Part shown: piece by piece, positions 1 to 64,000 of the stretch
How the letters are laid out: each line of letters starts with the position of its first letter
How positions within the stretch are numbered: position 1 is the stretch's first letter
Notes under the pieces: model-generated
Seen by the model: only the letters and a program-made list of their open reading frames with translations
What the model was told of the DNA's origin: nothing
The model's database searches: none
Translations under genes and position numbers: made by a program
Assembly: GCF_004138165.1 (NCBI RefSeq)
Contig: NZ_RYFF01000025.1
Coordinates: 1 to 64,000 of the forward strand
Source of the DNA: Candidatus Chloroploca sp. Khr17
Lineage (GTDB): Bacteria > Chloroflexota > Chloroflexia > Chloroflexales > Chloroflexaceae
Direction: 5' to 3'
Length of the DNA: 64,000 nucleotides

Positions 1-35
1 GCGTTAAACCCCTCCCCGCCTCTGCGTTAAAACCC
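1..35. repeat. Partial NAETQRR-type dispersed repeat
   Basis: The first bases contain GCGTTAAA and CCTCTGCGTTAAAAC. The same words occur at 11369-11478, where the opposite strand reads as AACGCAGAGACGCAAAGACGC. The copy is cut by the window edge and lies just beyond the cas6 stop codon. Repeats of this kind often sit at gene 3' ends in this sequence. Confidence 0.6.
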
Positions 36-41
36 TCCCCA

Positions 42-1043
42 TCAAAGCCCCTCCAGCGCATACCCCCCATGCCCAAAGACGCACGCTTTGCCAATGTGGA
101 CAATGCTGCCCATCAGTAGTACCGCCCGCAGCGCGGCGGGCACGCCACGCAACTCGGCGCTGCCTTCGATGCCGCCGAGCGACATGGTCTGCGGGGTCGG
201 GCCGCGCGTTGAGGTGCGCCGCCAGTCGTTCCACGCCATTTGGCCTGGCCGCACCTCGATCGCCTCGGCCGCCTCGACCAGCGGGCGATACGGGGTTGCC
301 CAGCCGCCGTCGGCATGAAACGCCGCGAGCACGTCAATCCGCCAGCAGGCTGCATGGATCAGCGCCGCCGGCACAATGCGGTTGAGGTAGTCGCCCCGGT
401 ATTTCAAGCGCAACGGACCGTGCAACGTCAACCGCAGATCCTCGGGCATGGCGGCCGCCCGCGCCACAACCTCGGCACTGCTCAGCACCGGCAACGGCTC
501 CGTCGCCACCATGCGCCCATCCTGGTAGATCACCGTGCCCACCGGACTCCACGGGGCCAGCGCTTCGGCGCGTTCCAGGCGGGCACGGGCGTTGTCGCGG
601 CCCAGGCCCATGTCGCCCAGACGCTCGAAACTGAGCAGGAAATAGGGGAGGAAATCAATCCCGCGTCCAATGAGGACCAGCGTCAACTCCAGCACCTCAC
701 CGGCGCGGTAGTGGGTGCGGGTCTCTGCGGGCGGTTCGATCACAAAGGGGCGCGGCACATCACGCAGGTCGTGCAGATAGGGGTTGTCCGGCGGGTGCGG
801 CGTGGCAAAGATCCAGCGAAACGGGCAGATCGTCGCACCCGCGCAGACCTCGCTCCGCCAACACGAGCGCGGGCACGATACCTGCTGAAAGGAGTACCCA
901 AAACCGCCGCGAAACATACTGCCTTTGCGGGCTGGCAAAACTCCATCCGACAGCAACCGAAACGTCAGCCGTACGCGCAACGTCGCCAAATTCGGCACAT
1001 CCCCTGCCACAGACCCACGCCCCGGGGAAAGCGTATCTTCCAT
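42..1043 (-). CDS. cas6: CRISPR pre-crRNA endoribonuclease Cas6 homologue
   Basis: Cas6 is a RAMP-fold endoribonuclease that cuts pre-crRNA inside the repeat. The protein has about 333 residues, longer than the compact type I enzymes but typical of the COG5551 / Cas6 C-terminal-domain family. The N-terminal half has the CPFRWIFATPHPPD segment seen in this family. The middle carries FDxxLxLIGRG-like FEPPAETR...LTLVLIGRGIDFLPYF, then MGLGRDNAR, and the C-terminus ends in the glycine-rich HIGKACVFGHGGYAL loop. I chose the second ATG because CGAGGTTCT gives it a nearby ribosome site; the first ATG (1055) has none. No other cas gene or array is visible, so its partner array must lie outside the window or be absent. 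Confidence 0.8.
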   Translation of the reverse strand: MEDTLSPGRGSVAGDVPNLATLRVRLTFRLLSDGVLPARKGSMFRGGFGYSFQQVSCPRSCWRSEVCAGATICPFRWIFATPHPPDNPYLHDLRDVPRPFVIEPPAETRTHYRAGEVLELTLVLIGRGIDFLPYFLLSFERLGDMGLGRDNARARLERAEALAPWSPVGTVIYQDGRMVATEPLPVLSSAEVVARAAAMPEDLRLTLHGPLRLKYRGDYLNRIVPAALIHAACWRIDVLAAFHADGGWATPYRPLVEAAEAIEVRPGQMAWNDWRRTSTRGPTPQTMSLGGIEGSAELRGVPAALRAVLLMGSIVHIGKACVFGHGGYALEGL

Positions 1044-1055
1044 AGAACCTCGCAT

Positions 1056-1426
1056 GATCGATGAAGATCCATGTCTGATTATACCGATCAGACCGTGCGC
1101 GAATGCGCACTGATGTGAACAGAAGCCTACCTGAGGGGGCGTTATCGCCTTACCAAAGCAGGCTCACAGAGTCTGATCACATTTCTCAGCAGTCTATCAG
1201 TCGAGTGTTACCAGGATATTACCAAAGATATGCGTTGATCAGACCATCCTTATGCGCAAAAGAGAGCTAAATCGTAGGCCTTCTTGATCTCGGCTTCGCT
1301 GGCGATCTCCTCTATCGTTGCGCCCCCAAAACCCCTGGTCGCACATACCGCAGGGCGCTTGCATCTTCATCTTCACGCGCGCGGTCTGACCTGCGGAACG
1401 TCCCATGCGCCTGTGGCGTAGGTGTG
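1056..1426. other. Intergenic region upstream of cas6
   Basis: No gene is supported here. On the minus strand, 1248-1319 reads as a short open stretch ending EEIASEAEIKKAYDLALFCA before a stop. This resembles the tail of a decayed gene but is too short to name. A small hairpin GTGCGC-GAAT-GCGCAC lies near 1096-1111. The rest holds nothing I can identify. Confidence 0.4.
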
Positions 1427-1659
1427 ATGGTCTTCCAGCAATGAATCCGGTCTAGCCCGCGAGGCGGGCTTCGCTTCCCCTCGCCGAGGGCTTATGGTCT
1501 TCCAGCAATGAATCCGGTATAGACCGCGAAGGCGGGCTTCGCTTCCCCTCGCCGAGGGCTTCAGCCCCACGGCATCCGGCGCAGAGCGGATCATTTCCTG
1601 GAACACCATCACGCCCCACGGCATCCGGCGCAGAGCGGATCATTTCCTGGAACACCATC
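1427..1659 (-). repeat. MITE-like element with terminal inverted repeats and internal duplications
   Basis: Read on the minus strand, the unit starts ATGGTGTTCCAGGAAATGAT and ends with CCGGATTCATTGCTGGAAGA followed by CCAT, so its ends are imperfect inverted repeats. The full unit spans about 1494-1609. Each end is duplicated in tandem: the CAGCAATGAATCCGG side at 1427-1493, and the GGCATCCGGCGCAGAGCGGA side again up to 1659. The core carries CCCTCGGCGAGGGGAAGCGA. Related copies occur at 23851-23954 and 50249-50355. No ORF inside looks like a transposase. Confidence 0.7.
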
Positions 1660-1738
1660 ACGCCCACGGCAAGAAGAGGCAACCGCCCGAACAAACATCG
1701 CCGTCGCCGCCTGGTTAAGCTGGGCTCTACGCTCAACC

Positions 1739-2785
1739 TTACCCCGAAGGCCCTCGTTTTATTGATTGTGCAACCTGCCCAAACTTCTGCCCAACTGCGC
1801 GCACGAGTCCATAACTGAAAAAGCTCAGCGGCGGCACTCCGGCAAACGCTTCGGTAATAGCATACAGCGTATGGAGCGAGATCTGGCGCTCGTTGCTGAC
1901 CGCATAGATTGGTTCCCACGTCTCGGGCTGCAGCTTGGCTTTGAAGGCATCAAGGCCAGCAAAGTTATAGAAAGGCTGCCCATAGCTACGCATGCCTTTG
2001 AGCAAGAGGCGTACCATTGGTGGTACCGAGTGGTCATGGTCGGGGGCATGGGTAGAGAGTGGAGCCAGGCCAAGCGTGACATAGCTGGCCCCACGCTCGG
2101 CAAAAGAACGCATCGCAGCGTCAACGAGCAATTCGGCCGTCCCATTCGGGGCGGCATGACTGCGAATAATCTGCTGGATCAGCCACCCGTTGCGCCGGGG
2201 AATGGGTACCGCCACCAGGTAGCCAATAACCGTTGAAGCACGATAGGCCGCAAAAACCTGATGATCGCCTGGCACCGCCAACGCGTCTGGCTCGACCAGA
2301 AAGTGCATGGGTGGCAAATGGCGTGTTGCCAACCAACCCTTGAGGCACTGCCGAAAGGCTGGGGCACGCCGCGCCACCTCTGCCTCTACCGCCACAACAG
2401 TCACATCTTTGTGGCGTGCCCGCGCAAGTTGAGCGCGCAATGAGGCTTTCCGACGCAGGATGTGCGGCCAGTTCGCAGGATCCCAGCCTGGTTCGGCCCC
2501 AAGCACCATCCGCGCTGTCGGCGTTTGCCAGGCCAACGCGTCAAGCAGGGGCGCCTGCGCCCCAAAATAACAGACCCGCGCACCATGGCTGGCCGCATCA
2601 GCCGCAAAAGCACGTGTCACCGCAGCAAGACGCTCTGGCAGACAAACCGGTGCCGCCGCGACGACCCGCGTCCGGGCCGCCGACACATAGCCGACTACCC
2701 CATCACCTTCAGGCGGAAACCAGTAGGTCAGGCCACGGGTCAAAAGCTGGCACGACATCGTATGCCAACCGTAACGCTGCAGCAA
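1739..2785 (-). CDS. DUF2156 / MprF-C-terminal-like acyltransferase-fold protein
   Basis: The protein resembles the DUF2156 domain, a double GNAT-like fold found in the lysyl-phosphatidylglycerol synthase MprF and in many standalone proteins. Visible features are RYGWHTMSCQLLTRGLTYWF near the start, a central RKASLRAQLARARHKDVTV helix, the WLATRHLPPMHFLVEP segment and the FAERGASYVTLGLAPL segment typical of the second half. The start is problematic. The assigned codon is TTG, with no good ribosome site, and the reading frame runs upstream without a stop to the TAG of the preceding Rpn-like gene at 2819. Homologues usually begin a little before the LLxRYGW motif, so the true 5' end may have been lost. 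The substrate is unknown. Confidence 0.65.
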   Translation of the reverse strand: MLQRYGWHTMSCQLLTRGLTYWFPPEGDGVVGYVSAARTRVVAAAPVCLPERLAAVTRAFAADAASHGARVCYFGAQAPLLDALAWQTPTARMVLGAEPGWDPANWPHILRRKASLRAQLARARHKDVTVVAVEAEVARRAPAFRQCLKGWLATRHLPPMHFLVEPDALAVPGDHQVFAAYRASTVIGYLVAVPIPRRNGWLIQQIIRSHAAPNGTAELLVDAAMRSFAERGASYVTLGLAPLSTHAPDHDHSVPPMVRLLLKGMRSYGQPFYNFAGLDAFKAKLQPETWEPIYAVSNERQISLHTLYAITEAFAGVPPLSFFSYGLVRAVGQKFGQVAQSIKRGPSG

Positions 2786-2818
2786 AAGCCGAATGTTTGT
2801 CTGGACGATGATGTACGC

Positions 2819-3403
2819 CTATTGCTTCTGGGCTAGCCACGCTTGCAGATCAGCCACACCCTCAAAATCAAGCACCGCATCGATCAACGCAAGCCTTTGC
2901 GGAGGCAACAGTTGCTCTACCTGGCTCAATAATGGCGCAGGTACGACACCACAGCGACGTTCCAACAGGCGCAGCAACACGGCAAACTGACCCTCTTCAC
3001 GACCCTCTTCGCGACCCTCTTCACGGCCCTGCTCACGCAGTTTGCGCATCATCGGAGTCTCGGGCAACCCATAATCGCGCATAATGATCTGTTCAGCCAT
3101 TGCTGCTATCTCCTCATCTGTACATAACAACAATAATTCTGCCAGCAAACGCTCACATTGGTCATCCGTTGTGTTCGCGACTACCTGTCGAACGGCTGCC
3201 GTTAACATCACCTCGGGTTCGCGCATCCGCGTTTGCCCAATCAACGCCATGAGCGCCGGACGCTTCAACGCCAATAACTCCTCGGCGGATAATTCCCACA
3301 GCCGTACCACCTGATAACGCCATGACAGATAGGTCGTTCCATCTAAATTATACAATGCGTGTATACCCTTATCACGCACTCCGGCCCCACCTAAATAGAG
3401 CAC
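2819..3403 (-). pseudogene. N-terminally truncated Rpn/DUF4351-like nuclease-family protein
   Basis: The 194 residues match only the C-terminal part of the Rpn (recombination-promoting nuclease, PD-(D/E)XK) family that is abundant in Chloroflexota and cyanobacteria. VLYLGGAGVRDKG and LWELSAEELLAL follow the point where the catalytic domain should have ended. The tail shows the usual EGREEGREEGREEG repeat and a helical end LLPPQRLALIDAVLDFE. The frame is closed by a TGA (3419-3421) that overlaps the stop of the adjacent MFS gene, so the nuclease core is missing. A GTG at 3403 is the only start. It is probably a remnant, and any product would lack catalytic residues. Confidence 0.7.
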
Positions 3404-3418
3404 TACACTGTAAATGGG

Positions 3419-4666
3419 TCATTCACGCCACAGCGCCAACCCGATGATCGTCCCGGTCACGAGAAAGACCCCACCAAGGCCAAGTGACAGCGCCCACGGG
3501 CTAACCCCCTGATCGGCAATGACGCCGGTGAGATACGCCGAGAGCGCGGTCGTCAACGTGAGCGCCGCATATTCGGTCGCAAATACACGCCCAAGCAATT
3601 GATCAGGCACCCTCGTCTGCAACAACGCTGTGCTAAAGACCCATTGCACACTGCCGCCAAGATGCGCAAAGAGCACCGCCAGTGCCGCCAGCGCCAGCGT
3701 TGGCATCGCACTGAGCGCAAGGTAGCCCGCCGCCGTGACAAAGAAGCCCATCACGATGGCGCGGCGCAGAAAGCGTTGACCGTCGCCGCCCAGCCGCAGC
3801 GCCAGCAGCGGGCCAATGCCTGTGCCAAGCCCCCGCGCCGCATAGAGCAAGCCAATGCTCAGTGCCCCATCGCGCCCCAGCGGAAAGACCTCGCGCCCCA
3901 ACAGCGTTAGCAGCAACAAAACCCCGCCCCCAACACTCCACAACGCCTTCGTCAACGTCAACCAGAAGACCTCGCGATGGCGCACGACATAGCGTACCCC
4001 CTCACGCAATTCACCACCGGCTTGCCCCACCAGCGCCCGCACCGAGCGCCCCTGTGACGCCGAATCAGCGCTCAAACGCTCCGACGGGCGCGGTTGCACC
4101 GTCGCAATAATCGCCGCCGAGAGCAAAAAGGAGGCCGCATCCAGCAGAAAAGCCGCCCGCACGCCCAGGGTAGCGGCAACCAGGCCACCGAGGGCCGCCC
4201 CAATCGCCAGCATGGCCGACCAGGTCGCCCCACTGATCGCATTCGCCGTCACCAACTCTTCACGTGTACAAAGACTCGGCAGAATCGCCGAGCGAGCCGG
4301 CTCAAAAAAGGCCGCCATCGAAACCTTCAGCACCACGGCAACATAGACCAACCAGAGATCTGCCGGGCTATTGACGAGCAGCAAGAGCAAAACCATTGCC
4401 GCCCGACCAAGATCGCTCGCAATCAAAACCAGCTTACGCGGTAGCCGATCAATCACCACGCCCGCAAACGGACTGACCAGCGCCCCTGGCAAAAACTCGG
4501 CCAGCAACAACAAGCCCAGCGCCTGACCCGAACCAGTCAAATTCAAAAGCAAAATAAAGAGGGCGATGCTATCAAGCCAATCGCCCAACTGACTCACAAT
4601 CTGCCCATACCAGAGCCGACGGAACTGCTTATTGCGCCGCAGCAACGCTACATAGCCAACAGCCAT
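3419..4666 (-). CDS. MFS transporter (MFS_3 / EntS-like)
   Basis: This is a 415-residue major facilitator protein with about 12 hydrophobic segments. The family opening RNKQFRRLWYGQIVSQLGDW is followed by a loop 2-3 motif GVVIDRLPRKLVLIASDLGR. Such proteins are mostly drug or siderophore exporters in the cytoplasmic membrane, and the substrate cannot be told from sequence. The gene starts two bases after the smpB stop, so smpB and the transporter are probably co-transcribed. It ends where the truncated Rpn-like gene begins. Confidence 0.85.
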   Translation of the reverse strand: MAVGYVALLRRNKQFRRLWYGQIVSQLGDWLDSIALFILLLNLTGSGQALGLLLLAEFLPGALVSPFAGVVIDRLPRKLVLIASDLGRAAMVLLLLLVNSPADLWLVYVAVVLKVSMAAFFEPARSAILPSLCTREELVTANAISGATWSAMLAIGAALGGLVAATLGVRAAFLLDAASFLLSAAIIATVQPRPSERLSADSASQGRSVRALVGQAGGELREGVRYVVRHREVFWLTLTKALWSVGGGVLLLLTLLGREVFPLGRDGALSIGLLYAARGLGTGIGPLLALRLGGDGQRFLRRAIVMGFFVTAAGYLALSAMPTLALAALAVLFAHLGGSVQWVFSTALLQTRVPDQLLGRVFATEYAALTLTTALSAYLTGVIADQGVSPWALSLGLGGVFLVTGTIIGLALWRE

Positions 4667-4668
4667 TG

Positions 4669-5145
4669 CTAGTCCCGTGAACGCGACTTCATCACACGCT
4701 CGATATCACGTTGCGCATCGCGCTTCGCAATATCCTCGCGCTTATCGTAAAGCTTCTTGCCCCGAGCAACACCCAACTCAACCTTGGCACGTCGCCCCTT
4801 AAAATAGATCTTCAGCGGCACCAGGGTCATCCCCTTCTGCCGAATCAACCCATCAATACGCCGGATCTCACGCCGATGCAGCAACAACTTACGCGGGCGC
4901 GTCGGCTCGTGGTTAAAATACGTGCCTGACTGCTCATACGGCGAAATATGCGCCTCATATAAAAAGACCTCGTCACGAAAAACGCGGGCATAACTCCCCC
5001 GCAGATTCACCTTGCCCGCACGCACCGACTTAATTTCAGTGCCCGTCAAGACAATGCCCGCCTCAAAGGTCTCTTCAATCGCATAATCGTGGCGCGCCTT
5101 CCGATTATCGGCCACCACCCCGGCAGGAGGCTTCTTTGACGCCAT
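4669..5145 (-). CDS. smpB: SsrA-binding protein SmpB
   Basis: SmpB binds tmRNA and brings it to stalled ribosomes for trans-translation. The 158 residues match the normal length and show the family hallmarks: [38 protein letters not shown], the basic segment [10 protein letters not shown] and the C-terminal [19 protein letters not shown], which mimics the tRNA anticodon arm in the decoding centre. ATG start. The gene follows tRNA-Asn on the same strand, separated by a hairpin. No tmRNA gene is visible in this window. Confidence 0.97.
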
Positions 5146-5175
5146 AACATCACCTCAAACATCCTCAACAAAGAA

Positions 5176-5198
5176 GCCAGGTAGCGCTGCTACCTGGC
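5176..5198 (-). terminator. Hairpin between tRNA-Asn and smpB
   Basis: A near-perfect inverted repeat, GCCAGGTAGC against GCTACCTGGC, lies downstream of tRNA-Asn on the minus strand and is followed by the T-rich TTCTTTGTT. It probably terminates the tRNA transcript, perhaps partly, since smpB lies just beyond. Confidence 0.65.
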
Positions 5199-5208
5199 CT
5201 ATCACTCG

Positions 5209-5283
5209 TGGCTCCCCGACGTGGATTCGAACCACGAACCTACTGATTAACAGTCAGCCGCTCTACCGTTGAGCTATCGGGGA
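5209..5283 (-). tRNA. tRNA-Asn (GTT)
   Basis: A 75-nt cloverleaf. Acceptor TCCCCGA pairs with TCGGGGA, the T-arm loop has GGTTCGAATCC, and the 3' CCA is encoded. The anticodon stem GCTGA/TCAGT encloses the loop CTGTTAA, giving anticodon GTT for asparagine. Confidence 0.96.
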
Positions 5284-5307
5284 TCACTCCGCTCACGGAC
5301 AGGGCAG

Positions 5308-5336
5308 ATTATAGCATAGGTTTTCGCTTTCTGCAA
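5308..5336 (-). promoter_or_regulatory. Sigma-70 type promoter of tRNA-Asn
   Basis: On the minus strand TTGCAG, 17 bases, then TATAAT preceded by TGC (extended -10) lies about 25 bases upstream of the mature tRNA 5' end. Confidence 0.75.
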
Positions 5337-5391
5337 CTCGTACAACAAGCGTACCCAGGGCGATTGCATCTTCCGTGCATGCACCCCGCCA

Positions 5392-5497
5392 GGGCACCCG
5401 CAAGGGGTGCCCCTACACCGAACCCGGCCCCCGGCCCTGTAGGGGCACCCCTTGCGGGTGCCCGGCCCTTGCGGGTGCCCGGCCCTTGCGGGTGCCC
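5392..5497. repeat. GGGCACCCGCAAGGGGTGCCC inverted and direct repeat
   Basis: Within the 371-base gap between tRNA-Asn and coxG, a 26-base arm (5392-5417) is repeated as an exact inverted copy at 5438-5463. It is then followed by two direct copies of GGCCCTTGCGGGTGCCC (5464-5480, 5481-5497). The arms could form a very stable hairpin. The flanks of the gap show no gene. Confidence 0.8.
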
Positions 5498-5654
5498 TGA
5501 TAGAGCGCCTTGTTGTCTCCGGTTTCGTATGATGCAATTGCCCTAACCCCCGCCGCCGTGCCACTTGCCACGACCATATGGATAGACTAGAATGTACCTC
5601 AGAGCAATTGTAGCCGTGCGTCACCAGGTACATGGTGCTTGAAGGATCCTATCT

Positions 5655-6419
5655 GTGAGAATTGCTGGCAATTATACGTTTGAAGCAACCCGCGAAGAGG
5701 TTTGGGCAGCCCTCAATGATCCCGAGGTGCTTGCGCAGACGATCCCGGGTTGTCAACAACTCGATGAAGTTGCGCCCCATCACTACCAGACAACCCTCAA
5801 GATCGGGCTCCAGGCCGTCCGCGGTGTCTATACCGGTACTGTCCAGATTGATAATGTGGTCGCCCCCGAGTCCTACGATCTCCATGTCGATGGCAAAGGC
5901 AGCAATGGGTTCCTCAAGGGGGCCGGTACGCTTAAGCTTCGTACCGATGGCGTTGAGACCATTCTTGATTATGGTGGCGAGGCTCAAATCGGTGGCAAGC
6001 TTGCGAGTATCGGTCAACGCTTGATTGATGGGGCCGCTCGTACGTTGATTAACCAGAGCCTCAAGGCTCTCGAGCAACAGATTGTGGCGCGCCGCTTTGC
6101 CCACGCCATGGCCCACACGGCTGAGGTCGAACAGGCAGCGGACGAGGCGCTCGACGACATCCCATCGGTGACCGAGAACCTTGATGCGCCATCACCCTCT
6201 GCCGAGATGCCTACACCATCAGAGGCTCCGCCTGCAACGAGGCAGGTGCCGCTTTCTCCCGATGCGGTGCGCCGCTCAATCAAGGTTGAGCCAGGTCAAG
6301 GGCTGACCGAGACGGCCGTGGTGCGTGGGGCGGTCGAGGATTTCCTCAAACAGAACCCGGCAACGCCCTGGCTGATTATTGCCTTTCTCGTTGGTTATTT
6401 GCTCGGTCGTCGTCGCTAA
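5655..6419 (+). CDS. coxG: CoxG-type SRPBCC protein with C-terminal membrane anchor
   Basis: The first 150 residues form an SRPBCC domain of the CoxG family: MRIAGNYTFEATREEVWAAL, DPEVLAQTIPGCQQL, then VRGVYTGTVQI and GTLKLRTDGVETILDYGGEA. CoxG proteins recruit or mature the molybdenum CO dehydrogenase at the membrane. A 60-residue Pro/Ser-rich linker leads to a single C-terminal transmembrane segment (LIIAFLVGYLLGRRR), which fits that role. GTG start. It precedes coxS and coxM, and the three may work together. The substrate of the associated molybdenum hydroxylase is not shown by the sequence. Confidence 0.85.
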   Translation: MRIAGNYTFEATREEVWAALNDPEVLAQTIPGCQQLDEVAPHHYQTTLKIGLQAVRGVYTGTVQIDNVVAPESYDLHVDGKGSNGFLKGAGTLKLRTDGVETILDYGGEAQIGGKLASIGQRLIDGAARTLINQSLKALEQQIVARRFAHAMAHTAEVEQAADEALDDIPSVTENLDAPSPSAEMPTPSEAPPATRQVPLSPDAVRRSIKVEPGQGLTETAVVRGAVEDFLKQNPATPWLIIAFLVGYLLGRRR

Positions 6420-6421
6420 AG

Positions 6422-6484
6422 CCCTGAACCCTGAACCCTGAACCCTAAACCCTAAACCCTAAACCCTAAACCCTGAACCCTGAA
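6422..6484 (+). repeat. Telomere-like heptamer array (CCCTRAA)9
   Basis: Nine perfect 7-base units follow the coxG stop: three CCCTGAA, four CCCTAAA, two CCCTGAA, then CCCTTT. The array lies wholly in the 91-base gap between coxG and coxS. It has no hairpin potential of its own. Confidence 0.97.
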
Positions 6485-6510
6485 CCCTTTGCCTATAAGA
6501 AAGGTATCCT

Positions 6511-6990
6511 GTGACGCGCATTTCGCTAACCGTCAATGGTCGTCTGTATCAAGGTGAAGTTGAACCGCGGACGCTGCTGGTAACTTTTTTGCGTGACCAT
6601 CTGCATCTCACCGGTACCCATATTGGCTGTGATACCAGCCAGTGCGGGGCCTGTGTGGTGCATCTCGATGGGATCAGTGTCAAGGCATGTACGGTATTGG
6701 CTCTGCAGGCCGATGGTGCTACCGTGACAACCATTGAGGGTCTCGCCCAGGATGCGACGTTGCATCCGTTGCAAGAGGGGTTCTGGGCTGAACATGGGTT
6801 GCAGTGCGGGTTCTGTACCCCGGGCATGATTATGTCGGCTGCCGACCTCTTGCAGCAGAATCCCGATCCCTCTGATGAGGAGATCCGACACGCCCTCGAG
6901 GGCAATCTCTGTCGCTGTACTGGCTATGAGAATATTGTGCGTGCGGTGCGCTATGCTGCCCAACAGATGCAGTCAAACCAGAATGCTTAG
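6511..6990 (+). CDS. coxS: Molybdenum hydroxylase small subunit, [2Fe-2S] (CoxS-like)
   Basis: This subunit carries the two [2Fe-2S] clusters that pass electrons between the molybdenum site and FAD in xanthine-oxidase-family enzymes. The 159 residues show both cluster motifs. The plant-type site is [12 protein letters not shown] plus a later KACT cysteine (about residues 39-62). The C-terminal site is CGFCTPGM and CRCTGYENI (about residues 100-145). Start GTG with AAGGT upstream. It is followed 21 bases later by the FAD subunit. Length and motif spacing are normal. Confidence 0.93.
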
Positions 6991-7011
6991 CCCTCTGAGC
7001 CAGGAGTTGCG

Positions 7012-7878
7012 ATGATCCCGAGTTCTTTTACCTTCTATGCACCCTCCCGTCTTGATGAAGCGCTCGACCTTTTGCAGCAGTATGGCGATGAAGCCAAACT
7101 GCTCGCCGGCGGTCATTCCCTCTTGCCGACGATGAAGCTCCGCCTCGCTACGCCTGCGGTGCTCATCGATCTTCATAAGATCCCTGAACTCGTTGGCGTT
7201 ACCGTTGACGAGCGGGTCACTATTGGGAGCATGACAACCTGGAGTGCCCTCGAAGCTGATGCGACGCTCTGCCAGGCCGTACCGGTGTTCGCTGCGACGA
7301 TCCGGCTGATCGGGGATCGCCAGGTGCGCAATCGCGGTACCCTCGGTGGGGCCCTGGCGCACGCCGATCCCGCCGCCGATGCGCCCGCGGTGGTGCTGGT
7401 ACTCAATGGGACGCTGACGATCTATGGGCCTGCCGGGCTACGTACCGTCGCCGCTGAAGACTTTTTTGTTGATATGTTGACGACTGCGCTCGCCCCCGAT
7501 GAGATCCTCACTGCGATCACGCTCGACTGCGTTGGCCCCGGTGAAGGGGCGGCCTATCTCAAGTTCGCCCATCCCGCCAGTCGCTATGCCCTCGTTGGCG
7601 TCGCGGCGTTCCTGCGTATCGAGGCTGGTCAGATCACCGCCTGCCGCGTCGCGGTTACTGGTGCCGGGGTGCGCGCTGAACGCCTCACAACCGTCGAGAC
7701 CAAGCTGCTGCATCAACCCGCTCAACCCGAGGTCTTCGCCGCAGCCGCCCAGGGTGCCGCCGCTACACTTGCGATCCTCGGCGATCTCCACGCCAGCGAA
7801 GCCTACCGCCGGGCGATGGTTGAGGTCTATACCCGGCGCGCACTGGAGGCCGCTGCCGCAAGCCTTCGCACATCGTGA
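7012..7878 (+). CDS. coxM: Molybdenum hydroxylase FAD subunit (CoxM-like)
   Basis: A 288-residue FAD-binding subunit of the CoxM/CutM type. The N-terminal part shows FYAPSRLDEALDLLQQYGDEAKLLAGGHSLLP, where the AGGHS segment binds FAD, and a second FAD motif, IGDRQVRNRGTLGGALAHAD. The C-terminal domain (from about residue 175) matches the CO dehydrogenase flavoprotein C-terminal fold. ATG with AGGAG upstream. Together with coxS it needs a molybdopterin large subunit (CoxL), which is absent here: the next gene is an unrelated lipoprotein. The physiological substrate could be CO, an aldehyde or a heterocycle. Confidence 0.92.
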   Translation: MIPSSFTFYAPSRLDEALDLLQQYGDEAKLLAGGHSLLPTMKLRLATPAVLIDLHKIPELVGVTVDERVTIGSMTTWSALEADATLCQAVPVFAATIRLIGDRQVRNRGTLGGALAHADPAADAPAVVLVLNGTLTIYGPAGLRTVAAEDFFVDMLTTALAPDEILTAITLDCVGPGEGAAYLKFAHPASRYALVGVAAFLRIEAGQITACRVAVTGAGVRAERLTTVETKLLHQPAQPEVFAAAAQGAAATLAILGDLHASEAYRRAMVEVYTRRALEAAAASLRTS

Positions 7879-7897
7879 TTGATCCAAGGAGTCCCCT

Positions 7898-9652
7898 ATG
7901 CGTCGCGTAATGTACAAGCTATGGATGGTGCTGATCGTGATGGCGATCGCGCTCACTGGTTGCAATAGCAATCAGGCCCTTCGCCCTGTGGTCTCACCTA
8001 CGCCAACGCCACCAATGAACGCGACCGAAATACCAGCAACGCTTGCGCCGAGTCCGTCGCCTACGGTGCCGACGGCGACCCCGTCGCCGACCGCAGCGCC
8101 CCCGACGCCAACGCTGTCACCCGTTGCCACGACGCCCCCCGCCGAGGCGCTGCCTGGTAGCGAGATCCTCTTTCTCCAGATGGACGATCTGGTTGCGCTC
8201 GATGTGACAACACGGGCCATCCGCACCCTCGCCTCAGCGGTCAGTGAGATGGCCGCAACCCCCGATGGCCGTCTGCTCGCCCTGGTCCGCACGGTGGATG
8301 CGCAGAACGAGCTCTGGCTCGTGGCACGTGATGGCTCAGGTTTGCAGCAGGTGACGTCCAACAATCGTTTTGCAAGCAGTCTGAGCTGGGCACCCGATGG
8401 GCAGACCATCGCCTATACCTCGGCAACGATGGCACGCCCGACGTTGCCCGAATGGGCCGCCTGGAGTCGCTGGTGCGCCGAGGCCGAGGTGCGCCTGCTT
8501 GATGTCGCTTCAGGTGAGGAACAAACGCTCGGCAGTGGCTGCGAACCAGCCTTTAGCCCGACCGGGCGCCGCCTCGTGTATGCAACCCCGCCCGAGTATA
8601 CTCTCAATGGGCTTGATTTTCGGGGGGCGGGCAATGAACTACGGATGCTCAATCGCCAGGGCGATAACGGGTGGGAGATTGCGCTCTCTGATGGCGCGGG
8701 CGGCTTGCCCCAAGGCCATGTGCTCTATGCCCCCGCCTGGTCGCCTGATGCCCTGAGCATTGCCTATCAGCGTTTTCTTGGCTATCAGACGCTCGTTGAT
8801 TTCAATCTGACCGAGCAGACGAGTTCGTTTGATCGCCGCGGTGAGCCGCTGAACCTCGGAGCAGGTTGGGCCGAACCTCCCCGCTATGGCCCTGGCAATC
8901 GCTTGGTCGCCATCACCGAGTATAATTTCAGCGATGCGCGCGGGTTTACCGGCTATGATGTCTGGTCTACGACGCTGTTGCAACTCGACGCGACGGCGAC
9001 CGTAATGATGCCTGACCGCGAACTGACGCTGAGTGCAAGCCCGCTCACGACGCTGGAATACGCTCGTACCGTCGCCTGGTCGCCCGATGGTTCGCAACTG
9101 GCCGTGCTCTTGCCGCCCGACTGGAAATCCGCTTTGAGCACCTTCGAGCCGCAGTTTCCCGACGTTGAAGCCGGTGAACTCTGGCTCTGGGCACCTGAAG
9201 CCGATCCATCTGAACGCCTGGCCCAGAATGTTGCCTTCACGTCGCCAGTACTTTGGCTGCCGCCCCCGCCCGTCATCACGGTAAGCAGCGCCGAGATTGC
9301 CCTCGCTGTCCCTGCCGAATGGGAAGAACGGCGCGGCCCAGTGGATTATCGCATCGCCGATGGCCCCGATAGCCGCGTGCTTGCCTCGCGCCTGGTCGCC
9401 GGAGGGCCTCCCGGTGGCTCCATCACGCTCTTCCCCGAACTGATCCTGCCCGATGCCACCCTCGGCGAGCCGCTCGTCTTGCCCGATGGCAGCATGGTGC
9501 GCGAGCTGCGCGGCACAACCCCCGAAGGCGAAAGTGTCGCCGGAGCGTTGCGCATCAGCCGCAATAATCAGGTGGCCTCGCTCTACCTTGCCCCAACCGA
9601 GACCTGGTTGCTCGATCGGCCCTTCGCCCTCGCTGTGTTAAGTAGTCTGTGA
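7898..9652 (+). CDS. TolB-like beta-propeller lipoprotein
   Basis: A 584-residue exported lipoprotein. The signal peptide ends in the lipobox ALTGC at about residue 22, followed by a Pro/Thr/Ser-rich linker of about 60 residues. The rest shows repeated blades of the PD40/WD40-like type with ATPDGRLLAL, SWAPDGQTIAY, AWSPDALSIAY and AWSPDGSQLAV. The C-terminal 130 residues form another, unassigned domain. Start ATG with AAGGAG. It overlaps the next gene by four bases, so both are probably translated together. The role is unknown; propellers of this kind usually bind ligands or other proteins at the cell surface. Confidence 0.8.
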   Translation: MRRVMYKLWMVLIVMAIALTGCNSNQALRPVVSPTPTPPMNATEIPATLAPSPSPTVPTATPSPTAAPPTPTLSPVATTPPAEALPGSEILFLQMDDLVALDVTTRAIRTLASAVSEMAATPDGRLLALVRTVDAQNELWLVARDGSGLQQVTSNNRFASSLSWAPDGQTIAYTSATMARPTLPEWAAWSRWCAEAEVRLLDVASGEEQTLGSGCEPAFSPTGRRLVYATPPEYTLNGLDFRGAGNELRMLNRQGDNGWEIALSDGAGGLPQGHVLYAPAWSPDALSIAYQRFLGYQTLVDFNLTEQTSSFDRRGEPLNLGAGWAEPPRYGPGNRLVAITEYNFSDARGFTGYDVWSTTLLQLDATATVMMPDRELTLSASPLTTLEYARTVAWSPDGSQLAVLLPPDWKSALSTFEPQFPDVEAGELWLWAPEADPSERLAQNVAFTSPVLWLPPPPVITVSSAEIALAVPAEWEERRGPVDYRIADGPDSRVLASRLVAGGPPGGSITLFPELILPDATLGEPLVLPDGSMVRELRGTTPEGESVAGALRISRNNQVASLYLAPTETWLLDRPFALAVLSSL

Positions 9653-11394
9653 ACAATATGACTTTCATCGCAACGCTTCGCCCCTTGCTCCTCAGCCTCG
9701 GGGCCTCACTTTTGCTGCTTGCCTGGCTGGCCGCTTGCACGATGCCCGGCGCGGCAACGCCAACCTCGCTTCCCGACCCACCCGCTGCGCCAACCGAGGT
9801 GCTGCCGCCAACCCCGACGCCCTTGCCGCGTGGCGGCGAATTGACGATCCGCCTCGCCGCCGCGGTGCCCGCGTTGCGTCCCTGGCAGCCGCGCTCACGT
9901 GACGAAGAGCAGCTTGCCGCGCTGCTCTACAGTGGCCTGCTGCGCCTCGATAGCCAACTGCGGCCTGTTCCCGATCTCGCCGAACGCTGGACCACCGATG
10001 CCGATGGGCGCGTGCTGACCTTTACGTTGCGCAGCGATCTGACCTGGCACGATGGCGAGCCCCTCACCGCCGCCGATGTGCTCTTTACGCTCGAACGCCT
10101 GCGCAATTTGCCAGTCACCACGACCGCTTTGCTCGCCGATCTGCGCTATATCAGTGCCGCGACCGCCCCCGCCGCCGATACCGTCGTGATGACGCTGACA
10201 AGTCGTTTTGCGCCCATCCTCGCGACGATGGCGCTGCCGATCTTGCCCCGCCATCAGCTGCTGGATCAAGATTTTGCCAGGTTCAATACCTGGGAAACAC
10301 CCGTTGGCAGTGGGCCATTTCAACTGGCAAGCGATGCGCCAAGCCGTACGCTGGTGCTCGAACGGTTCGAACGCTATCATCACGGGGCGCCGTTGCTCGA
10401 AAAGATCACCTTTCAAGTGCTCGCCGATCCCGCAGCAACCCTGGATCACCTGAGCGACCAGCGCCTCTTGCTCGCCGAGTTGCCCTGGTCGCCGACGCTG
10501 ACCCCGCCCGCCGGAGTGCGGGCCTCGGCCTACCCCGAGAATGGCTACTATTTCGTCGGCTTCAATCTGCGTGAAGGGCGGCCCTTTGCCGACCTCCGTC
10601 TGCGGCAGGCGCTCGCCCTAGCCCTCGACATCCCGCGGTTGGTCGAAAGCGCCACCAAAGGCCAAGGCCTCACCTTCGGCTCGACAGCACTCCCCGGCTC
10701 ATGGGCCGATCTCACCCCACCCCGCGCCACACCAGTCAACCTCGAAGCCGCCCGCACGCTGCTCGATGAAGCCGGCTGGATCTTGCCTGACGGCGCAACG
10801 ATCCGCCAGCGCGACGGCACCACGCTGACGGTGAGCCTCTATGTGCGCGAGGACGACGAGCGCCGCCTGCTTGCGGCCCGCCAGATCGCCGCCGCCGCCG
10901 CGACGATCGGGATGGCAATTGAGGTCGAGACCGGCAGTTTTGACGAGGTCATCCGGGCGCGTTACGCCCCGCCCTTCGCCTTTGATCTGCTGATGGGCGG
11001 CTGGATCAACGGCGCAGGCGACCCAGGCTTTGGCGATGTCACCTTCTATGACCCCGACGATTTTGCACTCTTCCACTCGAGCCAACTCAATCAAGGCGAC
11101 GCCGACACCCGCGCCACACGCAACGTCGTTGGCTACCGCAACCCCGCCTACGACGCCAACGCCGAAGCCGCCCGTCAACTCTACAACCTCGACCAGCGCA
11201 GCGCAGCCCTCCGCCAAACCCAGGCCATCATCGCCGACGACCTCCCCTACCTCTTCCTCTGGGTTGACCGCATGCCCGTCATGCTCAACGAAGCAATCAC
11301 CACCCTCGACGGCCCAATCGACCTCAGCTCGCCCCGCTACTACTGGAACATCGAACGCTGGTACCTTCTTAACGCAGAGACGCAAAGACGCTAA
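9649..11394 (+). CDS. ABC-transporter solute-binding lipoprotein, peptide/nickel family 5
   Basis: A 581-residue family-5 (DppA/OppA-like) binding protein. A lipobox LAACT follows an N-terminal hydrophobic segment, then a Pro/Thr linker. The SBP_bac_5 core begins at RGGELTIRLAAAVPAL and includes DGRVLTFTLRSDLTWHDGEPLTAADVLF, GSGPFQLAS and LRLRQALALALD. No permease or ATPase follows, so it is an orphan binding protein or acts with components elsewhere. The last seven residues, NAETQRR, and the stop codon are encoded by a dispersed repeat, suggesting that the original 3' end was altered. The GTG start overlaps the upstream stop. Confidence 0.88.
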   Translation: MNNMTFIATLRPLLLSLGASLLLLAWLAACTMPGAATPTSLPDPPAAPTEVLPPTPTPLPRGGELTIRLAAAVPALRPWQPRSRDEEQLAALLYSGLLRLDSQLRPVPDLAERWTTDADGRVLTFTLRSDLTWHDGEPLTAADVLFTLERLRNLPVTTTALLADLRYISAATAPAADTVVMTLTSRFAPILATMALPILPRHQLLDQDFARFNTWETPVGSGPFQLASDAPSRTLVLERFERYHHGAPLLEKITFQVLADPAATLDHLSDQRLLLAELPWSPTLTPPAGVRASAYPENGYYFVGFNLREGRPFADLRLRQALALALDIPRLVESATKGQGLTFGSTALPGSWADLTPPRATPVNLEAARTLLDEAGWILPDGATIRQRDGTTLTVSLYVREDDERRLLAARQIAAAAATIGMAIEVETGSFDEVIRARYAPPFAFDLLMGGWINGAGDPGFGDVTFYDPDDFALFHSSQLNQGDADTRATRNVVGYRNPAYDANAEAARQLYNLDQRSAALRQTQAIIADDLPYLFLWVDRMPVMLNEAITTLDGPIDLSSPRYYWNIERWYLLNAETQRR

Positions 11395-11478
11395 GGCGCA
11401 GAGAGAACACATAACATCACACCTCTGCGCCTCTGCGCCTCCGCGCCTCTGCGTTAAAACCTCTGCGCCTCCGCGCCT
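11369..11478. repeat. NAETQRR-type dispersed repeat (imperfect inverted)
   Basis: The sequence runs from TTAACGCAGAGACGCAAAGA through several CCTCTGCGCCTC units to CTCTGCGTTAAAAC. The two ends are inverted copies of each other. It overlaps the 3' ends of two convergent genes, which therefore share repeat-derived tails. Related sequence is at 1-35 and, in a CGCAAAGGCGC variant, at 37360-37444. Confidence 0.8.
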
Positions 11479-11479
11479 C

Positions 11480-13600
11480 TCACCCAGGCTTCCGCGCCTT
11501 CAACGCCAGCGTCACAAACGTTCGCTCGGTTCCCCGCAAACGGTCATTCCGCGCATCAAAGAGCCGAAACAGCCCCACCCCGAGGTTGATCGGGTTCAAG
11601 GGACTACCGCTGTTGCGCTCGCCACGAAAGCGGTCAGCACTATCACGCAGCCCTTTGGGCAGCAGATTGCGCTCGATCAACGGCTTGCCAATGCTGTACA
11701 CAATGAAATGAATAAACGGGAACGCATAGTGCGTCTGCTCTTCCACCACCTCGACCGTGAAACCGGCCTCGCGCACCGCCTCACGCAGTTGCTCGGGCAG
11801 ATACAGGCGCTCGTGGTTGCTCCAGATGCCGGTAATAGGACCGGCACTGGTGATCGGTTGACCGCCAAACGCTTCGATCGTCTTATTGATCGGATCCCAC
11901 CAAAAAGGATAATTGGCGTGCGGCACACTGATCGCAAGGATGCCGCCGGGCTTGAGAATGCGCCAGATCTCGCGCAGCGCCCCACGATCATCACGCAGAT
12001 GCTCCAGCACCTCACTCATCAGCACCTTATCAAAGCTCGCATCAGCAAAGGGCAACTGATGAATATCAACCTCGGACAGATCGGCGGGCACCTGCTCGCG
12101 CTCGGCCCAGTGCAAACGCTCGCGATCGCCATCAACGCCGATCAGGTTGAGTCGGCGGAGACGGCCCATCATCATCAGATACACCCCCATCCCGCAGCCA
12201 CAATCGAGCACCGTCTCGCCATCGTGGAGCTCGAGGAAGCCAAGCAGCGTCGGCGCACGGCGGCGATAGGCCATATCAGCCTCGTTGCGCAACAACTGCC
12301 CAAGCAAAGCCTGATCGTCGGCAGAAAGCCCGGTGTGCGCCTGAGGCGCACCATTGAGCGAATGCAGCGAAGCTGCCGCCGTCATTGGGGCCGCCGCCAG
12401 GGCAGGCCAGGAACCACCAACCAGCCGACGTGATGCCCGTGCCCCAAGATCAGAGCGACTCCGCGTCTGTACCAACCGGGCCAGCAACTGCTCATACGCA
12501 TTCATCGTTTGATCCGTATCAAAGATCCGACGCACCACATCCCGGCTCGGGCGATAACGTTCACGCTCGGCCAGGGTCGCCAGAATCGTTCGCGCCAAGC
12601 CCGGCGGATCGTGCGGCGGCGCAAGTTGTCCAAAACCACTCTCACGCACCACCACCCGCGCCCCAGGAATATCCGTCGCCACCACCGGCGTCCCACAGAG
12701 CAGCGCCTCAACCTGGGTAATTGCCATCATATCGGTATGGCTGGGCAGCACAAAAAGATCGAGCATCGCATAGAAACTGGCAAGTTGTTGGCGATCCTTG
12801 ATCAACCCCAGAAAGGTGATATGCTCCTGCTCAGCCTCGATCAGGGGGCGGCAGATCGCATAAAAATCATCGTAGACCACGTTGCGCTCGCCGGCAAAAA
12901 CCAGATGCGCCTCGGGAACCTCGGCACGGATCAGCGGCAAGGCACGGAGCAGATCGTCAAAACCCTTTTCACTGACCCAACGGCCCCCAAACCCAATCAA
13001 ACGCCGGTCAGCCAGGCCAAGTTCCTGCTTCCAGGCCGCAGCAGCGGTGGAATCGGGTTCAGGGAACTCAACCGGCGGCAAAATACAGGTCAGCTTTTCA
13101 TGAAAAGGCCAGAGCAAGCGCGAATGACGGGCATAATCCTCACTATACGAAGTCAGGCCATCGGCGAGGCTCGCGGCAGTACGCAGCACCTGGAACGCCG
13201 TCCGTTCAAGCAACTGTTCAACAGGGCTATCTGGCATCACCACATCACCGTGATGCGTCATCAACAGCGGCCGCCCCAGGCTCCGACAGAGCAGTGCGAC
13301 GAGCGGGGCTTCAGGCAGCGGCGTATGGATCTGCACGACGTCATGTTCCGCAATCAGGCGCGCTGCCGCCCAGGGAAACGCCGGTGTCACCATCCCACGA
13401 CTAAAGCGCGAGACCGGTTGCAAGCGCACGACCCGCACCCCATTGAGCATCTCATCGCGGGCAAGATCGGAAGCATGGCGACTGGTTAACACCGTCACCT
13501 GGTGCCCACGCGCCGCCAGGTGCTCGGCCACCCGTACCGCGTGGACAGTCAACCCGGTCCAGTGGGGGTGGTAATAGGTCAAGACAATCAAAATCTTCAT
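11480..13600 (-). CDS. Fusion of GT4 glycosyltransferase and SAM-dependent methyltransferase
   Basis: Residues 1-380 are a GT-B family 4 glycosyltransferase: MKILIVLTYYHPHWTGLTVH with the sugar-acceptor loop, GFGGRWVSEKGFDDLLRAL at the nucleotide-sugar domain, and LPSHTDMMAITQVEALLCGT with the donor-binding acidic residue. A linker of about 55 residues then leads to a class I methyltransferase (440-600): motif I VLDCGCGMG, a HQLPFADASFDKVLMSEVLEHL segment and LKPGGILAISVPHANYPFWW. The fusion implies consecutive steps, glycosylation then methylation, on one glycoconjugate. The acceptor is unknown. It overlaps ybeY by four bases (ATGA), so the two are translationally coupled. Confidence 0.88.
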   Translation of the reverse strand: MKILIVLTYYHPHWTGLTVHAVRVAEHLAARGHQVTVLTSRHASDLARDEMLNGVRVVRLQPVSRFSRGMVTPAFPWAAARLIAEHDVVQIHTPLPEAPLVALLCRSLGRPLLMTHHGDVVMPDSPVEQLLERTAFQVLRTAASLADGLTSYSEDYARHSRLLWPFHEKLTCILPPVEFPEPDSTAAAAWKQELGLADRRLIGFGGRWVSEKGFDDLLRALPLIRAEVPEAHLVFAGERNVVYDDFYAICRPLIEAEQEHITFLGLIKDRQQLASFYAMLDLFVLPSHTDMMAITQVEALLCGTPVVATDIPGARVVVRESGFGQLAPPHDPPGLARTILATLAERERYRPSRDVVRRIFDTDQTMNAYEQLLARLVQTRSRSDLGARASRRLVGGSWPALAAAPMTAAASLHSLNGAPQAHTGLSADDQALLGQLLRNEADMAYRRRAPTLLGFLELHDGETVLDCGCGMGVYLMMMGRLRRLNLIGVDGDRERLHWAEREQVPADLSEVDIHQLPFADASFDKVLMSEVLEHLRDDRGALREIWRILKPGGILAISVPHANYPFWWDPINKTIEAFGGQPITSAGPITGIWSNHERLYLPEQLREAVREAGFTVEVVEEQTHYAFPFIHFIVYSIGKPLIERNLLPKGLRDSADRFRGERNSGSPLNPINLGVGLFRLFDARNDRLRGTERTFVTLALKARKPG

Positions 13601-14088
13601 GGTGTTTCGGGGAGCACAAGTTCGGCGAGGGCCGCTTCTTCGCGGGAGCGCATCAGCGCGGCATCATCAGGGCCGCGTTCGTGATCATAGCCAAGCAGGT
13701 GCAACATCCCATGAACCGTCAAATAGGCGAGTTCACGCGCCCGACTGTGGCCATACTCGTGCGCCTGCGCGACGACCCGCTCATACGAAAGGGCCACATC
13801 ACCGAGATAGCGCACCGCATCGGGTTGGGCCACAAACGCGGCACCATCACCATCATCGGCAAACGAAAGCACATCGGTCGGCTCATCGAGGCCCCGAAAA
13901 GCACGATTCAGGGCTTGCAGGCGGGCATCATCGGCGAGCAACACACTCACCTCCAGCGGGCCAGCAACACCTTCAACCGCGAGCACAGCAGTAGCGGCCT
14001 GCTCAACCAGCGCCAGATCAAGGCCTGCCTCAGCGACCGCTGCCTCCAAGCCATCTTCCACCAGTACATCAATCTGATAACGACGCAT
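13597..14088 (-). CDS. ybeY: Endoribonuclease YbeY (16S rRNA maturation)
   Basis: YbeY is a zinc metalloenzyme needed for 16S rRNA 3'-end processing and 70S ribosome quality control. The defining HGMLHLLGYDHERG motif, with three metal-binding histidines, is present near residues 125-139. FRGLDEPTDVLSFADD, typical of the family, comes before it. The 163-residue length is normal. The gene is followed without a gap by the GT4-methyltransferase fusion. ATG start. Confidence 0.95.
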   Translation of the reverse strand: MRRYQIDVLVEDGLEAAVAEAGLDLALVEQAATAVLAVEGVAGPLEVSVLLADDARLQALNRAFRGLDEPTDVLSFADDGDGAAFVAQPDAVRYLGDVALSYERVVAQAHEYGHSRARELAYLTVHGMLHLLGYDHERGPDDAALMRSREEAALAELVLPETP

Positions 14089-14131
14089 ACCCCATCAACC
14101 AGACAGGCGCAGGCCCAATACTTTTCAACGA

Positions 14132-14189
14132 AGACCTCACACGTCTGCTCGTCCGCATTAGGACGCCATCATCAAGACCTGTGAGGTCT
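14132..14189. repeat. Degenerate copy of the GACCTCACAGGTCT palindrome
   Basis: AGACCTCACACGTCT at 14132-14146 and AGACCTGTGAGGTCT at 14175-14189 are inverted relative to each other. The same palindrome recurs at 23881-23913 and 57994-58024. It lies in the gap between ybeY and the NUDIX gene. Confidence 0.65.
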
Positions 14190-14217
14190 CTTCTCATCCT
14201 TCTTTGAGGCGTGCCGC

Positions 14218-14676
14218 TTACTGATGCTCCTCATCGCGAAAAATCAGGTTCTGCACCTGCACCAGCACATCACGCTCGCGGGCAAACGAAACACGCAGCA
14301 CCGCCTCCTCGAGGGGAAACCAGCGGGCATCGTCTACTTCACTCTGCTGAGGGCGCACCTCACCGCGCTCATAGCGCATCAAAAAAAGATCGACATACTT
14401 ATGCACCCGCGAAGATCCGGCGCGAAACCAGTACTCGATCGTCGCAAGGTGACACACAATCGCCCCTTCAAGGCCAGTCTCTTCGGCCACCTCGCGCAAC
14501 GCAGCCGCTTCAGCCGTCTCACCGCGATTGACGTGCCCTTTGGGTAAACCCCAACGGCCGCCCCGATCCGTAGCAATCAGGGCGACCTCGATCTGATCTT
14601 GAAGCACACGAAACATCACCCCACCCGCAGAATAGGCAGTACGATGGGGAAGCGCGTGATTGGAACGTGCGGGCAT
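14218..14676 (-). CDS. NUDIX hydrolase
   Basis: A 152-residue NUDIX-fold hydrolase acting on nucleoside diphosphate-linked substrates. The full Nudix box is visible: GHVNRGETAEAAALREVAEE followed by TGL, with the REVAEE glutamates that bind Mg2+. I chose the ATG at MPARSNHALPHRT, 16 bases after the pyrophosphatase stop, because upstream in-frame codons would overlap the pyrophosphatase gene. The fold after the box (LATIEYWFRAGSSRVHKYVDLF) resembles the diadenosine tetraphosphate hydrolase / MutT-like branch. The exact substrate is not evident. Confidence 0.9.
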   Translation of the reverse strand: MPARSNHALPHRTAYSAGGVMFRVLQDQIEVALIATDRGGRWGLPKGHVNRGETAEAAALREVAEETGLEGAIVCHLATIEYWFRAGSSRVHKYVDLFLMRYERGEVRPQQSEVDDARWFPLEEAVLRVSFARERDVLVQVQNLIFRDEEHQ

Positions 14677-14692
14677 AGGCAACGACTTTTTA

Positions 14693-15244
14693 TCAGCCAC
14701 GCTTGATACTGCGCCCAGCGCGCATATCCCAATAGGTATTGATCGCATAATGGATACGCTGACGCGCAACATCAACATGCTCCCAGCCTACCGGCTCCAC
14801 CCGCGTACCCTCAAGATCCTTATACACCGTAAAGAAGTGCTCGACTTCCTTCAAATAGTGCGGCGGGAGGTCGGTATAATCCAGGAAACTCGAAAAGAAC
14901 GGATCATACTGCAACACCGCCAGAATCTTATCATCAGCTTCGCCCTTATCGAGCATCCGGAAGACCCCGATGGGGCGAGCTTCAACGATACAGCCCGTGA
15001 ACGTGGGCAAGTTCGTCATCACCAGCACATCAAGGGGATCATTATCGTCGTAGTACGTCTGGGGAATAAACCCATAATCACCGGGATACTGCACGGCTGA
15101 ATAGAGCACCCGATCAAGCTTAAAAGCCCCGATCCGCTTATCGAACTCGTACTTGTTCCGTGAACCTTTGGGAATCTCTACAACCGTATGGATCACATCG
15201 GGAACACTCGGCCCCGGATCCAGATCATGCCAATAATTCTGCAT
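14693..15244 (-). CDS. ppa: Inorganic pyrophosphatase
   Basis: Hydrolyses pyrophosphate to drive biosynthesis. The protein (183 residues) has the family I signature DNDPLDVLV, the EIPKGSRNKYEFDK active-site segment and VLYSAVQYPGDYGFIPQTYYDDND, which holds the acidic metal ligands. I start at MQNYWHDLDPGP, with GAGGGG at a suitable distance; longer in-frame starts have no ribosome site and would add an atypical extension. It is followed directly by the NUDIX hydrolase. Confidence 0.94.
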   Translation of the reverse strand: MQNYWHDLDPGPSVPDVIHTVVEIPKGSRNKYEFDKRIGAFKLDRVLYSAVQYPGDYGFIPQTYYDDNDPLDVLVMTNLPTFTGCIVEARPIGVFRMLDKGEADDKILAVLQYDPFFSSFLDYTDLPPHYLKEVEHFFTVYKDLEGTRVEPVGWEHVDVARQRIHYAINTYWDMRAGRSIKRG

Positions 15245-15336
15245 TGTCGGCCCCTCAATAGACCCTTCTTGCACAAACATCGCCATTATAGCATGTGATA
15301 GCTCTTCAGCGGCAGCCCTATGCACCGTAAACCAAT

Positions 15337-15378
15337 ATTTGGCTAGGTGGCGGGCGCACGCCCGCCACCTAGCCAAAT
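15337..15378. repeat. Perfect 20-bp inverted repeat
   Basis: Arms of 20 bases (15337-15356 and 15359-15378) are exact inverted copies separated by only two bases, with the core GGTGGCGGGCG/CGCCCGCCACC. It lies between the divergent ppa and accD genes and could be a terminator-like hairpin or a small palindromic element. It has no poly-T tail. Confidence 0.9.
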
Positions 15379-15429
15379 GGATAGCATCCTCCACTAGACC
15401 TGATAGCTTCCATCACCACAAAGAAATGT

Positions 15430-15435
15430 TATAAT
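15430..15435 (+). promoter_or_regulatory. Likely -10 box of the accDA promoter
   Basis: TATAAT lies about 90 bases upstream of accD, with a weak -35 candidate (CTTCCA) 17 bases before it. A second -10-like TAGAAT occurs near 15455. The long leader fits the region, but the exact start site cannot be decided. Confidence 0.45.
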
Positions 15436-15519
15436 ACAGCAAGATCTGGCTGTGATAGAATACACAAAGGCTGTGCGCCTCATGAGGAGGTTCTAACCCT
15501 CCCGGAAAGATTGCTGCAC

Positions 15520-16449
15520 GTGAAAGAGTTTTTCCGCCGAACGAAAAAGAGTTTCCCCGCTGATCAGAGTAGCGAACAGGCCCAGATCCCCGATGACCTC
15601 TGGGTGAAATGTTCCTCTTGCCGCGAACTGATCTATCGGAAAGAACTGAACGACAATCTCAAGGTCTGTCCCAAGTGTGGTCACCATATGCGCATGAGTG
15701 CCCGCGAGTGGATCGGCCTGCTTGATGTTGGCTCCTTCAGCGAAACCGATGCGCACCTCTTGCCGACTGACCCCCTTGGCTTTGTGACACCCGACGAGGC
15801 ATATGCCGATAAGCTGAAGAAGTCGCAACATCGCACCGGTCTCGCCGATGCCGTGCTTGCAGGCATCGGGAGTATCGATGGGCTCTGGATGGCTCTGGCT
15901 GTCGGCGATTTCGCGTTTATGGGGTCGTCGATGGGTAGCGTCTATGGCGAAAAGATGTCCCGGGCCGCTGAACGTGGTGCCGAACTTGGCATTCCCCTCT
16001 TGACGATCAATACGTCGGGTGGGGCGCGCCAGCAAGAGGGCGTCATCGCGCTAATGCAGATGGCCAAGGTGACGATGGCGCTCAGCCGCCTCGCCGAGGC
16101 GCGCCAACCCCATATTGCCATCCTGGTTGACCCGTGTTACGGCGGGGTCACCGCATCGTATCCATCGGTCGCCGATGTGATCATTGCTGAGCCGGGGGCC
16201 AATATCGGGTTTGCCGGCAAGCGCTTGATCGAGCAGATTATGCGCCAGAAATTGCCCGCTGGCTTCCAAACCTCCGAGTTTATGTTGAACCACGGGATGA
16301 TTGATATGGTCACCCCGCGTGGCGAATTACGTGATGTCCTGGCGCGTTTGTTGCAACACTATCGCCGTCAGTCACCCCCGATGGAAGAAGATGACGATGG
16401 GCTCGAAGCAACTGACGCAACGCCAATTTATGTGCATGGGAGGGTCTGA
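15520..16449 (+). CDS. accD: Acetyl-CoA carboxylase carboxyltransferase subunit beta
   Basis: AccD with AccA transfers the carboxyl group from carboxybiotin to acetyl-CoA, the first step of fatty-acid synthesis. The N-terminal four-cysteine zinc site is present (CSSC and CPKCGHH), followed by the crotonase fold: SMGSVYGEKMSRAAE, LLTINTSGGARQQEG, VDPCYGGVTASYPS and EPGANIGFAGKR. I use the GTG at 15520 because GGAAAGA is nine bases away. An in-frame TTG at 15511 lies directly against that site. It overlaps accA by one base. Confidence 0.94.
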   Translation: MKEFFRRTKKSFPADQSSEQAQIPDDLWVKCSSCRELIYRKELNDNLKVCPKCGHHMRMSAREWIGLLDVGSFSETDAHLLPTDPLGFVTPDEAYADKLKKSQHRTGLADAVLAGIGSIDGLWMALAVGDFAFMGSSMGSVYGEKMSRAAERGAELGIPLLTINTSGGARQQEGVIALMQMAKVTMALSRLAEARQPHIAILVDPCYGGVTASYPSVADVIIAEPGANIGFAGKRLIEQIMRQKLPAGFQTSEFMLNHGMIDMVTPRGELRDVLARLLQHYRRQSPPMEEDDDGLEATDATPIYVHGRV

Positions 16450-17309
16450 TGGAACAACTCGATACGCCCCATGTTCCGGTCGAGTTGACGCCCTGGGATC
16501 GGGTGCAATTGGCCCGCCATCCCCAGCGCCCTCATTCGCTCGATTATATTTTCGCCCTCTGCGAAGATTTTGTGGAACTTCACGGTGACCGTCGTTTTGG
16601 CGATGATGCGGCAATCGTCGGTGGGATGGCCTCGTTCGGCAACCGGACGGTGATGGTGATCGGGCATCAAAAGGGCAATGATACCCGCGAGAATATGAAG
16701 CGTAACTTTGGCATGCCCCATCCCGAAGGGTATCGTAAAGCCCAGCGCTTGATGCGCCACGCCGAGAAGTTTGGTATTCCGGTGCTCTGTTTTGTCGATA
16801 CCCCTGCCGCCGATCCGAATAAAGAGTCGGAAGAACGCGGCCAGGGCAATGCCATCGCCGAGAGCATCCAACTGATGACGGTACTCAAGACACCAATCGT
16901 GGTGACGGTGATTGGTGAAGGTGGCAGCGGTGGGGCGCTCGCCCTCAGCGTTGGCGACCGTATCTTGATGCAGGAAAACTCGATCTATTCGGTCGCGTCA
17001 CCCGAGGCCACGGCCTCGATCCTGTGGCGCGATGCCGCCCGCGCCCCCGATGCCGCCCGGGCGCTCAAATTGACCGCCCAGGATCTCTATACGCTCGAAA
17101 TTATCGACGAGATCATTCCTGAAGTTCCCGGCGGTGCCCATACCGACCGCCTCGCCACTATGGATACCGTCGGTAAACGCATTGCAGCGCACCTTGAAGA
17201 TGTCTGCGCCCTTGACCTCGAAGTTTTGATGCGGCAACGGTATGACAAGTATCGCCGCATCGGTCAGTACGAAGAACAGCAGAGCTTCGCTGGGCGCAGC
17301 TTCTTATAA
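16449..17309 (+). CDS. accA: Acetyl-CoA carboxylase carboxyltransferase subunit alpha
   Basis: AccA is the partner of AccD in the carboxyltransferase. The 286 residues contain FCEDFVELHGDRRFGDD-like LCEDFVELHGDRRFGDDAAI, KGNDTRENMKRNFGMPHPEG and PVLCFVDTPAADPNKESEER. The glycine-rich GEGGSGGALALSVGDRILM stretch positions the carboxybiotin. The ATG shares its first base with the accD stop TGA, so the two are translationally coupled. Neither biotin carboxylase nor the carrier protein is nearby. Confidence 0.95.
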   Translation: MEQLDTPHVPVELTPWDRVQLARHPQRPHSLDYIFALCEDFVELHGDRRFGDDAAIVGGMASFGNRTVMVIGHQKGNDTRENMKRNFGMPHPEGYRKAQRLMRHAEKFGIPVLCFVDTPAADPNKESEERGQGNAIAESIQLMTVLKTPIVVTVIGEGGSGGALALSVGDRILMQENSIYSVASPEATASILWRDAARAPDAARALKLTAQDLYTLEIIDEIIPEVPGGAHTDRLATMDTVGKRIAAHLEDVCALDLEVLMRQRYDKYRRIGQYEEQQSFAGRSFL

Positions 17310-17338
17310 AACCCTCCCAAAACGAGTTTCTGTGTACG

Positions 17339-17365
17339 AAAAAAGCCAGCAACGCTGGCTTTTTT
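17339..17365 (+). terminator. Rho-independent terminator of accDA
   Basis: AAAAGCCAGC-AAC-GCTGGCTTTT, with a six-T tail, lies 30 bases after the accA stop. The stem has the GCCAGC/GCTGGC core found in several other terminators of this window. Confidence 0.93.
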
Positions 17366-17434
17366 CGTGCAAAGAAAACCGGATGGCACCAGTCTAGGTG
17401 CTTAATCACGCCTTCACCTCGCCTTAATACTCCA

Positions 17435-17463
17435 TTGACCCCCGATTAATGCAACTCTAGTAC
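17435..17463 (+). promoter_or_regulatory. Possible promoter of the ugp-like operon
   Basis: TTGACC followed by a 17-base spacer and TAGTAC. The -35 box is good and the -10 box is weak. TACGAT three bases further is an alternative. Confidence 0.4.
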
Positions 17464-17575
17464 GATACCAGAGCAGCTTTTTCAATCAATTCAACCTATA
17501 CGCACCATGATGTGCAGCCGAGTCACCGCTTCAATGATGCGTCATGTGAGCATGACGTGCTGTCTGGGATACGCA

Positions 17576-18481
17576 ATGCTTCAAAAACAAACTCGCCATG
17601 TGACAATGCGCGAACGACGCGAATGGCTTCTCTTTGCGCTGTTGCTTGGCCCCAACCTCTTCTTGTTCGGGCTGTTTACCTACTGGCCCTTGCTCTACAA
17701 TTTCTACCTCAGCTTTGTCAGTTGGAATTTTTTGCGTCCCAGGAAACGCTTTGTCTGGTTCGAGAATTATGCCGAAGTCTTTAGCCAGCCTCAGTTCTGG
17801 ACGATCGTCTGGAATACCGCCATCTTTGCGCTCTTTTCGGTGGGCCTGACCCTGCTTATTGGGCTTGCCCTGGCGTTGTTGCTCAATCAACCCCTGCGCT
17901 ATCGCAATGGGGCCCGCGCCGTCCTCTTTTCGCCGGTCATTATGTCGGGTGCCGTGGTGGCGGTGGTCTGGAGCTATATCTTTGATCCGCGTTACGGGCT
18001 CATTGATCAGTTGCTGGGGCTGATTGGTCTCAGTTCGCCAAACTGGCTCGGCGATCCGGCCTGGGCGATGCCCGCCGTGATTATGGTCTATGTCTGGAAA
18101 AATCTCGGCTATGCCGTCGTCATCTATCTCGCTGGCCTTCAGGGCATTCCCCGCGAACTCTACGATGCCGCACGCGTCGATGGGGCGGCCCCGTGGGATC
18201 GTTTCTGGCATGTGACCCTGCCCGGGCTCTCCCCCGTCGCCTTCTTTTTGTCAGTGACCAGTATCCTCGCCACTTTTCAGGCCTTCGATATTATCAAGGT
18301 ACTGACCAATGGTGGCCCGGTCATTGCCACGACCACGCTTATCTTTCATCTCTACGATCTGGGTTTTGTCAGTTATAACGCAGGCGAGGCGGGCGTGATC
18401 GCGATCGTGCTCTTTGCCATTATGCTCATCCTGACCATCATTCAACTCCGCTATCTCGAACAACGGGTGGCCTACAGTTAA
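17576..18481 (+). CDS. ugpA: ABC sugar/glycerol-3-phosphate transporter permease (UgpA/MalF-like)
   Basis: An integral-membrane permease of the carbohydrate uptake type 1 family with about six transmembrane helices. The EAA loop that contacts the ATPase is at YDAARVDGAAPWDRFWHVTL. I use the third ATG (MLQKQTRHVT) because the earlier in-frame ATGs would add a cysteine-rich extension that does not fit the family. Order ugpA-ugpE-ugpB, together with the form of the binding protein, suggests the glycerol-3-phosphate or glycerophosphodiester branch, but a sugar is equally possible. No ATPase gene is present, so a shared MsmX/UgpC-like ATPase probably lies elsewhere. Confidence 0.8.
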   Translation: MLQKQTRHVTMRERREWLLFALLLGPNLFLFGLFTYWPLLYNFYLSFVSWNFLRPRKRFVWFENYAEVFSQPQFWTIVWNTAIFALFSVGLTLLIGLALALLLNQPLRYRNGARAVLFSPVIMSGAVVAVVWSYIFDPRYGLIDQLLGLIGLSSPNWLGDPAWAMPAVIMVYVWKNLGYAVVIYLAGLQGIPRELYDAARVDGAAPWDRFWHVTLPGLSPVAFFLSVTSILATFQAFDIIKVLTNGGPVIATTTLIFHLYDLGFVSYNAGEAGVIAIVLFAIMLILTIIQLRYLEQRVAYS

Positions 18482-18522
18482 GCCTGACGATGCGGTATGG
18501 AACCCGCCTGGGAGAAAAGATC

Positions 18523-19398
18523 ATGGCTTTGAGTGAAGAAATCACGCTGACCCCTACCCTCGAGACAAGCTGGCGCACGCCACGTCTCTGGCGCTTCGCG
18601 GGGTATCTCGCGATGCTGGCGACCGTGATCGTGATTGGCTTGCCTGTCTACTGGACGGTGAGCGCGGCGTTTAAGACGACCGGTGAAATTTACCGCCTTC
18701 CGGTCACCTGGTTCCCTGCGGAACCAACCCTGGCGAATTTCCCCCAGGCCTGGAATGCGGCTCCCTTTGAGCGTTACTATCTCAATAGTTTCCTTACCAC
18801 GCTGGGGGGCATGGCGGCTGAAGTGACCCTCGCGATTATGTCAGCCTATGCCCTGGCGTTCCTGCGCTTTCCCCGCAAGCAACTCGTCTTTTTGCTCTTG
18901 CTGGCGGCCTTGATGATCCCGGTCGAAATCACCATTGTGCCCAATTACCTGACCGTCGCCCGCCTCGGCTGGATCAATACGTATGCGGGCATCATTATCC
19001 CCGGTGCCGCGATTGCCTATGGCACCTTCCTGCTGCGCCAGGCGTTTCTCTCGCTGCCCTACGAGGTGATCGAGGCGGCTCGGGTCGATGGCGCTGGGCA
19101 CCTGCGCATTATGTTCAATGTGGTGATGCCAATGGCTCAACCAGCCATCGTCACCATGGCCCTGCTCTCGATGGTCGCCAAATGGAACGATTTCCTCTGG
19201 CCCCTTATTGTAACGAATACCACCAATATGCGTACCCTGCCCATCGGCATCTTCTGGCTCCGCAATAGCGAGGGCCTGATCAACTGGGGCGTCATTATGG
19301 CTGGTTCACTCTTTTTGATTATCCCTGTGCTGATCGTCTTTCTGATGGTTCAGCGCTATATCGTTGATGGCATCGCTGCTGGTGCTGTCAAAGGGTAA
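18523..19398 (+). CDS. ugpE: ABC sugar/glycerol-3-phosphate transporter permease (UgpE/MalG-like)
   Basis: The second permease subunit, with five to six hydrophobic segments and an EAA loop at IEAARVDGAGHLRIMFNVVMP. The start ATG (MALSEEITL) has GGGAGAAAAG upstream and lies 41 bases after ugpA; an earlier in-frame ATG at 18490 has no ribosome site. It forms a heterodimeric membrane channel with the upstream permease. The C-terminal MVQRYIVDGIAAGAVKG is the typical MalG-type end. Confidence 0.84.
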   Translation: MALSEEITLTPTLETSWRTPRLWRFAGYLAMLATVIVIGLPVYWTVSAAFKTTGEIYRLPVTWFPAEPTLANFPQAWNAAPFERYYLNSFLTTLGGMAAEVTLAIMSAYALAFLRFPRKQLVFLLLLAALMIPVEITIVPNYLTVARLGWINTYAGIIIPGAAIAYGTFLLRQAFLSLPYEVIEAARVDGAGHLRIMFNVVMPMAQPAIVTMALLSMVAKWNDFLWPLIVTNTTNMRTLPIGIFWLRNSEGLINWGVIMAGSLFLIIPVLIVFLMVQRYIVDGIAAGAVKG

Positions 19399-19469
19399 GG
19401 TAGGCACCGCTGGGGCGATAAGAAGCCCCGTGGTCACATAGATTTCGTGAGGAGAAAGGAGTCCGTGAG

Positions 19470-20855
19470 ATGGATCAACTGAAGTTGACGCGGCGACAGA
19501 TGCTGCGGATGATGCTCGCTGGAGGCAGCGTGGCAGCGCTCGCTGCGTGTGGCACTGCCCCGGCGGCCCCAACGACCCCCACCGATGCGCCAGCGGCCCC
19601 GGCCGCTGCTACCACCGCCCCCGCCCAGGTAAGTCAAACCGGTTCAACCGTAACAATCACCTACTGGGGCTCGTTCAGTGGCAACCTTGGTGAAGCCGAG
19701 CAGGCCATGGTGCAGCGTTTCAACGAGTCACAGAGTGATATTGTCGTTGATTACCAGTTCCAGGGGAGCTACGAAGAGACGGCTCAGAAATATACCGCTG
19801 GCTTGCAGGCGAATACGATTCCCGATCTGATCCTGCTCTCGGATGTCTGGTGGTTCGGCTTTTATGTCGCCGGTGCGATCAGTGAGCTCGATGGGCTGGC
19901 GCAGCAGGCCGGGTTGGATTTCAGTGACTACGAGCCAGTCTTGCTCAATGAAGGCAACCGCCAGGGCAAGCAGTTCTGGATCCCCTTTGCCCGCTCGACC
20001 CCGCTCTTTTACTATAACAAAGACCTCTGGGCCGAGGCGGGGTTGCCTGATCGTGCGCCCGAGACCTGGGCCGAGTTTGGCGAGTGGGCACCACAGTTGA
20101 TTCAGCGTGATGGCAGTACGCTGACCCGTTCAGCGTTTGTGCATCCCGATGGGGCCAGTTACATCGCCTGGCTCTTCCAGGGCGTCACCTGGCAGCACGG
20201 TGGGAAGTATTCAAACGAAGACTTCACAATGACCATGACCGACGAGAATACGGTTCGGGCCGCCCAGTTTTATCAGGACACCGTGCGTGACATGGGATGG
20301 GCCACCCTCGGGCAAGACATCAACCGTGATTTCCTCGGCGGAGCCGCCGCTGCGATGATGGCCTCAACTGGTGGTCTCGCGGGGATTACGGCAAATGCAA
20401 CCTTCCCCGTTGGCGTCGGCTTTTTGCCCAAAGAGGCCAACTTTGGCTGTTGCACAGGTGGTGCTGGCCTGGCCATTCCGAGTGGCATTCCCGATGAGAA
20501 GAAACTGGCAGCAATGACCTATATTGCCTTTGCCACCAATACCGAGCAGGCCGGAACCTGGGCGCGCGATACTGGCTATATGCCGGTGCGCATCAGCACC
20601 AAACAGACCCCGGATATGGTCGCGTTTTTCGAGGCAAATCCGAACTTCAAGACCGCTGTCGATCAGTTGCCGCTGACCCGCGCCCAGGATGCTGCCCGCG
20701 TCTTTGTGCGCAACGGCGACCAGATCATTGGCAAGGGCCTCGAGCGCATCATTGTGAACGGGGAAGTGCCCGCTACCGTGTTTGCCGATATTGACGCTGA
20801 ACTAACCCGCGCAGCCGAGCCGATCCTGGAGGATCTCCGCGAGGTTGAGGGCTAA
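19470..20855 (+). CDS. ugpB: Extracellular solute-binding lipoprotein, UgpB-like
   Basis: A 461-residue family-1 binding protein. The leader MDQLKLTRRQMLRMMLAGGS has a TAT-like arginine pair and ends in the lipobox LAACG, then an Ala/Pro/Thr linker. The mature part starts with TITYWGSFSGNLGEAEQAMV and has NTIPDLILLSDVWWFGFY, IPFARSTPLFYYNKDLW and an EAN-like end. These are features of the UgpB branch, which binds glycerol-3-phosphate or its diesters. ATG with GGAGAAAGGAG upstream. It is followed by a strong terminator. Confidence 0.85.
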   Translation: MDQLKLTRRQMLRMMLAGGSVAALAACGTAPAAPTTPTDAPAAPAAATTAPAQVSQTGSTVTITYWGSFSGNLGEAEQAMVQRFNESQSDIVVDYQFQGSYEETAQKYTAGLQANTIPDLILLSDVWWFGFYVAGAISELDGLAQQAGLDFSDYEPVLLNEGNRQGKQFWIPFARSTPLFYYNKDLWAEAGLPDRAPETWAEFGEWAPQLIQRDGSTLTRSAFVHPDGASYIAWLFQGVTWQHGGKYSNEDFTMTMTDENTVRAAQFYQDTVRDMGWATLGQDINRDFLGGAAAAMMASTGGLAGITANATFPVGVGFLPKEANFGCCTGGAGLAIPSGIPDEKKLAAMTYIAFATNTEQAGTWARDTGYMPVRISTKQTPDMVAFFEANPNFKTAVDQLPLTRAQDAARVFVRNGDQIIGKGLERIIVNGEVPATVFADIDAELTRAAEPILEDLREVEG

Positions 20856-20903
20856 AAAAGAGGGCGTCTCGGCCAGCAATGCTGGTCGAGACGCCCCTTT
20901 TTT
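20856..20903. terminator. Bidirectional terminator between ugpB and pnp
   Basis: A stem of about 17 bp, GGGCGTCTCG...CGAGACGCCC, is capped by GCCAGC-AAT-GCTGG. It is flanked by A6 on one side and T6 on the other, so it can end transcription of both convergent genes. Confidence 0.93.
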
Positions 20904-20906
20904 AAT

Positions 20907-23159
20907 CTAGTCTTGCTCGCGGCGGCGTGGGCGTGGACGGTCGCCACTGCCACTACGTGGCGGGCCACGGCGGTCGCCGCGGTCGCCCCCGCGGTCACCG
21001 CGATCGCTGCGCGGTGCTGCCCCGGCTGCCCGCCGATCATCAGCGGTTTCGCCAGTCAACACGGCCCGACGGCTCAGGCTAATCTTGCCCGTTCCACCAT
21101 CAACCGCGATCACCATCACATTGATCTCATCACCGATCTGGATCACATCCTCAACATTCTCGACCCGAGTTTCGGCGAGTTCACTAACGTGAACCATGCC
21201 ATCTTTGCCAGGCAGAATATTGACAAACGCGCCAAACGGCTTGATGCTCACCACCTTGCCGAGGAAGATATCACCAACCTTTGCCTCGCGGGTCAGGCCT
21301 TCGATAAACGCCACGGCAACCTTGGCCCCTTCGCCATCACTAGAAGTGACAAAGACGCGGCCATCGTCTTCAACGTCGATCTGCGCCCCCGTACTTTCGA
21401 CAATGCCACGGATGGTCTTGCCACCAGGCCCAATGAGCGCCCCGATCTTCTCGACCGGGATCTGCAGCGAAATGATGCGCGGCGCATATGGCGACATCTC
21501 GGTACGATGGCTAGGCAGCACCGCGTTCATCTTGTCAAGAATGAAGAGCCGCCCCTGACGCGCCTGCTCAAACGCCTCGGCCATAATCTCATAGGTAATG
21601 CCGGTCGTCTTGATATCCATCTGCAGACCGGTAATGCCCTCGGCGGTACCAGCAACTTTGAAGTCCATATCACCGAGCGCATCTTCGAGGCCCTGAATAT
21701 CGGTAAGCACCTTCCAGCGGCCATCGGGATCGGTAATGAGGCCCATCGCCACGCCAGCCACATGCGACTTGAGTGGCACACCCGCATCCATCATGCTCAG
21801 CGACGAACCACAGACACTCGCCATCGACGACGACCCATTCGAACTGAGCACCTCGGAGACGAGGCGCATCGTATAGGGGAACTCGGCCTGTGTGGGCAGA
21901 ACCGCGTGGAGCGAGCGCTCGGCGAGGGCACCGTGACCAATATCGCGTCGGCGGGGCGAGCCCATCCGCTTGGCCTCACCGGTCGAGAAGGGCGGGAAAT
22001 TATAGTGATGGATATAGCGCTTGGTCGTCTCGATCCCCAGGTCATCAAGGCGCTGCTCATCACCGGGCGAGCCAAGCGTCGTAATCGTCAAGACCTGCGT
22101 CTGACCGCGCGAAAAGAGCCCGGTACCGTGAACGCGGGGCAGCACCCCAACATCAATAGCAATCGGACGAATCTCGTGCAGCGCACGGCCATCAACACGG
22201 ATGCCCTCATCAAGAATGGCATCACGCACCTCAGCCTTGAGCAACTTCTCGAAAGCCTTGCTTACCTCTTTGCTGCGGGCAGCAAGCTCCTCGTCGGGCT
22301 CATCGACGGTAAAGTGAGCGACCACCTCAGCCTTGAGCGCACTAGTACGCTCTTCGCGCTCGGTCTTATCGGTACTTCGCACAGCCTCACGCAAACGGTG
22401 CCCCATCCAGATACTGATCGACTCTTCAAGCGAAGTATCGACGGCCGGGGGCACAAACTCACGTTTGGGCTTACCGCAGAGGCGCACCAGTTCTTCTTGC
22501 AAATCACAGAGTTGCCGACAAACCTGATGGCCTTCCGTCACCGCCTGCAGCATCTGCGCTTCGGTCAACTCATACGCCCCGGCCTCCACCATCAGTACCG
22601 CATCGCGGGTACCTGCGATCACCAGATCGAGGCGGCTCTGCTCCATTGCGCTCATCGGCGGATTCGCAACAAGTTGCCCATCAAGAAAACCCATTTGCAC
22701 GGCCCCGACCGGCCCCTTGAAGGGCAAATCGCTAATGGCAAGGGCAGCCGAAGCGCCAATAATCGCCATAGGGCCAGGATCATTGACCATATCCATCGCG
22801 AAGGTCGTAATGATGACCTGCACTTCGTTCTGATAGCCTTTGGGGAAGAGCGGACGAAGCGGGCGGTCAGTAAGGCGTGACGTCAAAATTGCCGTCGTCG
22901 TCGGGCGGCCCTCACGCTTAAAGAAATTACCAGGAATCTTGCCCGCCGAATACATGCGCTCTTCATAATCAACCGTCAGCGGAAAAAAATCCACCCCCTC
23001 GCGCGCCTCTTTCGCCCCAACCACCGTGGCGAGCAACAGCGTATCACCATAGCGCACCGTCACCGCACCATCAGCCTGCTCAGCGAAACGCCCCGCCTCA
23101 AGCGTCAGCGTACGGCCAGCAATCTCAGCGCTGACCGAAAAGACCTGCCGTTCTGTCAT
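20907..23159 (-). CDS. pnp: Polyribonucleotide nucleotidyltransferase (PNPase)
   Basis: PNPase degrades RNA phosphorolytically from the 3' end and takes part in RNA turnover. The 750 residues contain two RNase PH cores (the second with [20 protein letters not shown]), a KH domain ([20 protein letters not shown]) and an S1 domain ([19 protein letters not shown]). The last 40 residues are an unusual arginine/glycine/aspartate-rich tail ([15 protein letters not shown]), likely RNA-binding. Start ATG with AGGAGAAAAG. It lies 224 bases downstream of rpsO in the usual rpsO-pnp order, so it may be autoregulated in the leader as in other bacteria. Confidence 0.97.
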
Positions 23160-23383
23160 ACGTTCTTTTCTCCTCATCTGGCTCAACACAAAGCCAACCA
23201 TTTGCATTGCAGAGGAGGGGTTCGGTACTGGAGCCCGCCAGCGGATAGCAACGACCAGCCCCTGGCGCGCTCCAATCCCGAACAACCTGATCCTCTGCCA
23301 AAGACAACACAAGGGTGCCAACGGTCGAACGACCATCAGCACCCCTGGCTTTAACCTGGCATAAGCGACACAATCACCATGCC

Positions 23384-23653
23384 TTAACGACGCAGACCAA
23401 GCCGCTCGATCACACTGCGATACCGTTCCTTATCACGACTCTGCAGGTAGTTGAGCAAGCGGCGGCGGCGCCCCACCAGCTTCAACAAACCACGCCGTGA
23501 GTGGTGATCGTGAATATGGATCCGCAAATGTTCGATCAACTGATTAATCCGCTCGGTAAGCAACGCAACCTGAACTTCAGGTGAACCGGTATCAGTGCTA
23601 TGCACCTGATAGGAATCAATCAGATTGGACTTCTCATCTTTTTCGAGCGCCAC
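23384..23653 (-). CDS. rpsO: Ribosomal protein S15
   Basis: S15 binds the central domain of 16S rRNA early in 30S assembly. The protein is 89 residues, as usual, with the conserved [20 protein letters not shown] and [20 protein letters not shown] segments. The GTG start has a perfect AGGAGGAAGAC ribosome site; upstream in-frame codons would give an atypical extension. Upstream of pnp on the same strand. Confidence 0.97.
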
Positions 23654-23733
23654 GTCTTCCTCCTGGATAATCGCGCACGGGCCTGGCGCAGCCCGGCGTT
23701 CCTGGCTTTTGGCAAGCTTGTACAAGCGGTCAC

Positions 23734-23763
23734 ATTATAGCACAGATCGCCAGCATGTGCTAA
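23734..23763 (-). promoter_or_regulatory. Promoter of rpsO-pnp
   Basis: On the minus strand TTAGCA, an 18-base spacer and TATAAT with an extended TGC lie about 80 bases upstream of the rpsO start. The leader between them is long enough for S15-type autoregulation. Confidence 0.65.
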
Positions 23764-23850
23764 CTGCTAGAAGGCTTCGGGTCAGGGCGATGGCATCTTT
23801 GGTTCGTGCATGCCGCCAGGCCGGTGGATCGCCCCCATACGCCCACGCCA

Positions 23851-23954
23851 ATGGTTTTCCAGCAATGAATCCGCTCGACCAGACCTCACAGGTCTGCGAG
23901 ACCTGTGAGGTCTAGCCTGTGCCGCGCATACCGGATTATTGCTTGAAAGACCAT
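23851..23954. mobile_element. 104-bp MITE-like element with terminal inverted repeats
   Basis: The left end is ATGGTTTTCCAGCAATGAAT followed by CCG. The right end is CGG followed by ATTATTGCTTGAAAGACCAT. These are imperfect inverted copies of each other and match the ends of the element at 1427-1659. The interior holds the palindrome AGACCTCACAGGTCT / AGACCTGTGAGGTCT (23881-23913). No coding capacity. The element lies between the rpsO promoter and the tRNA operon. Confidence 0.75.
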
Positions 23955-24031
23955 CACGGCAACGGCAAGGCAACCACACACAGCACCCGCAACGGTCTCG
24001 CCGTTGCGGGTGCTGTGTGTGGTTCAAACGC

Positions 24032-24107
24032 TGGTGCCAAGGACCGGACTTGAACCGGTGACCCCCGCATTTTCAGTGCGATGCTCTACCAACTGAGCTA
24101 CCTTGGC
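24032..24107 (-). tRNA. tRNA-Phe (GAA)
   Basis: A 76-nt cloverleaf with acceptor GCCAAGG/CCTTGGC and encoded CCA. The loop CTGAAAA gives anticodon GAA. It is the last gene of a three-tRNA transcript. A 31-base gap separates it from the element at 23954 on one side. Confidence 0.96.
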
Positions 24108-24154
24108 GGATGGTGATTTACCGACAAACAGATTGGAAGGTTTCGGCAAACCGA

Positions 24155-24229
24155 TGGTGGGCGATGACGGGGTCGAACCGCCGACACCCTCGGTGTAAGC
24201 GAGGTGCTCTACCACTGAGCTAATCGCCC
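24155..24229 (-). tRNA. tRNA-Val (TAC)
   Basis: A 75-nt cloverleaf with acceptor GGGCGAT/ATCGCCC and encoded CCA. The anticodon stem CCTCG/CGAGG encloses CTTACAC, anticodon TAC, reading GTA and GTG. Confidence 0.95.
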
Positions 24230-24239
24230 CAAGTTGTTG

Positions 24240-24329
<90 letters not shown>

Positions 24330-24349
24330 AATTTGTTAAACACCGCACT

Positions 24350-24378
24350 ATTATAGTCAGGTCGTGGCGGTTTGTCAA
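24350..24378 (-). promoter_or_regulatory. Consensus sigma-70 promoter of the tRNA operon
   Basis: On the minus strand TTGACA, exactly 17 bases, then TATAAT match the sigma-70 consensus perfectly. The mature tRNA-Leu begins about 20 bases downstream, consistent with strong stable-RNA expression. Confidence 0.93.
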
Positions 24379-24528
24379 ACATTGCCCAGCGTGCCCAGCG
24401 TGTTGCGATTTCTTTACAGTGAATTGAACAAGCAGGGATTATACTGCATATCAGACAAGAGTTTGCCTGCGGCAAGGTCTCCAGGATGGCCTATGGGTAA
24501 GGTATGCGACACACTGGGCGGAGGGAGC

Positions 24529-25764
24529 ATGACCAGCATTTTGATTGTCGAAGATGAGCTTCTGGTCGCAATGGATACCAAGGCATTGCTCACAAACCAC
24601 GGCTATGATGTGACCGGGGTCGTGACGAGTGGCGGCGAAGCGGTCAAGCAAGCGTTGAACCTGCGCCCCGATCTGGTCTTGATGGATATTCGGCTCAGGG
24701 GCGAGATTGATGGCGTGACTGCCGCAACCCAGATTTTAAGTCATTTAAGCGTGCCGGTAATCTATGTCACCGCTTTTGCTGATGAGGCCACGTTGCTGCG
24801 TGCGCGTACCACGGCCCCCTATGGCTATCTCGTCAAGCCGTTTGATGAGTCGACACTGATTGCTTCGATCACGATGGCCGTTGAACGCCATTCCCGTGAT
24901 AGCCGCGCTACTTCGCGGGCCGAACTGCTCAGTACCATCCTCAATGGCAGTGGTGATGCGGTGCTTGCCGTCGATGCGAATGGCCTTGTGACCTATGTAA
25001 ATGACCACGCGGCACGGATTTTGCACCAGGATCCGCAACAGGCGCTTGGGCGACCTGTCGCATCGGTGGTGCCGCTGCGCGATCCGTTTACCGGGGCGCT
25101 CGTGGCCCCCCCTGCGCTTGATACGCTGCTCGGGGCCGCAGCGTCCCCACGTCCCCGAACGCTCGATCTTTGCATCCCCGGTCATGCCATCCGCTCGGTT
25201 ATGGTCGGCGCAGCCCCGGCCAATGGCACCTCGGGGGTCACCGGTGCGGTGATGATCCTCTGGGAACAACCCGCTGGGACCAATCGCACCCCCCAATTCA
25301 CGCCAATCGCGCAAGCCATAACGCCCGCAGCGCCCCCGTCGCCTCAGCCCGCGCCACGTCCGCTTAGCCCGGCAATCCAGGTCTCACACCTCAGCGCGGC
25401 CTGCGCAAGCTTGATCGCCCCCGGTCATGTTGACCGTCTGCTCAAACTGCACCTCTTGCTCGTGCTTCAGCAACATCCGCAATTACACCACGATGCGCTG
25501 AGCCTAAGCGAGTGGCTCAAAGAGCCTCCCTGGGAGGTGCAAGAGGCGTTGACCGAATTGACCGAGATTGGTCTGCTGGCCCATAATGGCGCGACCAGTA
25601 CGCCTGCCTATTATCTTATCGCGGGCAATGATCAGAGTGGGGTGGCCGCGCTGGCCCGCGCTTTTGATGATCCCGAGTTACGTCAACTCCTCGTTACCCG
25701 GGTACGTGCTGCCCAACAGGAACGGATGATGCGCCAGCCGCCCCCTTGGGATTTTCTGCGCTAA
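24529..25764 (+). CDS. Response regulator with REC and PAS-like domains and a winged-helix-like tail
   Basis: The N-terminal receiver (residues 1-120) has LIVEDELL for the metal site, DLVLMDIRLRG with the phosphoacceptor aspartate, PVIYVTAF and LVKPF with the conserved lysine. A PAS-like domain follows at about 130-230 (LLSTILNGSGDAVLAVDANG). After a proline-rich linker the last 100 residues (LSLSEWLKEPPWEVQEALTE) look like a winged-helix fold, so DNA binding is possible but not proven. Start ATG with GGAGGGAGC. The gene converges with a histidine kinase and shares four bases at the stop codons, suggesting they form one two-component system. Confidence 0.83.
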   Translation: MTSILIVEDELLVAMDTKALLTNHGYDVTGVVTSGGEAVKQALNLRPDLVLMDIRLRGEIDGVTAATQILSHLSVPVIYVTAFADEATLLRARTTAPYGYLVKPFDESTLIASITMAVERHSRDSRATSRAELLSTILNGSGDAVLAVDANGLVTYVNDHAARILHQDPQQALGRPVASVVPLRDPFTGALVAPPALDTLLGAAASPRPRTLDLCIPGHAIRSVMVGAAPANGTSGVTGAVMILWEQPAGTNRTPQFTPIAQAITPAAPPSPQPAPRPLSPAIQVSHLSAACASLIAPGHVDRLLKLHLLLVLQQHPQLHHDALSLSEWLKEPPWEVQEALTELTEIGLLAHNGATSTPAYYLIAGNDQSGVAALARAFDDPELRQLLVTRVRAAQQERMMRQPPPWDFLR

Positions 25765-26957
25765 GCTGTGCTCTCAGGGATAAGAAGCGTCACCGTTGTG
25801 CCAGGTGAGTGTTGCCAGAGAAGCTTGCCGCCGATCTGCGCGGCAAGTGCATGGATGATCTGGAGACCCATTGTCGAACTGATCGCAGGCTCAAAATCGG
25901 CGGGCAGCCCCGCTCCGTTGTCGGCAACCTTCAAAATGATCGCCCGCGAGGCATCGCGTACCCCGGTGATCGTGATTGTTCCCGACTGCCCCGGTAAGAA
26001 GGCGTGCCGCAGGCTATTGGTCAGCAATTCATTGAGTAACAGACCCAACGCCATCGCCTGATCCACATCAATCCCCGGTACTTCGATCTCGCTGCAGACC
26101 ACCACATTCCTGGCAACCACCCGATAAGCCCGCAAGAGATCGGCGACCAGTGCGCGTACGTATGCGGCCAGATCAATGCGCGCCAGATCAGGAGCCTGAT
26201 AGAGTCGCTCGTGGATCAGCGCCATGGCGCGGACGCGCCGCTGACTCTCAAGAAAGAGTTCACGGGCCTGCGGGTCGTCAATGCGGTCGCTCTGCAGCCG
26301 CAACATCGAGGCAATGACCTGCAGGTTATTCTTAACCCGATGATGGATCTCTTTGAGCAAGACCTCTTTTTCGTTGAGCGAGTTGCGCAAGCGAACTTCA
26401 TCCTCGCGCACGGCTGTAATATCACGCAGCACGCTCTGGTGGAGATTGGGGCCAACCCGTACTGCCGTATACTGGGCCACGCCACGGGTACCGTCGGGGC
26501 GCCGAAAGGGGAACTCGCCCGTATCACGGCCTACCTCAAGATAATGCCGGTGCCGTTCAGCGGCCTCGGCCCCTCGGTCTTCTCGCAACTGATCGGCGCT
26601 CATCCCGATTAGTTGCGTGCGCGGAACCCCAAAAAGTTGCACTGCTGCCTCGTTGACATCAAGATAAACCCCACGATCATCTGTCAGGACAATCGCATCA
26701 GGACTCGCTTCAAAGAGACGCCGATAGCGTTCTTCGCTTTCGCTCAGTCCATCTGTGAACAATGCCGCAGGTGTCTGAGTTGAATCGGTTGCGCCATTTT
26801 GGGTTATGCGATACCCACCGCGGCGGCGGCGCAACGATGGCAAGCAAATAGCCAGACGACGATTCATAGGGGTTCGCGCCCTGCTCCTTCTTCTTTTCAG
26901 GGGGTAACAGGCCCCTGAGACAAGTTGCGCCTCAAGCTTGCTCAGACTATACTGCAT
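25761..26957 (-). CDS. PAS-domain histidine kinase of the HisKA_2 class
   Basis: The N-terminal PAS domain (from RYRRLFEASPDAIVLTDDRG) is followed by the kinase: the HisKA_2 box EIHHRVKNNLQVIASMLRLQ and an ATP-binding domain with LLLNELLTNSLRHAF and VADNGAGLP. There is no transmembrane segment, so it is cytoplasmic. The start is uncertain: the ATG used gives 398 residues without a clear ribosome site, and the ATG at 26867 is an alternative. Its stop overlaps that of the REC-PAS regulator, its likely partner. The signal is unknown. Confidence 0.85.
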   Translation of the reverse strand: MQYSLSKLEAQLVSGACYPLKRRRSRARTPMNRRLAICLPSLRRRRGGYRITQNGATDSTQTPAALFTDGLSESEERYRRLFEASPDAIVLTDDRGVYLDVNEAAVQLFGVPRTQLIGMSADQLREDRGAEAAERHRHYLEVGRDTGEFPFRRPDGTRGVAQYTAVRVGPNLHQSVLRDITAVREDEVRLRNSLNEKEVLLKEIHHRVKNNLQVIASMLRLQSDRIDDPQARELFLESQRRVRAMALIHERLYQAPDLARIDLAAYVRALVADLLRAYRVVARNVVVCSEIEVPGIDVDQAMALGLLLNELLTNSLRHAFLPGQSGTITITGVRDASRAIILKVADNGAGLPADFEPAISSTMGLQIIHALAAQIGGKLLWQHSPGTTVTLLIPESTA

Positions 26958-27021
26958 AATGCAGACAAAATCCAGTCCTCAGCCAGAATAAATCAGGCGT
27001 CTGATCACGGAGGAGTCACCA

Positions 27022-27588
27022 ATGCGGGTCTTGCTCTTAGATAACTACGACTCGTTTACCTATAATCTCTATCAGTATCTCAGTGAACTTGGTGCCACGG
27101 TCGACGTGCGCCGGAACGATGCGATCACACTGGCCGAAGCTGCGGCACTCCAACCAGACCGGATTGTCGTCAGTCCCGGGCCATGTACGCCCACCGAAGC
27201 CGGGCTTAGCATCGCTTTGATCCAGGAACTGGGGCCGCATATTCCCACGCTGGGCGTCTGCCTGGGGCATCAAGCGCTCGGGGCGGCTTTTGGCGGGGCA
27301 GTCATCCGTGCGCCACACGTGATGCACGGTAAACGCTCGGCCATCTATCACGAAGGTGAAGGTGTCTTCGCCGGGATGAACCAGCCTTTCCAGGCAACCC
27401 GCTACCATTCCTTGATCGTACGTCGTGACGACTTGCCCGACAGCCTCGCGATTACCGCCTGGACCGACGACGGCCTCATTATGGGCCTGCGCCACCGTAC
27501 CTATCCCATTGAAGGGGTACAGTTCCATCCCGAGTCGATCCTCACCGACGATGGCAAACGGATGTTGCAAAATTTCCTCTCGGGGTGA
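27022..27588 (+). CDS. trpG: Glutamine amidotransferase, TrpG/PabA type
   Basis: A class I glutamine amidotransferase that supplies ammonia to anthranilate or aminodeoxychorismate synthase. All catalytic elements are visible: [10 protein letters not shown] at the start, [13 protein letters not shown], the nucleophile cysteine in [10 protein letters not shown], and the His/Glu pair in [10 protein letters not shown]. Length (188 residues) is normal. The synthase large subunit (TrpE/PabB) is not adjacent. ATG with GGAGGAG upstream. It may serve both tryptophan and folate synthesis. Confidence 0.93.
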
Positions 27589-27735
27589 GGATTTTGGTGT
27601 CGTTCGCCGTCCACGAATGGGGGCACGAATGAACGAAGAGCGCATAGAGCAACCCATGTTCGTTTCTTCGTGATCAGCATTCGTGGTCGGCGGCGCTACC
27701 GGGAAATGTAGTTCCCAGACCACTGATTAGTCTGG

Positions 27736-27810
27736 GAAGTAAGGGTTCTGACCTTCCTGGGAGCGAGGGCGCGGCGCCCTCGCTCCCAGGAAGGTCAGAA
27801 CCCTTACTTC
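27736..27810. repeat. Perfect 37-bp palindrome
   Basis: Two 37-base arms, 27736-27772 and 27774-27810, are exact inverted copies with a single base between them, giving a near-continuous palindrome containing CTGGGAGCGAGGGCGC. It occupies most of the trpG-FAH gap. The CTGGGAGCG word is shared with the inverted repeat at 35737-35800, suggesting a family. Confidence 0.93.
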
Positions 27811-27829
27811 GCACCAACCCGACATCAGC

Positions 27830-27835
27830 TATAAT
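27830..27835 (+). promoter_or_regulatory. -10 box upstream of the FAH gene
   Basis: TATAAT lies 40 bases before the FAH start. The -35 region overlaps the end of the palindrome (CTTCGC), so the palindrome may affect this promoter. Confidence 0.5.
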
Positions 27836-27874
27836 AGAGCGTACGCTATGATCGTTCTTCCGTGTGGAGCAACT

Positions 27875-28891
27875 ATGCGCCTGGTAACTTTTGTGCCGCC
27901 TGATGGTCACGCCCGTGCCGGGGCCTTGCTCGTCGATAGTGTCATTGATCTGGCCTCGGCGGCACCACTCGTACTCGAAGAGTCTATCGATCTGCGCTGG
28001 GATCTGCTCAGTCTCTTGCATGCTGAACAGGATGTTGGCCTCGATACGGTCGAGGCGATTGTGAGCGCCGTGGTACAAATGCTTGGCTTTGCTCCTGCAG
28101 AGATCGGTGAGTTCGAAGAGATGCTCTCTATCTCAACAGGCAGTGTGTCGCTCGGCGGTGAGGCGATGGTCTATCCATTGGATCAGGTGAGCTTGCTCGC
28201 GCCATTGCCACGCCCGGCGAGTCTGCGTATCTATGGGAGCTTTGAAGAGCACGCGCTGGCCATGGCAAGTCTCCGCGAGAGTCGTCTCACCGATGTCTGG
28301 TACCGTGGCCCGGCTTTTAGCTTTGCGAATCACGGGGCAGTGTATGGTTCCGGGGCTGAAATCCTCGCTCCCCCGAGCGACGAACTCGATTATGGGCTAG
28401 GTTTGGGCTGCGTGATCGGCCAGCGTATCCGCGATGTTAGCCCTGAGACGGCACGTGAGGCCATCGCCGGCTACATGATTATCAATACCTGGACGGCCCG
28501 CGATTACGAGGCCGAAGAGCAAGCCCTGGGCCTTGGCCCGATCAAAGCACGTGATTTTGCCACCTCGCTTGGGCCATGGCTGGTCACACCCGATGAACTT
28601 GACCTCTATGCCGATGATCAGGGGCGGATGAGCCTGACGATGATCGCTCGCGTCAATGGCATCGAGATGTCACGAGCGACGGCAGCCCTGCAATACTATT
28701 CGTTCGCTGAGATGATTGCTCACGCCAGTCGCAATGTGACGCTCTATCCAGGTGATGTGCTTGGCACCGGCGCAGTGGGGGGAGGTTCGCTGTTCGAACG
28801 TACCAATGGCTACGGACCATGGCTGGCTCATGATGATGTTGTTGCGTGTGAACTAACCGGTCTGGGCATATTGAGCAATCGGATCATCTGA
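27875..28891 (+). CDS. Fumarylacetoacetate hydrolase family protein
   Basis: The 338 residues belong to the FAH superfamily, whose members cleave C-C bonds or decarboxylate beta-keto acids with a divalent metal. The core has RIYGSFEEHALAM, the WYRGPAFSFANHGAVYG stretch and DYGLGLGCVIGQRIRDV, a DFATSLGPWL segment and a late VLGTGAVGGGS loop. FAH proteins use three acidic residues around the metal, here likely E and D in SFEEH and DEL-containing segments. Start ATG after GGAGCAACT. The specific substrate cannot be assigned. Confidence 0.82.
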   Translation: MRLVTFVPPDGHARAGALLVDSVIDLASAAPLVLEESIDLRWDLLSLLHAEQDVGLDTVEAIVSAVVQMLGFAPAEIGEFEEMLSISTGSVSLGGEAMVYPLDQVSLLAPLPRPASLRIYGSFEEHALAMASLRESRLTDVWYRGPAFSFANHGAVYGSGAEILAPPSDELDYGLGLGCVIGQRIRDVSPETAREAIAGYMIINTWTARDYEAEEQALGLGPIKARDFATSLGPWLVTPDELDLYADDQGRMSLTMIARVNGIEMSRATAALQYYSFAEMIAHASRNVTLYPGDVLGTGAVGGGSLFERTNGYGPWLAHDDVVACELTGLGILSNRII

Positions 28892-28903
28892 GAGGGAAAG
28901 CTT

Positions 28904-29284
28904 ATGCAAGCACTTTCGCGCATACTCCTTGGCATTATAACCGCCGTTCTGTCAGTGGGCTTGGTCATTTTTGGGGTTCAGAATACCGAACCAGTTCAGA
29001 TTAAGTTTCTTAATTTCAGTAGCAATAACATCTCAGTTTCACTGGTGATGATTGGATCGGTTATTATGGGGGCCGTGCTCATCTGGCTGATGGGGCTTTG
29101 GCGTGAGGCACGCCTGAGCCTTCGCCATCGCCGCGAGGCCAAGGAGCGGGCCCTGCTTGAGAGCAAGAATAAGGCACTTGAGACCCGTGTCAAAGAGCTT
29201 GAACGCCAATTGAAAAGTGACGGCCTGCTTGATACAAAAACTGACGGCCAGGCCGCAACCAAAAAATCAACCTCGCGCCTGTGA
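28904..29284 (+). CDS. LapA-domain (DUF1049) membrane protein
   Basis: A 126-residue protein with two transmembrane segments (FALSRILLGIITAVLSVGLVIF-like and VSLVMIGSVIMGAVLIWL) of the LapA/DUF1049 family. The C-terminal half is highly charged and alpha-helical (RREAKERALLESKNKALETR), likely a coiled coil in the cytoplasm. Start ATG 13 bases after the FAH stop. In Gram-negative bacteria LapA/LapB proteins help control lipopolysaccharide assembly, which fits the neighbouring glycoconjugate genes, though that role is not shown here. Confidence 0.75.
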   Translation: MQALSRILLGIITAVLSVGLVIFGVQNTEPVQIKFLNFSSNNISVSLVMIGSVIMGAVLIWLMGLWREARLSLRHRREAKERALLESKNKALETRVKELERQLKSDGLLDTKTDGQAATKKSTSRL

Positions 29285-29309
29285 GGTTACGGGGTTGGGT
29301 TGAGGTAAC

Positions 29310-30089
29310 ATGGAAAAGGGTGAATACATAACAATGGCAGCCGTCGAGCGGCAACACTGGTGGTATGTGGGCATGCGTACCCTCAGTGCGGCCTGGCTCG
29401 ATCAGGTCTTTGCCAGCAGGCACGACCTGCACATCCTTGATGCCGGTTGCGGTACCGGCGGCGATGCGCTCTTTTTGCGCCAGTATGGGACGGTCATCGG
29501 GCTTGATTATGCCGCCGAAGCGACGGCTTTCGTTGGTGAACGGCTGCCCGGACGCTTTGCCCGTGGCTCAGTCCTTGATCTGCCGTTTGCCGAGCATAGC
29601 TTTGACCTTGTCACATCGTACGATGTGCTCTATCATACCGGGGTGCCCGATGAAGCCCCAGCGTTACGTGAGGTGCGTCGTGTCTTGCGTCCCGAGGGGC
29701 ATCTGTTATTGCGCCTGCCGGCCTATGAGTGGTTGCGCTCACGCCACGACCGTCAGGTGCATACGCGTAGGCGCTATGTTGCCAGTGAGGTACGCCAGAT
29801 GCTCGCCAAGGCAGGGTTTGTGGTCGAGCGCCTCAGTTATGTGTTGAGCCTGCTCTTTCCGTTGCCAGCAACGACCCGCTTGCTCGAACGTTTCCAGTCT
29901 GATCACGGTGAAGCGTCGGCGATGGAATTACCTGGCACGATGCTCAATACAATCCTCTATCTTCCCATGGCGTTTGAGGCCAACTGGCTCAAAATGGGCG
30001 GAACGTTTCCGTATGGTCTGTCGATCCTCTGTTTGGCACGGGTCAAGCCAGCCTTGCCCAAAACAATGCTTCCAAGGATGGTGAAGTAG
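29310..30089 (+). CDS. Class I SAM-dependent methyltransferase
   Basis: A 259-residue methyltransferase. Motif I is ILDAGCGTGGDALF, the substrate region has LPFAEHSFDLVTSYDVLYH, and motif III is VLRPEGHLLLRLPAYEWL. The C-terminal part is hydrophobic, as is common in methyltransferases of polyketide or glycoconjugate pathways. It lies between LapA and a second methyltransferase (3 bases apart), so the two probably act in one pathway. Start ATG after GAGGTAAC. Confidence 0.85.
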   Translation: MEKGEYITMAAVERQHWWYVGMRTLSAAWLDQVFASRHDLHILDAGCGTGGDALFLRQYGTVIGLDYAAEATAFVGERLPGRFARGSVLDLPFAEHSFDLVTSYDVLYHTGVPDEAPALREVRRVLRPEGHLLLRLPAYEWLRSRHDRQVHTRRRYVASEVRQMLAKAGFVVERLSYVLSLLFPLPATTRLLERFQSDHGEASAMELPGTMLNTILYLPMAFEANWLKMGGTFPYGLSILCLARVKPALPKTMLPRMVK

Positions 30090-30091
30090 TT

Positions 30092-30730
30092 ATGCATCAG
30101 GTTGAACCTGTTTCGTCGCCCACTGAACGGGCACTCGATCGTTTGAGTAGCTCACCACGGCTCTGGAACGCTCTGCGTTGGCTCGCCGAGGCTGGGTTTG
30201 CCGGTGAACGGATGGCGATTGCCCGCGAGTTGCGCCCCTGGCACGGTGATACGCGCCGCTTCCTTGATCTTGGCTGTGGTACCGGTGAGTTTGCACGCGA
30301 GTTTCCTCCGGGCCATTATGTCGGCGTCGATCCATCGTTTGCCTATGTCCAGTTTGCCGCCCACCATCGCCCCGGGGCCTATCTCACCGGGCTCGGTGAG
30401 GCTTTGCCCTTCCAGGATGCAAGCTTTGACGCCGGGTTGGTCTGTGGGGTGCTTCACCATCTGCCTGATGCCACAGCCAAGGCCGCGATGAGCGAAATGG
30501 CCCGCGTCTTGCGCCCCAAGGCTCCACTCCTGGTGATCGAAGATATCCCACCGCCAGGCCGCTCGAATCCTGCCGGGCAGATGCTGCACACGCTTGATCG
30601 TGGTGGCTATATCCGTACGACCGAGGCCTATCGCGCTATCTTTGGGCCAACTTTTCGGGTTGAGCAAAACTATGCGATGCGCACTGGTATCTGTGATTAC
30701 GCGGTCTACCTGCTGCGTCATGGATCATGA
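30092..30730 (+). CDS. Class I SAM-dependent methyltransferase
   Basis: A 212-residue methyltransferase with motif I FLDLGCGTGEFARE, YVGVDPSFAYVQF and AGLVCGVLHHLPDATAKAAM, the family's catalytic region. It starts three bases after the previous methyltransferase stop and overlaps the next gene by four bases, so it belongs to the same transcript. A modest internal ribosome site is not obvious. Confidence 0.84.
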   Translation: MHQVEPVSSPTERALDRLSSSPRLWNALRWLAEAGFAGERMAIARELRPWHGDTRRFLDLGCGTGEFAREFPPGHYVGVDPSFAYVQFAAHHRPGAYLTGLGEALPFQDASFDAGLVCGVLHHLPDATAKAAMSEMARVLRPKAPLLVIEDIPPPGRSNPAGQMLHTLDRGGYIRTTEAYRAIFGPTFRVEQNYAMRTGICDYAVYLLRHGS

Positions 30731-31194
30731 TGAACAATAGACAGCGGGTGGCAACCGATCAGCCAACAACGTCAATGAGCCAGTCTCACGTGTCCCAAAA
30801 GGGGCTAGTACCTATGCTGCTTGTGTTTTTAATGCTGCTGACAGCCAGTACCCTGACCGTGATTGGTGAAGTGCTGCTGAAGCTTGGGGTCAATGTCGTC
30901 AGTGAGCAGGTCGGGGCTTTTTCGCTTGCGCCCGAGGTGCTCTGGGCCACATTTACGGACTGGCGGGTGATCAGTGGTTTTGTCCTGATCTTTGGGGGCG
31001 CGATCTTCTGGCTCGGGGTGATCTCGCGGGTGAACCTGTCGTTTGCCTATCCGCTACTGGCCCTCAATTATGTGCTTGTGCTGGTACCATCCCGTCTGGT
31101 GCTCAATGAGATGATTACGCCAACCAAGCTTATTGGGGCAGTGATTGTGGTGATCGGGGTGATTGTAATTACCTGGGGTGCCGCTAATCAGTGA
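30727..31194 (+). CDS. SMR/EmrE-like small membrane carrier
   Basis: The 155-residue product carries four hydrophobic helices typical of small multidrug resistance or lipid-flippase (ArnE/F-like) proteins, with PLLALNYVLVLVPSRLVLNE and an end VIGVIVITWGAANQ. An N-terminal soluble extension precedes the first helix; an in-frame ATG at 30775 is another start. Its position between methyltransferases and a large membrane protein supports a role in moving a lipid-linked intermediate rather than drug efflux. Confidence 0.75.
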   Translation: MMNNRQRVATDQPTTSMSQSHVSQKGLVPMLLVFLMLLTASTLTVIGEVLLKLGVNVVSEQVGAFSLAPEVLWATFTDWRVISGFVLIFGGAIFWLGVISRVNLSFAYPLLALNYVLVLVPSRLVLNEMITPTKLIGAVIVVIGVIVITWGAANQ

Positions 31195-31207
31195 TGAAAG
31201 GCGGGGC

Positions 31208-33229
31208 ATGAAGGGGTTTCTGGTTCCTGCTGGCTTGCTCGCTGCCGCACTCACGCTCTGGATTTTTGCCTATCAGGTACCGTTCCGTCAGGTGATCCAC
31301 GTCGGTGGCGAGGTCACGACTCAGCGCCGCTTTGATGATCAACCCTTTTTGCTGCGGGTCAATGGCTCTGAACCTGCCGATCGCGTGGCTGACCCCGACC
31401 AACCCGAGGCGTGGCTCTGGTGGTGGGAAGTGCTTGAACGTACGGGTGGCCGTTCTTACCGCTGGACAACCGCTGAGTCAACGCTGCTCGTGCCCGGTGT
31501 CGGTGGTCAGACCTATCTGGTTGAGCTTGTAGCAGGCGGTCAACCTGGTGGGGTGATGACAACCTGGGAGACCGGGGAGGGACGGCGCACCACGCTGTTT
31601 TTGCCCGAGGGAGGCCCACGCCGCTACCTGCTCCTCGCGGCCACCGAGGGCAATGGTGATCTCCGCATCATTATGCGCACGCCGCCGTTTGAAGCTCCCG
31701 GTGATCGGCGTGAACTCGGTTTTGTGCTCTATGATCTTCGCCTGCAAGGCGTTGATCAGGGGCTGCACACCCCTGCCTGGCCGCAGTTGCTCTGGCTCGG
31801 TGTGGCCTTGCTCGCCCTCTATGCCTGGGTGCTAGCCGCTGGGGCTGGCCGCAGTGGTGCGGTTGCGCTGGCAAGCCTTGGCATGCTCGCAGCAGCGGCA
31901 ACCCTGATCTGGCAGCGCCCCGCCCTGACCCTCTTTACCAGCCTGATCGCCCAGTTAACCCTGATCGGGGCGACAGCAACCCTACTTGCCGCGTGGGCTG
32001 CACGCTCTTTCGGCGAGCGCCATCGGCTGGTGGCTGGCCTCGCACCGGTTGTCGGATTGGTCACAGCCGCCTTTGCGCTCCGCATGGCTGGCATGCTCCA
32101 CCCACACGCCCTCTACAGCGATACGATGCTGCAGGCCAATAAGCTCTTTGAGGCCAGCCTTGGGCAAATCTTTATGACGGCCGGCTTGCCAACCGCGACC
32201 GGAGGCGGCGTGGGGCCGTATCCGCCGGCCCCTTTCCTGGTGATGATGCCGGCCATGCTGCTGGTTGAGTCGAGTGCGGCCAACCGCATCCTGATAGTGC
32301 AGACAGGAACGGCCCTGCTCGATAGCCTGGTTATGGTCGCGCTCTGGGTAATGCTACGGCACGCTGGTTATCGTCAACGGGTGGCCTTGCTTGCCCTGAC
32401 AGGCTATCTGCTGCCCGTGACGGCCCTCGAATCCTTTTCCGTGGGTGAACTGGCCAATCTGAGCGGTCAGGCGCTGGCAATCCCGCTGCTGCTGCTGCTC
32501 GCTCTGGGGGCAGGAGCGCGACCGACAGGCCCTGTTAGCCGACCCGCGCCCGCGCTGGTCAGCCTGCTTGGCGTCGCGCTTGCCGTCGCGCTCGTCGCCC
32601 ACTCAGGGGTAACGCTCTCGATCGGGGCGGTGATGGCTGCGGCCTGGCTGATCGCCCTGCTCGACTACCTCCGCCAACACGATGGCCCGTTCAACCTCAT
32701 GCGCCTGAGCCTGGTTGCAGCGTTGGCCCTCGGGTTCGTGCTGGTCTTTTATTACACGGCGCCGGTCTATCTCGCCAGCCTGCGTGAGCGGGGCGGGGGT
32801 GAAGCGGTGAGGGGAATGGGGTTACCTGCGATTATGGTCGATACCGCCAGAGGCATCCTCGGGCTGGCCCCGCCAGGGCGACGATCCATTGCGATCCCCT
32901 TTGTGCTGAGCCTCGCGGCCCTTGGCGGGCTCGCGCTGATCTGGGCGCAACGGCACCTGCAACCCCGCGCACGAGCCTTACGCGCCACCCTACTGGTCTG
33001 GTGGCTCGGCACCCTGCTCACCCAGGGCTTGCTGCTCGTCGCCGACCAGGGCGTGCGCTGGGGGCTCTTCCTCTACCCAGCCCTCTGCCTGAGCGCGGGG
33101 CTCTTGCTCGGAGCCTTCTGGCAACGCGGGCGGGCGGGCCGGTTGGTCAGCAGTCTGATGGTTGCCTACATCATCAGCTACGGCATGATCCACTGGATCA
33201 TCCAGGTACGCGATTATTTTCACATCTAA
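31208..33229 (+). CDS. Large polytopic membrane protein, possible glycosyltransferase
   Basis: A 673-residue protein with an N-terminal membrane segment, a beta-rich extracytoplasmic domain of about 160 residues (RWTTAESTLLVPGVGGQTYL), and about 12 further transmembrane helices. The HPHALYSDTMLQANKLFEAS loop, between two helices, resembles the extracytoplasmic acidic loop of GT-C glycosyltransferases. The start ATG (MKGFLVPAGL) with AGGCGGGG is preferred to a longer in-frame start. It ends the operon and is followed by a strong terminator. Family and substrate are not certain. Confidence 0.65.
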   Translation: MKGFLVPAGLLAAALTLWIFAYQVPFRQVIHVGGEVTTQRRFDDQPFLLRVNGSEPADRVADPDQPEAWLWWWEVLERTGGRSYRWTTAESTLLVPGVGGQTYLVELVAGGQPGGVMTTWETGEGRRTTLFLPEGGPRRYLLLAATEGNGDLRIIMRTPPFEAPGDRRELGFVLYDLRLQGVDQGLHTPAWPQLLWLGVALLALYAWVLAAGAGRSGAVALASLGMLAAAATLIWQRPALTLFTSLIAQLTLIGATATLLAAWAARSFGERHRLVAGLAPVVGLVTAAFALRMAGMLHPHALYSDTMLQANKLFEASLGQIFMTAGLPTATGGGVGPYPPAPFLVMMPAMLLVESSAANRILIVQTGTALLDSLVMVALWVMLRHAGYRQRVALLALTGYLLPVTALESFSVGELANLSGQALAIPLLLLLALGAGARPTGPVSRPAPALVSLLGVALAVALVAHSGVTLSIGAVMAAAWLIALLDYLRQHDGPFNLMRLSLVAALALGFVLVFYYTAPVYLASLRERGGGEAVRGMGLPAIMVDTARGILGLAPPGRRSIAIPFVLSLAALGGLALIWAQRHLQPRARALRATLLVWWLGTLLTQGLLLVADQGVRWGLFLYPALCLSAGLLLGAFWQRGRAGRLVSSLMVAYIISYGMIHWIIQVRDYFHI

Positions 33230-33241
33230 GTTTTTTCATAC

Positions 33242-33270
33242 AAAAAGGGCCAGCTAAGCTGGCCCTTTTT
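33242..33270. terminator. Bidirectional terminator with GCCAGC core
   Basis: AAAAAGGGCCAGC-TAA-GCTGGCCCTTTTT follows the membrane-protein gene and precedes the end of the convergent CBS gene. It has A and T tracts on both sides. Confidence 0.93.
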
Positions 33271-33287
33271 GATCTACCTCAAAAAAC

Positions 33288-33692
33288 TTACTCGTCGCGG
33301 GCGATATCACGGACAACGTCGGTGACCGAGAGAATGCCCAGGGGCTTTTTGCCCTCATCGCTATCATCAAGAACGACCACACGATGAATCCGCCGCTCCA
33401 TCATCAATTTACTCGCATCCTGCATCGTATCCTGGCTGCGCACCGAAACAACATCAGTCACCATAATATGACCAGCCGTCAGACCGCGCCAATGCTTCCA
33501 ATACTGCTCATAGAGCCGCGCATTAACAAGGTCAGTGCGCGAGATGAGCCCGATCATATCTCCATCCTCATTAATTACAATGAGGGCACTGACATCATTA
33601 TCGGCCATTTGCCGCGCAACATCCTGAATCGGGGTATCGCGTGAGCAGGTAAGCACACCATGATGCATAATCTCACTGACCAGACGCTCCAT
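33288..33692 (-). CDS. Two-CBS-domain protein
   Basis: A 134-residue protein with two CBS motifs: MHHGVLTCSRDTPIQDVARQM...GDMIGLISRTDL and HIMVTDVVSVRSQDTMQDAS...KPLGILSVTDVV. CBS pairs bind adenine nucleotides and sense energy state. I use the ATG at MERLVSEIM with AAAGGA upstream. Single-function CBS proteins often regulate channels or enzymes, but no partner is obvious. Confidence 0.85.
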   Translation of the reverse strand: MERLVSEIMHHGVLTCSRDTPIQDVARQMADNDVSALIVINEDGDMIGLISRTDLVNARLYEQYWKHWRGLTAGHIMVTDVVSVRSQDTMQDASKLMMERRIHRVVVLDDSDEGKKPLGILSVTDVVRDIARDE

Positions 33693-33747
33693 ACAGAGGG
33701 ATCCTTTCGCGCAAAAGAAGACGACCTTGTGAAGAATTCTACATACG

Positions 33748-33776
33748 AGTGTAACGGGACTGACACATTGCGTCAA
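33748..33776 (-). promoter_or_regulatory. Promoter of the CBS gene
   Basis: On the minus strand TTGACG, 17 bases and TACACT lie about 60 bases upstream of the CBS-protein start. Confidence 0.7.
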
Positions 33777-33857
33777 CTACCAATGCGGGTAGGACTGCCC
33801 ATTCGTTTGTCAGTACCCTTTTGGTGAGCATCGGCACGACAGGATCGTTATGCTCGG

Positions 33858-35663
33858 TCACTGACGTGTCCAGGTCAGGAGATTCCAGGTAAAGGGAGCC
33901 GTTGGGTCGGCCTCGATCCCGAGGATCGTCGGATTCGCAAGAACCAGATCCACACGTTGGAAGAGAGGCAAGACCGGGAGTTCCTGGGTAAAGAGCTGTT
34001 GCTGCTTGAGGTAGGCGGCAAGTCGTTCCTGGCGATCGAGGGAAGTTGTTGCCACACGGATCGCCCGGTCGGCCTCAAAGAAACACCAGCCCGAGAAGTT
34101 GTTGCCTGTCCAGCCATTGCTCTCATTCGGCACACCCGCACAGCTCCAGCGCTCCCATCCACGGGGGTCAGGCCCGGCGATCCAGGCAAAGAGGGCGAGA
34201 TCAAACGTGCGGCGGAAGAGTTGGCCCTCAGGACTATAGAGGGTTGTGGTCGGCAATTCTTGCACCGAGATCCCAAGGCCAACGCCCGCCAGATCATCGC
34301 GAATCTGTTCAGCGGTGGCAACGCGGAGGGGGGAACCCTGGGTCGTAATGAGATTGAGAATGAAGGGTTGACCGGCCACTTCGCGCAAACCATCGCCATC
34401 CGTATCAACGATGCCAACTTCATCAAGCAACTGCCGTGCCAGATCAGGATTGAAGGGATAGCGCGTCAACTGATCAAGCGGTGCTGCGGCCCAATGCTCA
34501 GGCACAATCCAGCTTTCCAGCACACGGCCATAGCCGCCGAGCAACGTCGCATTCATCGCCTCGCGATTGATCGCGTGGGCAATAGCCCGACGCACACGAA
34601 TATCTTGCAAGGCCGCCACATCAAGATTGAAATCGAAATGTTCCCAGATCGGGCTATTGACCGCATCAACCATCAGCAAACCAGCCTCGGCATCGGCACG
34701 AAGCGCCGTCAGGAGCTCGGGAGGAGGCTGATTGAGTGCGACGACATCGAGACTTCCACCGGCGACTGACGTACGCAAGAGATCAACGTTATCACGAAAG
34801 ACAACGCTAATGCCCGTGATGCTCTCGTTGGCCTCGGGATAGAACGGATTGCGGGCCAACCGGGCACTGCCCGGCTCACGGCGTTCGAGCATAAACGGGC
34901 CATAGCCCACCGGCTTGAGGGCAAACTCACTCATCATGAAATCATCGAGTGGCTGATCGGCCAGCAGATGGCGCGGAAGGGGGGTAAAGTAGGTACTCGC
35001 ATACGCCGGATCAACAAAATCAGGCTTCAACACGGCGCGCGTCGTATAGGGGTCGACGAGCTCATAGCGTTCGAGCAAGGCCAGTTTATCGTTCGTCTCT
35101 TGGCCCAGATTGATCTGGCGCGCCAATTCGTAGGCAAAGAGCGAGTCTTCAGCGGTCAACGGCGTTCCATCTGACCAGACAAGGTCAGGGTTCCAACGGA
35201 AGGTCACATTGATCTGTTCGACGGTCGTGATCGTCTCAGTTGGGGTCGGGCTAATGAGGCCGAGCGAGTCAAGATAGACCTCGACCTCGGTGAAGGCCAC
35301 ATCGCCATTCTCGAAACTGGGCACACGTTCAAGGACGCCGGTGTTCGTATAGGTATAGCCCATGAGCAACAGGGGCGAAGGAAAGAGCAACTCGGCCAGC
35401 GACGCGCTCACCCGTTCATCGGCACTATCAATGTGGTAAGGCAAGAGATCAGCTGGTTCAGCAGCGAGCCCGATGCGCACGCTGCCTGCGCTGACAACCG
35501 GTGGTTCTGTCGCCACGAGTGCCTCGGTTGCGTCAGGCAACTGCGCACCTGCAACCGTTGGGGTAGGCGGAAGCGTCACCGTGCGTTCAACGCCCCCCTC
35601 AATCTGACAGGCACCCAAGAGCAAAACCCAGAGCAAGATAGAGAAGAGAAGAGATTTTTTCAT
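33858..35663 (-). CDS. ABC-transporter solute-binding lipoprotein, peptide/nickel family 5
   Basis: A 601-residue family-5 binding lipoprotein with lipobox LLGAC at about residue 19. The core shows FRWNPDLVWSDGTPLTAEDS, GYGPFMLERREPGSARLARN and DIRVRRAIAHAINREAMNAT. It resembles the protein at 9649-11394 but is not adjacent to any permease. Upstream of the ATG the minus strand reads CCTCCTTA, the complement of a ribosome-binding site, instead of AGGAGG. The C-terminus ends NLLTWTRQ. The ligand is unknown. Confidence 0.87.
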   Translation of the reverse strand: MKKSLLFSILLWVLLLGACQIEGGVERTVTLPPTPTVAGAQLPDATEALVATEPPVVSAGSVRIGLAAEPADLLPYHIDSADERVSASLAELLFPSPLLLMGYTYTNTGVLERVPSFENGDVAFTEVEVYLDSLGLISPTPTETITTVEQINVTFRWNPDLVWSDGTPLTAEDSLFAYELARQINLGQETNDKLALLERYELVDPYTTRAVLKPDFVDPAYASTYFTPLPRHLLADQPLDDFMMSEFALKPVGYGPFMLERREPGSARLARNPFYPEANESITGISVVFRDNVDLLRTSVAGGSLDVVALNQPPPELLTALRADAEAGLLMVDAVNSPIWEHFDFNLDVAALQDIRVRRAIAHAINREAMNATLLGGYGRVLESWIVPEHWAAAPLDQLTRYPFNPDLARQLLDEVGIVDTDGDGLREVAGQPFILNLITTQGSPLRVATAEQIRDDLAGVGLGISVQELPTTTLYSPEGQLFRRTFDLALFAWIAGPDPRGWERWSCAGVPNESNGWTGNNFSGWCFFEADRAIRVATTSLDRQERLAAYLKQQQLFTQELPVLPLFQRVDLVLANPTILGIEADPTAPFTWNLLTWTRQ

Positions 35664-35736
35664 ATCTAAGGAGGCATTGTAGCGGATCAGGTTCTAATTG
35701 TCTAATGTCCTATCAGCTGTACCTGTTCACACGTCT

Positions 35737-35800
35737 CCTGGGAGCGCGGGCGGCTCGCCCGCATCCAGACCCGAGCGGGCGAGCCGCCCGCGCTCCCAGG
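35737..35800. repeat. 26-bp inverted repeat, CTGGGAGCG family
   Basis: Arms 35737-35762 and 35775-35800 are exact inverted copies with a 12-base loop (ATCCAGACCCGA). Their outer ends CCTGGGAGCG and CGCTCCCAGG match part of the 37-bp palindrome at 27736-27810. No coding content. Confidence 0.92.
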
Positions 35801-35930
35801 GTGGTGCTTTACCCCAAGTCTGAACAGGCCCTATCAGCTCAGGCAGGCTTGGTTGACAAAACAAAACAAGACGGGTTACAATCTCGCTACGCATGTTCTG
35901 AAAATTTGCCGGTATGACTGTACAGAAACA

Positions 35931-37328
35931 ATGACCCTCCCTTCGCTACCAATTCGGTATGAAAATCATATTGCCCTTGGGCATCCTGATCGCCGTCGGG
36001 TGCTCGTCTTGCCCGATGCCGACGGATGGCGCCTGCCAACGTTTGTTGAGGCTGAAGGCCACTTCTGGCAGGAGATCGGGCATATCAATCACTGGATGGC
36101 TGAACATCTCGGGCTAGCGGCGACCACCCTACGTTGCCTGGCGATCAATTATACGCCCGACGACGAGGTACTCTCTAAAGTCTATGCCGCCGTACTCGAA
36201 GAACGGGTTCCTATTCTGCCCCACGAGGCTTCCTGGGTCTCAGCCGAAGAGGTCTTGACCCTGCCCCTGGCGGTGGAAGAACATCGGACGGCCCTGGTTG
36301 ACTGGTTTGCCTGGTACAGTGCAAGTGCGACACCTGCGCCAGCCCTACGGACGCCATGGTATATGCCAGGCTGGTATGAAGCTGCGGTTGCATGGGCCAA
36401 CCACACCCTGCATCAACACCAGATGCGGCTCACCGGCCAGCCGATCCAACTCCGTTCATGGCAGCGGTCGGCAATTGTGCGCCTGCCGACTGACCAGGGC
36501 GCGGCCTATTTGAAAGTGGTACCCCCAGTGGCGCACTACGAGCCAGCCCTGACTACAGTCCTGGCTGCGCTGACGCCACGCCGTGTGGCCCAGCCAATTG
36601 CGCTTGATCAGCAGCACGGGCGGTTGCTGATGCATGAAGTACAGGGCACCAGTTTGATGCTCTACCGTGACGATGATGATCTCGCCCTCTGGCAACAGGC
36701 CCTCGCCGAATTTGCCACCCTCCAGATTGCGACGGCCAGCCATCTAGGCGACCTGCGGGCAACTGGCCTCCCAACACGCCCACTCGCTGAACTCGAGCGC
36801 TACGTGATGGCCCTGCTCCACGATCTTCCCGCCACCCTGCCCAACCGTCCAGCCGGGCTTTCCCGCCACGAACGCGAACGGCTGCGCCAGCTGGCCGGGC
36901 AACTCAGTAGGCGCTGGGAAGCGCTCCAGAGCGACGGCATTCCCCTGGCGCTCGAACATGGTGATTTCTGGGCCGGGCAGGTACTGATCAACGAGAACGC
37001 CTTTGTCTTTCTCGACTGGGCCGACAGTTCACTCAGCCATCCCTTCTTTAGCCTACTGCTCTTGCTGGTCGAGAGCGAGGATTTCTTGCCCGATATTCCC
37101 AACGTACGCGAACGCCTGCGTGATGCCTATCTTGAGCCGTGGGCCTCGGTTGTGCCAGGGATCAACCTGGTGCATACCTTCGAGCAGACCCAACTGCTCG
37201 CCGCGCTCCAACAGGCCGTCTATTACCATACGGTTGTCTTGCCCAGCCTCGAAGTCAAGTGGGAACTCGAACTCATGCCTCCGTTTTACCTCAAAATGGC
37301 CCTCCGGCTCAGCGAGAACGAAGGATAG
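35931..37328 (+). CDS. Phosphotransferase (APH-like) with an N-terminal NUDIX-like region
   Basis: A 465-residue protein. The C-terminal 320 residues look like an aminoglycoside-phosphotransferase-fold kinase: LALEHGDFWAGQVLINEN with the catalytic HGD and Asn, then FVFLDWADSS with the metal-binding DWA(D) in place of the common DWE. The N-terminal 130 residues (RRVLVLPDADGWRLPTFVEA) resemble a degenerate NUDIX fold, which is inference. Start ATG (MTLPSLPIRYEN); ribosome site weak. The phosphoacceptor is unknown. Confidence 0.7.
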   Translation: MTLPSLPIRYENHIALGHPDRRRVLVLPDADGWRLPTFVEAEGHFWQEIGHINHWMAEHLGLAATTLRCLAINYTPDDEVLSKVYAAVLEERVPILPHEASWVSAEEVLTLPLAVEEHRTALVDWFAWYSASATPAPALRTPWYMPGWYEAAVAWANHTLHQHQMRLTGQPIQLRSWQRSAIVRLPTDQGAAYLKVVPPVAHYEPALTTVLAALTPRRVAQPIALDQQHGRLLMHEVQGTSLMLYRDDDDLALWQQALAEFATLQIATASHLGDLRATGLPTRPLAELERYVMALLHDLPATLPNRPAGLSRHERERLRQLAGQLSRRWEALQSDGIPLALEHGDFWAGQVLINENAFVFLDWADSSLSHPFFSLLLLLVESEDFLPDIPNVRERLRDAYLEPWASVVPGINLVHTFEQTQLLAALQQAVYYHTVVLPSLEVKWELELMPPFYLKMALRLSENEG

Positions 37329-37359
37329 TGCCCAATACCTTGCATATAAGACGGATAGT

Positions 37360-37444
<85 letters not shown>

Positions 37445-37464
37445 CACGAGTCAACTGTATGCGC

Positions 37465-37797
37465 TCAGGTATCAGTCGTGGCGAGTTGCTGCAACATCGC
37501 CTGGGTATCAATCAGGTGATTGTTAAAGATGCTGCGGGCAAGCTCTAGCAACTCGGCAAGCAACGGGTCACGCAGGCGATAAAAGACACTGGTACCATCT
37601 TTGCGGGTCTCAACAATGTTGCGCGTGCGCAAGATCGCCAGTTGCTGCGACACACTCGACTGATCCACCCCAAGCGCGGCCTGCAGGTCGGTCACGCTCT
37701 TTTCCCCGGCGATCAGCTGCTCAAGAATGACCAGGCGTAACGGATGGCCGAGCGCTTTGAAGAACTCGGCTTTGAACTGATGAAGAGGTTGATACAT
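37465..37797 (-). CDS. ArsR-family transcriptional regulator
   Basis: A 110-residue winged-helix regulator: FFKALGHPLRLVILEQLIAG and ALGVDQSSVSQQLAILRTRN form the DNA-binding region. The whole protein contains no cysteine, so the usual thiol or alpha-3 metal site is absent. It overlaps the sulP stop by one base and is co-transcribed with it. A 26-bp palindrome (39571-39596) upstream of sulP is its likely operator. Confidence 0.88.
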   Translation of the reverse strand: MYQPLHQFKAEFFKALGHPLRLVILEQLIAGEKSVTDLQAALGVDQSSVSQQLAILRTRNIVETRKDGTSVFYRLRDPLLAELLELARSIFNNHLIDTQAMLQQLATTDT

Positions 37798-39542
37798 TAT
37801 GTCACCTTCGCCTCAAACGCCAGACGTTCCTGGGCTTGCTGCAAGACAATGCAACGCTCGCCGTGGGCATGGCAATGGGGGCACCCCGCCACCATCCGCC
37901 GCTCGTGCAACTCGACAATCACATCAGCAGAACTCCAGTAGATGTAGCGCATACCAATCTTCTCGGCAAGCCCGGTGCGCTGAAAGAGCTCCATCACCGC
38001 TGGCTGCAAGGCGGTAAAGAAGATCTCGCCGCCACGGGCGCGATGCTCTTCGACAATCTGGCTGATCGCCTGGGTGCCCATCACATCGATCATGGGCACC
38101 CCGCGCATGCTGATGATGAGACTATAATACTCGTTCGCATGCTTGAAGGCTTCAAGAATCGTATTGACACTGCCAAAAAAGAGCGGGCCGGTCAGATAAT
38201 AGACATGGATGCTTGGGCAGGTGGCGGTAATGGGAAAGCCCTGCTGCTGCATCTTTTCGGCATTAATGGGCTCGCTCGTGACGGTGGTACTGATGGCCGA
38301 CTGACGCAGGTAAATAATAGCCGACAGGCTGATCCCAATCATAATCGCCTGAGTCAAATCGAGAGCGGCGGTCGCGATCATGGTCACGAAAAAGCCAATG
38401 ACGGCATGTTTCAGGCCACTGTGGATAAAAAAGTGGATGCTCTCCCATTCATTCATCCGCCAGGCCGTGACCAGCAAAACCCCGGCAAGGGCAGCCAGCG
38501 GCACACGGCTAATCAGGGGGGCCAACACAAAGACACTGAGCAAGAGCACAAGCGAATGCACGATGCTCGTCACGCGCGTGACACCCCCACTCTTGATCGC
38601 CACACTCGTCCGGGCAATGGCAGCCGTGGCCGGCACGCCGCCAAAAAAGGGGATGATCAGGTTGCCAATGCCCTGCGCCAGCAACTCTTGATTGCTCTCA
38701 AACCGTCGTCCACTCATCGTCGCCCCCACCGAACCACAGAGCAAACTCTCGATCGCGCCGAGGGCAGCAATCGAAACGGCAGGCAAGAGCAGATCATTCA
38801 GTTCGAGCCAGGGGATCGCGCCAAAGGTAAGGCGCTGGTCGAGCAAAATTGTCTGTGGGATTGTACCGATGACCGGGATATCCCAGCCCACCACGGCCAC
38901 CAGGATCGTCACGAGCACCATGCCGACCAGCGAACCAGGGATCACCCGGGTCAAGCGCGGCATCATGATCATCACTGCCATCACCAGTACCGTCACCAGG
39001 ATCGTACGCCAATCGGGCATCAACGGATGCGTGAAATAGTGCAACAGCCGCTCGAACGCATTCTCGGCGGGGGGAGTCGTCACGCCGAGCACATTGTCGA
39101 GCTGCCCGATCACAATAATGAGCGCAATGCCGCTGGTAAAACCCGCAATGACTGGTGAGGGAATGAACGAAATGTAGCGGCCAAGACGAAAGAGTCCCAG
39201 CAAGAGAATGAAGATCCCGGCCATCAACGCCGTAACCCAGAGCCCACCTAAGCCATAGCGTTGGGCCACGACGATCAATACCGCCGACATTGCCCCCGTC
39301 GGCCCAGAAATCTGAAAACTCGCCCCACTCAAGCCCCCAATGATGATCCCAGCGAGAATCGCCGTCACGAGCCCTGCGGCGGCATCAGCGCCTGACGCGA
39401 CCCCAAACGCCAGGGCCAGGGGCAAACTGACGGCCCCGACCGTGATGCCCGCCAGCAGATCTCGCCGCAAGGTGTCGCCGTTGTACCCGGCAAATTCGTG
39501 ACGCAACTGCTCAACCAGCGGAAGCTGCGCAAGACGCTGCAT
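37797..39542 (-). CDS. SulP-family anion transporter with STAS domain and Cys/His-rich tail
   Basis: A 581-residue SulP protein. RRDLLAGITVGAVSLPLALA and SGASFQISGPTGAMSAVLIV are the hallmark segments, followed by many transmembrane helices. The STAS domain at about 425-535 ends IGMRYIYWSS. SulP proteins transport sulfate, bicarbonate or other anions. The last 40 residues contain the compact CPHCHAHGERC motif, unusual for SulP proteins and possibly metal-binding. I start at the second ATG (39542) because AAAGGA lies upstream. Together with the ArsR regulator it suggests metal- or sulfur-responsive anion uptake. Confidence 0.85.
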   Translation of the reverse strand: MQRLAQLPLVEQLRHEFAGYNGDTLRRDLLAGITVGAVSLPLALAFGVASGADAAAGLVTAILAGIIIGGLSGASFQISGPTGAMSAVLIVVAQRYGLGGLWVTALMAGIFILLLGLFRLGRYISFIPSPVIAGFTSGIALIIVIGQLDNVLGVTTPPAENAFERLLHYFTHPLMPDWRTILVTVLVMAVMIMMPRLTRVIPGSLVGMVLVTILVAVVGWDIPVIGTIPQTILLDQRLTFGAIPWLELNDLLLPAVSIAALGAIESLLCGSVGATMSGRRFESNQELLAQGIGNLIIPFFGGVPATAAIARTSVAIKSGGVTRVTSIVHSLVLLLSVFVLAPLISRVPLAALAGVLLVTAWRMNEWESIHFFIHSGLKHAVIGFFVTMIATAALDLTQAIMIGISLSAIIYLRQSAISTTVTSEPINAEKMQQQGFPITATCPSIHVYYLTGPLFFGSVNTILEAFKHANEYYSLIISMRGVPMIDVMGTQAISQIVEEHRARGGEIFFTALQPAVMELFQRTGLAEKIGMRYIYWSSADVIVELHERRMVAGCPHCHAHGERCIVLQQAQERLAFEAKVT

Positions 39543-39570
39543 AGATCCACACATCCTTTTCTTAAATAAT

Positions 39571-39596
39571 CAAATATACAAATATTCATATATTTG
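39571..39596. promoter_or_regulatory. Probable ArsR operator upstream of sulP
   Basis: The sequence CAAATATACAAATATT followed by CATATATTTG reads as a 26-bp palindrome: 11 of 13 positions match between half-sites, with perfect outer CAAATATA/TATATTTG. It lies 28-54 bases upstream of the sulP start. ArsR/SmtB-family operators are typically AT-rich imperfect palindromes, so this fits self-regulation of sulP-arsR. Confidence 0.75.
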
Positions 39597-39786
39597 AGAA
39601 ATAGTATAGGGTGGAGACTTCGTTCTGTCAAATAGGGCGATCCCCATCAAACCTGCCAGGTGGGCGCCAGGATATGTCTCTGGTACCCCAAGAAGCGCGG
39701 CGGCGTCCACCTAGCAGGTTTCTGGAAACGTGCTTGCGCTGGCCGTTGGCCCCAGCACAAGCACAGGTTTTTAGGGCAGCAGCACG

Positions 39787-40431
39787 CTAGAGACGCGGCA
39801 ACAGAGGCCGCGTATAGCGCAACGGCGCAGGATCATTCCGCAGCCGTTCGAGGTCGGCAGCGGTGTCAATGTCATACCAGGCTGGCAGCAGAGCCGTGCG
39901 CAGGCCCAGTTCGGCGGCACGTTCGAGGGTGTCGTGCAAGACGTGCGGGGTGCTCATCGTGACCTCCCGAAAGAGGCGTGGGGCAGATTGACGCAAAGCA
40001 GCCATGTAATAGCCACCATCCTCGCATGGCCCGATGCTCAGGTCGTATTCCTCAAGCAACGCAAACGCACGCCCCAGATAGCTTGGCGGCAGACTCGGGC
40101 TGTCGCTGCTCATCACGCCAACCGCAGGCGCCCCGTCCGCAAAGGCGGCCTCACTCACATGGGCCAGGCGCTCACCAAGCGGCCCATCGCCCTGGGGCAA
40201 TTGCCGCAGGTCAGGCGCAAGGCCACGAAAATAGGCCTCGCTGCCGGGTGAATCAATGCCCAGCACCACTTCAATCCCAGGCACGCGCCGAGTTAAGGCG
40301 AGCGTATCCCGCAACATCCCCTCAGAGAGCAGCGTAGCCTCTTCGAGGGTCAACGGGGGACAAAGCCGGGTCTTGGTGCGGCCAGGCAGGGGCTGTTTCG
40401 CCATAATAATCAGGACAGGTCGCTGTTTCAT
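39787..40431 (-). CDS. DUF2064 (TIGR04282) glycosyltransferase-fold protein
   Basis: A 214-residue protein of the DUF2064/TIGR04282 family, with a nucleotide-diphospho-sugar transferase fold. Diagnostic are IMAKQPLPGRTKTRLCPPLT, GPLGERLAHVSEAAFADGAP, GVMSSDSPSLPPSYL and IGPCEDGGYYMAAL. Members are named for a role in arsenosugar synthesis, although many act elsewhere. The stop overlaps the endonuclease III region by four bases and the genes form one minus-strand run. Confidence 0.87.
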   Translation of the reverse strand: MKQRPVLIIMAKQPLPGRTKTRLCPPLTLEEATLLSEGMLRDTLALTRRVPGIEVVLGIDSPGSEAYFRGLAPDLRQLPQGDGPLGERLAHVSEAAFADGAPAVGVMSSDSPSLPPSYLGRAFALLEEYDLSIGPCEDGGYYMAALRQSAPRLFREVTMSTPHVLHDTLERAAELGLRTALLPAWYDIDTAADLERLRNDPAPLRYTRPLLPRL

Positions 40432-41120
40432 CGGCTACGCGCTACTCCTACACGGTCACACGCGGCGGCAAGCGGACAGAGGGAACATTTCGGCGCAATC
40501 GGCAGGCAGATGTGCTGCCCAAGCGTGACGAGGAGCCGATTGATCGAGAGCCAGTACGTACCAGGTAGCTGTGCCCGCAGGACCATCTCGGTTGCATCGG
40601 GACTGCGCGTGCGAACGTAGCCCCAGCGATTGCAAATGCGGTGGACATGAATATCCACACAGATGCCAGGCAACCCGAAACCAGCCGTTAGCACCAGATT
40701 CGCCGTTTTGCGACCAACCCCTGGCAAGGCCAGCAATTGGTCGAGCTCATTCGGCACCTTGCCATCGTACTGTTCCAGCAAGATCCGGCTGATCTCGCGC
40801 AGAGAGCGGGCTTTGTTCCGATAGAAACCGACCGGAAAGATCAGTTCGGTCACTTGCGCTTCACTCAGGTTGAGCAAGGCTGCTGGTGTATCGGCAACCG
40901 CAAAAAGACGTGGCGCAACCACGGCGGTCAACGTATCTTTGGTTCGCAGACTCAAGATCGTCGCAACCAGAATCCGAAACGGGGTAGCCCCCTCGCCACC
41001 CATCTGGTCAATCAAGGGTTGCGCATAGTGTGGCATCGTCGCTGCGAGAGTCGCCATGACCGTATCAATCGGAAACGGCTGATGCTCAGCCGGGTCAGGA
41101 AGATCAGGTTTTTTTGTCAT
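40428..41120 (-). CDS. nth: Endonuclease III (DNA glycosylase/AP lyase)
   Basis: A base-excision repair enzyme for oxidised pyrimidines. The helix-hairpin-helix LPGVGRKTANLVLTAGFG carries the catalytic Lys, and the Asp lies in GICVDIHVHR. The [4Fe-4S] cluster cysteines are visible with the C-x6-C-x2-C-x5-C spacing in CLPIAPKCSLCPLAAAC. Length of 230 residues is normal. It overlaps the DUF2064 gene by four bases. Confidence 0.95.
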   Translation of the reverse strand: MTKKPDLPDPAEHQPFPIDTVMATLAATMPHYAQPLIDQMGGEGATPFRILVATILSLRTKDTLTAVVAPRLFAVADTPAALLNLSEAQVTELIFPVGFYRNKARSLREISRILLEQYDGKVPNELDQLLALPGVGRKTANLVLTAGFGLPGICVDIHVHRICNRWGYVRTRSPDATEMVLRAQLPGTYWLSINRLLVTLGQHICLPIAPKCSLCPLAAACDRVGVARSR

Positions 41121-41129
41121 ATATGTATT

Positions 41130-41708
41130 TTACTCACTCTCGCAGTAGGCGCAACCCGGTAGTATATCGGGTTGTTCGAGAGCGTACCCATAACTAAGTG
41201 GGAGGGCCTCTAAGCCACACGCGCGGGCGATCGCACTAATCACGAATTCACTGATCGCCGCCTCTTGCGTCACCCGATCAGCGACCAGTGTGGCCCCTGG
41301 CTCACGGAGGGTCAAGGCCCCAAGCCACGGATGATTCGGGCTGGCAACCGCAACAAACGCACGATCCGCCCCCTGCCGCACGCGATCCGTCGCAATCGCG
41401 GCGGTACAGGCCACCCCAAGCAAGGGCCAGTCTCCTTCACTAAGCGTTCGAGCGCGTTGCAAGGCCCAGTTTGCCAATGCCAGCGCGGTGGTCGCACTGA
41501 CTGCCTGCGGCGATGGGTCAGCCACCAGTTCGGCAAGCGCCCGTGGTGCATACACATCGCGCGCCTCAAGGATCGTGCGCGACGAACCAGCCACCGCATG
41601 TAACCAGGCAAGCGCCAGCGAACCAGCCCCCGCACAGACATAGACAAGGCGTGGCGGTGCCGCATGAATGGCAACAATCGTCTGGTTAACGGGAAGCGAC
41701 GGCAACAC
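41130..41708 (-). CDS. CinA C-terminal-like amidohydrolase-family protein
   Basis: A 192-residue protein resembling the CinA C-terminal (nicotinamide-nucleotide amidase) fold: LAWLHAVAGSSRTILEARDV, SATTALALANWALQRAR and GVACTAAIATDRVRQGADR. A typical GG at the N-terminal turn is GAG here. It lacks the CinA N-terminal molybdopterin-binding domain. I choose GTG at 41708 because GAGGGAG is nine bases upstream; the first ATG has no site. It may or may not retain amidase activity. Confidence 0.75.
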   Translation of the reverse strand: MLPSLPVNQTIVAIHAAPPRLVYVCAGAGSLALAWLHAVAGSSRTILEARDVYAPRALAELVADPSPQAVSATTALALANWALQRARTLSEGDWPLLGVACTAAIATDRVRQGADRAFVAVASPNHPWLGALTLREPGATLVADRVTQEAAISEFVISAIARACGLEALPLSYGYALEQPDILPGCAYCESE

Positions 41709-41799
41709 GATGTTTCTCCCTCTTGACATTAGGGAACCTATGTAGGATGCTTATCATACAACAAAAGTGGTCTCCGTATATCTGTATAAGGAATTTGGT

Positions 41800-42849
41800 A
41801 TGTCAAGTGACCCGACAAAGAATCGACCACAACGCACAGGCGATCTCCTCGATACGGTGAGTGAAGTAGCAGTTGGCGTTGGCCGTTTTGGTTATAGCCT
41901 GCTCTCGCTCGGGCTCAGCATTTTGCCCAAACAATCGCGCGAGTCGATGCATACAGCGGTCCGCGAACTCAGTTACGGCTTTGCCCGACTCCCACGTGAT
42001 TTTGCCGATATTGCGGGCGAAGAGATCGAACACTGGGCCAACACCGATGAAGCGCCCCCTGCACGCGTGCAGAAAGTTGCGGTTGATCTTTTTGATGCTG
42101 AGCCTGTCGCCCCGGCGGCCCCAGTTGGGCCTACGGTCAAAGCAACACCAGTTGCGGTAGCGACAAACCCTCCACCCAGAGAAGTCCCATCACCCGAGGC
42201 AAAGGCGGCCCCCACCCCCGAAGCAGCCAAGTCCGCTGCAGCGGCCCCCGCCCCCAAGCCCGCGGCGGTGGCCCCCGCCCCCAAGCCCGCGACGGCGGCC
42301 CCCGCCCCTGAAGCACCCAAGCCCGTGGCAGCGGCCCCGGCCCCCGCAGCACCCAAGCCCGCAGCGGCGGCCCCCGCCCCCAAGCCCGCAACGGCGGCCC
42401 CTGAAGCACCCAAGCCCGTGGCGGCGGCCCCCGCCCCCGCAGCATCCAAGCCAACCCCAACAGCCCCGGCTACTGGAGGCGCAAAGCCAGCATCAGGGCC
42501 AGAGCTCGAAGCTCCGACCGGCATCAACATCGTTCACATTGAATTTGACCCACCCGGTCGTGATGTTGATGGCGAATATGTGCTCTTGCGGAACACCGCG
42601 AAAGTACCGATGCTCTTGGCAGGGTGGAAACTCAGTGACGGCGGCGACAAGCACACCTTTACCTTCCCCTCCTTCACGCTCAACCCAGGTGGCGAAGTCA
42701 AGATCTGGACAAAGTCTGGCAAAAACAACGCGGGCAACCTCTACTGGAACAGCCGCATCCCCATCTGGAATAATACCGGCGACACCGCAAGCCTCCGTGA
42801 CGCGCAGGGCCATGTCGTTGCCCGTTACACCTACGAGGGCAAAAAATAA
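41800..42849 (+). CDS. Lamin-tail-domain protein with Ala/Pro-rich linker
   Basis: A 349-residue protein in three parts. The first 90 residues are partly hydrophobic and helical (AVGVGRFGYSLLSLGLSILPK). Residues about 100-235 are an Ala/Pro/Lys-rich repeat (PAPKPA units). The last 115 form a lamin-tail domain: GEYVLLRNTAKVPMLLAGW, FPSFTLNPGGEVKIWT and DTASLRDAQGHVVARY. Such domains bind DNA or surfaces and appear in bacterial cell-envelope and nucleoid proteins. No signal peptide is clear. Start ATG after AAGGAATTTGGT. Confidence 0.8.
   Translation: MSSDPTKNRPQRTGDLLDTVSEVAVGVGRFGYSLLSLGLSILPKQSRESMHTAVRELSYGFARLPRDFADIAGEEIEHWANTDEAPPARVQKVAVDLFDAEPVAPAAPVGPTVKATPVAVATNPPPREVPSPEAKAAPTPEAAKSAAAAPAPKPAAVAPAPKPATAAPAPEAPKPVAAAPAPAAPKPAAAAPAPKPATAAPEAPKPVAAAPAPAASKPTPTAPATGGAKPASGPELEAPTGINIVHIEFDPPGRDVDGEYVLLRNTAKVPMLLAGWKLSDGGDKHTFTFPSFTLNPGGEVKIWTKSGKNNAGNLYWNSRIPIWNNTGDTASLRDAQGHVVARYTYEGKK
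42235..42450 (+). repeat. In-frame GC-rich tandem repeat (Ala-Pro-Lys-Pro)
   Basis: Repeats of CCCGCCCCCAAGCCCGC and CCTGAAGCACCCAAGCCCG encode the linker of the lamin-tail protein. They remain in frame, so the linker can probably vary in length between strains. Confidence 0.85.
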
Positions 42850-42865
42850 GCGGATAAACTCGCTG

Positions 42866-42910
42866 ATAGTGGCACAAACGGCCAGATCGACTGGCCGTTT
42901 GTGCCACTAT
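42866..42910. terminator. Perfect 20-bp hairpin after the lamin-tail gene
   Basis: ATAGTGGCACAAACGGCCAG and CTGGCCGTTTGTGCCACTAT are exact inverted copies with a 5-base loop. A short AT-rich stretch follows, so it is a likely terminator 16 bases after the stop. Confidence 0.85.
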
Positions 42911-42931
42911 TAACATAGAAGGGTAAAGCAT

Positions 42932-43600
42932 ATGCAGCAACGGCAACATCTTATCTTGATGGGGCCACCTGGGGCAGGGAAAACCACGATTGGGGATCTG
43001 CTCAAGCAACATGAACCCCTTACAAGCATCGCCACCGGGCGCTTCCTGCGACGCGAAGTTGCCCAGGGAACCACCATGGGGCAGATGATCAAACCACTAC
43101 TCGAGCAGGGGCAATTTGCTCCCGACGATTTAGTGGATCGCCTGATGCGACAATGGCTCAACGAAGTACCGGCCGACCAGGGGTTTCTCCTTGATGGCTA
43201 CCCACGCAATCTAACGCAGGCGCTCGCGCTCGAAGCGATGCTGGCTGAAATCAATCGTCCGCTGACGCGGGTCATCTCGCTCGAACTCAACGAAAGTCAA
43301 GTTCTTGAGCGGCTGACCGGACGAAGGATTTGTCGTTGGGAGGGCGGGGCCTTCACCCTCCATATACGCGATCAAGCAGCCATCGAACGTTGCGCGAGTC
43401 TCGGGGGCACGCTGAGCAAGCGTGACGATGACGAGCCAGCGATCATCACTGAACGCCTGGCCGTCTATGCCAGTGCAACGAAGCCTATCCTCGATTTCTA
43501 CGCCGCGCGGGGACTGTTGAGCAAGATTGAGATTGTTGACGCCAACGGGCCACCCGAAGCAGTCGTCGCAGCGGTACTTGCCGCCATCAAGCAAGCCTGA
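42932..43600 (+). CDS. adk: Adenylate kinase
   Basis: A 222-residue nucleoside-monophosphate kinase. The P-loop GPPGAGKTTI, the AMP-binding stretch SIATGRFLRREVAQ, GFLLDGYPRNLTQALALEAM and the arginine-rich end of the LID are visible. The LID region has no zinc cysteines in the usual positions. A canonical adk usually lies in the ribosomal protein operon, so this may be a second copy. ATG start. Confidence 0.88.
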   Translation: MQQRQHLILMGPPGAGKTTIGDLLKQHEPLTSIATGRFLRREVAQGTTMGQMIKPLLEQGQFAPDDLVDRLMRQWLNEVPADQGFLLDGYPRNLTQALALEAMLAEINRPLTRVISLELNESQVLERLTGRRICRWEGGAFTLHIRDQAAIERCASLGGTLSKRDDDEPAIITERLAVYASATKPILDFYAARGLLSKIEIVDANGPPEAVVAAVLAAIKQA

Positions 43601-43604
43601 AGAG

Positions 43605-44264
43605 CTACCGTGCCTCTGCATCTGCCCGCCCGTCGGCCAGGTAGGTCTCTAACTGAAGCATCGCGGCCACCAACTGATCCTGACGAAGGGCCGCCGTCAT
43701 ATCGCCACGGGTACGTTCGACAACGGCACGGAGGGCATCAGTCGTACGGCGCAACCCGCCAGTAATGGCATCAGGAAAATCGACGGTCACCAACCCACTG
43801 TAGACTTCGTCCATTGTCTGGAGTAGGCGTTCACCGCGTTCAACTTCACCGTGGCGCAAGCCATCAAGGATCGCCCGACGCAACTCACTCGCTGCCTCAG
43901 CGAGCCCATTGAGATAGGCTGCCGCCTCGACGCCAAGTTCGCGATGGCCGGGGGCCGGTGTATCCGCAAGAAAAGCCAGGACAAGATGCGCCTCAACATA
44001 CTCCTTGAGGGCATCCTGGGTATAGCCAGCAAAGCGGATCGCCGGAAAATCAGTCGTTGTCGTAAGGATCAAGGCAGCAGCAGCCCGCGCCTCGGCGAGC
44101 AGGCGACGTGCCTCGGCAAAATCGCTGCGATGGGTCGCCCGAATACTGTTGGCACAAAGACGGATCAAAGCGCGCGACACACCAATAGCCTGTTCACGCA
44201 CCGCATGATCGGCCTCAATCTTGGCCGCACACGCGGCCACAAGTTGTTCAATGTTATCTTGCAT
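43605..44264 (-). CDS. Translin-family protein
   Basis: A 219-residue helical protein of the translin/TRAX superfamily, which in eukaryotes forms nucleic-acid-binding oligomers and C3PO. Motifs are AGYTQDALKEYVEAHLVLAF, AAYLNGLAEAASELRRAILD, then VTVDFPDAITGGLRRTTDALRAVVERTRGD. The DFPD and TRGD segments are strongly diagnostic. Function in bacteria is not established; the fold could bind RNA or single-stranded DNA. It converges with adk, the stops being four bases apart. Confidence 0.85.
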   Translation of the reverse strand: MQDNIEQLVAACAAKIEADHAVREQAIGVSRALIRLCANSIRATHRSDFAEARRLLAEARAAAALILTTTTDFPAIRFAGYTQDALKEYVEAHLVLAFLADTPAPGHRELGVEAAAYLNGLAEAASELRRAILDGLRHGEVERGERLLQTMDEVYSGLVTVDFPDAITGGLRRTTDALRAVVERTRGDMTAALRQDQLVAAMLQLETYLADGRADAEAR

Positions 44265-44343
44265 AGGCTACAGAGTACACGATGATCGCCATTTCTGTCT
44301 AGTGGTGAACCTGTTATACTAGTAGGCAATCTACCTAAAAACC

Positions 44344-44402
44344 CAGGCTTGTGCTGGCGAAAACGGCCAGCGCAGTTGGCCGTTTTCGTCAGCACAAGCC
44401 TG
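44344..44402. terminator. Long hairpin between translin and an OmpR-type regulator
   Basis: CAGGCTTGTGCTGGCGAAAA pairs with TTTTCGTCAGCACAAGCCTG, with an inner GGCCA/TGGCC stem. It has one G-T pair. There is no T-tract, so it may be an insulator. Translin diverges from the regulator here, so it ends neither gene and could instead act on read-through. Confidence 0.75.
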
Positions 44403-44519
44403 ATTCTTGGGGGCCTGCGGCCCCCAAACCCCTAGCTAGCGGCTTACGTTCAGGTGTAGGGGGCCAGAATTCCAGGAAATAGGCCTGAATTTACAGTTAA
44501 AATACTACAGGAAGAGCCT

Positions 44520-45203
44520 ATGACGACGCAGCACATCCTGATCGTTGAGGACGAACAAGAGATTGCCAATTACCTACGGCGCGGGTTGGTGCTCGAGGGA
44601 TTTCAGGTCACCGTCGCCAATGATGGACCGGGGGGCCTGGTTGTCGCACGTGAAACGCCACCCGATCTCGTCATTCTCGATTTAATGCTCCCTGGTCTTG
44701 ATGGGCTTGAAGTAGCAAAACGACTGCGGGCCGCCTCAGAGGTGCCGATTATCATTCTGACCGCCCGTGATGCCGTGGCCGATCGGGTACGCGGGCTCGA
44801 GTATGGGGCCGATGATTATCTGGTGAAGCCGTTTGCGTTTGAAGAATTGCTAGCCCGTATTCGGGTTCAGTTGCGCCGCCGCCAGACGGCGCAACAACAC
44901 GAACAACTACGCTTCAGCAATCTGACGCTCGACACAGCCTCACGTGAACTCCGCGTTGGTGAACGACGCGTGGAATTAACCACGAAAGAATACGACCTGC
45001 TCGAGCTCTTTCTGCGCCATCCAAATCAGGTGCTCACCCGCGAAGTCATCTTTGATCGAGTCTGGGGCTACGATTTTGGTGGTGAAAGTAACATCATTGA
45101 AGTCTATGTACGCTATTTGCGACAGAAACTCGAAGCCGAAGGCGAGGCACGTCTGATTCAGACGGTGCGCGGGGCCGGATACATCCTGCGCGACTACGAA
45201 TAA
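44520..45203 (+). CDS. OmpR/PhoB-type response regulator
   Basis: A 227-residue regulator. The receiver has [26 protein letters not shown] with the phosphoacceptor Asp, PIIILTARD and YLVKPFAF. The winged-helix output domain has [20 protein letters not shown] and [14 protein letters not shown]. No histidine kinase is adjacent; a membrane protein with a degenerate cyclase domain follows. Start ATG after GGAAGAGCC. Confidence 0.92.
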
Positions 45204-45302
45204 CCAGATGACCTCCTTCTGTAATCTACGGCCCTTCTTCGTACAAATGTCCGTGTGGTATCGTCAAGGCAAGGGATGCACAGCGTCACGGATCAATGAC
45301 GT

Positions 45303-46208
45303 ATGTGTTGCTCACGCCTGAGCATTGAACCACCAGGATCGACCGGTTTGCGCCATCTTTACGGGATCGGACGACGACTCAAACTACGCCTTGCCCTGCT
45401 CTGTCTAGGGGGCGCAGCGGTAGTCGCCTTTGTCTACCCCTTGCTTGTTACGCCGGTCATTCTCTGTGCCGTAGGGATGCTGATCCTCGACTGGATCGAG
45501 CTCACCGAAGAGATCCGCAGCCTCACGACCGTTATCACGGACAACCAACCTGAACAGAAGTTCGAAGTTGCGACCGGCGTATGGGGCGAACTGGCCCATG
45601 CACTCAACCGCCTCTTGCAAGAACAGCGCACCGAACAGCAGATCCGCACGCTCTTGCCAGCGCTCCCGCTAGCCGGAGCGCTGCGGCTCATCGATCGGCA
45701 GCCACCAGCCGAAGGATGGGTGTGCGACATTGGCGTTGTTGCCGTCGAACTCCCTGCATTCAACGAACATGCCCAGCCGACGCTGCAGAGCCTGGCCCAC
45801 AATGCCCTCTATCATGCGCAACTCCACGATGCCTTGCTTACCCGTACAGGCGCAACGCTATTGATCATCACCGGAGTCTTGAGTCCAAACAGCCCGAGCC
45901 AGATCCTCCGCAGTAGTTATCAGATCGCAGAAGCGCTGAACAACAATGCCCTTCACGAGGAGCGGGCCGGGCCAGCCATGAGTCTTACCCTCGGAAGCGC
46001 CAGGGCGATGCTTTTGCCGGGGCTAGGACTCAGCGTGGTGGGTGCGCCGCTTGATGCGGCGCAAGCCATGCTCAAACTAAGCGCCCCGGGGCAACTGATC
46101 TGCAGCGAAGCAGCCTATCTTGGCTTACGACGGATGGGCACACCACTGGCCCGGAGCGCAGCCCCGTTTAACGAAAACACGCCTCCCACGTATCAAATCA
46201 AGCTCTAG
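45303..46208 (+). CDS. Membrane protein with degenerate class III cyclase domain
   Basis: A 301-residue protein: two transmembrane helices (LRLALLCLGGAAVVAFVYPLLV and an LCAVGMLILDWI segment), a HAMP-like linker, and a C-terminal domain that resembles a class III nucleotidyl cyclase fold, with GAPLDAAQAMLKLSAPGQLI and CSEAAYLGLRR. The metal- and substrate-binding acidic residues of active cyclases are not apparent, so it is probably a signalling domain without activity. It lies 99 bases after the regulator gene and could be its sensor. The start is uncertain. Confidence 0.6.
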   Translation: MCCSRLSIEPPGSTGLRHLYGIGRRLKLRLALLCLGGAAVVAFVYPLLVTPVILCAVGMLILDWIELTEEIRSLTTVITDNQPEQKFEVATGVWGELAHALNRLLQEQRTEQQIRTLLPALPLAGALRLIDRQPPAEGWVCDIGVVAVELPAFNEHAQPTLQSLAHNALYHAQLHDALLTRTGATLLIITGVLSPNSPSQILRSSYQIAEALNNNALHEERAGPAMSLTLGSARAMLLPGLGLSVVGAPLDAAQAMLKLSAPGQLICSEAAYLGLRRMGTPLARSAAPFNENTPPTYQIKL

Positions 46209-46374
46209 CATTTCACCAGGCAGCGTCATGTGTTATGATAACGCATGCACGTTCTGTGGAAGCCGGAAGCCTTCCCCAACCAACATCCGGGAAGGTTGGC
46301 GGCAGCAGCATCGTTGGCGCAGCCAACCTTGCCAGCAGCTTTCTGTAGCTCTCTTTAGTTGTCCTGGAGGAGGC

Positions 46375-47058
46375 ATGAGCGACCCTCACGAAGAGTTCGA
46401 GCAAGAGCGACCACGTCGTACCCGACGCCTGCCCGACGATCAGCCGATCAATGGGGCCGAGACGCCACGCCGAACCGAACGCCTTGATCCCTCTGGTGAT
46501 GCATGGACTCGCGAAGAGCCAGCGAATGCCCGATGGCGTCAAGAGCGCTCGGGAACACAGCGTGCCCCCAAACGCGGCATGTTACCTGGTTCCCCACAGG
46601 AACTCCAGCTCTGGCTTCAGTCAGGTGGATGGAAGTATCTTGCTGGCATAGGGCTACTGCTGGTCGTCCTCTTGATAGCCCTGCTCGCCTTTTCACGCAC
46701 CGAGCAACGTGAAGCAGGTCTGAGTTTTGATAATCCTGAGCCGACAGCAATCATCAGTGATCCGGTGCTTGGCGGCAATCTGCCCGGCGAATTGCCGAGC
46801 GTCGTCCCCGAAGAAGCGTTGCCCCCCCCGGCCCCGGCCCCCCAACGGTTTATTGTCACCGGAACTGGCGTGCAAGGGCTGTTTCTTCGCCCCGAACCCT
46901 CACGCAACACGACGCCGCTGGCAACCCTTTCCGATGGGCAAATCATCGAACAGATTGGCTCGGATGTACCAGGTGATGGCTTTCTGTGGCGCCATGTACG
47001 CACTGCCGAGGGGCAAGAGGGCTTTGTCGCCGCTGATTTTCTGAGTCCGGTGCCTTAA
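46375..47058 (+). CDS. Membrane-anchored SH3b-domain protein
   Basis: A 227-residue protein. The N-terminal 100 residues are cytoplasmic and charged (PRRTRRLPDDQP); one transmembrane helix lies at LAGIGLLLVVLLIALLAF; a Pro-rich linker then leads to an SH3b domain outside the cell: GVQGLFLRPEPSRNTTPLAT and GDGFLWRHVRTAEGQEGFVA. SH3b domains bind peptidoglycan or protein ligands. Start ATG has GGAGGAGGC. Confidence 0.75.
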   Translation: MSDPHEEFEQERPRRTRRLPDDQPINGAETPRRTERLDPSGDAWTREEPANARWRQERSGTQRAPKRGMLPGSPQELQLWLQSGGWKYLAGIGLLLVVLLIALLAFSRTEQREAGLSFDNPEPTAIISDPVLGGNLPGELPSVVPEEALPPPAPAPQRFIVTGTGVQGLFLRPEPSRNTTPLATLSDGQIIEQIGSDVPGDGFLWRHVRTAEGQEGFVAADFLSPVP

Positions 47059-47061
47059 ATA

Positions 47062-47100
47062 TTCACAACTCCCCTATACGCCCTTCATACCATCTTCACA
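47062..47100 (+). promoter_or_regulatory. Direct repeats TTCAYA, candidate OmpR-type regulator sites
   Basis: TTCACA at 47062, TTCATA at 47084 and TTCACA at 47095 are spaced 22 and 11 bases, matching two turns and one turn of the helix. Direct repeats with one-turn spacing are what OmpR/PhoB-type regulators bind. They lie about 145-180 bases upstream of the secreted protein. Confidence 0.5.
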
Positions 47101-47244
47101 CCTGCTCGCTATGCTGTAACCAGGGAAGAGACAAGGGGTACGTAACCAGCTTACGCAATGGACTGCTCGCACGGGCACGGCCCTGGAGTCAGCTAACCCT
47201 TTGGCAAACCCACAAGGATAGCGTTTATCTAGCTCAGGAGGTGT

Positions 47245-47991
47245 ATGATGTTGATGCGTATCGTGAAGGCCGGTGGAGTCGCGTTGACGGGGGTGGCGCT
47301 CGCAGGTACGCTCGCCTGGTCAGGAATGAATAATACATCGTCTGCGTATGCAAGTACACAGGCGAATGCACAAGTATCTCAGGCATTGTTCCAGCAAGGT
47401 GGAAGCCCTGGCGAGCCGGGCTTGCCAGGGTTGCATCGCAAAGCGCGTGAGCAGGCACCTGAAGCACTCGCCGTGACGGTGCTCGTACGCTCGACAGCTG
47501 AGGTAACCGGGCTGACTGGTGAACAGGTGCTGGATCAGTTGCGTGCCGGACAGAGCCTTGCCCAGATCGCTGAGGCTAATGGGAGTAGTGGCGACATAGT
47601 TATTGAGACTGCGACCACAAAGATCCGCGAGCGTCTTGATACAGCGGTGGAGCGTGGGCGGATGACGCAGGCGCAGGCCGATACGTTGCTCGATGAGTTT
47701 ACGTCGCGGGCTGATGAAGTGGTGGACGATACCGAACTGGGGAGCAAGCTGGAGGCACGGCTCGAAGAGATGCGTGACCAGACTGTCCGTGGCGTGATGG
47801 TCAAACGAACCGCCGAGGCAACCGGTCTGGAGGTGCGCGAGGTCGTGCAACGCCTCGCTGCGGGCGAGACCCTTGAGGCGATTGCCCAGTCTGCCGGGCT
47901 CAGCAGTGCCGATGTGGTCGAAGGCGCTGTCACCGATTTCCGTACGGCTGCCGAAGCTGCGATGATCGAACCTATCGAGTTGGAGCGGTAG
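47245..47991 (+). CDS. Secreted protein with two homologous helical repeats
   Basis: A 248-residue protein with a signal peptide (VALTGVALAGTLAWSGMNNT). Two repeats of about 55 residues follow: AVTVLVRSTAEVTGLTGEQVLDQL and GVMVKRTAEATGLEVREVVQ, each ending in GQSLAQIAEANGSSGDIVIE or GETLEAIAQSAGLSSADVVE. They are joined by a charged helical region. The family is not one I can name. Start at the second ATG of ATGATG with GGAGGTGT; the first may be used. It lies just before a regulator/kinase pair and may be its target. Confidence 0.7.
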   Translation: MMLMRIVKAGGVALTGVALAGTLAWSGMNNTSSAYASTQANAQVSQALFQQGGSPGEPGLPGLHRKAREQAPEALAVTVLVRSTAEVTGLTGEQVLDQLRAGQSLAQIAEANGSSGDIVIETATTKIRERLDTAVERGRMTQAQADTLLDEFTSRADEVVDDTELGSKLEARLEEMRDQTVRGVMVKRTAEATGLEVREVVQRLAAGETLEAIAQSAGLSSADVVEGAVTDFRTAAEAAMIEPIELER

Positions 47992-47998
47992 CGTCCGT

Positions 47999-48014
47999 CC
48001 CCGCGTACGCGGGG
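47999..48014. repeat. Perfect palindrome resembling a type I-E CRISPR repeat
   Basis: CCCCGCGTACGCGGGG is a 16-base palindrome. The flanks GT before and AGATG after also resemble type I-E CRISPR repeats, but it occurs once, so there is no array. It sits after the stop of the secreted protein. Confidence 0.45.
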
Positions 48015-48055
48015 AGATGAGATGAGGGAGCCTGTGGCCCTCAGCAAGCTTTCCC

Positions 48056-48089
48056 GGTTGAAAAGCCAGCATACGCTGGCTTTTCAACC
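48056..48089. terminator. Hairpin with GCCAGC core upstream of the response regulator
   Basis: GGTTGAAAAGCCAGC and GCTGGCTTTTCAACC flank a 4-base loop. It should end transcription of the secreted-protein gene, so the following regulator probably has its own promoter or relies on read-through. Confidence 0.85.
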
Positions 48090-48141
48090 AAGACGCGAGG
48101 TCAAGAGGCGCAGCCCTCAAGAAGAAGCAACATCCAACGTT

Positions 48142-48825
48142 ATGACGCAACGCATTCTAATTGTGGATGATGTTCGCGAGATCGTGCAGGGACTCGTTGG
48201 CTATTTTCGTCAGGCTGGCTTCGAGACCAGTGTGGCGTATGATGGCCGCGAGGCCTTGGAGGTCTTTCAGCGTGAACAGCCCGATCTCGTGCTGCTTGAT
48301 GTGATGATGCCTGAACTCGATGGGCTGGAAGTTTGCCGTCGCATCCGTCGCACGTCACATGTGCCGATCATCATGTTGACGGCGCGCATTGAAGAGACCG
48401 ATACGCTCATCGGGCTCGAACTCGGAGCCGATGACTATATTGCCAAACCATTTCGCGCCCGTGAAGTGGTTGCCCGCGCTCGCGCTGTCTTGCGCCGAAG
48501 CAGTGGCGAGCTCAATCAGGCGAGTCGGCTCACCTATGGCTCGCTTCAGCTTGATCGCGAACGCCATACGCTGACGATTGACCAGGCACCGGTCGAACTG
48601 ACGCCGACCGAGTTTGCGTTGCTCACCGCCTTGATGCGCAACAGTGGTCGCCCCCTGAGCCGAGCGCAGCTGTTAGATGCAACGCAGGGCGATGCCTACG
48701 AGGGCTATGAACGCACGATTGATGCCCATATCAAGAACCTACGGCGTAAAATCGAACCCGATCCGACGAATCCGCACTATATCCTGACGGTCTTTGGCGT
48801 CGGCTACAAATTTCGGGCGCCATGA
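48142..48825 (+). CDS. OmpR/PhoB-type response regulator
   Basis: A 227-residue regulator with receiver (LIVDDVREI, LVLLDVMMPELDGLEV, PIIMLTARIEE, YIAKPFRAREV) and winged-helix output (ELTPTEFALLTALMRNSGRP, RTIDAHIKNLRRKI). Start ATG at 48142. It overlaps the kinase by four bases (ATGA). The target may be the upstream secreted protein, given the TTCAYA repeats. Confidence 0.93.
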   Translation: MTQRILIVDDVREIVQGLVGYFRQAGFETSVAYDGREALEVFQREQPDLVLLDVMMPELDGLEVCRRIRRTSHVPIIMLTARIEETDTLIGLELGADDYIAKPFRAREVVARARAVLRRSSGELNQASRLTYGSLQLDRERHTLTIDQAPVELTPTEFALLTALMRNSGRPLSRAQLLDATQGDAYEGYERTIDAHIKNLRRKIEPDPTNPHYILTVFGVGYKFRAP

Positions 48826-50183
48826 AATCGCTGCATCAACGTTTAACTATGACCCATACGGCGGTTGCCTTGCTTGCCGTCGTGCTGATCGCGTTACTGG
48901 TGAGCGGGTTGGTCTTGCGCGCCTATAACGAACTTGCCCGAAGCCAGTCGGCAATGGTTAGCCGCGCCCTGGCCGACCCCCTCGCCCAGTATTATGTACG
49001 CAATGGCGGGTGGGATAACCTCGCAACGACGCTGCGGCTACGCATACTGGCAGGAAATGTCCCGCTTGCCCGCCGAACCATAATCACCGATGCCGACTGG
49101 CAGGTGCTCTTTGACAGCACCGACACGTTGACTGGTCAGCCTGCGCCACTGTTGATGCGGCGCCAGAGTGCGCCGATCTATGTCCAGGAACGCATTGTGG
49201 GCTTTGTGATTGTACCGCCGCCCTCGCGCGATGAGTTCAGTACCCCCGAACGAACCTTTCTACGCAGCGTGATCATGATTGTGATCGTTGGCGGCATTGT
49301 TGCCAGTGCAACCGCGCTGGTCGTGGCCCTCTTTGTCGCCCAACGACTGACCCGACCGCTTGGAACCCTGACAACAGCCGCACGCCGCCTGGCTGCTGGT
49401 GAACATCACCAACCCATTGCGCTACCTGACGAGGCCGAGTTGGCTGAACTCGCCGGGGCGTTCAATACAATGGCCGCTGAACTCGAACGCCAGGAAGGGC
49501 TCCGGCGCCAGATGGTTGCTGACATTGCCCACGAACTACGCACGCCACTGAGTGTCTTGCGTCTACGGGTCGAAGGCATGGAAGATGGCATCGAACAGCC
49601 ATCACCAGAGCTCTATGCGGCGCTCGTGCATGAAGTCGATCTTTTGAACCGGCTGGTTGACGATCTGCGCCTGCTGTCGCTGGCCGAGGCGGGCAAACTG
49701 GCCCTCAATGTTGAGCCTGTTGCGCCGCAGGCCGCGCTGGCTCGCGCCGCAGCCGCAGCCTCTCCTCGCGCACGCCAACAGGGCATTGACCTGCAGATAG
49801 ACGTATCACCCGACGTGCCCTTGATCAGCGCTGATGGGCAACGGTTGGCCCAGATTCTTGGCAACCTGATCGAAAATGCCTTGCGTTACACCCCCCGAAA
49901 TGGCAAGGTGACGCTGCGGGCCAAGGCAGATGGGCAAGCCAGCGTACGCTTTGAGGTAACTGATACCGGCCCCGGCATTGCGCCCGACGATCTGCCCCAT
50001 ATCTTTGACCGCTTCTTTCGCGCCGATCGTGCCCGCACCCGTGAAACAGGTGGCAGTGGGCTCGGCCTTGCCATTGTGCAGCGTCTGGTCGAAGCCCACG
50101 GAGGCACCATCTCTGTTACAAGCACACCAGGCAATGGGACAACTTTCGAGTTCACGCTCCCTGCGATGCTATCACCCCGGTGA
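48822..50183 (+). CDS. Sensor histidine kinase, HAMP-HisKA
   Basis: A 453-residue kinase. Two transmembrane helices enclose an extracytoplasmic sensor domain of about 100 residues; a HAMP domain follows (LTRPLGTLTTAARRLAAGEH). The phosphoacceptor box is MVADIAHELRTPLSVLRLRV; N-, G1- and G2-boxes are visible as ENALRYTPRN, DTGPGIAPDDLPHIFDRFFR and GGSGLGLAIVQRL. It is coupled to the upstream regulator. The signal is unknown. Confidence 0.93.
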   Translation: MKSLHQRLTMTHTAVALLAVVLIALLVSGLVLRAYNELARSQSAMVSRALADPLAQYYVRNGGWDNLATTLRLRILAGNVPLARRTIITDADWQVLFDSTDTLTGQPAPLLMRRQSAPIYVQERIVGFVIVPPPSRDEFSTPERTFLRSVIMIVIVGGIVASATALVVALFVAQRLTRPLGTLTTAARRLAAGEHHQPIALPDEAELAELAGAFNTMAAELERQEGLRRQMVADIAHELRTPLSVLRLRVEGMEDGIEQPSPELYAALVHEVDLLNRLVDDLRLLSLAEAGKLALNVEPVAPQAALARAAAAASPRARQQGIDLQIDVSPDVPLISADGQRLAQILGNLIENALRYTPRNGKVTLRAKADGQASVRFEVTDTGPGIAPDDLPHIFDRFFRADRARTRETGGSGLGLAIVQRLVEAHGGTISVTSTPGNGTTFEFTLPAMLSPR

Positions 50184-50248
50184 TATGCAGGCAATGCCGT
50201 CAGGTGCAAAAGTTGCAACGTCGACCTGACCGGAGAACCGTCGGGCTG

Positions 50249-50355
50249 ATGGTTTTACAGGAAATGATCCGCTATGAACCCGATGCCGTGGGGCGAAAGC
50301 CCTCGGCGAGGGGAAGCGAAGCCGGCCTGCGCGGCCTCATCGAGCCGGCGAAGGC
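50249..50355 (+). repeat. Half copy of the MITE-like repeat
   Basis: Starts ATGGTTTTACAGGAAATGAT, matching the end of the elements at 1427-1659 and 23851-23954, and continues with CCCTCGGCGAGGGGAAGCGA. The opposite end is not found. The remaining sequence of the 365-base gap (50184-50548) has no gene; a GGGGGAAC/GTTCCCCC hairpin lies at 50471-50489. Confidence 0.65.
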
Positions 50356-50503
50356 CGGCTTCGCCGACGGGCGCCGAGCCGTTGACGGCGACGGCGACCC
50401 CGGAGAGCTGACGTTGCCTCAGCACACAATACTCCTGCCGGCGCACCACCACGCAGGAAAACGGGGGCGTGGGGGAACGTGGTTCCCCCATTTTCAGCGT
50501 AGC

Positions 50504-50528
50504 CCGACGACAGCTTTGCTGTCGTCGG
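50504..50528. terminator. Hairpin between kinase and MFS gene
   Basis: CCGACGACAGC and GCTGTCGTCGG enclose a 3-base loop. It lies between two convergent genes and may end either transcript, but lacks a long T-tract. Confidence 0.6.
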
Positions 50529-50548
50529 ACAAGGCACAGAAAGGCGCG

Positions 50549-51805
50549 CTACAATTGACGCAAGAAGGGGGCCCGCCAGTTCGCCACAATGATGATCACC
50601 CAGCCAATGACAGCACTGGCCGCCACCACCAGCGGCACACTGCCGATCATCTCGGCCAGCACGCCAGCGACCAGGCCACCCATCGGGCTCATCCCCATCA
50701 AGATGAGGGTAAAGACACTCATCACCCGGCCACGCAAAGCATCGGGCACAAGTGCCTGGATCAGCGTATTGGTCAGCGCCATCGTCGTCACGCCGGCCCA
50801 ACCGGCGACACCAATCAGCGCCATTGCCAGTGGGAGCTGACGCGTTGTCGTGAACATGATCATCAAGAGCGGGTAGAGTAGAGCGGCAACCATGAGCAAG
50901 CGCCCCCGCGGGAGCTTATCGCCGAGTTGCGCGAGGATCAGCGCAGCAGCCAGAGCGCCCAGGCCACTCGCCGACGAGAGTGCCCCAAGGCCCGCCGCGC
51001 CAGTGCCAAGCACATCACGTGCAAAGACTGGCAGCAACGGAATATGCACAAAACAGAAGAGGCTGATCGCCATGGCCTGAATCAGCAGCGCCTGCACCCG
51101 TCGCTCCTGCTTGATGTAGCGTAGCCCCTCCTTGAGTTGGTCGCTACTGCGCGAAGCTTTTGGGGCCGTGAACGGCGGCAAGCGCATCATCAACAGGCTA
51201 GCAATGACAAAGACAAAGCTGACCGCATTCAAAGCAAACGCCGGACCTTCGCCAATCAAGGCCACCAGGAGACCTGCCACTGCCGGGCCGATCATGCGTG
51301 CGGCATTGAAAATAGAAGAATTGAGCGCAATCGCATTGAGCAGATCTTCGCGCCCAACCATCTCGACCGTAAACGACTGGCGGGTTGGCGCATCAAAGGC
51401 ATTGACGAACCCAAGCAGCATCGCCATCACGAGAATATGCCACACCTGAATCAGCCCGCTGATCGTCAAGACAGCGAGTGCGATCGCGAGCAGCATCGCA
51501 GCAAGCTGGGTTGCCAGCAAGAGTTTCTGTTTCGAGACGCGATCAACGACGGTTCCCGCTGGCAAGGAAAAGAGCAGGACTGGCAACGAACTTGCTGCGG
51601 CGACCAAGCCAAGCAAGGCTGGCGAATCAGTCAGGCGCAAGACAAGCCAGCCCTGGGCCACCGACTGCATCCAGGTACCAATCAACGAGATGAGTTGACC
51701 AATGAAAAAGAGCCGGTAGTTGCGATGGCGCAACGCACGCAGAAATTGGGGCAAGCGTGAATCAGTCACCGCTGGACTACCCAAGACAGCCATATCAAGC
51801 GCCAT
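50549..51805 (-). CDS. MFS transporter (MFS_3 / EntS-like)
   Basis: A 418-residue transporter with about 12 helices: RHRNYRLFFIGQLISLIGTW at the start and LPAGTVVDRVSKQKLLLAT in the loop 2-3 region. It resembles the protein at 3419-4666. It overlaps the marR gene by 11 bases, so it is probably controlled by MarR. Substrate likely a drug or metabolite for export. Confidence 0.87.
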   Translation of the reverse strand: MALDMAVLGSPAVTDSRLPQFLRALRHRNYRLFFIGQLISLIGTWMQSVAQGWLVLRLTDSPALLGLVAAASSLPVLLFSLPAGTVVDRVSKQKLLLATQLAAMLLAIALAVLTISGLIQVWHILVMAMLLGFVNAFDAPTRQSFTVEMVGREDLLNAIALNSSIFNAARMIGPAVAGLLVALIGEGPAFALNAVSFVFVIASLLMMRLPPFTAPKASRSSDQLKEGLRYIKQERRVQALLIQAMAISLFCFVHIPLLPVFARDVLGTGAAGLGALSSASGLGALAAALILAQLGDKLPRGRLLMVAALLYPLLMIMFTTTRQLPLAMALIGVAGWAGVTTMALTNTLIQALVPDALRGRVMSVFTLILMGMSPMGGLVAGVLAEMIGSVPLVVAASAVIGWVIIIVANWRAPFLRQL

Positions 51806-52253
51806 CCTCAGGACTCAGCGCTTCGTAGAGGGTTTGCATCGCCTCGTGGAGCGCCGTCAATTGTTCTGCATTGAGATGACTCATCCGTTGTTCCACATAC
51901 GCCCGATGACGAGGGCGCAATTCATCAATCAACGCTTTGCCCTCACTTGTGAGCTGTACCAGCGTCACCCGACGGTCATTGGCATCAGCAGCGCGGCGTA
52001 CCAGGCCTCGCGCCTCAAGACGATCCACCAGGCGGGTCAAATTGCTATTATCGGCCACCATCTGTTGGCAGATATGACTCAGCGGCACGCCCTCCACCGT
52101 CGCATGAAACAGAATGGCATACTGCGGGGTCGAGAGATCATACGGACGAAACTCATCACGATTCAACTCTTGAAAACGCTTATGCAACTTTAGAAACAGG
52201 CGATACGCCTCGATTTGAGGCGAATCAACACTAGTTATCTCGGGCATTGCCAC
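51795..52253 (-). CDS. MarR-family regulator
   Basis: A 152-residue winged-helix regulator: LSTPQYAILFHATVEGVPLS, MVADNSNLTRLVDRLEARGL and RRAADANDRRVTLVQLTSEG. It is co-transcribed with the MFS gene and probably represses it until a substrate binds. The ATG used could be replaced by the next ATG (MPEITSVD). A promoter and a short palindrome lie upstream. Confidence 0.9.
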   Translation of the reverse strand: MAMPEITSVDSPQIEAYRLFLKLHKRFQELNRDEFRPYDLSTPQYAILFHATVEGVPLSHICQQMVADNSNLTRLVDRLEARGLVRRAADANDRRVTLVQLTSEGKALIDELRPRHRAYVEQRMSHLNAEQLTALHEAMQTLYEALSPEDGA

Positions 52254-52268
52254 CTCCCTGAAAGATGC

Positions 52269-52329
52269 CTACTACCTACAGTAGCTCTTTCTATCTCTGT
52301 AGCGTACACGAATATATTGGACTTGTCAA
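52269..52329 (-). promoter_or_regulatory. Promoter and candidate operator of marR-MFS
   Basis: On the minus strand TTGACA, 17 bases, then TACGCT (52301-52329) form a promoter with a perfect -35. Just downstream, CTACT-ACCTAC-AGTAG (52269-52284) is a palindrome that could bind MarR and block transcription. Confidence 0.55.
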
Positions 52330-52370
52330 TGTTTCTGGAAGCGAAACTCAGAGCAATTGCATCATTGAGT

Positions 52371-53162
52371 TCACGCCTCGGCAACCACGAGCAACATCGA
52401 GCGGGTTGGAGGCAGCGCAGACGTTAATGCAGCAAAGGCCCCCTTGACCAGAAAACGGAACGGATGCGTACGCAAGCGCCCAGCCTCAAGCCCCACCTGT
52501 TCCCACGGGGCCTCATAATGGCGTTGGAGTATCTTGAAGCCCGCCTGTTCAACCAGCCAGGTCAGTTCGGCCATCGTATACGTTCGCGCATGCGTCGTAT
52601 AACGAGCCTCGCCCTCAAGCAGCATCTGATGACGGAACTCGGCACGGGTACTGAGGCTCTGCCAGAGCAGAGCCCGGAGGATCAGGCGCAGCCGACTCTT
52701 GGCATAGAGCTCATTGGGGGTTGAGATCAAGAGCCGGCCACCAGGACGCAAGACGCGCCGGAACTCGCGGAGGACTGGCAGCGGTGAATAGACCAAATGC
52801 TCAATCACCTCAGAAAAGACCACCCAATCAAATAGCTTGTCGGCAAAGGGCAACGGCTCACGTTCAAGGTGGGCCTGATGCACCGTCACGCCCAGGCGTG
52901 CCCAGAGCGCCTGGCGACGTGCGGGATCAAGATCCACACCGGTCACCTGAAAACCCGAGCGCACCAGCAATTCAGTAAAATGGCCGGGCGTGACCCCAAC
53001 CTCAAGCACTGAGGCCCCGGCAGAGCCCTGCATCGCGGTCAGCATGGCAGCAAACCGATACCGATGCAGGCGAAAATAGTCAGCCTTGCCGTCAGCGACC
53101 GCACTACGTTGAACTTCGTGAAAGGTACTGGAGCTAATCATACGATGTCTTGTGTTCACCAT
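52371..53162 (-). CDS. SAM-dependent methyltransferase
   Basis: A 263-residue class I methyltransferase. Motif I is SVLEVGVTPGHFTELL, where the usual CG is VT; ADKLFDWVVFSEVIEHL and LRPGGRLLISTPNEL follow. The C-terminal part contains an RTYTMAELTWLVEQAGF region. An ATG at MISSSTFHEVQR is another start. It does not appear to belong to an operon. Substrate unknown. Confidence 0.82.
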   Translation of the reverse strand: MVNTRHRMISSSTFHEVQRSAVADGKADYFRLHRYRFAAMLTAMQGSAGASVLEVGVTPGHFTELLVRSGFQVTGVDLDPARRQALWARLGVTVHQAHLEREPLPFADKLFDWVVFSEVIEHLVYSPLPVLREFRRVLRPGGRLLISTPNELYAKSRLRLILRALLWQSLSTRAEFRHQMLLEGEARYTTHARTYTMAELTWLVEQAGFKILQRHYEAPWEQVGLEAGRLRTHPFRFLVKGAFAALTSALPPTRSMLLVVAEA

Positions 53163-53316
53163 ACATCTTATTCAAGGTCGGCTTTGCCGATCTTGATCAC
53201 CTAAGACAAGGATTTAGGAGCTAGAAAAGAGGAAAGAGCCGAGCGCATCAGGACGGGATGGAGGCCTCCAAACTGTAAAGTAACCTGAAACCTTGCCTAA
53301 AGAATAAAGAAATCAT

Positions 53317-53346
53317 TTGGCAGCAGTGCCAGAGGCAACCTATAGT
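53317..53346 (+). promoter_or_regulatory. Promoter of the YvlD-like gene
   Basis: TTGGCA, 18 bases and TATAGT lie 47 bases upstream of the start codon. Confidence 0.7.
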
Positions 53347-53392
53347 ATCATGAGAAGCATGTGAGGGCGAATCGCACTGCCAAGGAGATGAG

Positions 53393-53830
53393 ATGCAAGA
53401 ACCTCAGTTTGTCCTGCCTCAACAACGGCCTGCGTGGCAACAGTTACTTTTGCGCTGGTTGATCAGTTCGCTAGGTATTTTCGCCGCTGTCTGGATTGTG
53501 CCGGGGATTGAGTTTAGCGGTCCTGGTTGGCACATTGGCATCGTTGCGCTTGTCTTTGGCCTGCTCAATGCCTTGCTCCGTCCGCTTCTCTACGTGTTGA
53601 CCTGCCCGCTTGTCATTCTCACGCTCGGCCTGTTCGGGTTGGTGATCAATGCTGTCTTGCTTGGGCTAACCTCAGCGCTGGCTGATCAAATTGGGATCAT
53701 CTTTCACATTGACGGTTTTTGGCCGGCCTTCTGGGGGGGGTTGGTCATTTCGCTGATCACCACGATCCTGAGTTTCTTGGCAGGCGACACCCGTGTCCAG
53801 GTGGTACGTGTGCAGCCACCGCAACAATAG
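53393..53830 (+). CDS. YvlD / phage holin 4_2 family membrane protein
   Basis: A 145-residue protein with four transmembrane segments: LLRWLISSLGIFAAVWIVPG, LNALLRPLLYVLTCPLVILT, LFGLVINAVLLGLTSALADQ and a C-terminal one. This matches the family of YvlD proteins, found as membrane-associated proteins with no holin activity shown in most bacteria. Start ATG with AAGGAG. Confidence 0.85.
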   Translation: MQEPQFVLPQQRPAWQQLLLRWLISSLGIFAAVWIVPGIEFSGPGWHIGIVALVFGLLNALLRPLLYVLTCPLVILTLGLFGLVINAVLLGLTSALADQIGIIFHIDGFWPAFWGGLVISLITTILSFLAGDTRVQVVRVQPPQQ

Positions 53831-53837
53831 GTGCGCA

Positions 53838-54458
53838 ATGATCACCATTTGCAACACCCGACCCGAGCATATTGCTCAACTGGTTGAACATCAGCGGATC
53901 TGTTTTCCAACCCTATCGGCAGAAGATCTGATGCAAGCCGAGATGTTTGCGGCGCAGCTAGCGGTCTTTCCCGAAGGGCAGCACGTCGCACTTGCTGGCG
54001 AACGCGTCGTTGGGCAGAGCAGCACCTTCCGCATTAGCGAAGAGCAGTGCCGGCAACAGCACACCTACCGTGACATCACCGGCAAAAACAGCTTCAACCA
54101 ACACAACCCGCAGGGTTTGTGGCTCTATGGGGCCGATATGAGTGTGCATCCCGCCTATCGAGGACGCGGGATCGCGACTAGGCTCTATGGAGTGCGCAAA
54201 GAGCTCGTGCGGCATCTAAAGCTAAAGGGCATCGTCTTTGGCGGAGCGATGCCGGGGTACGCACAGCACGCCGATCATCTCTCAGTTGAAGCCTACATCG
54301 CCGAAGTAGTTGCCGGGCGGCTCAGCGACCCAACGATCACCCCGCAGATCAAAAACGGCTTTCGCGTGCGGGGCGTCCTGCGTAACTACGTTGATCGAGG
54401 AACCGCAGCAACTGGCGACGCCACCTGGATGTGGTGGGAAGATTGCGTAGAAGAATGA
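53838..54458 (+). CDS. GNAT-family N-acetyltransferase
   Basis: A 206-residue GNAT protein. The acetyl-CoA-binding motif A is LYGADMSVHPAYRGRGIATR, a V/I-H-P-x-Y-R-G-x-G-I pattern. Start ATG at 53838. It follows YvlD by seven bases. The acceptor is unknown. Confidence 0.82.
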   Translation: MITICNTRPEHIAQLVEHQRICFPTLSAEDLMQAEMFAAQLAVFPEGQHVALAGERVVGQSSTFRISEEQCRQQHTYRDITGKNSFNQHNPQGLWLYGADMSVHPAYRGRGIATRLYGVRKELVRHLKLKGIVFGGAMPGYAQHADHLSVEAYIAEVVAGRLSDPTITPQIKNGFRVRGVLRNYVDRGTAATGDATWMWWEDCVEE

Positions 54459-54470
54459 ACGCTTAGGCGA

Positions 54471-54515
54471 ATGCTGGCGAACACAACCAGCTGCGCTGGT
54501 TGTGTTCGCCAGCAT
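54471..54515. terminator. Terminator with ccagctgcgctgg core
   Basis: ATGCTGGCGAACACAACCAG and CTGGTTGTGTTCGCCAGCAT are exact inverted copies with the core loop CTGCG. It follows the GNAT gene by 12 bases. Confidence 0.85.
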
Positions 54516-54601
54516 CCGCGTCATTGCCAACTTGTTGCAAGCAACATACTTTTATGCTACGATAAAATTATAGCTCTTTTGTTCTATGACAAGGTACTTC
54601 A

Positions 54602-54968
54602 ATGGAGCCAATCAAAGACTCTTCAGTTGAATTTAAGATTGATCGCCTACCAAAAGATCTGCAGGAACAATTTCGCAGGCTCTATGTTGGAGTTACCAAC
54701 GCGGGTTATCCGGCTGCTTACTGATGTAGATGATCTTGTCCTCGACTGTTTTCTCGGTAGTGGAACAACCGCTGTTGCCTGCGTCCGCGAGGGACGCCAA
54801 TACCTCGGGATTGAGCTTGATGAAACCTACGTCCAACTTGCCCACGATCATATCAGTGCCGAGTTGAATCGTGAACAGATGCTTATGCCTGTCTCTCCTC
54901 AAGAAGAGCAGTATGTTCAACTCCATCATCAGCAACTCATCGTGGAGGATGAGCATGACGCTGATTAA
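54602..54968 (+). pseudogene. Remnant of a DNA methyltransferase gene (deleted and frameshifted)
   Basis: In one frame a start-like MEPIKDSSVEFKIDRLPKDL runs 40 codons to a stop. In a second frame the C-terminal part of an N4/N6-type methyltransferase is intact: LELPTRVIRLLTDVDDLVLD, CFLGSGTTAVACVREGRQYL, then GIELDETYVQLAHDHI. The catalytic D/N-P-P-Y region expected between is missing. The two frames suggest internal deletion plus frameshift. Confidence 0.65.
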
Positions 54969-55331
54969 TCCATATGATTTGCGAGAGAATCTTGATCGTA
55001 TTGAGGCCATCGAAAAAGCTTCGTTACGCCTACTCGTCCAGGCCTTATACGATTATCGACACGAAGCAGCGATCATCTTTCAGGCTGAAAACGATCAAGT
55101 TGCCGATATTGGTGAAGATGTGACGCAATAATTGCTGCTGTGCCGAATGGGATGCTTCAGGAGCGTTACAATCCTGATGAGCACAAGACGATCTGGCGGG
55201 CAGGTCGCAATGCGCCGACGTTGGGCGAAGAGTTCCGTGTGCGCCTGAGTTTTCAGCTATTGAAAGAGAAGGCGCACTGGCGGGTGCAAACCATTCCGAT
55301 GGAGCCGTATGCCTATGTCTGGGATGAGTAG
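54955..55331 (+). pseudogene. Frameshifted ORF of unknown function
   Basis: The first frame gives MTLINPYDLRENLDRIEAIE and continues to EDVTQ, with a ribosome site GGAGGATGAGC. A second frame then reads AIIAAVPNGMLQERYNPDEH, continuing to EPYAYVWDE. Joining them by a shift near 55128 gives about 125 residues. The start overlaps the methyltransferase remnant. It may be the partner of a lost restriction-modification gene, but the family is not known to me. Sequencing error is possible. Confidence 0.55.
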
Positions 55332-55714
55332 CAGCGTTCTTACGGATGCTCGCCTTTAGGTGCGAAAGCCCAGCGCGTTCACGCCTGGGATGAAGCGCCC
55401 TGCTTGAGCGGCTTTCGCTCATGTGTTGCACAAAGCACGTATCCATGGTACACTTGTTCGTCATGAGGTCTGCGCATCTCATGCACGTTTCCAACTGAGT
55501 TTTGGTCGTTCCGACGAAGAATCCATCGTCGGGTAAAAAGCTCATGGTCATGTGGCGCGCTGGTTCGGCGGAAGGGGCCAACCTGAGAGTCAGCACAGAC
55601 AAGCGCATCGAAGCGGCCACACCCCACCCATGTTCTCTTCGGAGGACGAGACTGGGGCGGCAGTCTCTGAAGCCCAAGCGTTGACGCTTGGGAGCCGTCA
55701 CTCTGTTACGCTCT
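55332..55714. other. Possible IS200/IS605-derived remnant
   Basis: Two similar hairpin-forming words, AAAGCCCAGCGCGTTCACGC followed by CTGGGA (about 55367) and GAAGCCCAAGCGTTGACGCT followed by TGGGA (about 55670), lie at the two ends of this 380-base stretch. Between them a frame reads EGANLRVSTDKRIEA, which loosely resembles the C-terminal end of a TnpB protein (CGANxRP). No transposase motif is complete, so the identity is uncertain. Confidence 0.3.
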
Positions 55715-55765
55715 GTTCTACCGAGCAAGCGGGCCAACTGCGTTGGCCCGCTTGCTCGGTAGAAC
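55715..55765. terminator. 23-bp hairpin, terminator candidate
   Basis: GTTCTACCGAGCAAGCGGGC with the following CAA pairs exactly with its copy at 55743-55765 around a 5-base loop. It lies just past the convergent alpha/beta hydrolase gene. Confidence 0.75.
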
Positions 55766-55788
55766 GACACGGTAGCTCGAGAGCTGCC

Positions 55789-56679
55789 TTACCCAAGCTT
55801 CGCCAGCCACGGGAGCAAGGCGTCGCTGAAGAGTTCGGGGGTTTCGTCGAAGGGGCAGTGGCCGGTGTCGGGCAGGATGGCAATTTCGGCCTGCGGCAAG
55901 ATCCGCCGCTTGATCGCTTCGGCATCCGAGGGTGGGATCGAGCGGTCTTCGGCCCCCCAGATAAGCAGCGTTGGCCCGTTGTATTCACCTGGTTGCATAT
56001 CAATGCCGAGACTCACTGATGAGCGGGTGACGGCCAGGTATGAATTGGCCCCAAAGCGGCGCAATGGGCCGCTGAAGGTCTCGACCAGTTCAGGCGTGAC
56101 CGCTTCTTTGCGATGATACGAAGCGAGCAGGCTCTGACGCACACCCCATTCGTTGCCAAAGATCCCGGCGACCGTCTCGCCAATCACCGGTGCCCCGATC
56201 AACGACAGCAACACCTGATCAGTTGGGGTCAACGGGCGCTCGTAGAGTTGCATGCCCGAACTGTTGACAAGGATGAGAGCCCGAGTCAATGCAGGGAAGC
56301 GCCGGGTAAACTCCGTTGCCGCCACGCCACCCATCGAGTGGCCGACGATGACCGCTGGTCCACCAACAACCTTTTGCACAAAATCCGCGATCTGTTCTGC
56401 CCAACGAACTTTGCTCGCCTGGCCGGCAGGTCGCGCCGAATAACCAAACCCATAGAGATCGAGCGCATAAAAGGTGTGTTCGCGGGCCACCGAGCGCACA
56501 ATCTTGCGCCAGTGATCAATCAGGGCGCCATACCCATGAATGAAGACCACCGGCAGCCCCTGCACAGGCGTCGAAGCCCAGTAGCGTGTCGGCCCCAGCG
56601 GCCCATCCAGATATTGCTCAGTAACACTATAACGCCGCTCCTCGTGCCGAGCGCTTGTTTCAACCTGCATCGCAACCAT
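55789..56679 (-). CDS. Alpha/beta-hydrolase
   Basis: A 296-residue serine hydrolase. The nucleophile elbow is VGHSMGGVAA; the oxyanion hole region is VFIHGYGALIDHW, and the Asp and His lie in WGAEDRSIP and PDTGHCPFDET. Start chosen at MVAMQVETS with AAAGGAAAAG upstream; a longer in-frame ATG at 56757 is less likely. The substrate is not shown. Confidence 0.88.
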   Translation of the reverse strand: MVAMQVETSARHEERRYSVTEQYLDGPLGPTRYWASTPVQGLPVVFIHGYGALIDHWRKIVRSVAREHTFYALDLYGFGYSARPAGQASKVRWAEQIADFVQKVVGGPAVIVGHSMGGVAATEFTRRFPALTRALILVNSSGMQLYERPLTPTDQVLLSLIGAPVIGETVAGIFGNEWGVRQSLLASYHRKEAVTPELVETFSGPLRRFGANSYLAVTRSSVSLGIDMQPGEYNGPTLLIWGAEDRSIPPSDAEAIKRRILPQAEIAILPDTGHCPFDETPELFSDALLPWLAKLG

Positions 56680-56784
56680 ATCTTTGCTTTTCCTTTTTTC
56701 TAGAACTTCTGGAAGCTCGCTTCTTTGTTGTGTAGATACAGCATACCACAATTGCAAACTCTTTGCACAGCTTTTGCAGAAACT

Positions 56785-56837
56785 AAGCGGGGATTAAAAC
56801 GAGGCTAGCGTAGCTAGCCTCGTTTTAATCCCCGCTT
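56785..56837. terminator. 25-bp perfect hairpin between hydrolase and CcrM gene
   Basis: AAGCGGGGATTAAAACGAGG with CTAGC and its exact inverted copy enclose GTA. It overlaps the stop codon of the methyltransferase gene by two bases. Flanking AT-rich stem parts allow termination of the minus-strand gene. Confidence 0.85.
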
Positions 56838-57957
56838 ATGCCAGGCCTTGCTCACGACGATAGCGTTCGCGCAGGTCGTCAATGCTGATAAGGTTACCGG
56901 TGTCATCTTCGCAGTACCAGTATTCCCAGCCATTCGAGGCAGGGCGTTGCTGCGCCAGCGCGGCAAGCTGATGCATTGAGCCGTGCTGATCGTGCCAGAC
57001 GAGATGCCCATCAGCCTTGACCGTCGCTTCTTCGCGCCGATCGCGTGAAAAGAGGCGCTGGCCCACGGCCAGGTAGTGCGCTTCAATCAGTTGACCCAGG
57101 CTAATGCGTGGTTGGTGACGGCGCGAGGGGGTCAACAGTTCACGCTCGCTCAACGCTGAGCCGGGGATGCTATCGATCCGCCGACGGGCAAGTTCAAGAT
57201 AGGCCGGTGCAATTTCGATGCCAATGTAGTTACGCTGCAACTTCTTTGCGACGGCACCAGTTGTCCCCGAACCAAAAAAGGGATCAAGCACAAGATCGCC
57301 GGGGTTCGTTGAAGCCAGCAATACTCGATAAAGCAGCGCCTCGGGCTTTTGCGTCGAATGGGCTTTCTTGCCATCGATCTTCAAACGCTCGGCCCCAGTA
57401 CACAACGGGAGGTGCCAGACGTTTTGCATCTGCTTTTCGTCATTGAAATGCTTCATCGCCTGGTAATGAAAGGTATAGCGTTTCTGTTCTTTTGACTTTT
57501 TGGCCCAGATCAAGGTTTCAGTCGCGTTCTGGAACCGTGTCCCGTGAAAATTGGGCATCGGATTCGTTTTGTGCCAGATGATATCATTCAGAATCCAGTA
57601 GCCCAGATCCATCATAATTTTGCCAACGCGAAAGATATTGTGGTATGACCCAATGACCCAGATAGTGCCGTCAGCTTTCAAGACGCGCCGACACGCGCTC
57701 AGCCACTGCTCGGTAAATTGGTCGTACGCTGCACTGTCAACAAACTGATCCCAACCGTCATCAACGCCAGCCACGACGGTTTGATCGGGACGCAACAACG
57801 CTTGTTCAAGCTGCAGATGGTAGGGCGGATCGGCAAAAATGAGGTCAACCGATTGCGCAGGCAAGCGTGTGAGCACCTCAAGACAATTCCCCTCCACAAT
57901 CTCATTCAGGGGAAGCCTATCATCCTCCATCTCTTCAAGACCTCCACGCCGTCGCAT
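56836..57957 (-). CDS. CcrM-type adenine DNA methyltransferase (GANTC class)
   Basis: A 373-residue beta-class methyltransferase that resembles CcrM/HinfI-type enzymes methylating GANTC. The catalytic motif is FADPPYHLQLEQ, then the SAM-binding LDPFFGSGTTGAVA. Between, WVIGSYHNIFRVGKIMMDLG, YWILNDIIWHKTNPMPNFHG and FQNATETLIWA are almost diagnostic for the family. The C-terminal domain specific to CcrM, which contacts DNA, is also present (PRISLGQLIEAHYLAVGQRL to SMHQLAALAQQRPASNGWEY). Start ATG (MRRRGGLEEM) with GGGAGAAACCA. No restriction enzyme is adjacent, so it looks like an orphan methyltransferase that may control cell cycle or gene expression. Confidence 0.92.
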   Translation of the reverse strand: MRRRGGLEEMEDDRLPLNEIVEGNCLEVLTRLPAQSVDLIFADPPYHLQLEQALLRPDQTVVAGVDDGWDQFVDSAAYDQFTEQWLSACRRVLKADGTIWVIGSYHNIFRVGKIMMDLGYWILNDIIWHKTNPMPNFHGTRFQNATETLIWAKKSKEQKRYTFHYQAMKHFNDEKQMQNVWHLPLCTGAERLKIDGKKAHSTQKPEALLYRVLLASTNPGDLVLDPFFGSGTTGAVAKKLQRNYIGIEIAPAYLELARRRIDSIPGSALSERELLTPSRRHQPRISLGQLIEAHYLAVGQRLFSRDRREEATVKADGHLVWHDQHGSMHQLAALAQQRPASNGWEYWYCEDDTGNLISIDDLRERYRREQGLA

Positions 57958-57993
57958 TGGTTTCTCCCAACTTTGCGCACGTATACATTCTGA

Positions 57994-58024
57994 GACCTCA
58001 CAGGTCTTGAAGACCTGTGAGGTC
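57994..58024. repeat. GACCTCACAGGTCTT palindrome
   Basis: Two 15-base arms GACCTCACAGGTCTT / AAGACCTGTGAGGTC with one base between. It lies between the Phd/YefM-type gene and the CcrM gene, where it may reduce transcription into the latter. Confidence 0.85.
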
Positions 58025-58093
58025 GTAAAAAACGCTGGGAAGACATCTATGTGCGCCAAGTTAATCTTCCCCGAGAAGGCCTCCCAGATACCC

Positions 58094-58348
58094 TTAGCCG
58101 TCAGTCTCCTCAGCCGTAGCCCTCCCCTTTGCGGTTTCAGCTGCCTCGGCCATCGTGCGCAAAGCGGTAAAGAGTTCAATTGACAGCAAGACTCCGCTCG
58201 GGTAGCCTTTTTGGGTAATCACAATCGGCTGATTCTGCTCACGCGCTCGCTTCATCAGCATCGCGAGCGAACTCGCTGCCTTTGAAATGGGAACCATGCC
58301 ACGTTGCAGATCGACATCCAGCGATAATACCGGGTTCTGATTGGACAT
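58094..58348 (-). CDS. Phd/YefM-family antitoxin (solitary)
   Basis: An 84-residue protein with the Phd/YefM fold: MVPISKAASSLAMLMKRARE followed by QNQPIVITQKGYPSGVLLSI, the region that binds operators. The C-terminal part that would embrace a toxin is AEAAETAKGRATAEETDG. No toxin (RelE, Doc or PIN) is adjacent, so it is an orphan or its toxin lies elsewhere. Start ATG with AAAGGA. Confidence 0.83.
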   Translation of the reverse strand: MSNQNPVLSLDVDLQRGMVPISKAASSLAMLMKRAREQNQPIVITQKGYPSGVLLSIELFTALRTMAEAAETAKGRATAEETDG

Positions 58349-58448
58349 ACTCGGCGATCCTTTCTTCGCATTCGACTTCCGCACCTGTAGCCTTCCCCAG
58401 GCGGGTTGTTCTGCCGAACACTCTTCACGAACAAAATGAACGATGATC

Positions 58449-58485
58449 AGTATACCTTGTAACCAATAGATTCACAAGAGTATAC
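58449..58485. promoter_or_regulatory. GTATAC pair, candidate Phd/YefM operator
   Basis: Two GTATAC palindromes at 58450-58455 and 58480-58485 are 30 bases apart (about three helical turns), with TTGT / ACAA nearby on the inside. Antitoxins of this family bind paired short palindromes upstream of their own genes, so autoregulation is likely. Confidence 0.5.
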
Positions 58486-58550
58486 AAAAAAATAGGCATA
58501 ACAATCCGCCCCACCAGATTTTCAGAGGTCAAAACAGCGCGTAAACCACC

Positions 58551-61500
58551 CTACCCCATTGCCTCTAGCAACACCTCAGTTGCCCATGACCGTTGCCCAG
58601 CGACCGGCCCTTCTTCACAACTTAGCCGGGCAAGCGTCGTCAGGGCTGCTTCGGCACATGCACCTTCACCCTGCGCCAGGCAACCCAGGGTTGCCTGGCA
58701 CTGCCGCCGTATGATGGGTAGCGGATGGTCGGGCAAACCCTGGGGTAGATGCAAGAGTGCTTCGAGCCTCACAACAACGCTCGGCTCGGTCGCATGAGCC
58801 AGAGCCGTGATCGCTGCTAGGCGCAGCGCAAGCGGTTGATCGCTCTTCCCGGTCAACGCACAGAGCCAATCAGCATCAAAGGTGCGCTCGGCACGGTAGC
58901 TCAGGGCTTTCAGGCGAAGCACCAGGGGCGCATCGGGATCATCCAGGGGGTCTTCGAGGCGCAGATTCGCGGGAGCAAACTCCTCGAGCAGGGTATAAGC
59001 CTGCACCCGCACGGGGGGCGATGGGTCAGTCAGGTAACGCTGCAACAACGGCAGCACGTCCTGTTCGCCGCGCCGCAAGAGGGTTGCAAGCGCGGCCAGC
59101 CGTAGCGCGGGTGCCACCGCTGAATGCTGGCTGAGCCGGGTCAGCACAGGGGTGATCTGCGGGTCATCGAGTAGCCGCAGCACATCAAGGATGGCAAGCA
59201 TCGCGGGGCCACTGGCGGATTGCACAGCTTCTAGCAAGCAGGCGAGCCCGGTTGCATCACGATTGCGCGCCAAGACACGAGCCATTGCAGGTGCCAACAC
59301 TCCTTCTTGATGCTGATGAAACAGTTGCCTCAACTGTTTCATGCTGGCCTCCATCAACGTGGCGGGCAACGCTTCGAGCGCAGCCAGACGGATCTCGTCG
59401 GCTTCAGCAGGATCGCGGACAAGCCCAAGCAGGCTCATCTGGGCTTCATACTGGACACTACGGCCAAGCGCGGCAATGGCCGCATAACGTACCAGAGGGT
59501 CTTCGCCAGGATCACGCGCACGTGCGCCAACAACGGTGGTTGGGATCGCTGGATGACTAAGCTGTTCGAGCATAGCCGCGCGGATCGCCGGCTCGTCGCG
59601 CTGCAGGACGAGTCGTTCACCGAGCATGCGTTGCACAGCCGGATCGCCGCCAAGCCACTCTAACGCCATCAAGCGTAACCGCAGATCAAGCTCGGTCGCC
59701 TGTAACAGTGCGCCCAGTTCTTCGGCTGGATGACGAAGCCGAGCCAGCGTTATGAGCAGCGCCTGAGCCACGTCGCGTCGTTGTTCAGCCCAGAGCGCAC
59801 GACGCAGTGCGGTCACCACCTGCTCGCGCATCCCCACCGTATGGGCCAGGTGCGCCATCCCGCTGATGGCCGCCAGCGCCAGATGTCCCGCTTGTGCCTC
59901 TACCATCGCCGCAAACCGCGTCGCCGGGTGCGCCAAGCGAGGGTTGTCGGCCAGCGCTTCGGCCAGGATACGCTGGACTGGGGGCGGTAATGGCAGGTCA
60001 GGCCAGGCCAGAGCAGGAGTCTGGGCAAGTTCCGGGGCAACCCGTTGCCAGTGCGCTTCAAGCACGGTGATGAACGAAGGGACAAGCAGGGCGGTGAAGA
60101 TCGACAGCGCTGTCCGGTCGCCAGTTTTGCCCAGCGCTTCAACGATGACCGAGGCAAGCCGTGGATCAAGGATCGCTCGCTGCAAGGCCCTTCGCAAGGC
60201 GATTGCCGCAGATGCACCAGAGGCAGGATGTGCGCCCACATCGCCAAGCGCCAGGGCGGCAACCCGTTTCACCAGCGCTGGCGCATCACCCGTGAGCAGG
60301 GCCACCCACGTTGGCCCAAGTTCCGGTAGGCCGCGTGCCGCGAGATGTTCGGCGGCACGTACGCGTACCACGAGGGGCAAACCTGGTCGTGCCAACAGGC
60401 GACGCAACAGCACAATGCTAGGAGCGCCCTGCCGGGCAAGCACGTCAAGCGCATCAAGCCGTGTTATCAGTGGCAAGGCCGCACTCACGCAGATGCGGGC
60501 GAGCAGCATTGGCCTCCCAGGATGCGGAACCACTGCCAGCGCATCAAGCACCTCGCGTCGTGCAATGCGGGTGGCCTCGGGCCGCAGCAAGACCCGCGTC
60601 AAGGCAAGCAAAGCCACCGAGGGAGCCTCGTTCGCAAGACTCTGCAGCGCCGCCCGTCGCAAGATGGGCGCGTCGGCGACCGCAGCCTCTTCAACGAGAT
60701 CGTGCCGGTTGGCGCAGGCGAGGGCCAGAGCCCGCAGTTCTTCAGGCACAGCAGGATCATCCAGCAGAGCCAGCGCCGCACGGGTGCGCTGCGTGCCCAT
60801 CGTCTCGTCGTTCAGAAGGGAAGCACACCCTTCACGCAAGGGTGAGAGCGCAAGCAATTGCCGCGTTGCTCCATCAACACAGGCCGCGACATACGCCCGA
60901 AAGGCATAGGCGGCGTCTGGGGCGTCAGGGGCAACCTCCGCAAGCAGTTCGGGCGTTGGGGCCAGGTCAATCAAGAGGTCAGCCGCGAGCCTGCGCAGTG
61001 CGGACGGCACCCCCGATCGTCCCCCAAGCTCCAGCCAGATCGTCGGCAGTGGGGTCAGCAACGGGGCCGTTGCCCGCATCGCCGCCAGCGTCCGAGCTTC
61101 GTCATGCGCCGCTGCCGCCGCAAAGAGCACCGGCAAGACAGGGGCCAGTTCGACCAGCAATGCCTGCCGCTCTTCGTCAGTCCCAGCAGCCGTCAGGTAT
61201 TCCACCAGACGCAGATGCAACCCAGGGGCATAGGTCGGCATTTCACGCACACATGCTACCAGGGCCCGCAGATTGTCAAAGTCGTCGGTTTCACGTGCGA
61301 GCATCTCGAACAGGGGCACAGGATCAACGCGCAGACCAGCGCTCAGGGCGGCGACAGCCGTGCGCTCTTCGACCGGCAGATCGGTGAGTGCATGGGGATC
61401 GGCATCGGCCAGCACCCGTGCTTGTTCATACGAGCGCAGGTGAAGACGGCCTACCGCGACCCCCGCATGCAGCATCCGGCCATTCCTAGACGGCCCTGTG

Positions 61501-62294
61501 CCTGCCACTTCAATGACGGAATAATTGGTCAGCAATGGCTCGGCCAGCGCATAGGCCTGCGCATATAACGCGGCCCGGGAGGACGGAATGCCACCTATCG
61601 GGTAGATCAGGGCCAGCAACGCCAACTCTGCCAGGCTCTCGCGCACCGGGGCAAGTGGGGCACCATGGAGCGCCGCGAGCAGCGGGGCAAGATCGTAGGT
61701 TGGCAAGAGATGCGCAAGCCACTGCGCAATGGTTGTCTCGGTGGGCAAGGCAAGCGGACGAAGACGCACCCCGTCCCAGGCACCTCTCAGGGGCAGGGTT
61801 AGCGCAATCCGCAAAGTAGGCCATGTGCGCTGTGCCGAAACAAGAAACTGTTGCCAGATAGCCCGACGAGGGAGGGCCAGCACTTCCCAGTCATCAAGCA
61901 AGAGCAGGCCAGGGCGCTGATGCGCGACAAACTGCTCAGGCAAGCCAGCCTGGTATGCTGCCCGTGCGAGCACCGCCCGCGGGGGAAGGTTAAGCAGATC
62001 ATCGTCGCCCAATGCAAGATAGAGCAAGGGCCGATCGCTCGGATGCGCCACCCAGTGCGCCGCAAGTTGCATCAAGGCCAGCGAACGCCCCGAAGCTGGT
62101 GGCCCGACCAACCCCAGCGCCGTCGGGGTTTCGATGAACGCGGCGTACTCTGTCGCGACATCAAAGCCCAGGGGCAGGCGCAGCAACGGCTCCATCAAAC
62201 GCAACGCTGGCTCACGAGACAGCCGCGCCTCGATCCTGGTGCGACACATGCGCAACCAACTTCGGCCAAATGAAAACCCTCTCATTATGCCCAT
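58551..62294 (-). CDS. P-loop NTPase-like / HEAT-repeat protein
   Basis: A 1247-residue protein. Residues 30-260 look like a NACHT/AAA-type nucleotide-binding domain: Walker A GLVGPPASGRSLAL (residues 61-74), where R70 takes the place of the usual lysine, and Walker B GLLLLDDWEVL (129-139) with two aspartates. From about residue 400 onward there are many HEAT-type helical repeats (for example RLAALATLLRRGEQDVLPLL). It could be a scaffold or a STAND-type switch. It starts 15 bases after the C11-like gene on the same strand, so the two are one operon. No signal peptide or membrane segment. Confidence 0.72.
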   Translation of the reverse strand: MGIMRGFSFGRSWLRMCRTRIEARLSREPALRLMEPLLRLPLGFDVATEYAAFIETPTALGLVGPPASGRSLALMQLAAHWVAHPSDRPLLYLALGDDDLLNLPPRAVLARAAYQAGLPEQFVAHQRPGLLLLDDWEVLALPRRAIWQQFLVSAQRTWPTLRIALTLPLRGAWDGVRLRPLALPTETTIAQWLAHLLPTYDLAPLLAALHGAPLAPVRESLAELALLALIYPIGGIPSSRAALYAQAYALAEPLLTNYSVIEVAGTGPSRNGRMLHAGVAVGRLHLRSYEQARVLADADPHALTDLPVEERTAVAALSAGLRVDPVPLFEMLARETDDFDNLRALVACVREMPTYAPGLHLRLVEYLTAAGTDEERQALLVELAPVLPVLFAAAAAHDEARTLAAMRATAPLLTPLPTIWLELGGRSGVPSALRRLAADLLIDLAPTPELLAEVAPDAPDAAYAFRAYVAACVDGATRQLLALSPLREGCASLLNDETMGTQRTRAALALLDDPAVPEELRALALACANRHDLVEEAAVADAPILRRAALQSLANEAPSVALLALTRVLLRPEATRIARREVLDALAVVPHPGRPMLLARICVSAALPLITRLDALDVLARQGAPSIVLLRRLLARPGLPLVVRVRAAEHLAARGLPELGPTWVALLTGDAPALVKRVAALALGDVGAHPASGASAAIALRRALQRAILDPRLASVIVEALGKTGDRTALSIFTALLVPSFITVLEAHWQRVAPELAQTPALAWPDLPLPPPVQRILAEALADNPRLAHPATRFAAMVEAQAGHLALAAISGMAHLAHTVGMREQVVTALRRALWAEQRRDVAQALLITLARLRHPAEELGALLQATELDLRLRLMALEWLGGDPAVQRMLGERLVLQRDEPAIRAAMLEQLSHPAIPTTVVGARARDPGEDPLVRYAAIAALGRSVQYEAQMSLLGLVRDPAEADEIRLAALEALPATLMEASMKQLRQLFHQHQEGVLAPAMARVLARNRDATGLACLLEAVQSASGPAMLAILDVLRLLDDPQITPVLTRLSQHSAVAPALRLAALATLLRRGEQDVLPLLQRYLTDPSPPVRVQAYTLLEEFAPANLRLEDPLDDPDAPLVLRLKALSYRAERTFDADWLCALTGKSDQPLALRLAAITALAHATEPSVVVRLEALLHLPQGLPDHPLPIIRRQCQATLGCLAQGEGACAEAALTTLARLSCEEGPVAGQRSWATEVLLEAMG

Positions 62295-62309
62295 CTCATC
62301 TCATACCAC

Positions 62310-64000
62310 TTACCGTCGCACCACCGGCACATAGATGAATGGCCGCTGCAATCCTCCAGGCATTGGCAAAACACGGATGCCCCCCGTGCCCTCAGTGATG
62401 CCCCCCGGCCCGCGCCCGGGGATCGGTTCGAGATAGGTTGTCAGCAGCCGCGCCCATTCACTCTGACTCGTTTGACTATCAGGCCGATCAAAGACATACT
62501 GTTCAAACAATGCCTGCTGTTGACCAAGCCGCTCGCCCGAAGGAAAAAAGATCGCGAGACCTTGCGCCTTCGGGAAACTGATGGGAAAGCCCGCCAGGCT
62601 CTCTCCTGCGCTCGCTCGATGCACAAGCACTGGTGTTTGTGTCTCATCCTCAAGCCAGACAACCAGCGTCTCAGCCGCTGTTCGCACCGTATCCGGGGCT
62701 GTCTCGATCGCCGCTACCTCAACCGCCAGGCTATAGAGGTCGATTAGCGCATCTTCTTGCGCCGCAATCCGATCATTCCCTAGATTCAACGCATGAATCA
62801 GCCCATTTCCCGATGAGTCATAGCGCTGTGTTTTGGTTAGGGCCTCGCGCAACGCAGGGCGCGTCGTAGCGCCAGTCGTCGTAAGTTCGGTTCGCAAAGC
62901 AAGGGCAAAGGTCTCAACCTGGGCAAGCAAGGCTTCGCTGCGCCGCAGATCATACGCCACGAGGCTAAACGCGCGTTCCGGCCCTGCCGCCGCAGCGTAC
63001 GCCTCGACCACACCTGCCGCAACACCTGGTATCTCGTCACGTCCGGCCCCTGCCAGGAGGCTCAGTACATCTTGCCACGGGGTTATCTGCCACATCTGAT
63101 CCGATGAACCAACCATCGCCCGCGCATACGGGGCCGTCGCGGCGAGCACGTCGAGACTGCCCATCACCGGGGCCTGATAGATCACCAGGTCAAGCCGGTT
63201 GTCGCCTTCCAGCCCCGCTGCGCGATAGGCCGCCTGGAGATCATCGAGATTGAGGGCGGCTGGGGCCTCACGCTCCCCCGGATGTTCGTCAAGCGCCAGC
63301 CAGCCCGCCGCCTGAGCCGGGGTGATCACCAGCAACGCGGTGTGTGTCGCAGGATACCGCGCACGTCCAGCGGCAATGAAAGCGGCGAGGGTCGCAGGAT
63401 CGGCACTGTTGATCGCACCACGCGCCCGGCAATCCGGGGGCGTCTGCGCTGCATAGACACAGAGCTCGGCCCCCCGTGGGCCATAATAGTCAGCCAGGCT
63501 GATCAGGTTGACCTGCGGGTAGGCCGTTGCCAGCGCGGGCAACCAGGCAAGTTGCTGCGCGGGCAACACTCCCCAGGGCAACCGTGTTCGGTCACCAAGC
63601 ATGTTATCGCCGGCCAGGTAGATCAGCAAGGTCCAGGCTGCGTCGCTCGCTGCACGAGCAGGCTCACCTGGTTCAGCCAGAGGAGGCGGAGCGAATGGGG
63701 ACGCTGGAGCAGGCAACAAGGTGATCGCCCGCTCAGCCTGGCTGTAGCCATACTCAACTGTCGAGTTCAGCCGCGGATCGCCCGCATAGATCACTACATA
63801 CCAGCGGTAACTGCGCCCATAGGTAAAAGCAAAGGCCGGAACATCAGCAAAGCTGGCCGGACTCAACGCAAAGCTCAGGGGTTCACGATCTGCCGCACGC
63901 ACTGGCCCACAGACCTCCACCGGTAAACCGGTTGCAGGATCACCCCGCACTGGATCATAGACACACACCTGGTGAAAGGTGCCTGCGGTCGCCCGTCCTT
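62310..64000 (-). CDS. C11 (clostripain-like) peptidase-fold protein, catalytic residues missing; 5' end outside window
   Basis: The frame continues beyond the window edge, so the N-terminus is missing. The visible part has a beta-rich N-terminal region, then the C11 core from WTLLIYLAGDNMLG. In active members the His lies in an NHGGGW-type motif after a hydrophobic strand; here the matching position reads LLVITPAQAAGW. The Cys lies in DACLMG; here it reads IYQAPVMGSLDV. Both catalytic residues seem absent, while the fold (DVLAATAPYARAMVGSSDQ) is kept. It is probably a pseudoenzyme acting as a partner or sensor. The gene ends 15 bases before the HEAT protein gene. Confidence 0.75.
   Translation of the reverse strand, partial: GRATAGTFHQVCVYDPVRGDPATGLPVEVCGPVRAADREPLSFALSPASFADVPAFAFTYGRSYRWYVVIYAGDPRLNSTVEYGYSQAERAITLLPAPASPFAPPPLAEPGEPARAASDAAWTLLIYLAGDNMLGDRTRLPWGVLPAQQLAWLPALATAYPQVNLISLADYYGPRGAELCVYAAQTPPDCRARGAINSADPATLAAFIAAGRARYPATHTALLVITPAQAAGWLALDEHPGEREAPAALNLDDLQAAYRAAGLEGDNRLDLVIYQAPVMGSLDVLAATAPYARAMVGSSDQMWQITPWQDVLSLLAGAGRDEIPGVAAGVVEAYAAAAGPERAFSLVAYDLRRSEALLAQVETFALALRTELTTTGATTRPALREALTKTQRYDSSGNGLIHALNLGNDRIAAQEDALIDLYSLAVEVAAIETAPDTVRTAAETLVVWLEDETQTPVLVHRASAGESLAGFPISFPKAQGLAIFFPSGERLGQQQALFEQYVFDRPDSQTSQSEWARLLTTYLEPIPGRGPGGITEGTGGIRVLPMPGGLQRPFIYVPVVRR

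Follow-up and report, generated by a model that had tools for sequence, protein, structure and literature searches.

A predicted C11-family pseudopeptidase and a probable pseudo-NLR of Candidatus Chloroploca sp. Khr17: neighbouring genes, most likely by chance

Introduction

In the C11 peptidase PmC11 the catalytic dyad consists of His133 and Cys179, with Asp177 as the S1 residue (PMC4850288). Caspase-like peptidases, which are often inactive, have been described as paired with STAND-type proteins in bacterial conflict systems, and Kaur et al. described inactive STAND proteins that have MoxR-vWA partners (PMC7159879). Among the animal NLRs, NOD2 is rendered inactive by the engineered Walker A mutation K305R, the mutant showing no NF-kappaB activation (PMC3400628). 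The HTH domain of RodZ, finally, binds MreB and not DNA (PMC6946637).

Here, two neighbouring genes of Candidatus Chloroploca sp. Khr17 are compared with these systems. They lie in a stretch of 64,000 nucleotides, referred to as the window (NCBI RefSeq assembly GCF_004138165.1, contig NZ_RYFF01000025.1, positions 1 to 64,000), for which an initial annotation had been made from the sequence alone.

Results

The two genes

Gene calls in the window place the two genes next to each other on the (-) strand, with 15 bases between them:

58551 to 62294, (-) strand: NACHT-HEAT gene (P0002), 1247 aa; orthologues in 58 of 100 relatives; purifying selection indicated by dN/dS
62310 to 64000, (-) strand: window part of the predicted C11-family pseudopeptidase gene (P0001); Pfam C11 match at 1.3e-11

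The C11 gene, which is the upstream one of the pair, is cut by the end of the window; on the contig of the same genome the whole gene extends from 62310 to 65117 and encodes 935 aa. The two nearest genomes are those of Ca. C. mongolica and Ca. C. asiatica, where the NACHT-HEAT protein is 88-89% identical. Comparison of the three Chloroploca species gave dN/dS values of 0.22-0.24 and 0.16-0.18 for the two genes (0.04-0.06 for gatA), which indicates that both are under purifying selection within the genus and are therefore real genes. The gap between them is preserved within the genus also, at 15 bases in two species and 36 in one. A scan for promoter-like sites between the genes on their strand, of a kind that is weakly informative, found none.

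Downstream of the NACHT-HEAT gene, the window encodes a Phd/YefM-type antitoxin (PF02604, 4.5e-8; 58094-58384) and, at 56836-58179, an N6/N4 DNA methyltransferase that is complete and has a RAMA domain. Of a further N6/N4 DNA methyltransferase, 54471-54968 encodes the C-terminal end only (profile positions 169-219 of 221), probably as a gene remnant.

The C11-family protein

The Peptidase_C11 domain was matched over the Pfam cut-off in the C11 protein and also in all 14 orthologues tested, and a profile matched the solved clostripain structures 6n9j (1.3e-9) and 9cip (9.4e-7). A single-sequence search of the PDB with P0001 returned chance matches only. The AlphaFold model of the C11 part had a pLDDT of 36.7, with three near-identical rows usable, and no conclusion was drawn from it. 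The following features were located:

62406 to 63635, (-) strand: C11 domain and its C-terminal part, residues ~495-904 (Pfam, paralogue and structure alignments)
63318 to 63320, (-) strand: Pro600 codon at the catalytic His position (alignment to 6n9j; invariant in 14 orthologues)
63168 to 63170, (-) strand: Pro650 codon at the catalytic Cys position (alignments), with Gln648 at the S1 Asp position

Profile alignment with 6n9j accordingly pairs the catalytic His with Pro600, the catalytic Cys with Pro650 and the S1 Asp with Gln648, and alignment to intact paralogues encoded by the same genome likewise leaves the protein without either catalytic residue. Among the 14 aligned orthologues Pro600 and Gln648 are invariant and Pro650 is nearly so; the catalytic Cys is absent from every one of them, its position being occupied by Pro or Ser. 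Two other C11-domain proteins of the genome (L001 and L002) retain DAC and a His at the catalytic positions. Since the dyad positions are replaced across the orthologues while intact paralogues exist in the same genome, the protein belongs to a stable non-peptidase subfamily rather than reflecting a recent loss. Judged by its residues, then, the C11 protein is a non-peptidase homologue, which has the C11/clostripain domain and lacks the His/Cys dyad. Its conserved, remodelled active site probably binds rather than cuts.

The N-terminal start of the protein is signal-peptide-like, with a hydropathy maximum at residue 22 and a family consensus that ends in AQ, and for this reason the protein is most likely exported. 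The N-terminal half also contains a weak carboxypeptidase-regulatory-like beta-sandwich.

The NACHT-HEAT protein

HEAT repeats (HEAT_2, 2.4e-10 over six stretches) are the only Pfam matches in the window's NACHT-HEAT protein. The Pfam NACHT domain was matched in seven of 17 orthologues (best 9.5e-7), as well as in remote NACHT-HEAT relatives elsewhere in the phylum. An AlphaFold model of residues 1-700 (pLDDT 87.7) was compared by VIA-align, using residues 6-444, with NLRC4 (Z 21.0; 310 residues at 4.8 A), NOD2 (Z 20.9; 324 residues at 4.3 A) and NLRP3 (Z ~19). As modelled, the protein is an NLR-type NACHT module set on a HEAT array, with these features:

60963 to 62276, (-) strand: NLR-type NACHT module, residues ~7-444 (AlphaFold, VIA-align, Pfam NACHT in orthologues)
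62082 to 62105, (-) strand: Walker A variant GPPASGRS, Arg70 replacing Lys (Gly69 and Arg70 invariant in 20 orthologues)
61884 to 61907, (-) strand: Walker B-like LLLLDDWE, Asp134 and Glu137 invariant (orthologue alignment)
58554 to 60962, (-) strand: HEAT-repeat array, residues ~445-1247 (Pfam HEAT_2; helical repeats in the model up to residue 700)

HEAT/ARM repeat proteins that took the top Foldseek ranks did so on account of the long array, and identity of the HEAT part with the phycobilisome protein NblB was rejected, the match being far under cut-off and confined to the repeats.

The Walker A motif departs from the GxxxxGK[ST] pattern of NACHT/STAND proteins: Arg replaces the Lys in each of the 20 aligned orthologues, which come from three families, and in every further NACHT-bearing orthologue with a readable motif. 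In the Walker B motif Asp134 and Glu137 are retained and the next position is non-acidic; the sensor-1 strand lacks its usual Arg. The NACHT part is nevertheless the best conserved region of the protein, so that the Arg looks selected for, not like decay, and the domain has a function, which may be to bind nucleotide by means of the Arg. Taken together, the NACHT-HEAT protein is a probable pseudoenzyme. No signal-peptide-like start was seen in it.

As description, the initial annotation stands in part: it had reported two same-strand genes 15 bases apart, a C11 fold that had apparently lost its catalytic His and Cys, and a long P-loop NTPase-like protein with HEAT repeats. To this are added the NACHT fold of the P-loop domain and the Arg at its Walker A Lys position, the truncation of the C11 gene by the window end, and the restriction of the adjacency to one genus.

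Adjacency of the two genes in relatives

The occurrence of the two genes was then compared across 100 relatives, of which 58 encode NACHT-HEAT; 27 of these also have a C11 orthologue, leaving 31 with NACHT-HEAT and no C11. The genes adjoin in three of the 27, all Candidatus Chloroploca, and in none of the 24 others. Distances of 0.52, 2.02 and 2.11 Mb separate them in three single-contig genomes (G029, G033 and G038), and 21 drafts carry them on different contigs; drafts could in principle hide adjacency, but the flanks on both sides and the single-contig genomes argue against this. By synteny clustering the C11 gene is divergent from gatA in six genera (g1, g5, g6, g9, g11 and g13), which is probably its old context. 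No PADLOC match to a known defence system was obtained, although such an absence is not proof, and there was no plasmid match.

Because synteny is not conserved and one protein is predicted to be exported and the other cytosolic, the genes most likely came to be neighbours in Chloroploca by chance and perhaps share a transcript, with C11 as a bystander. The initial annotation had proposed that the pair acts together, and had named a lack of conserved neighbourhood in related genomes as evidence to the contrary. Beyond the genus that lack is what the 24 genomes display, each gene having a different conserved neighbour elsewhere. Its idea of two pseudoenzymes survives for the proteins taken singly, as a C11 domain without its dyad and, probably, a NACHT domain with an Arg P-loop; the joint system is not supported.

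A response regulator beside NACHT-HEAT

A response regulator gene comes next after the NACHT-HEAT gene, in the same orientation and often with an overlap, in 43 of the 58 genomes. The encoded protein is usually 250-330 aa long and comprises a receiver (PF00072, ~1e-30), a RodZ-type HTH_25 domain over cut-off and a C-terminal hydrophobic tail, which forms a single transmembrane (TM) helix at or just past which the proteins end. Its phospho-acceptor Asp54, together with Thr81 and Lys103, is invariant in the alignment. The three Chloroploca genomes and the eight of the genus with Chloroflexus yielded no orthologue of the regulator, their best matches being to receiver domains only. The other four exceptions (G024, G031, G032 and G072) are fragments or contig ends.

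The regulator gene still adjoins the HEAT gene where the NACHT part has changed. The HEAT proteins of the Roseiflexus-like genomes G046, G052, G055 and G058 (the family name being inferred) lack a NACHT part and are ~1000 aa long, and in that of G046 Pfam detects nothing but HEAT; the P-loop of G073 is erased, reading VAGSAFDTW. A second case of an Arg-P-loop NACHT-HEAT gene beside a response regulator, this one of the OmpR type (REC-Trans_reg_C), occurs in a different Chloroflexota family (L128:1208-4295 and L129:883-3986). In the Chloroflexus genus (L097, L098 and L100), a gene for a cyclase-AAA-TPR protein precedes the NACHT-HEAT gene, and genes for a ribonucleotide-reductase-small-chain-like protein (PF00268) and a short-chain dehydrogenase follow it.

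The gene pair of regulator and NACHT-HEAT is better supported than that of C11 and P-loop protein, and the REC/RodZ-HTH/TM regulator may be the real partner of NACHT-HEAT. No description of such a pair was found in the literature searched, which is not proof of absence.

Discussion

The explanation considered reasonably probable is that C11 and NACHT-HEAT are unrelated and happen to lie side by side in Chloroploca, NACHT-HEAT serving as a pseudo-NLR scaffold that docks on a membrane-tethered regulator and C11 as an exported binder. The cytoplasmic pseudo-NLR would combine an NLR-type NACHT fold, with its fixed Arg P-loop, and a long HEAT array; the array would be the working scaffold, and the NACHT part a folded domain for assembly or autoinhibition without ATP turnover. 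Docking would take place on the regulator composed of REC, RodZ-type HTH and TM helix. This tail-anchored protein would be the switch, its phosphorylated receiver bringing the HEAT protein to the membrane, with ATP hydrolysis not in control. The regulator is missing from the window's own genus, so that the proposed mechanism would apply to relatives; in Chloroploca and Chloroflexus the scaffold would persist without the regulator and with another partner. More tentatively, the arrangement could be extended to a module widespread in the order, in which an Arg-P-loop NACHT-HEAT protein without nucleotide switching is driven by the membrane-anchored REC/RodZ-HTH regulator, phosphorylation replaces ATP and some lineages discard NACHT.

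A rather doubtful alternative is that the regulator and the HEAT protein, as the ancestral pair, couple two-component signalling to the cytoskeleton of MreB, with the RodZ-type HTH binding MreB and the HEAT protein acting as a scaffold for cell shape or division. The HTH_25 match followed by a TM helix fits such a role, as does the contact that the RodZ HTH makes with MreB in place of DNA (PMC6946637), and MreB was present in all 75 genomes searched. A protein so universal here is uninformative by its presence, however, and the regulator differs from RodZ in its N-terminal receiver and the absence of a periplasmic domain; its HTH_25 could, moreover, bind DNA.

That NACHT-HEAT works as an active, NLR-like immune receptor of bacteria, the Arg standing in for Lys in nucleotide binding, is unlikely. 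Although the NLR-type module is entire by fold and its NACHT part is the best conserved, with Asp134 and Glu137 invariant, the Lys is lost from all orthologues and the usual sensor-1 Arg is absent. Bacterial NLR-related anti-phage proteins carry an N-terminal effector domain, for which a NACHT domain beginning at ~residue 7 in the model leaves no place. The gene is also a core gene of the order, not patchy like a defence gene, it has neither a PADLOC nor a plasmid match, and some orthologues have no NACHT part at all.

Very improbable is a single regulatory or conflict system made of the two pseudoenzymes: the shared strand, a short gap compatible with co-transcription, retention in three species and the described pairing of caspase-like with STAND-type proteins (PMC7159879) weigh little against genes that adjoin in no other genus, the expected difference in compartment, the genomes with NACHT-HEAT alone and the lack of a PADLOC match.

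The proposed C11/P-loop system can thus be dropped. In its place the relatives offer a natural series of forms of one NLR-like protein, with the Arg P-loop in most, the P-loop erased in one lineage and NACHT absent from the Roseiflexus-like genomes, the regulator being retained throughout. With this series one can test if NACHT proteins are able to serve as scaffolds while turning over no nucleotide, and if their switch can pass to two-component signalling.

Compared with known systems, the C11 protein shares its domain and fold with clostripain and PmC11, but differs family-wide in having Pro for the catalytic His, Pro or Ser for the Cys and Gln for the S1 Asp. The NACHT-HEAT protein resembles animal NLRs and bacterial NACHT proteins (NLRC4, NOD2 and NLRP3) in a NACHT module over ~310-360 residues that is followed by a repeat array, whereas the Walker A Arg, the missing sensor-1 Arg, the missing N-terminal effector domain and HEAT in place of LRR set it apart. 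The regulator has, like RodZ, an HTH_25 domain and then one TM helix; unlike RodZ, it has a receiver in front and no periplasmic C-terminal domain. With the iSTAND proteins of the MoxR-vWA ternary systems (PMC7159879) NACHT-HEAT has in common that it is, probably, an inactive STAND-type protein of filamentous bacteria. Neither MoxR nor vWA was seen as a conserved neighbour among those annotated in the synteny clustering; here, in contrast to those systems, the conserved neighbour is a response regulator.
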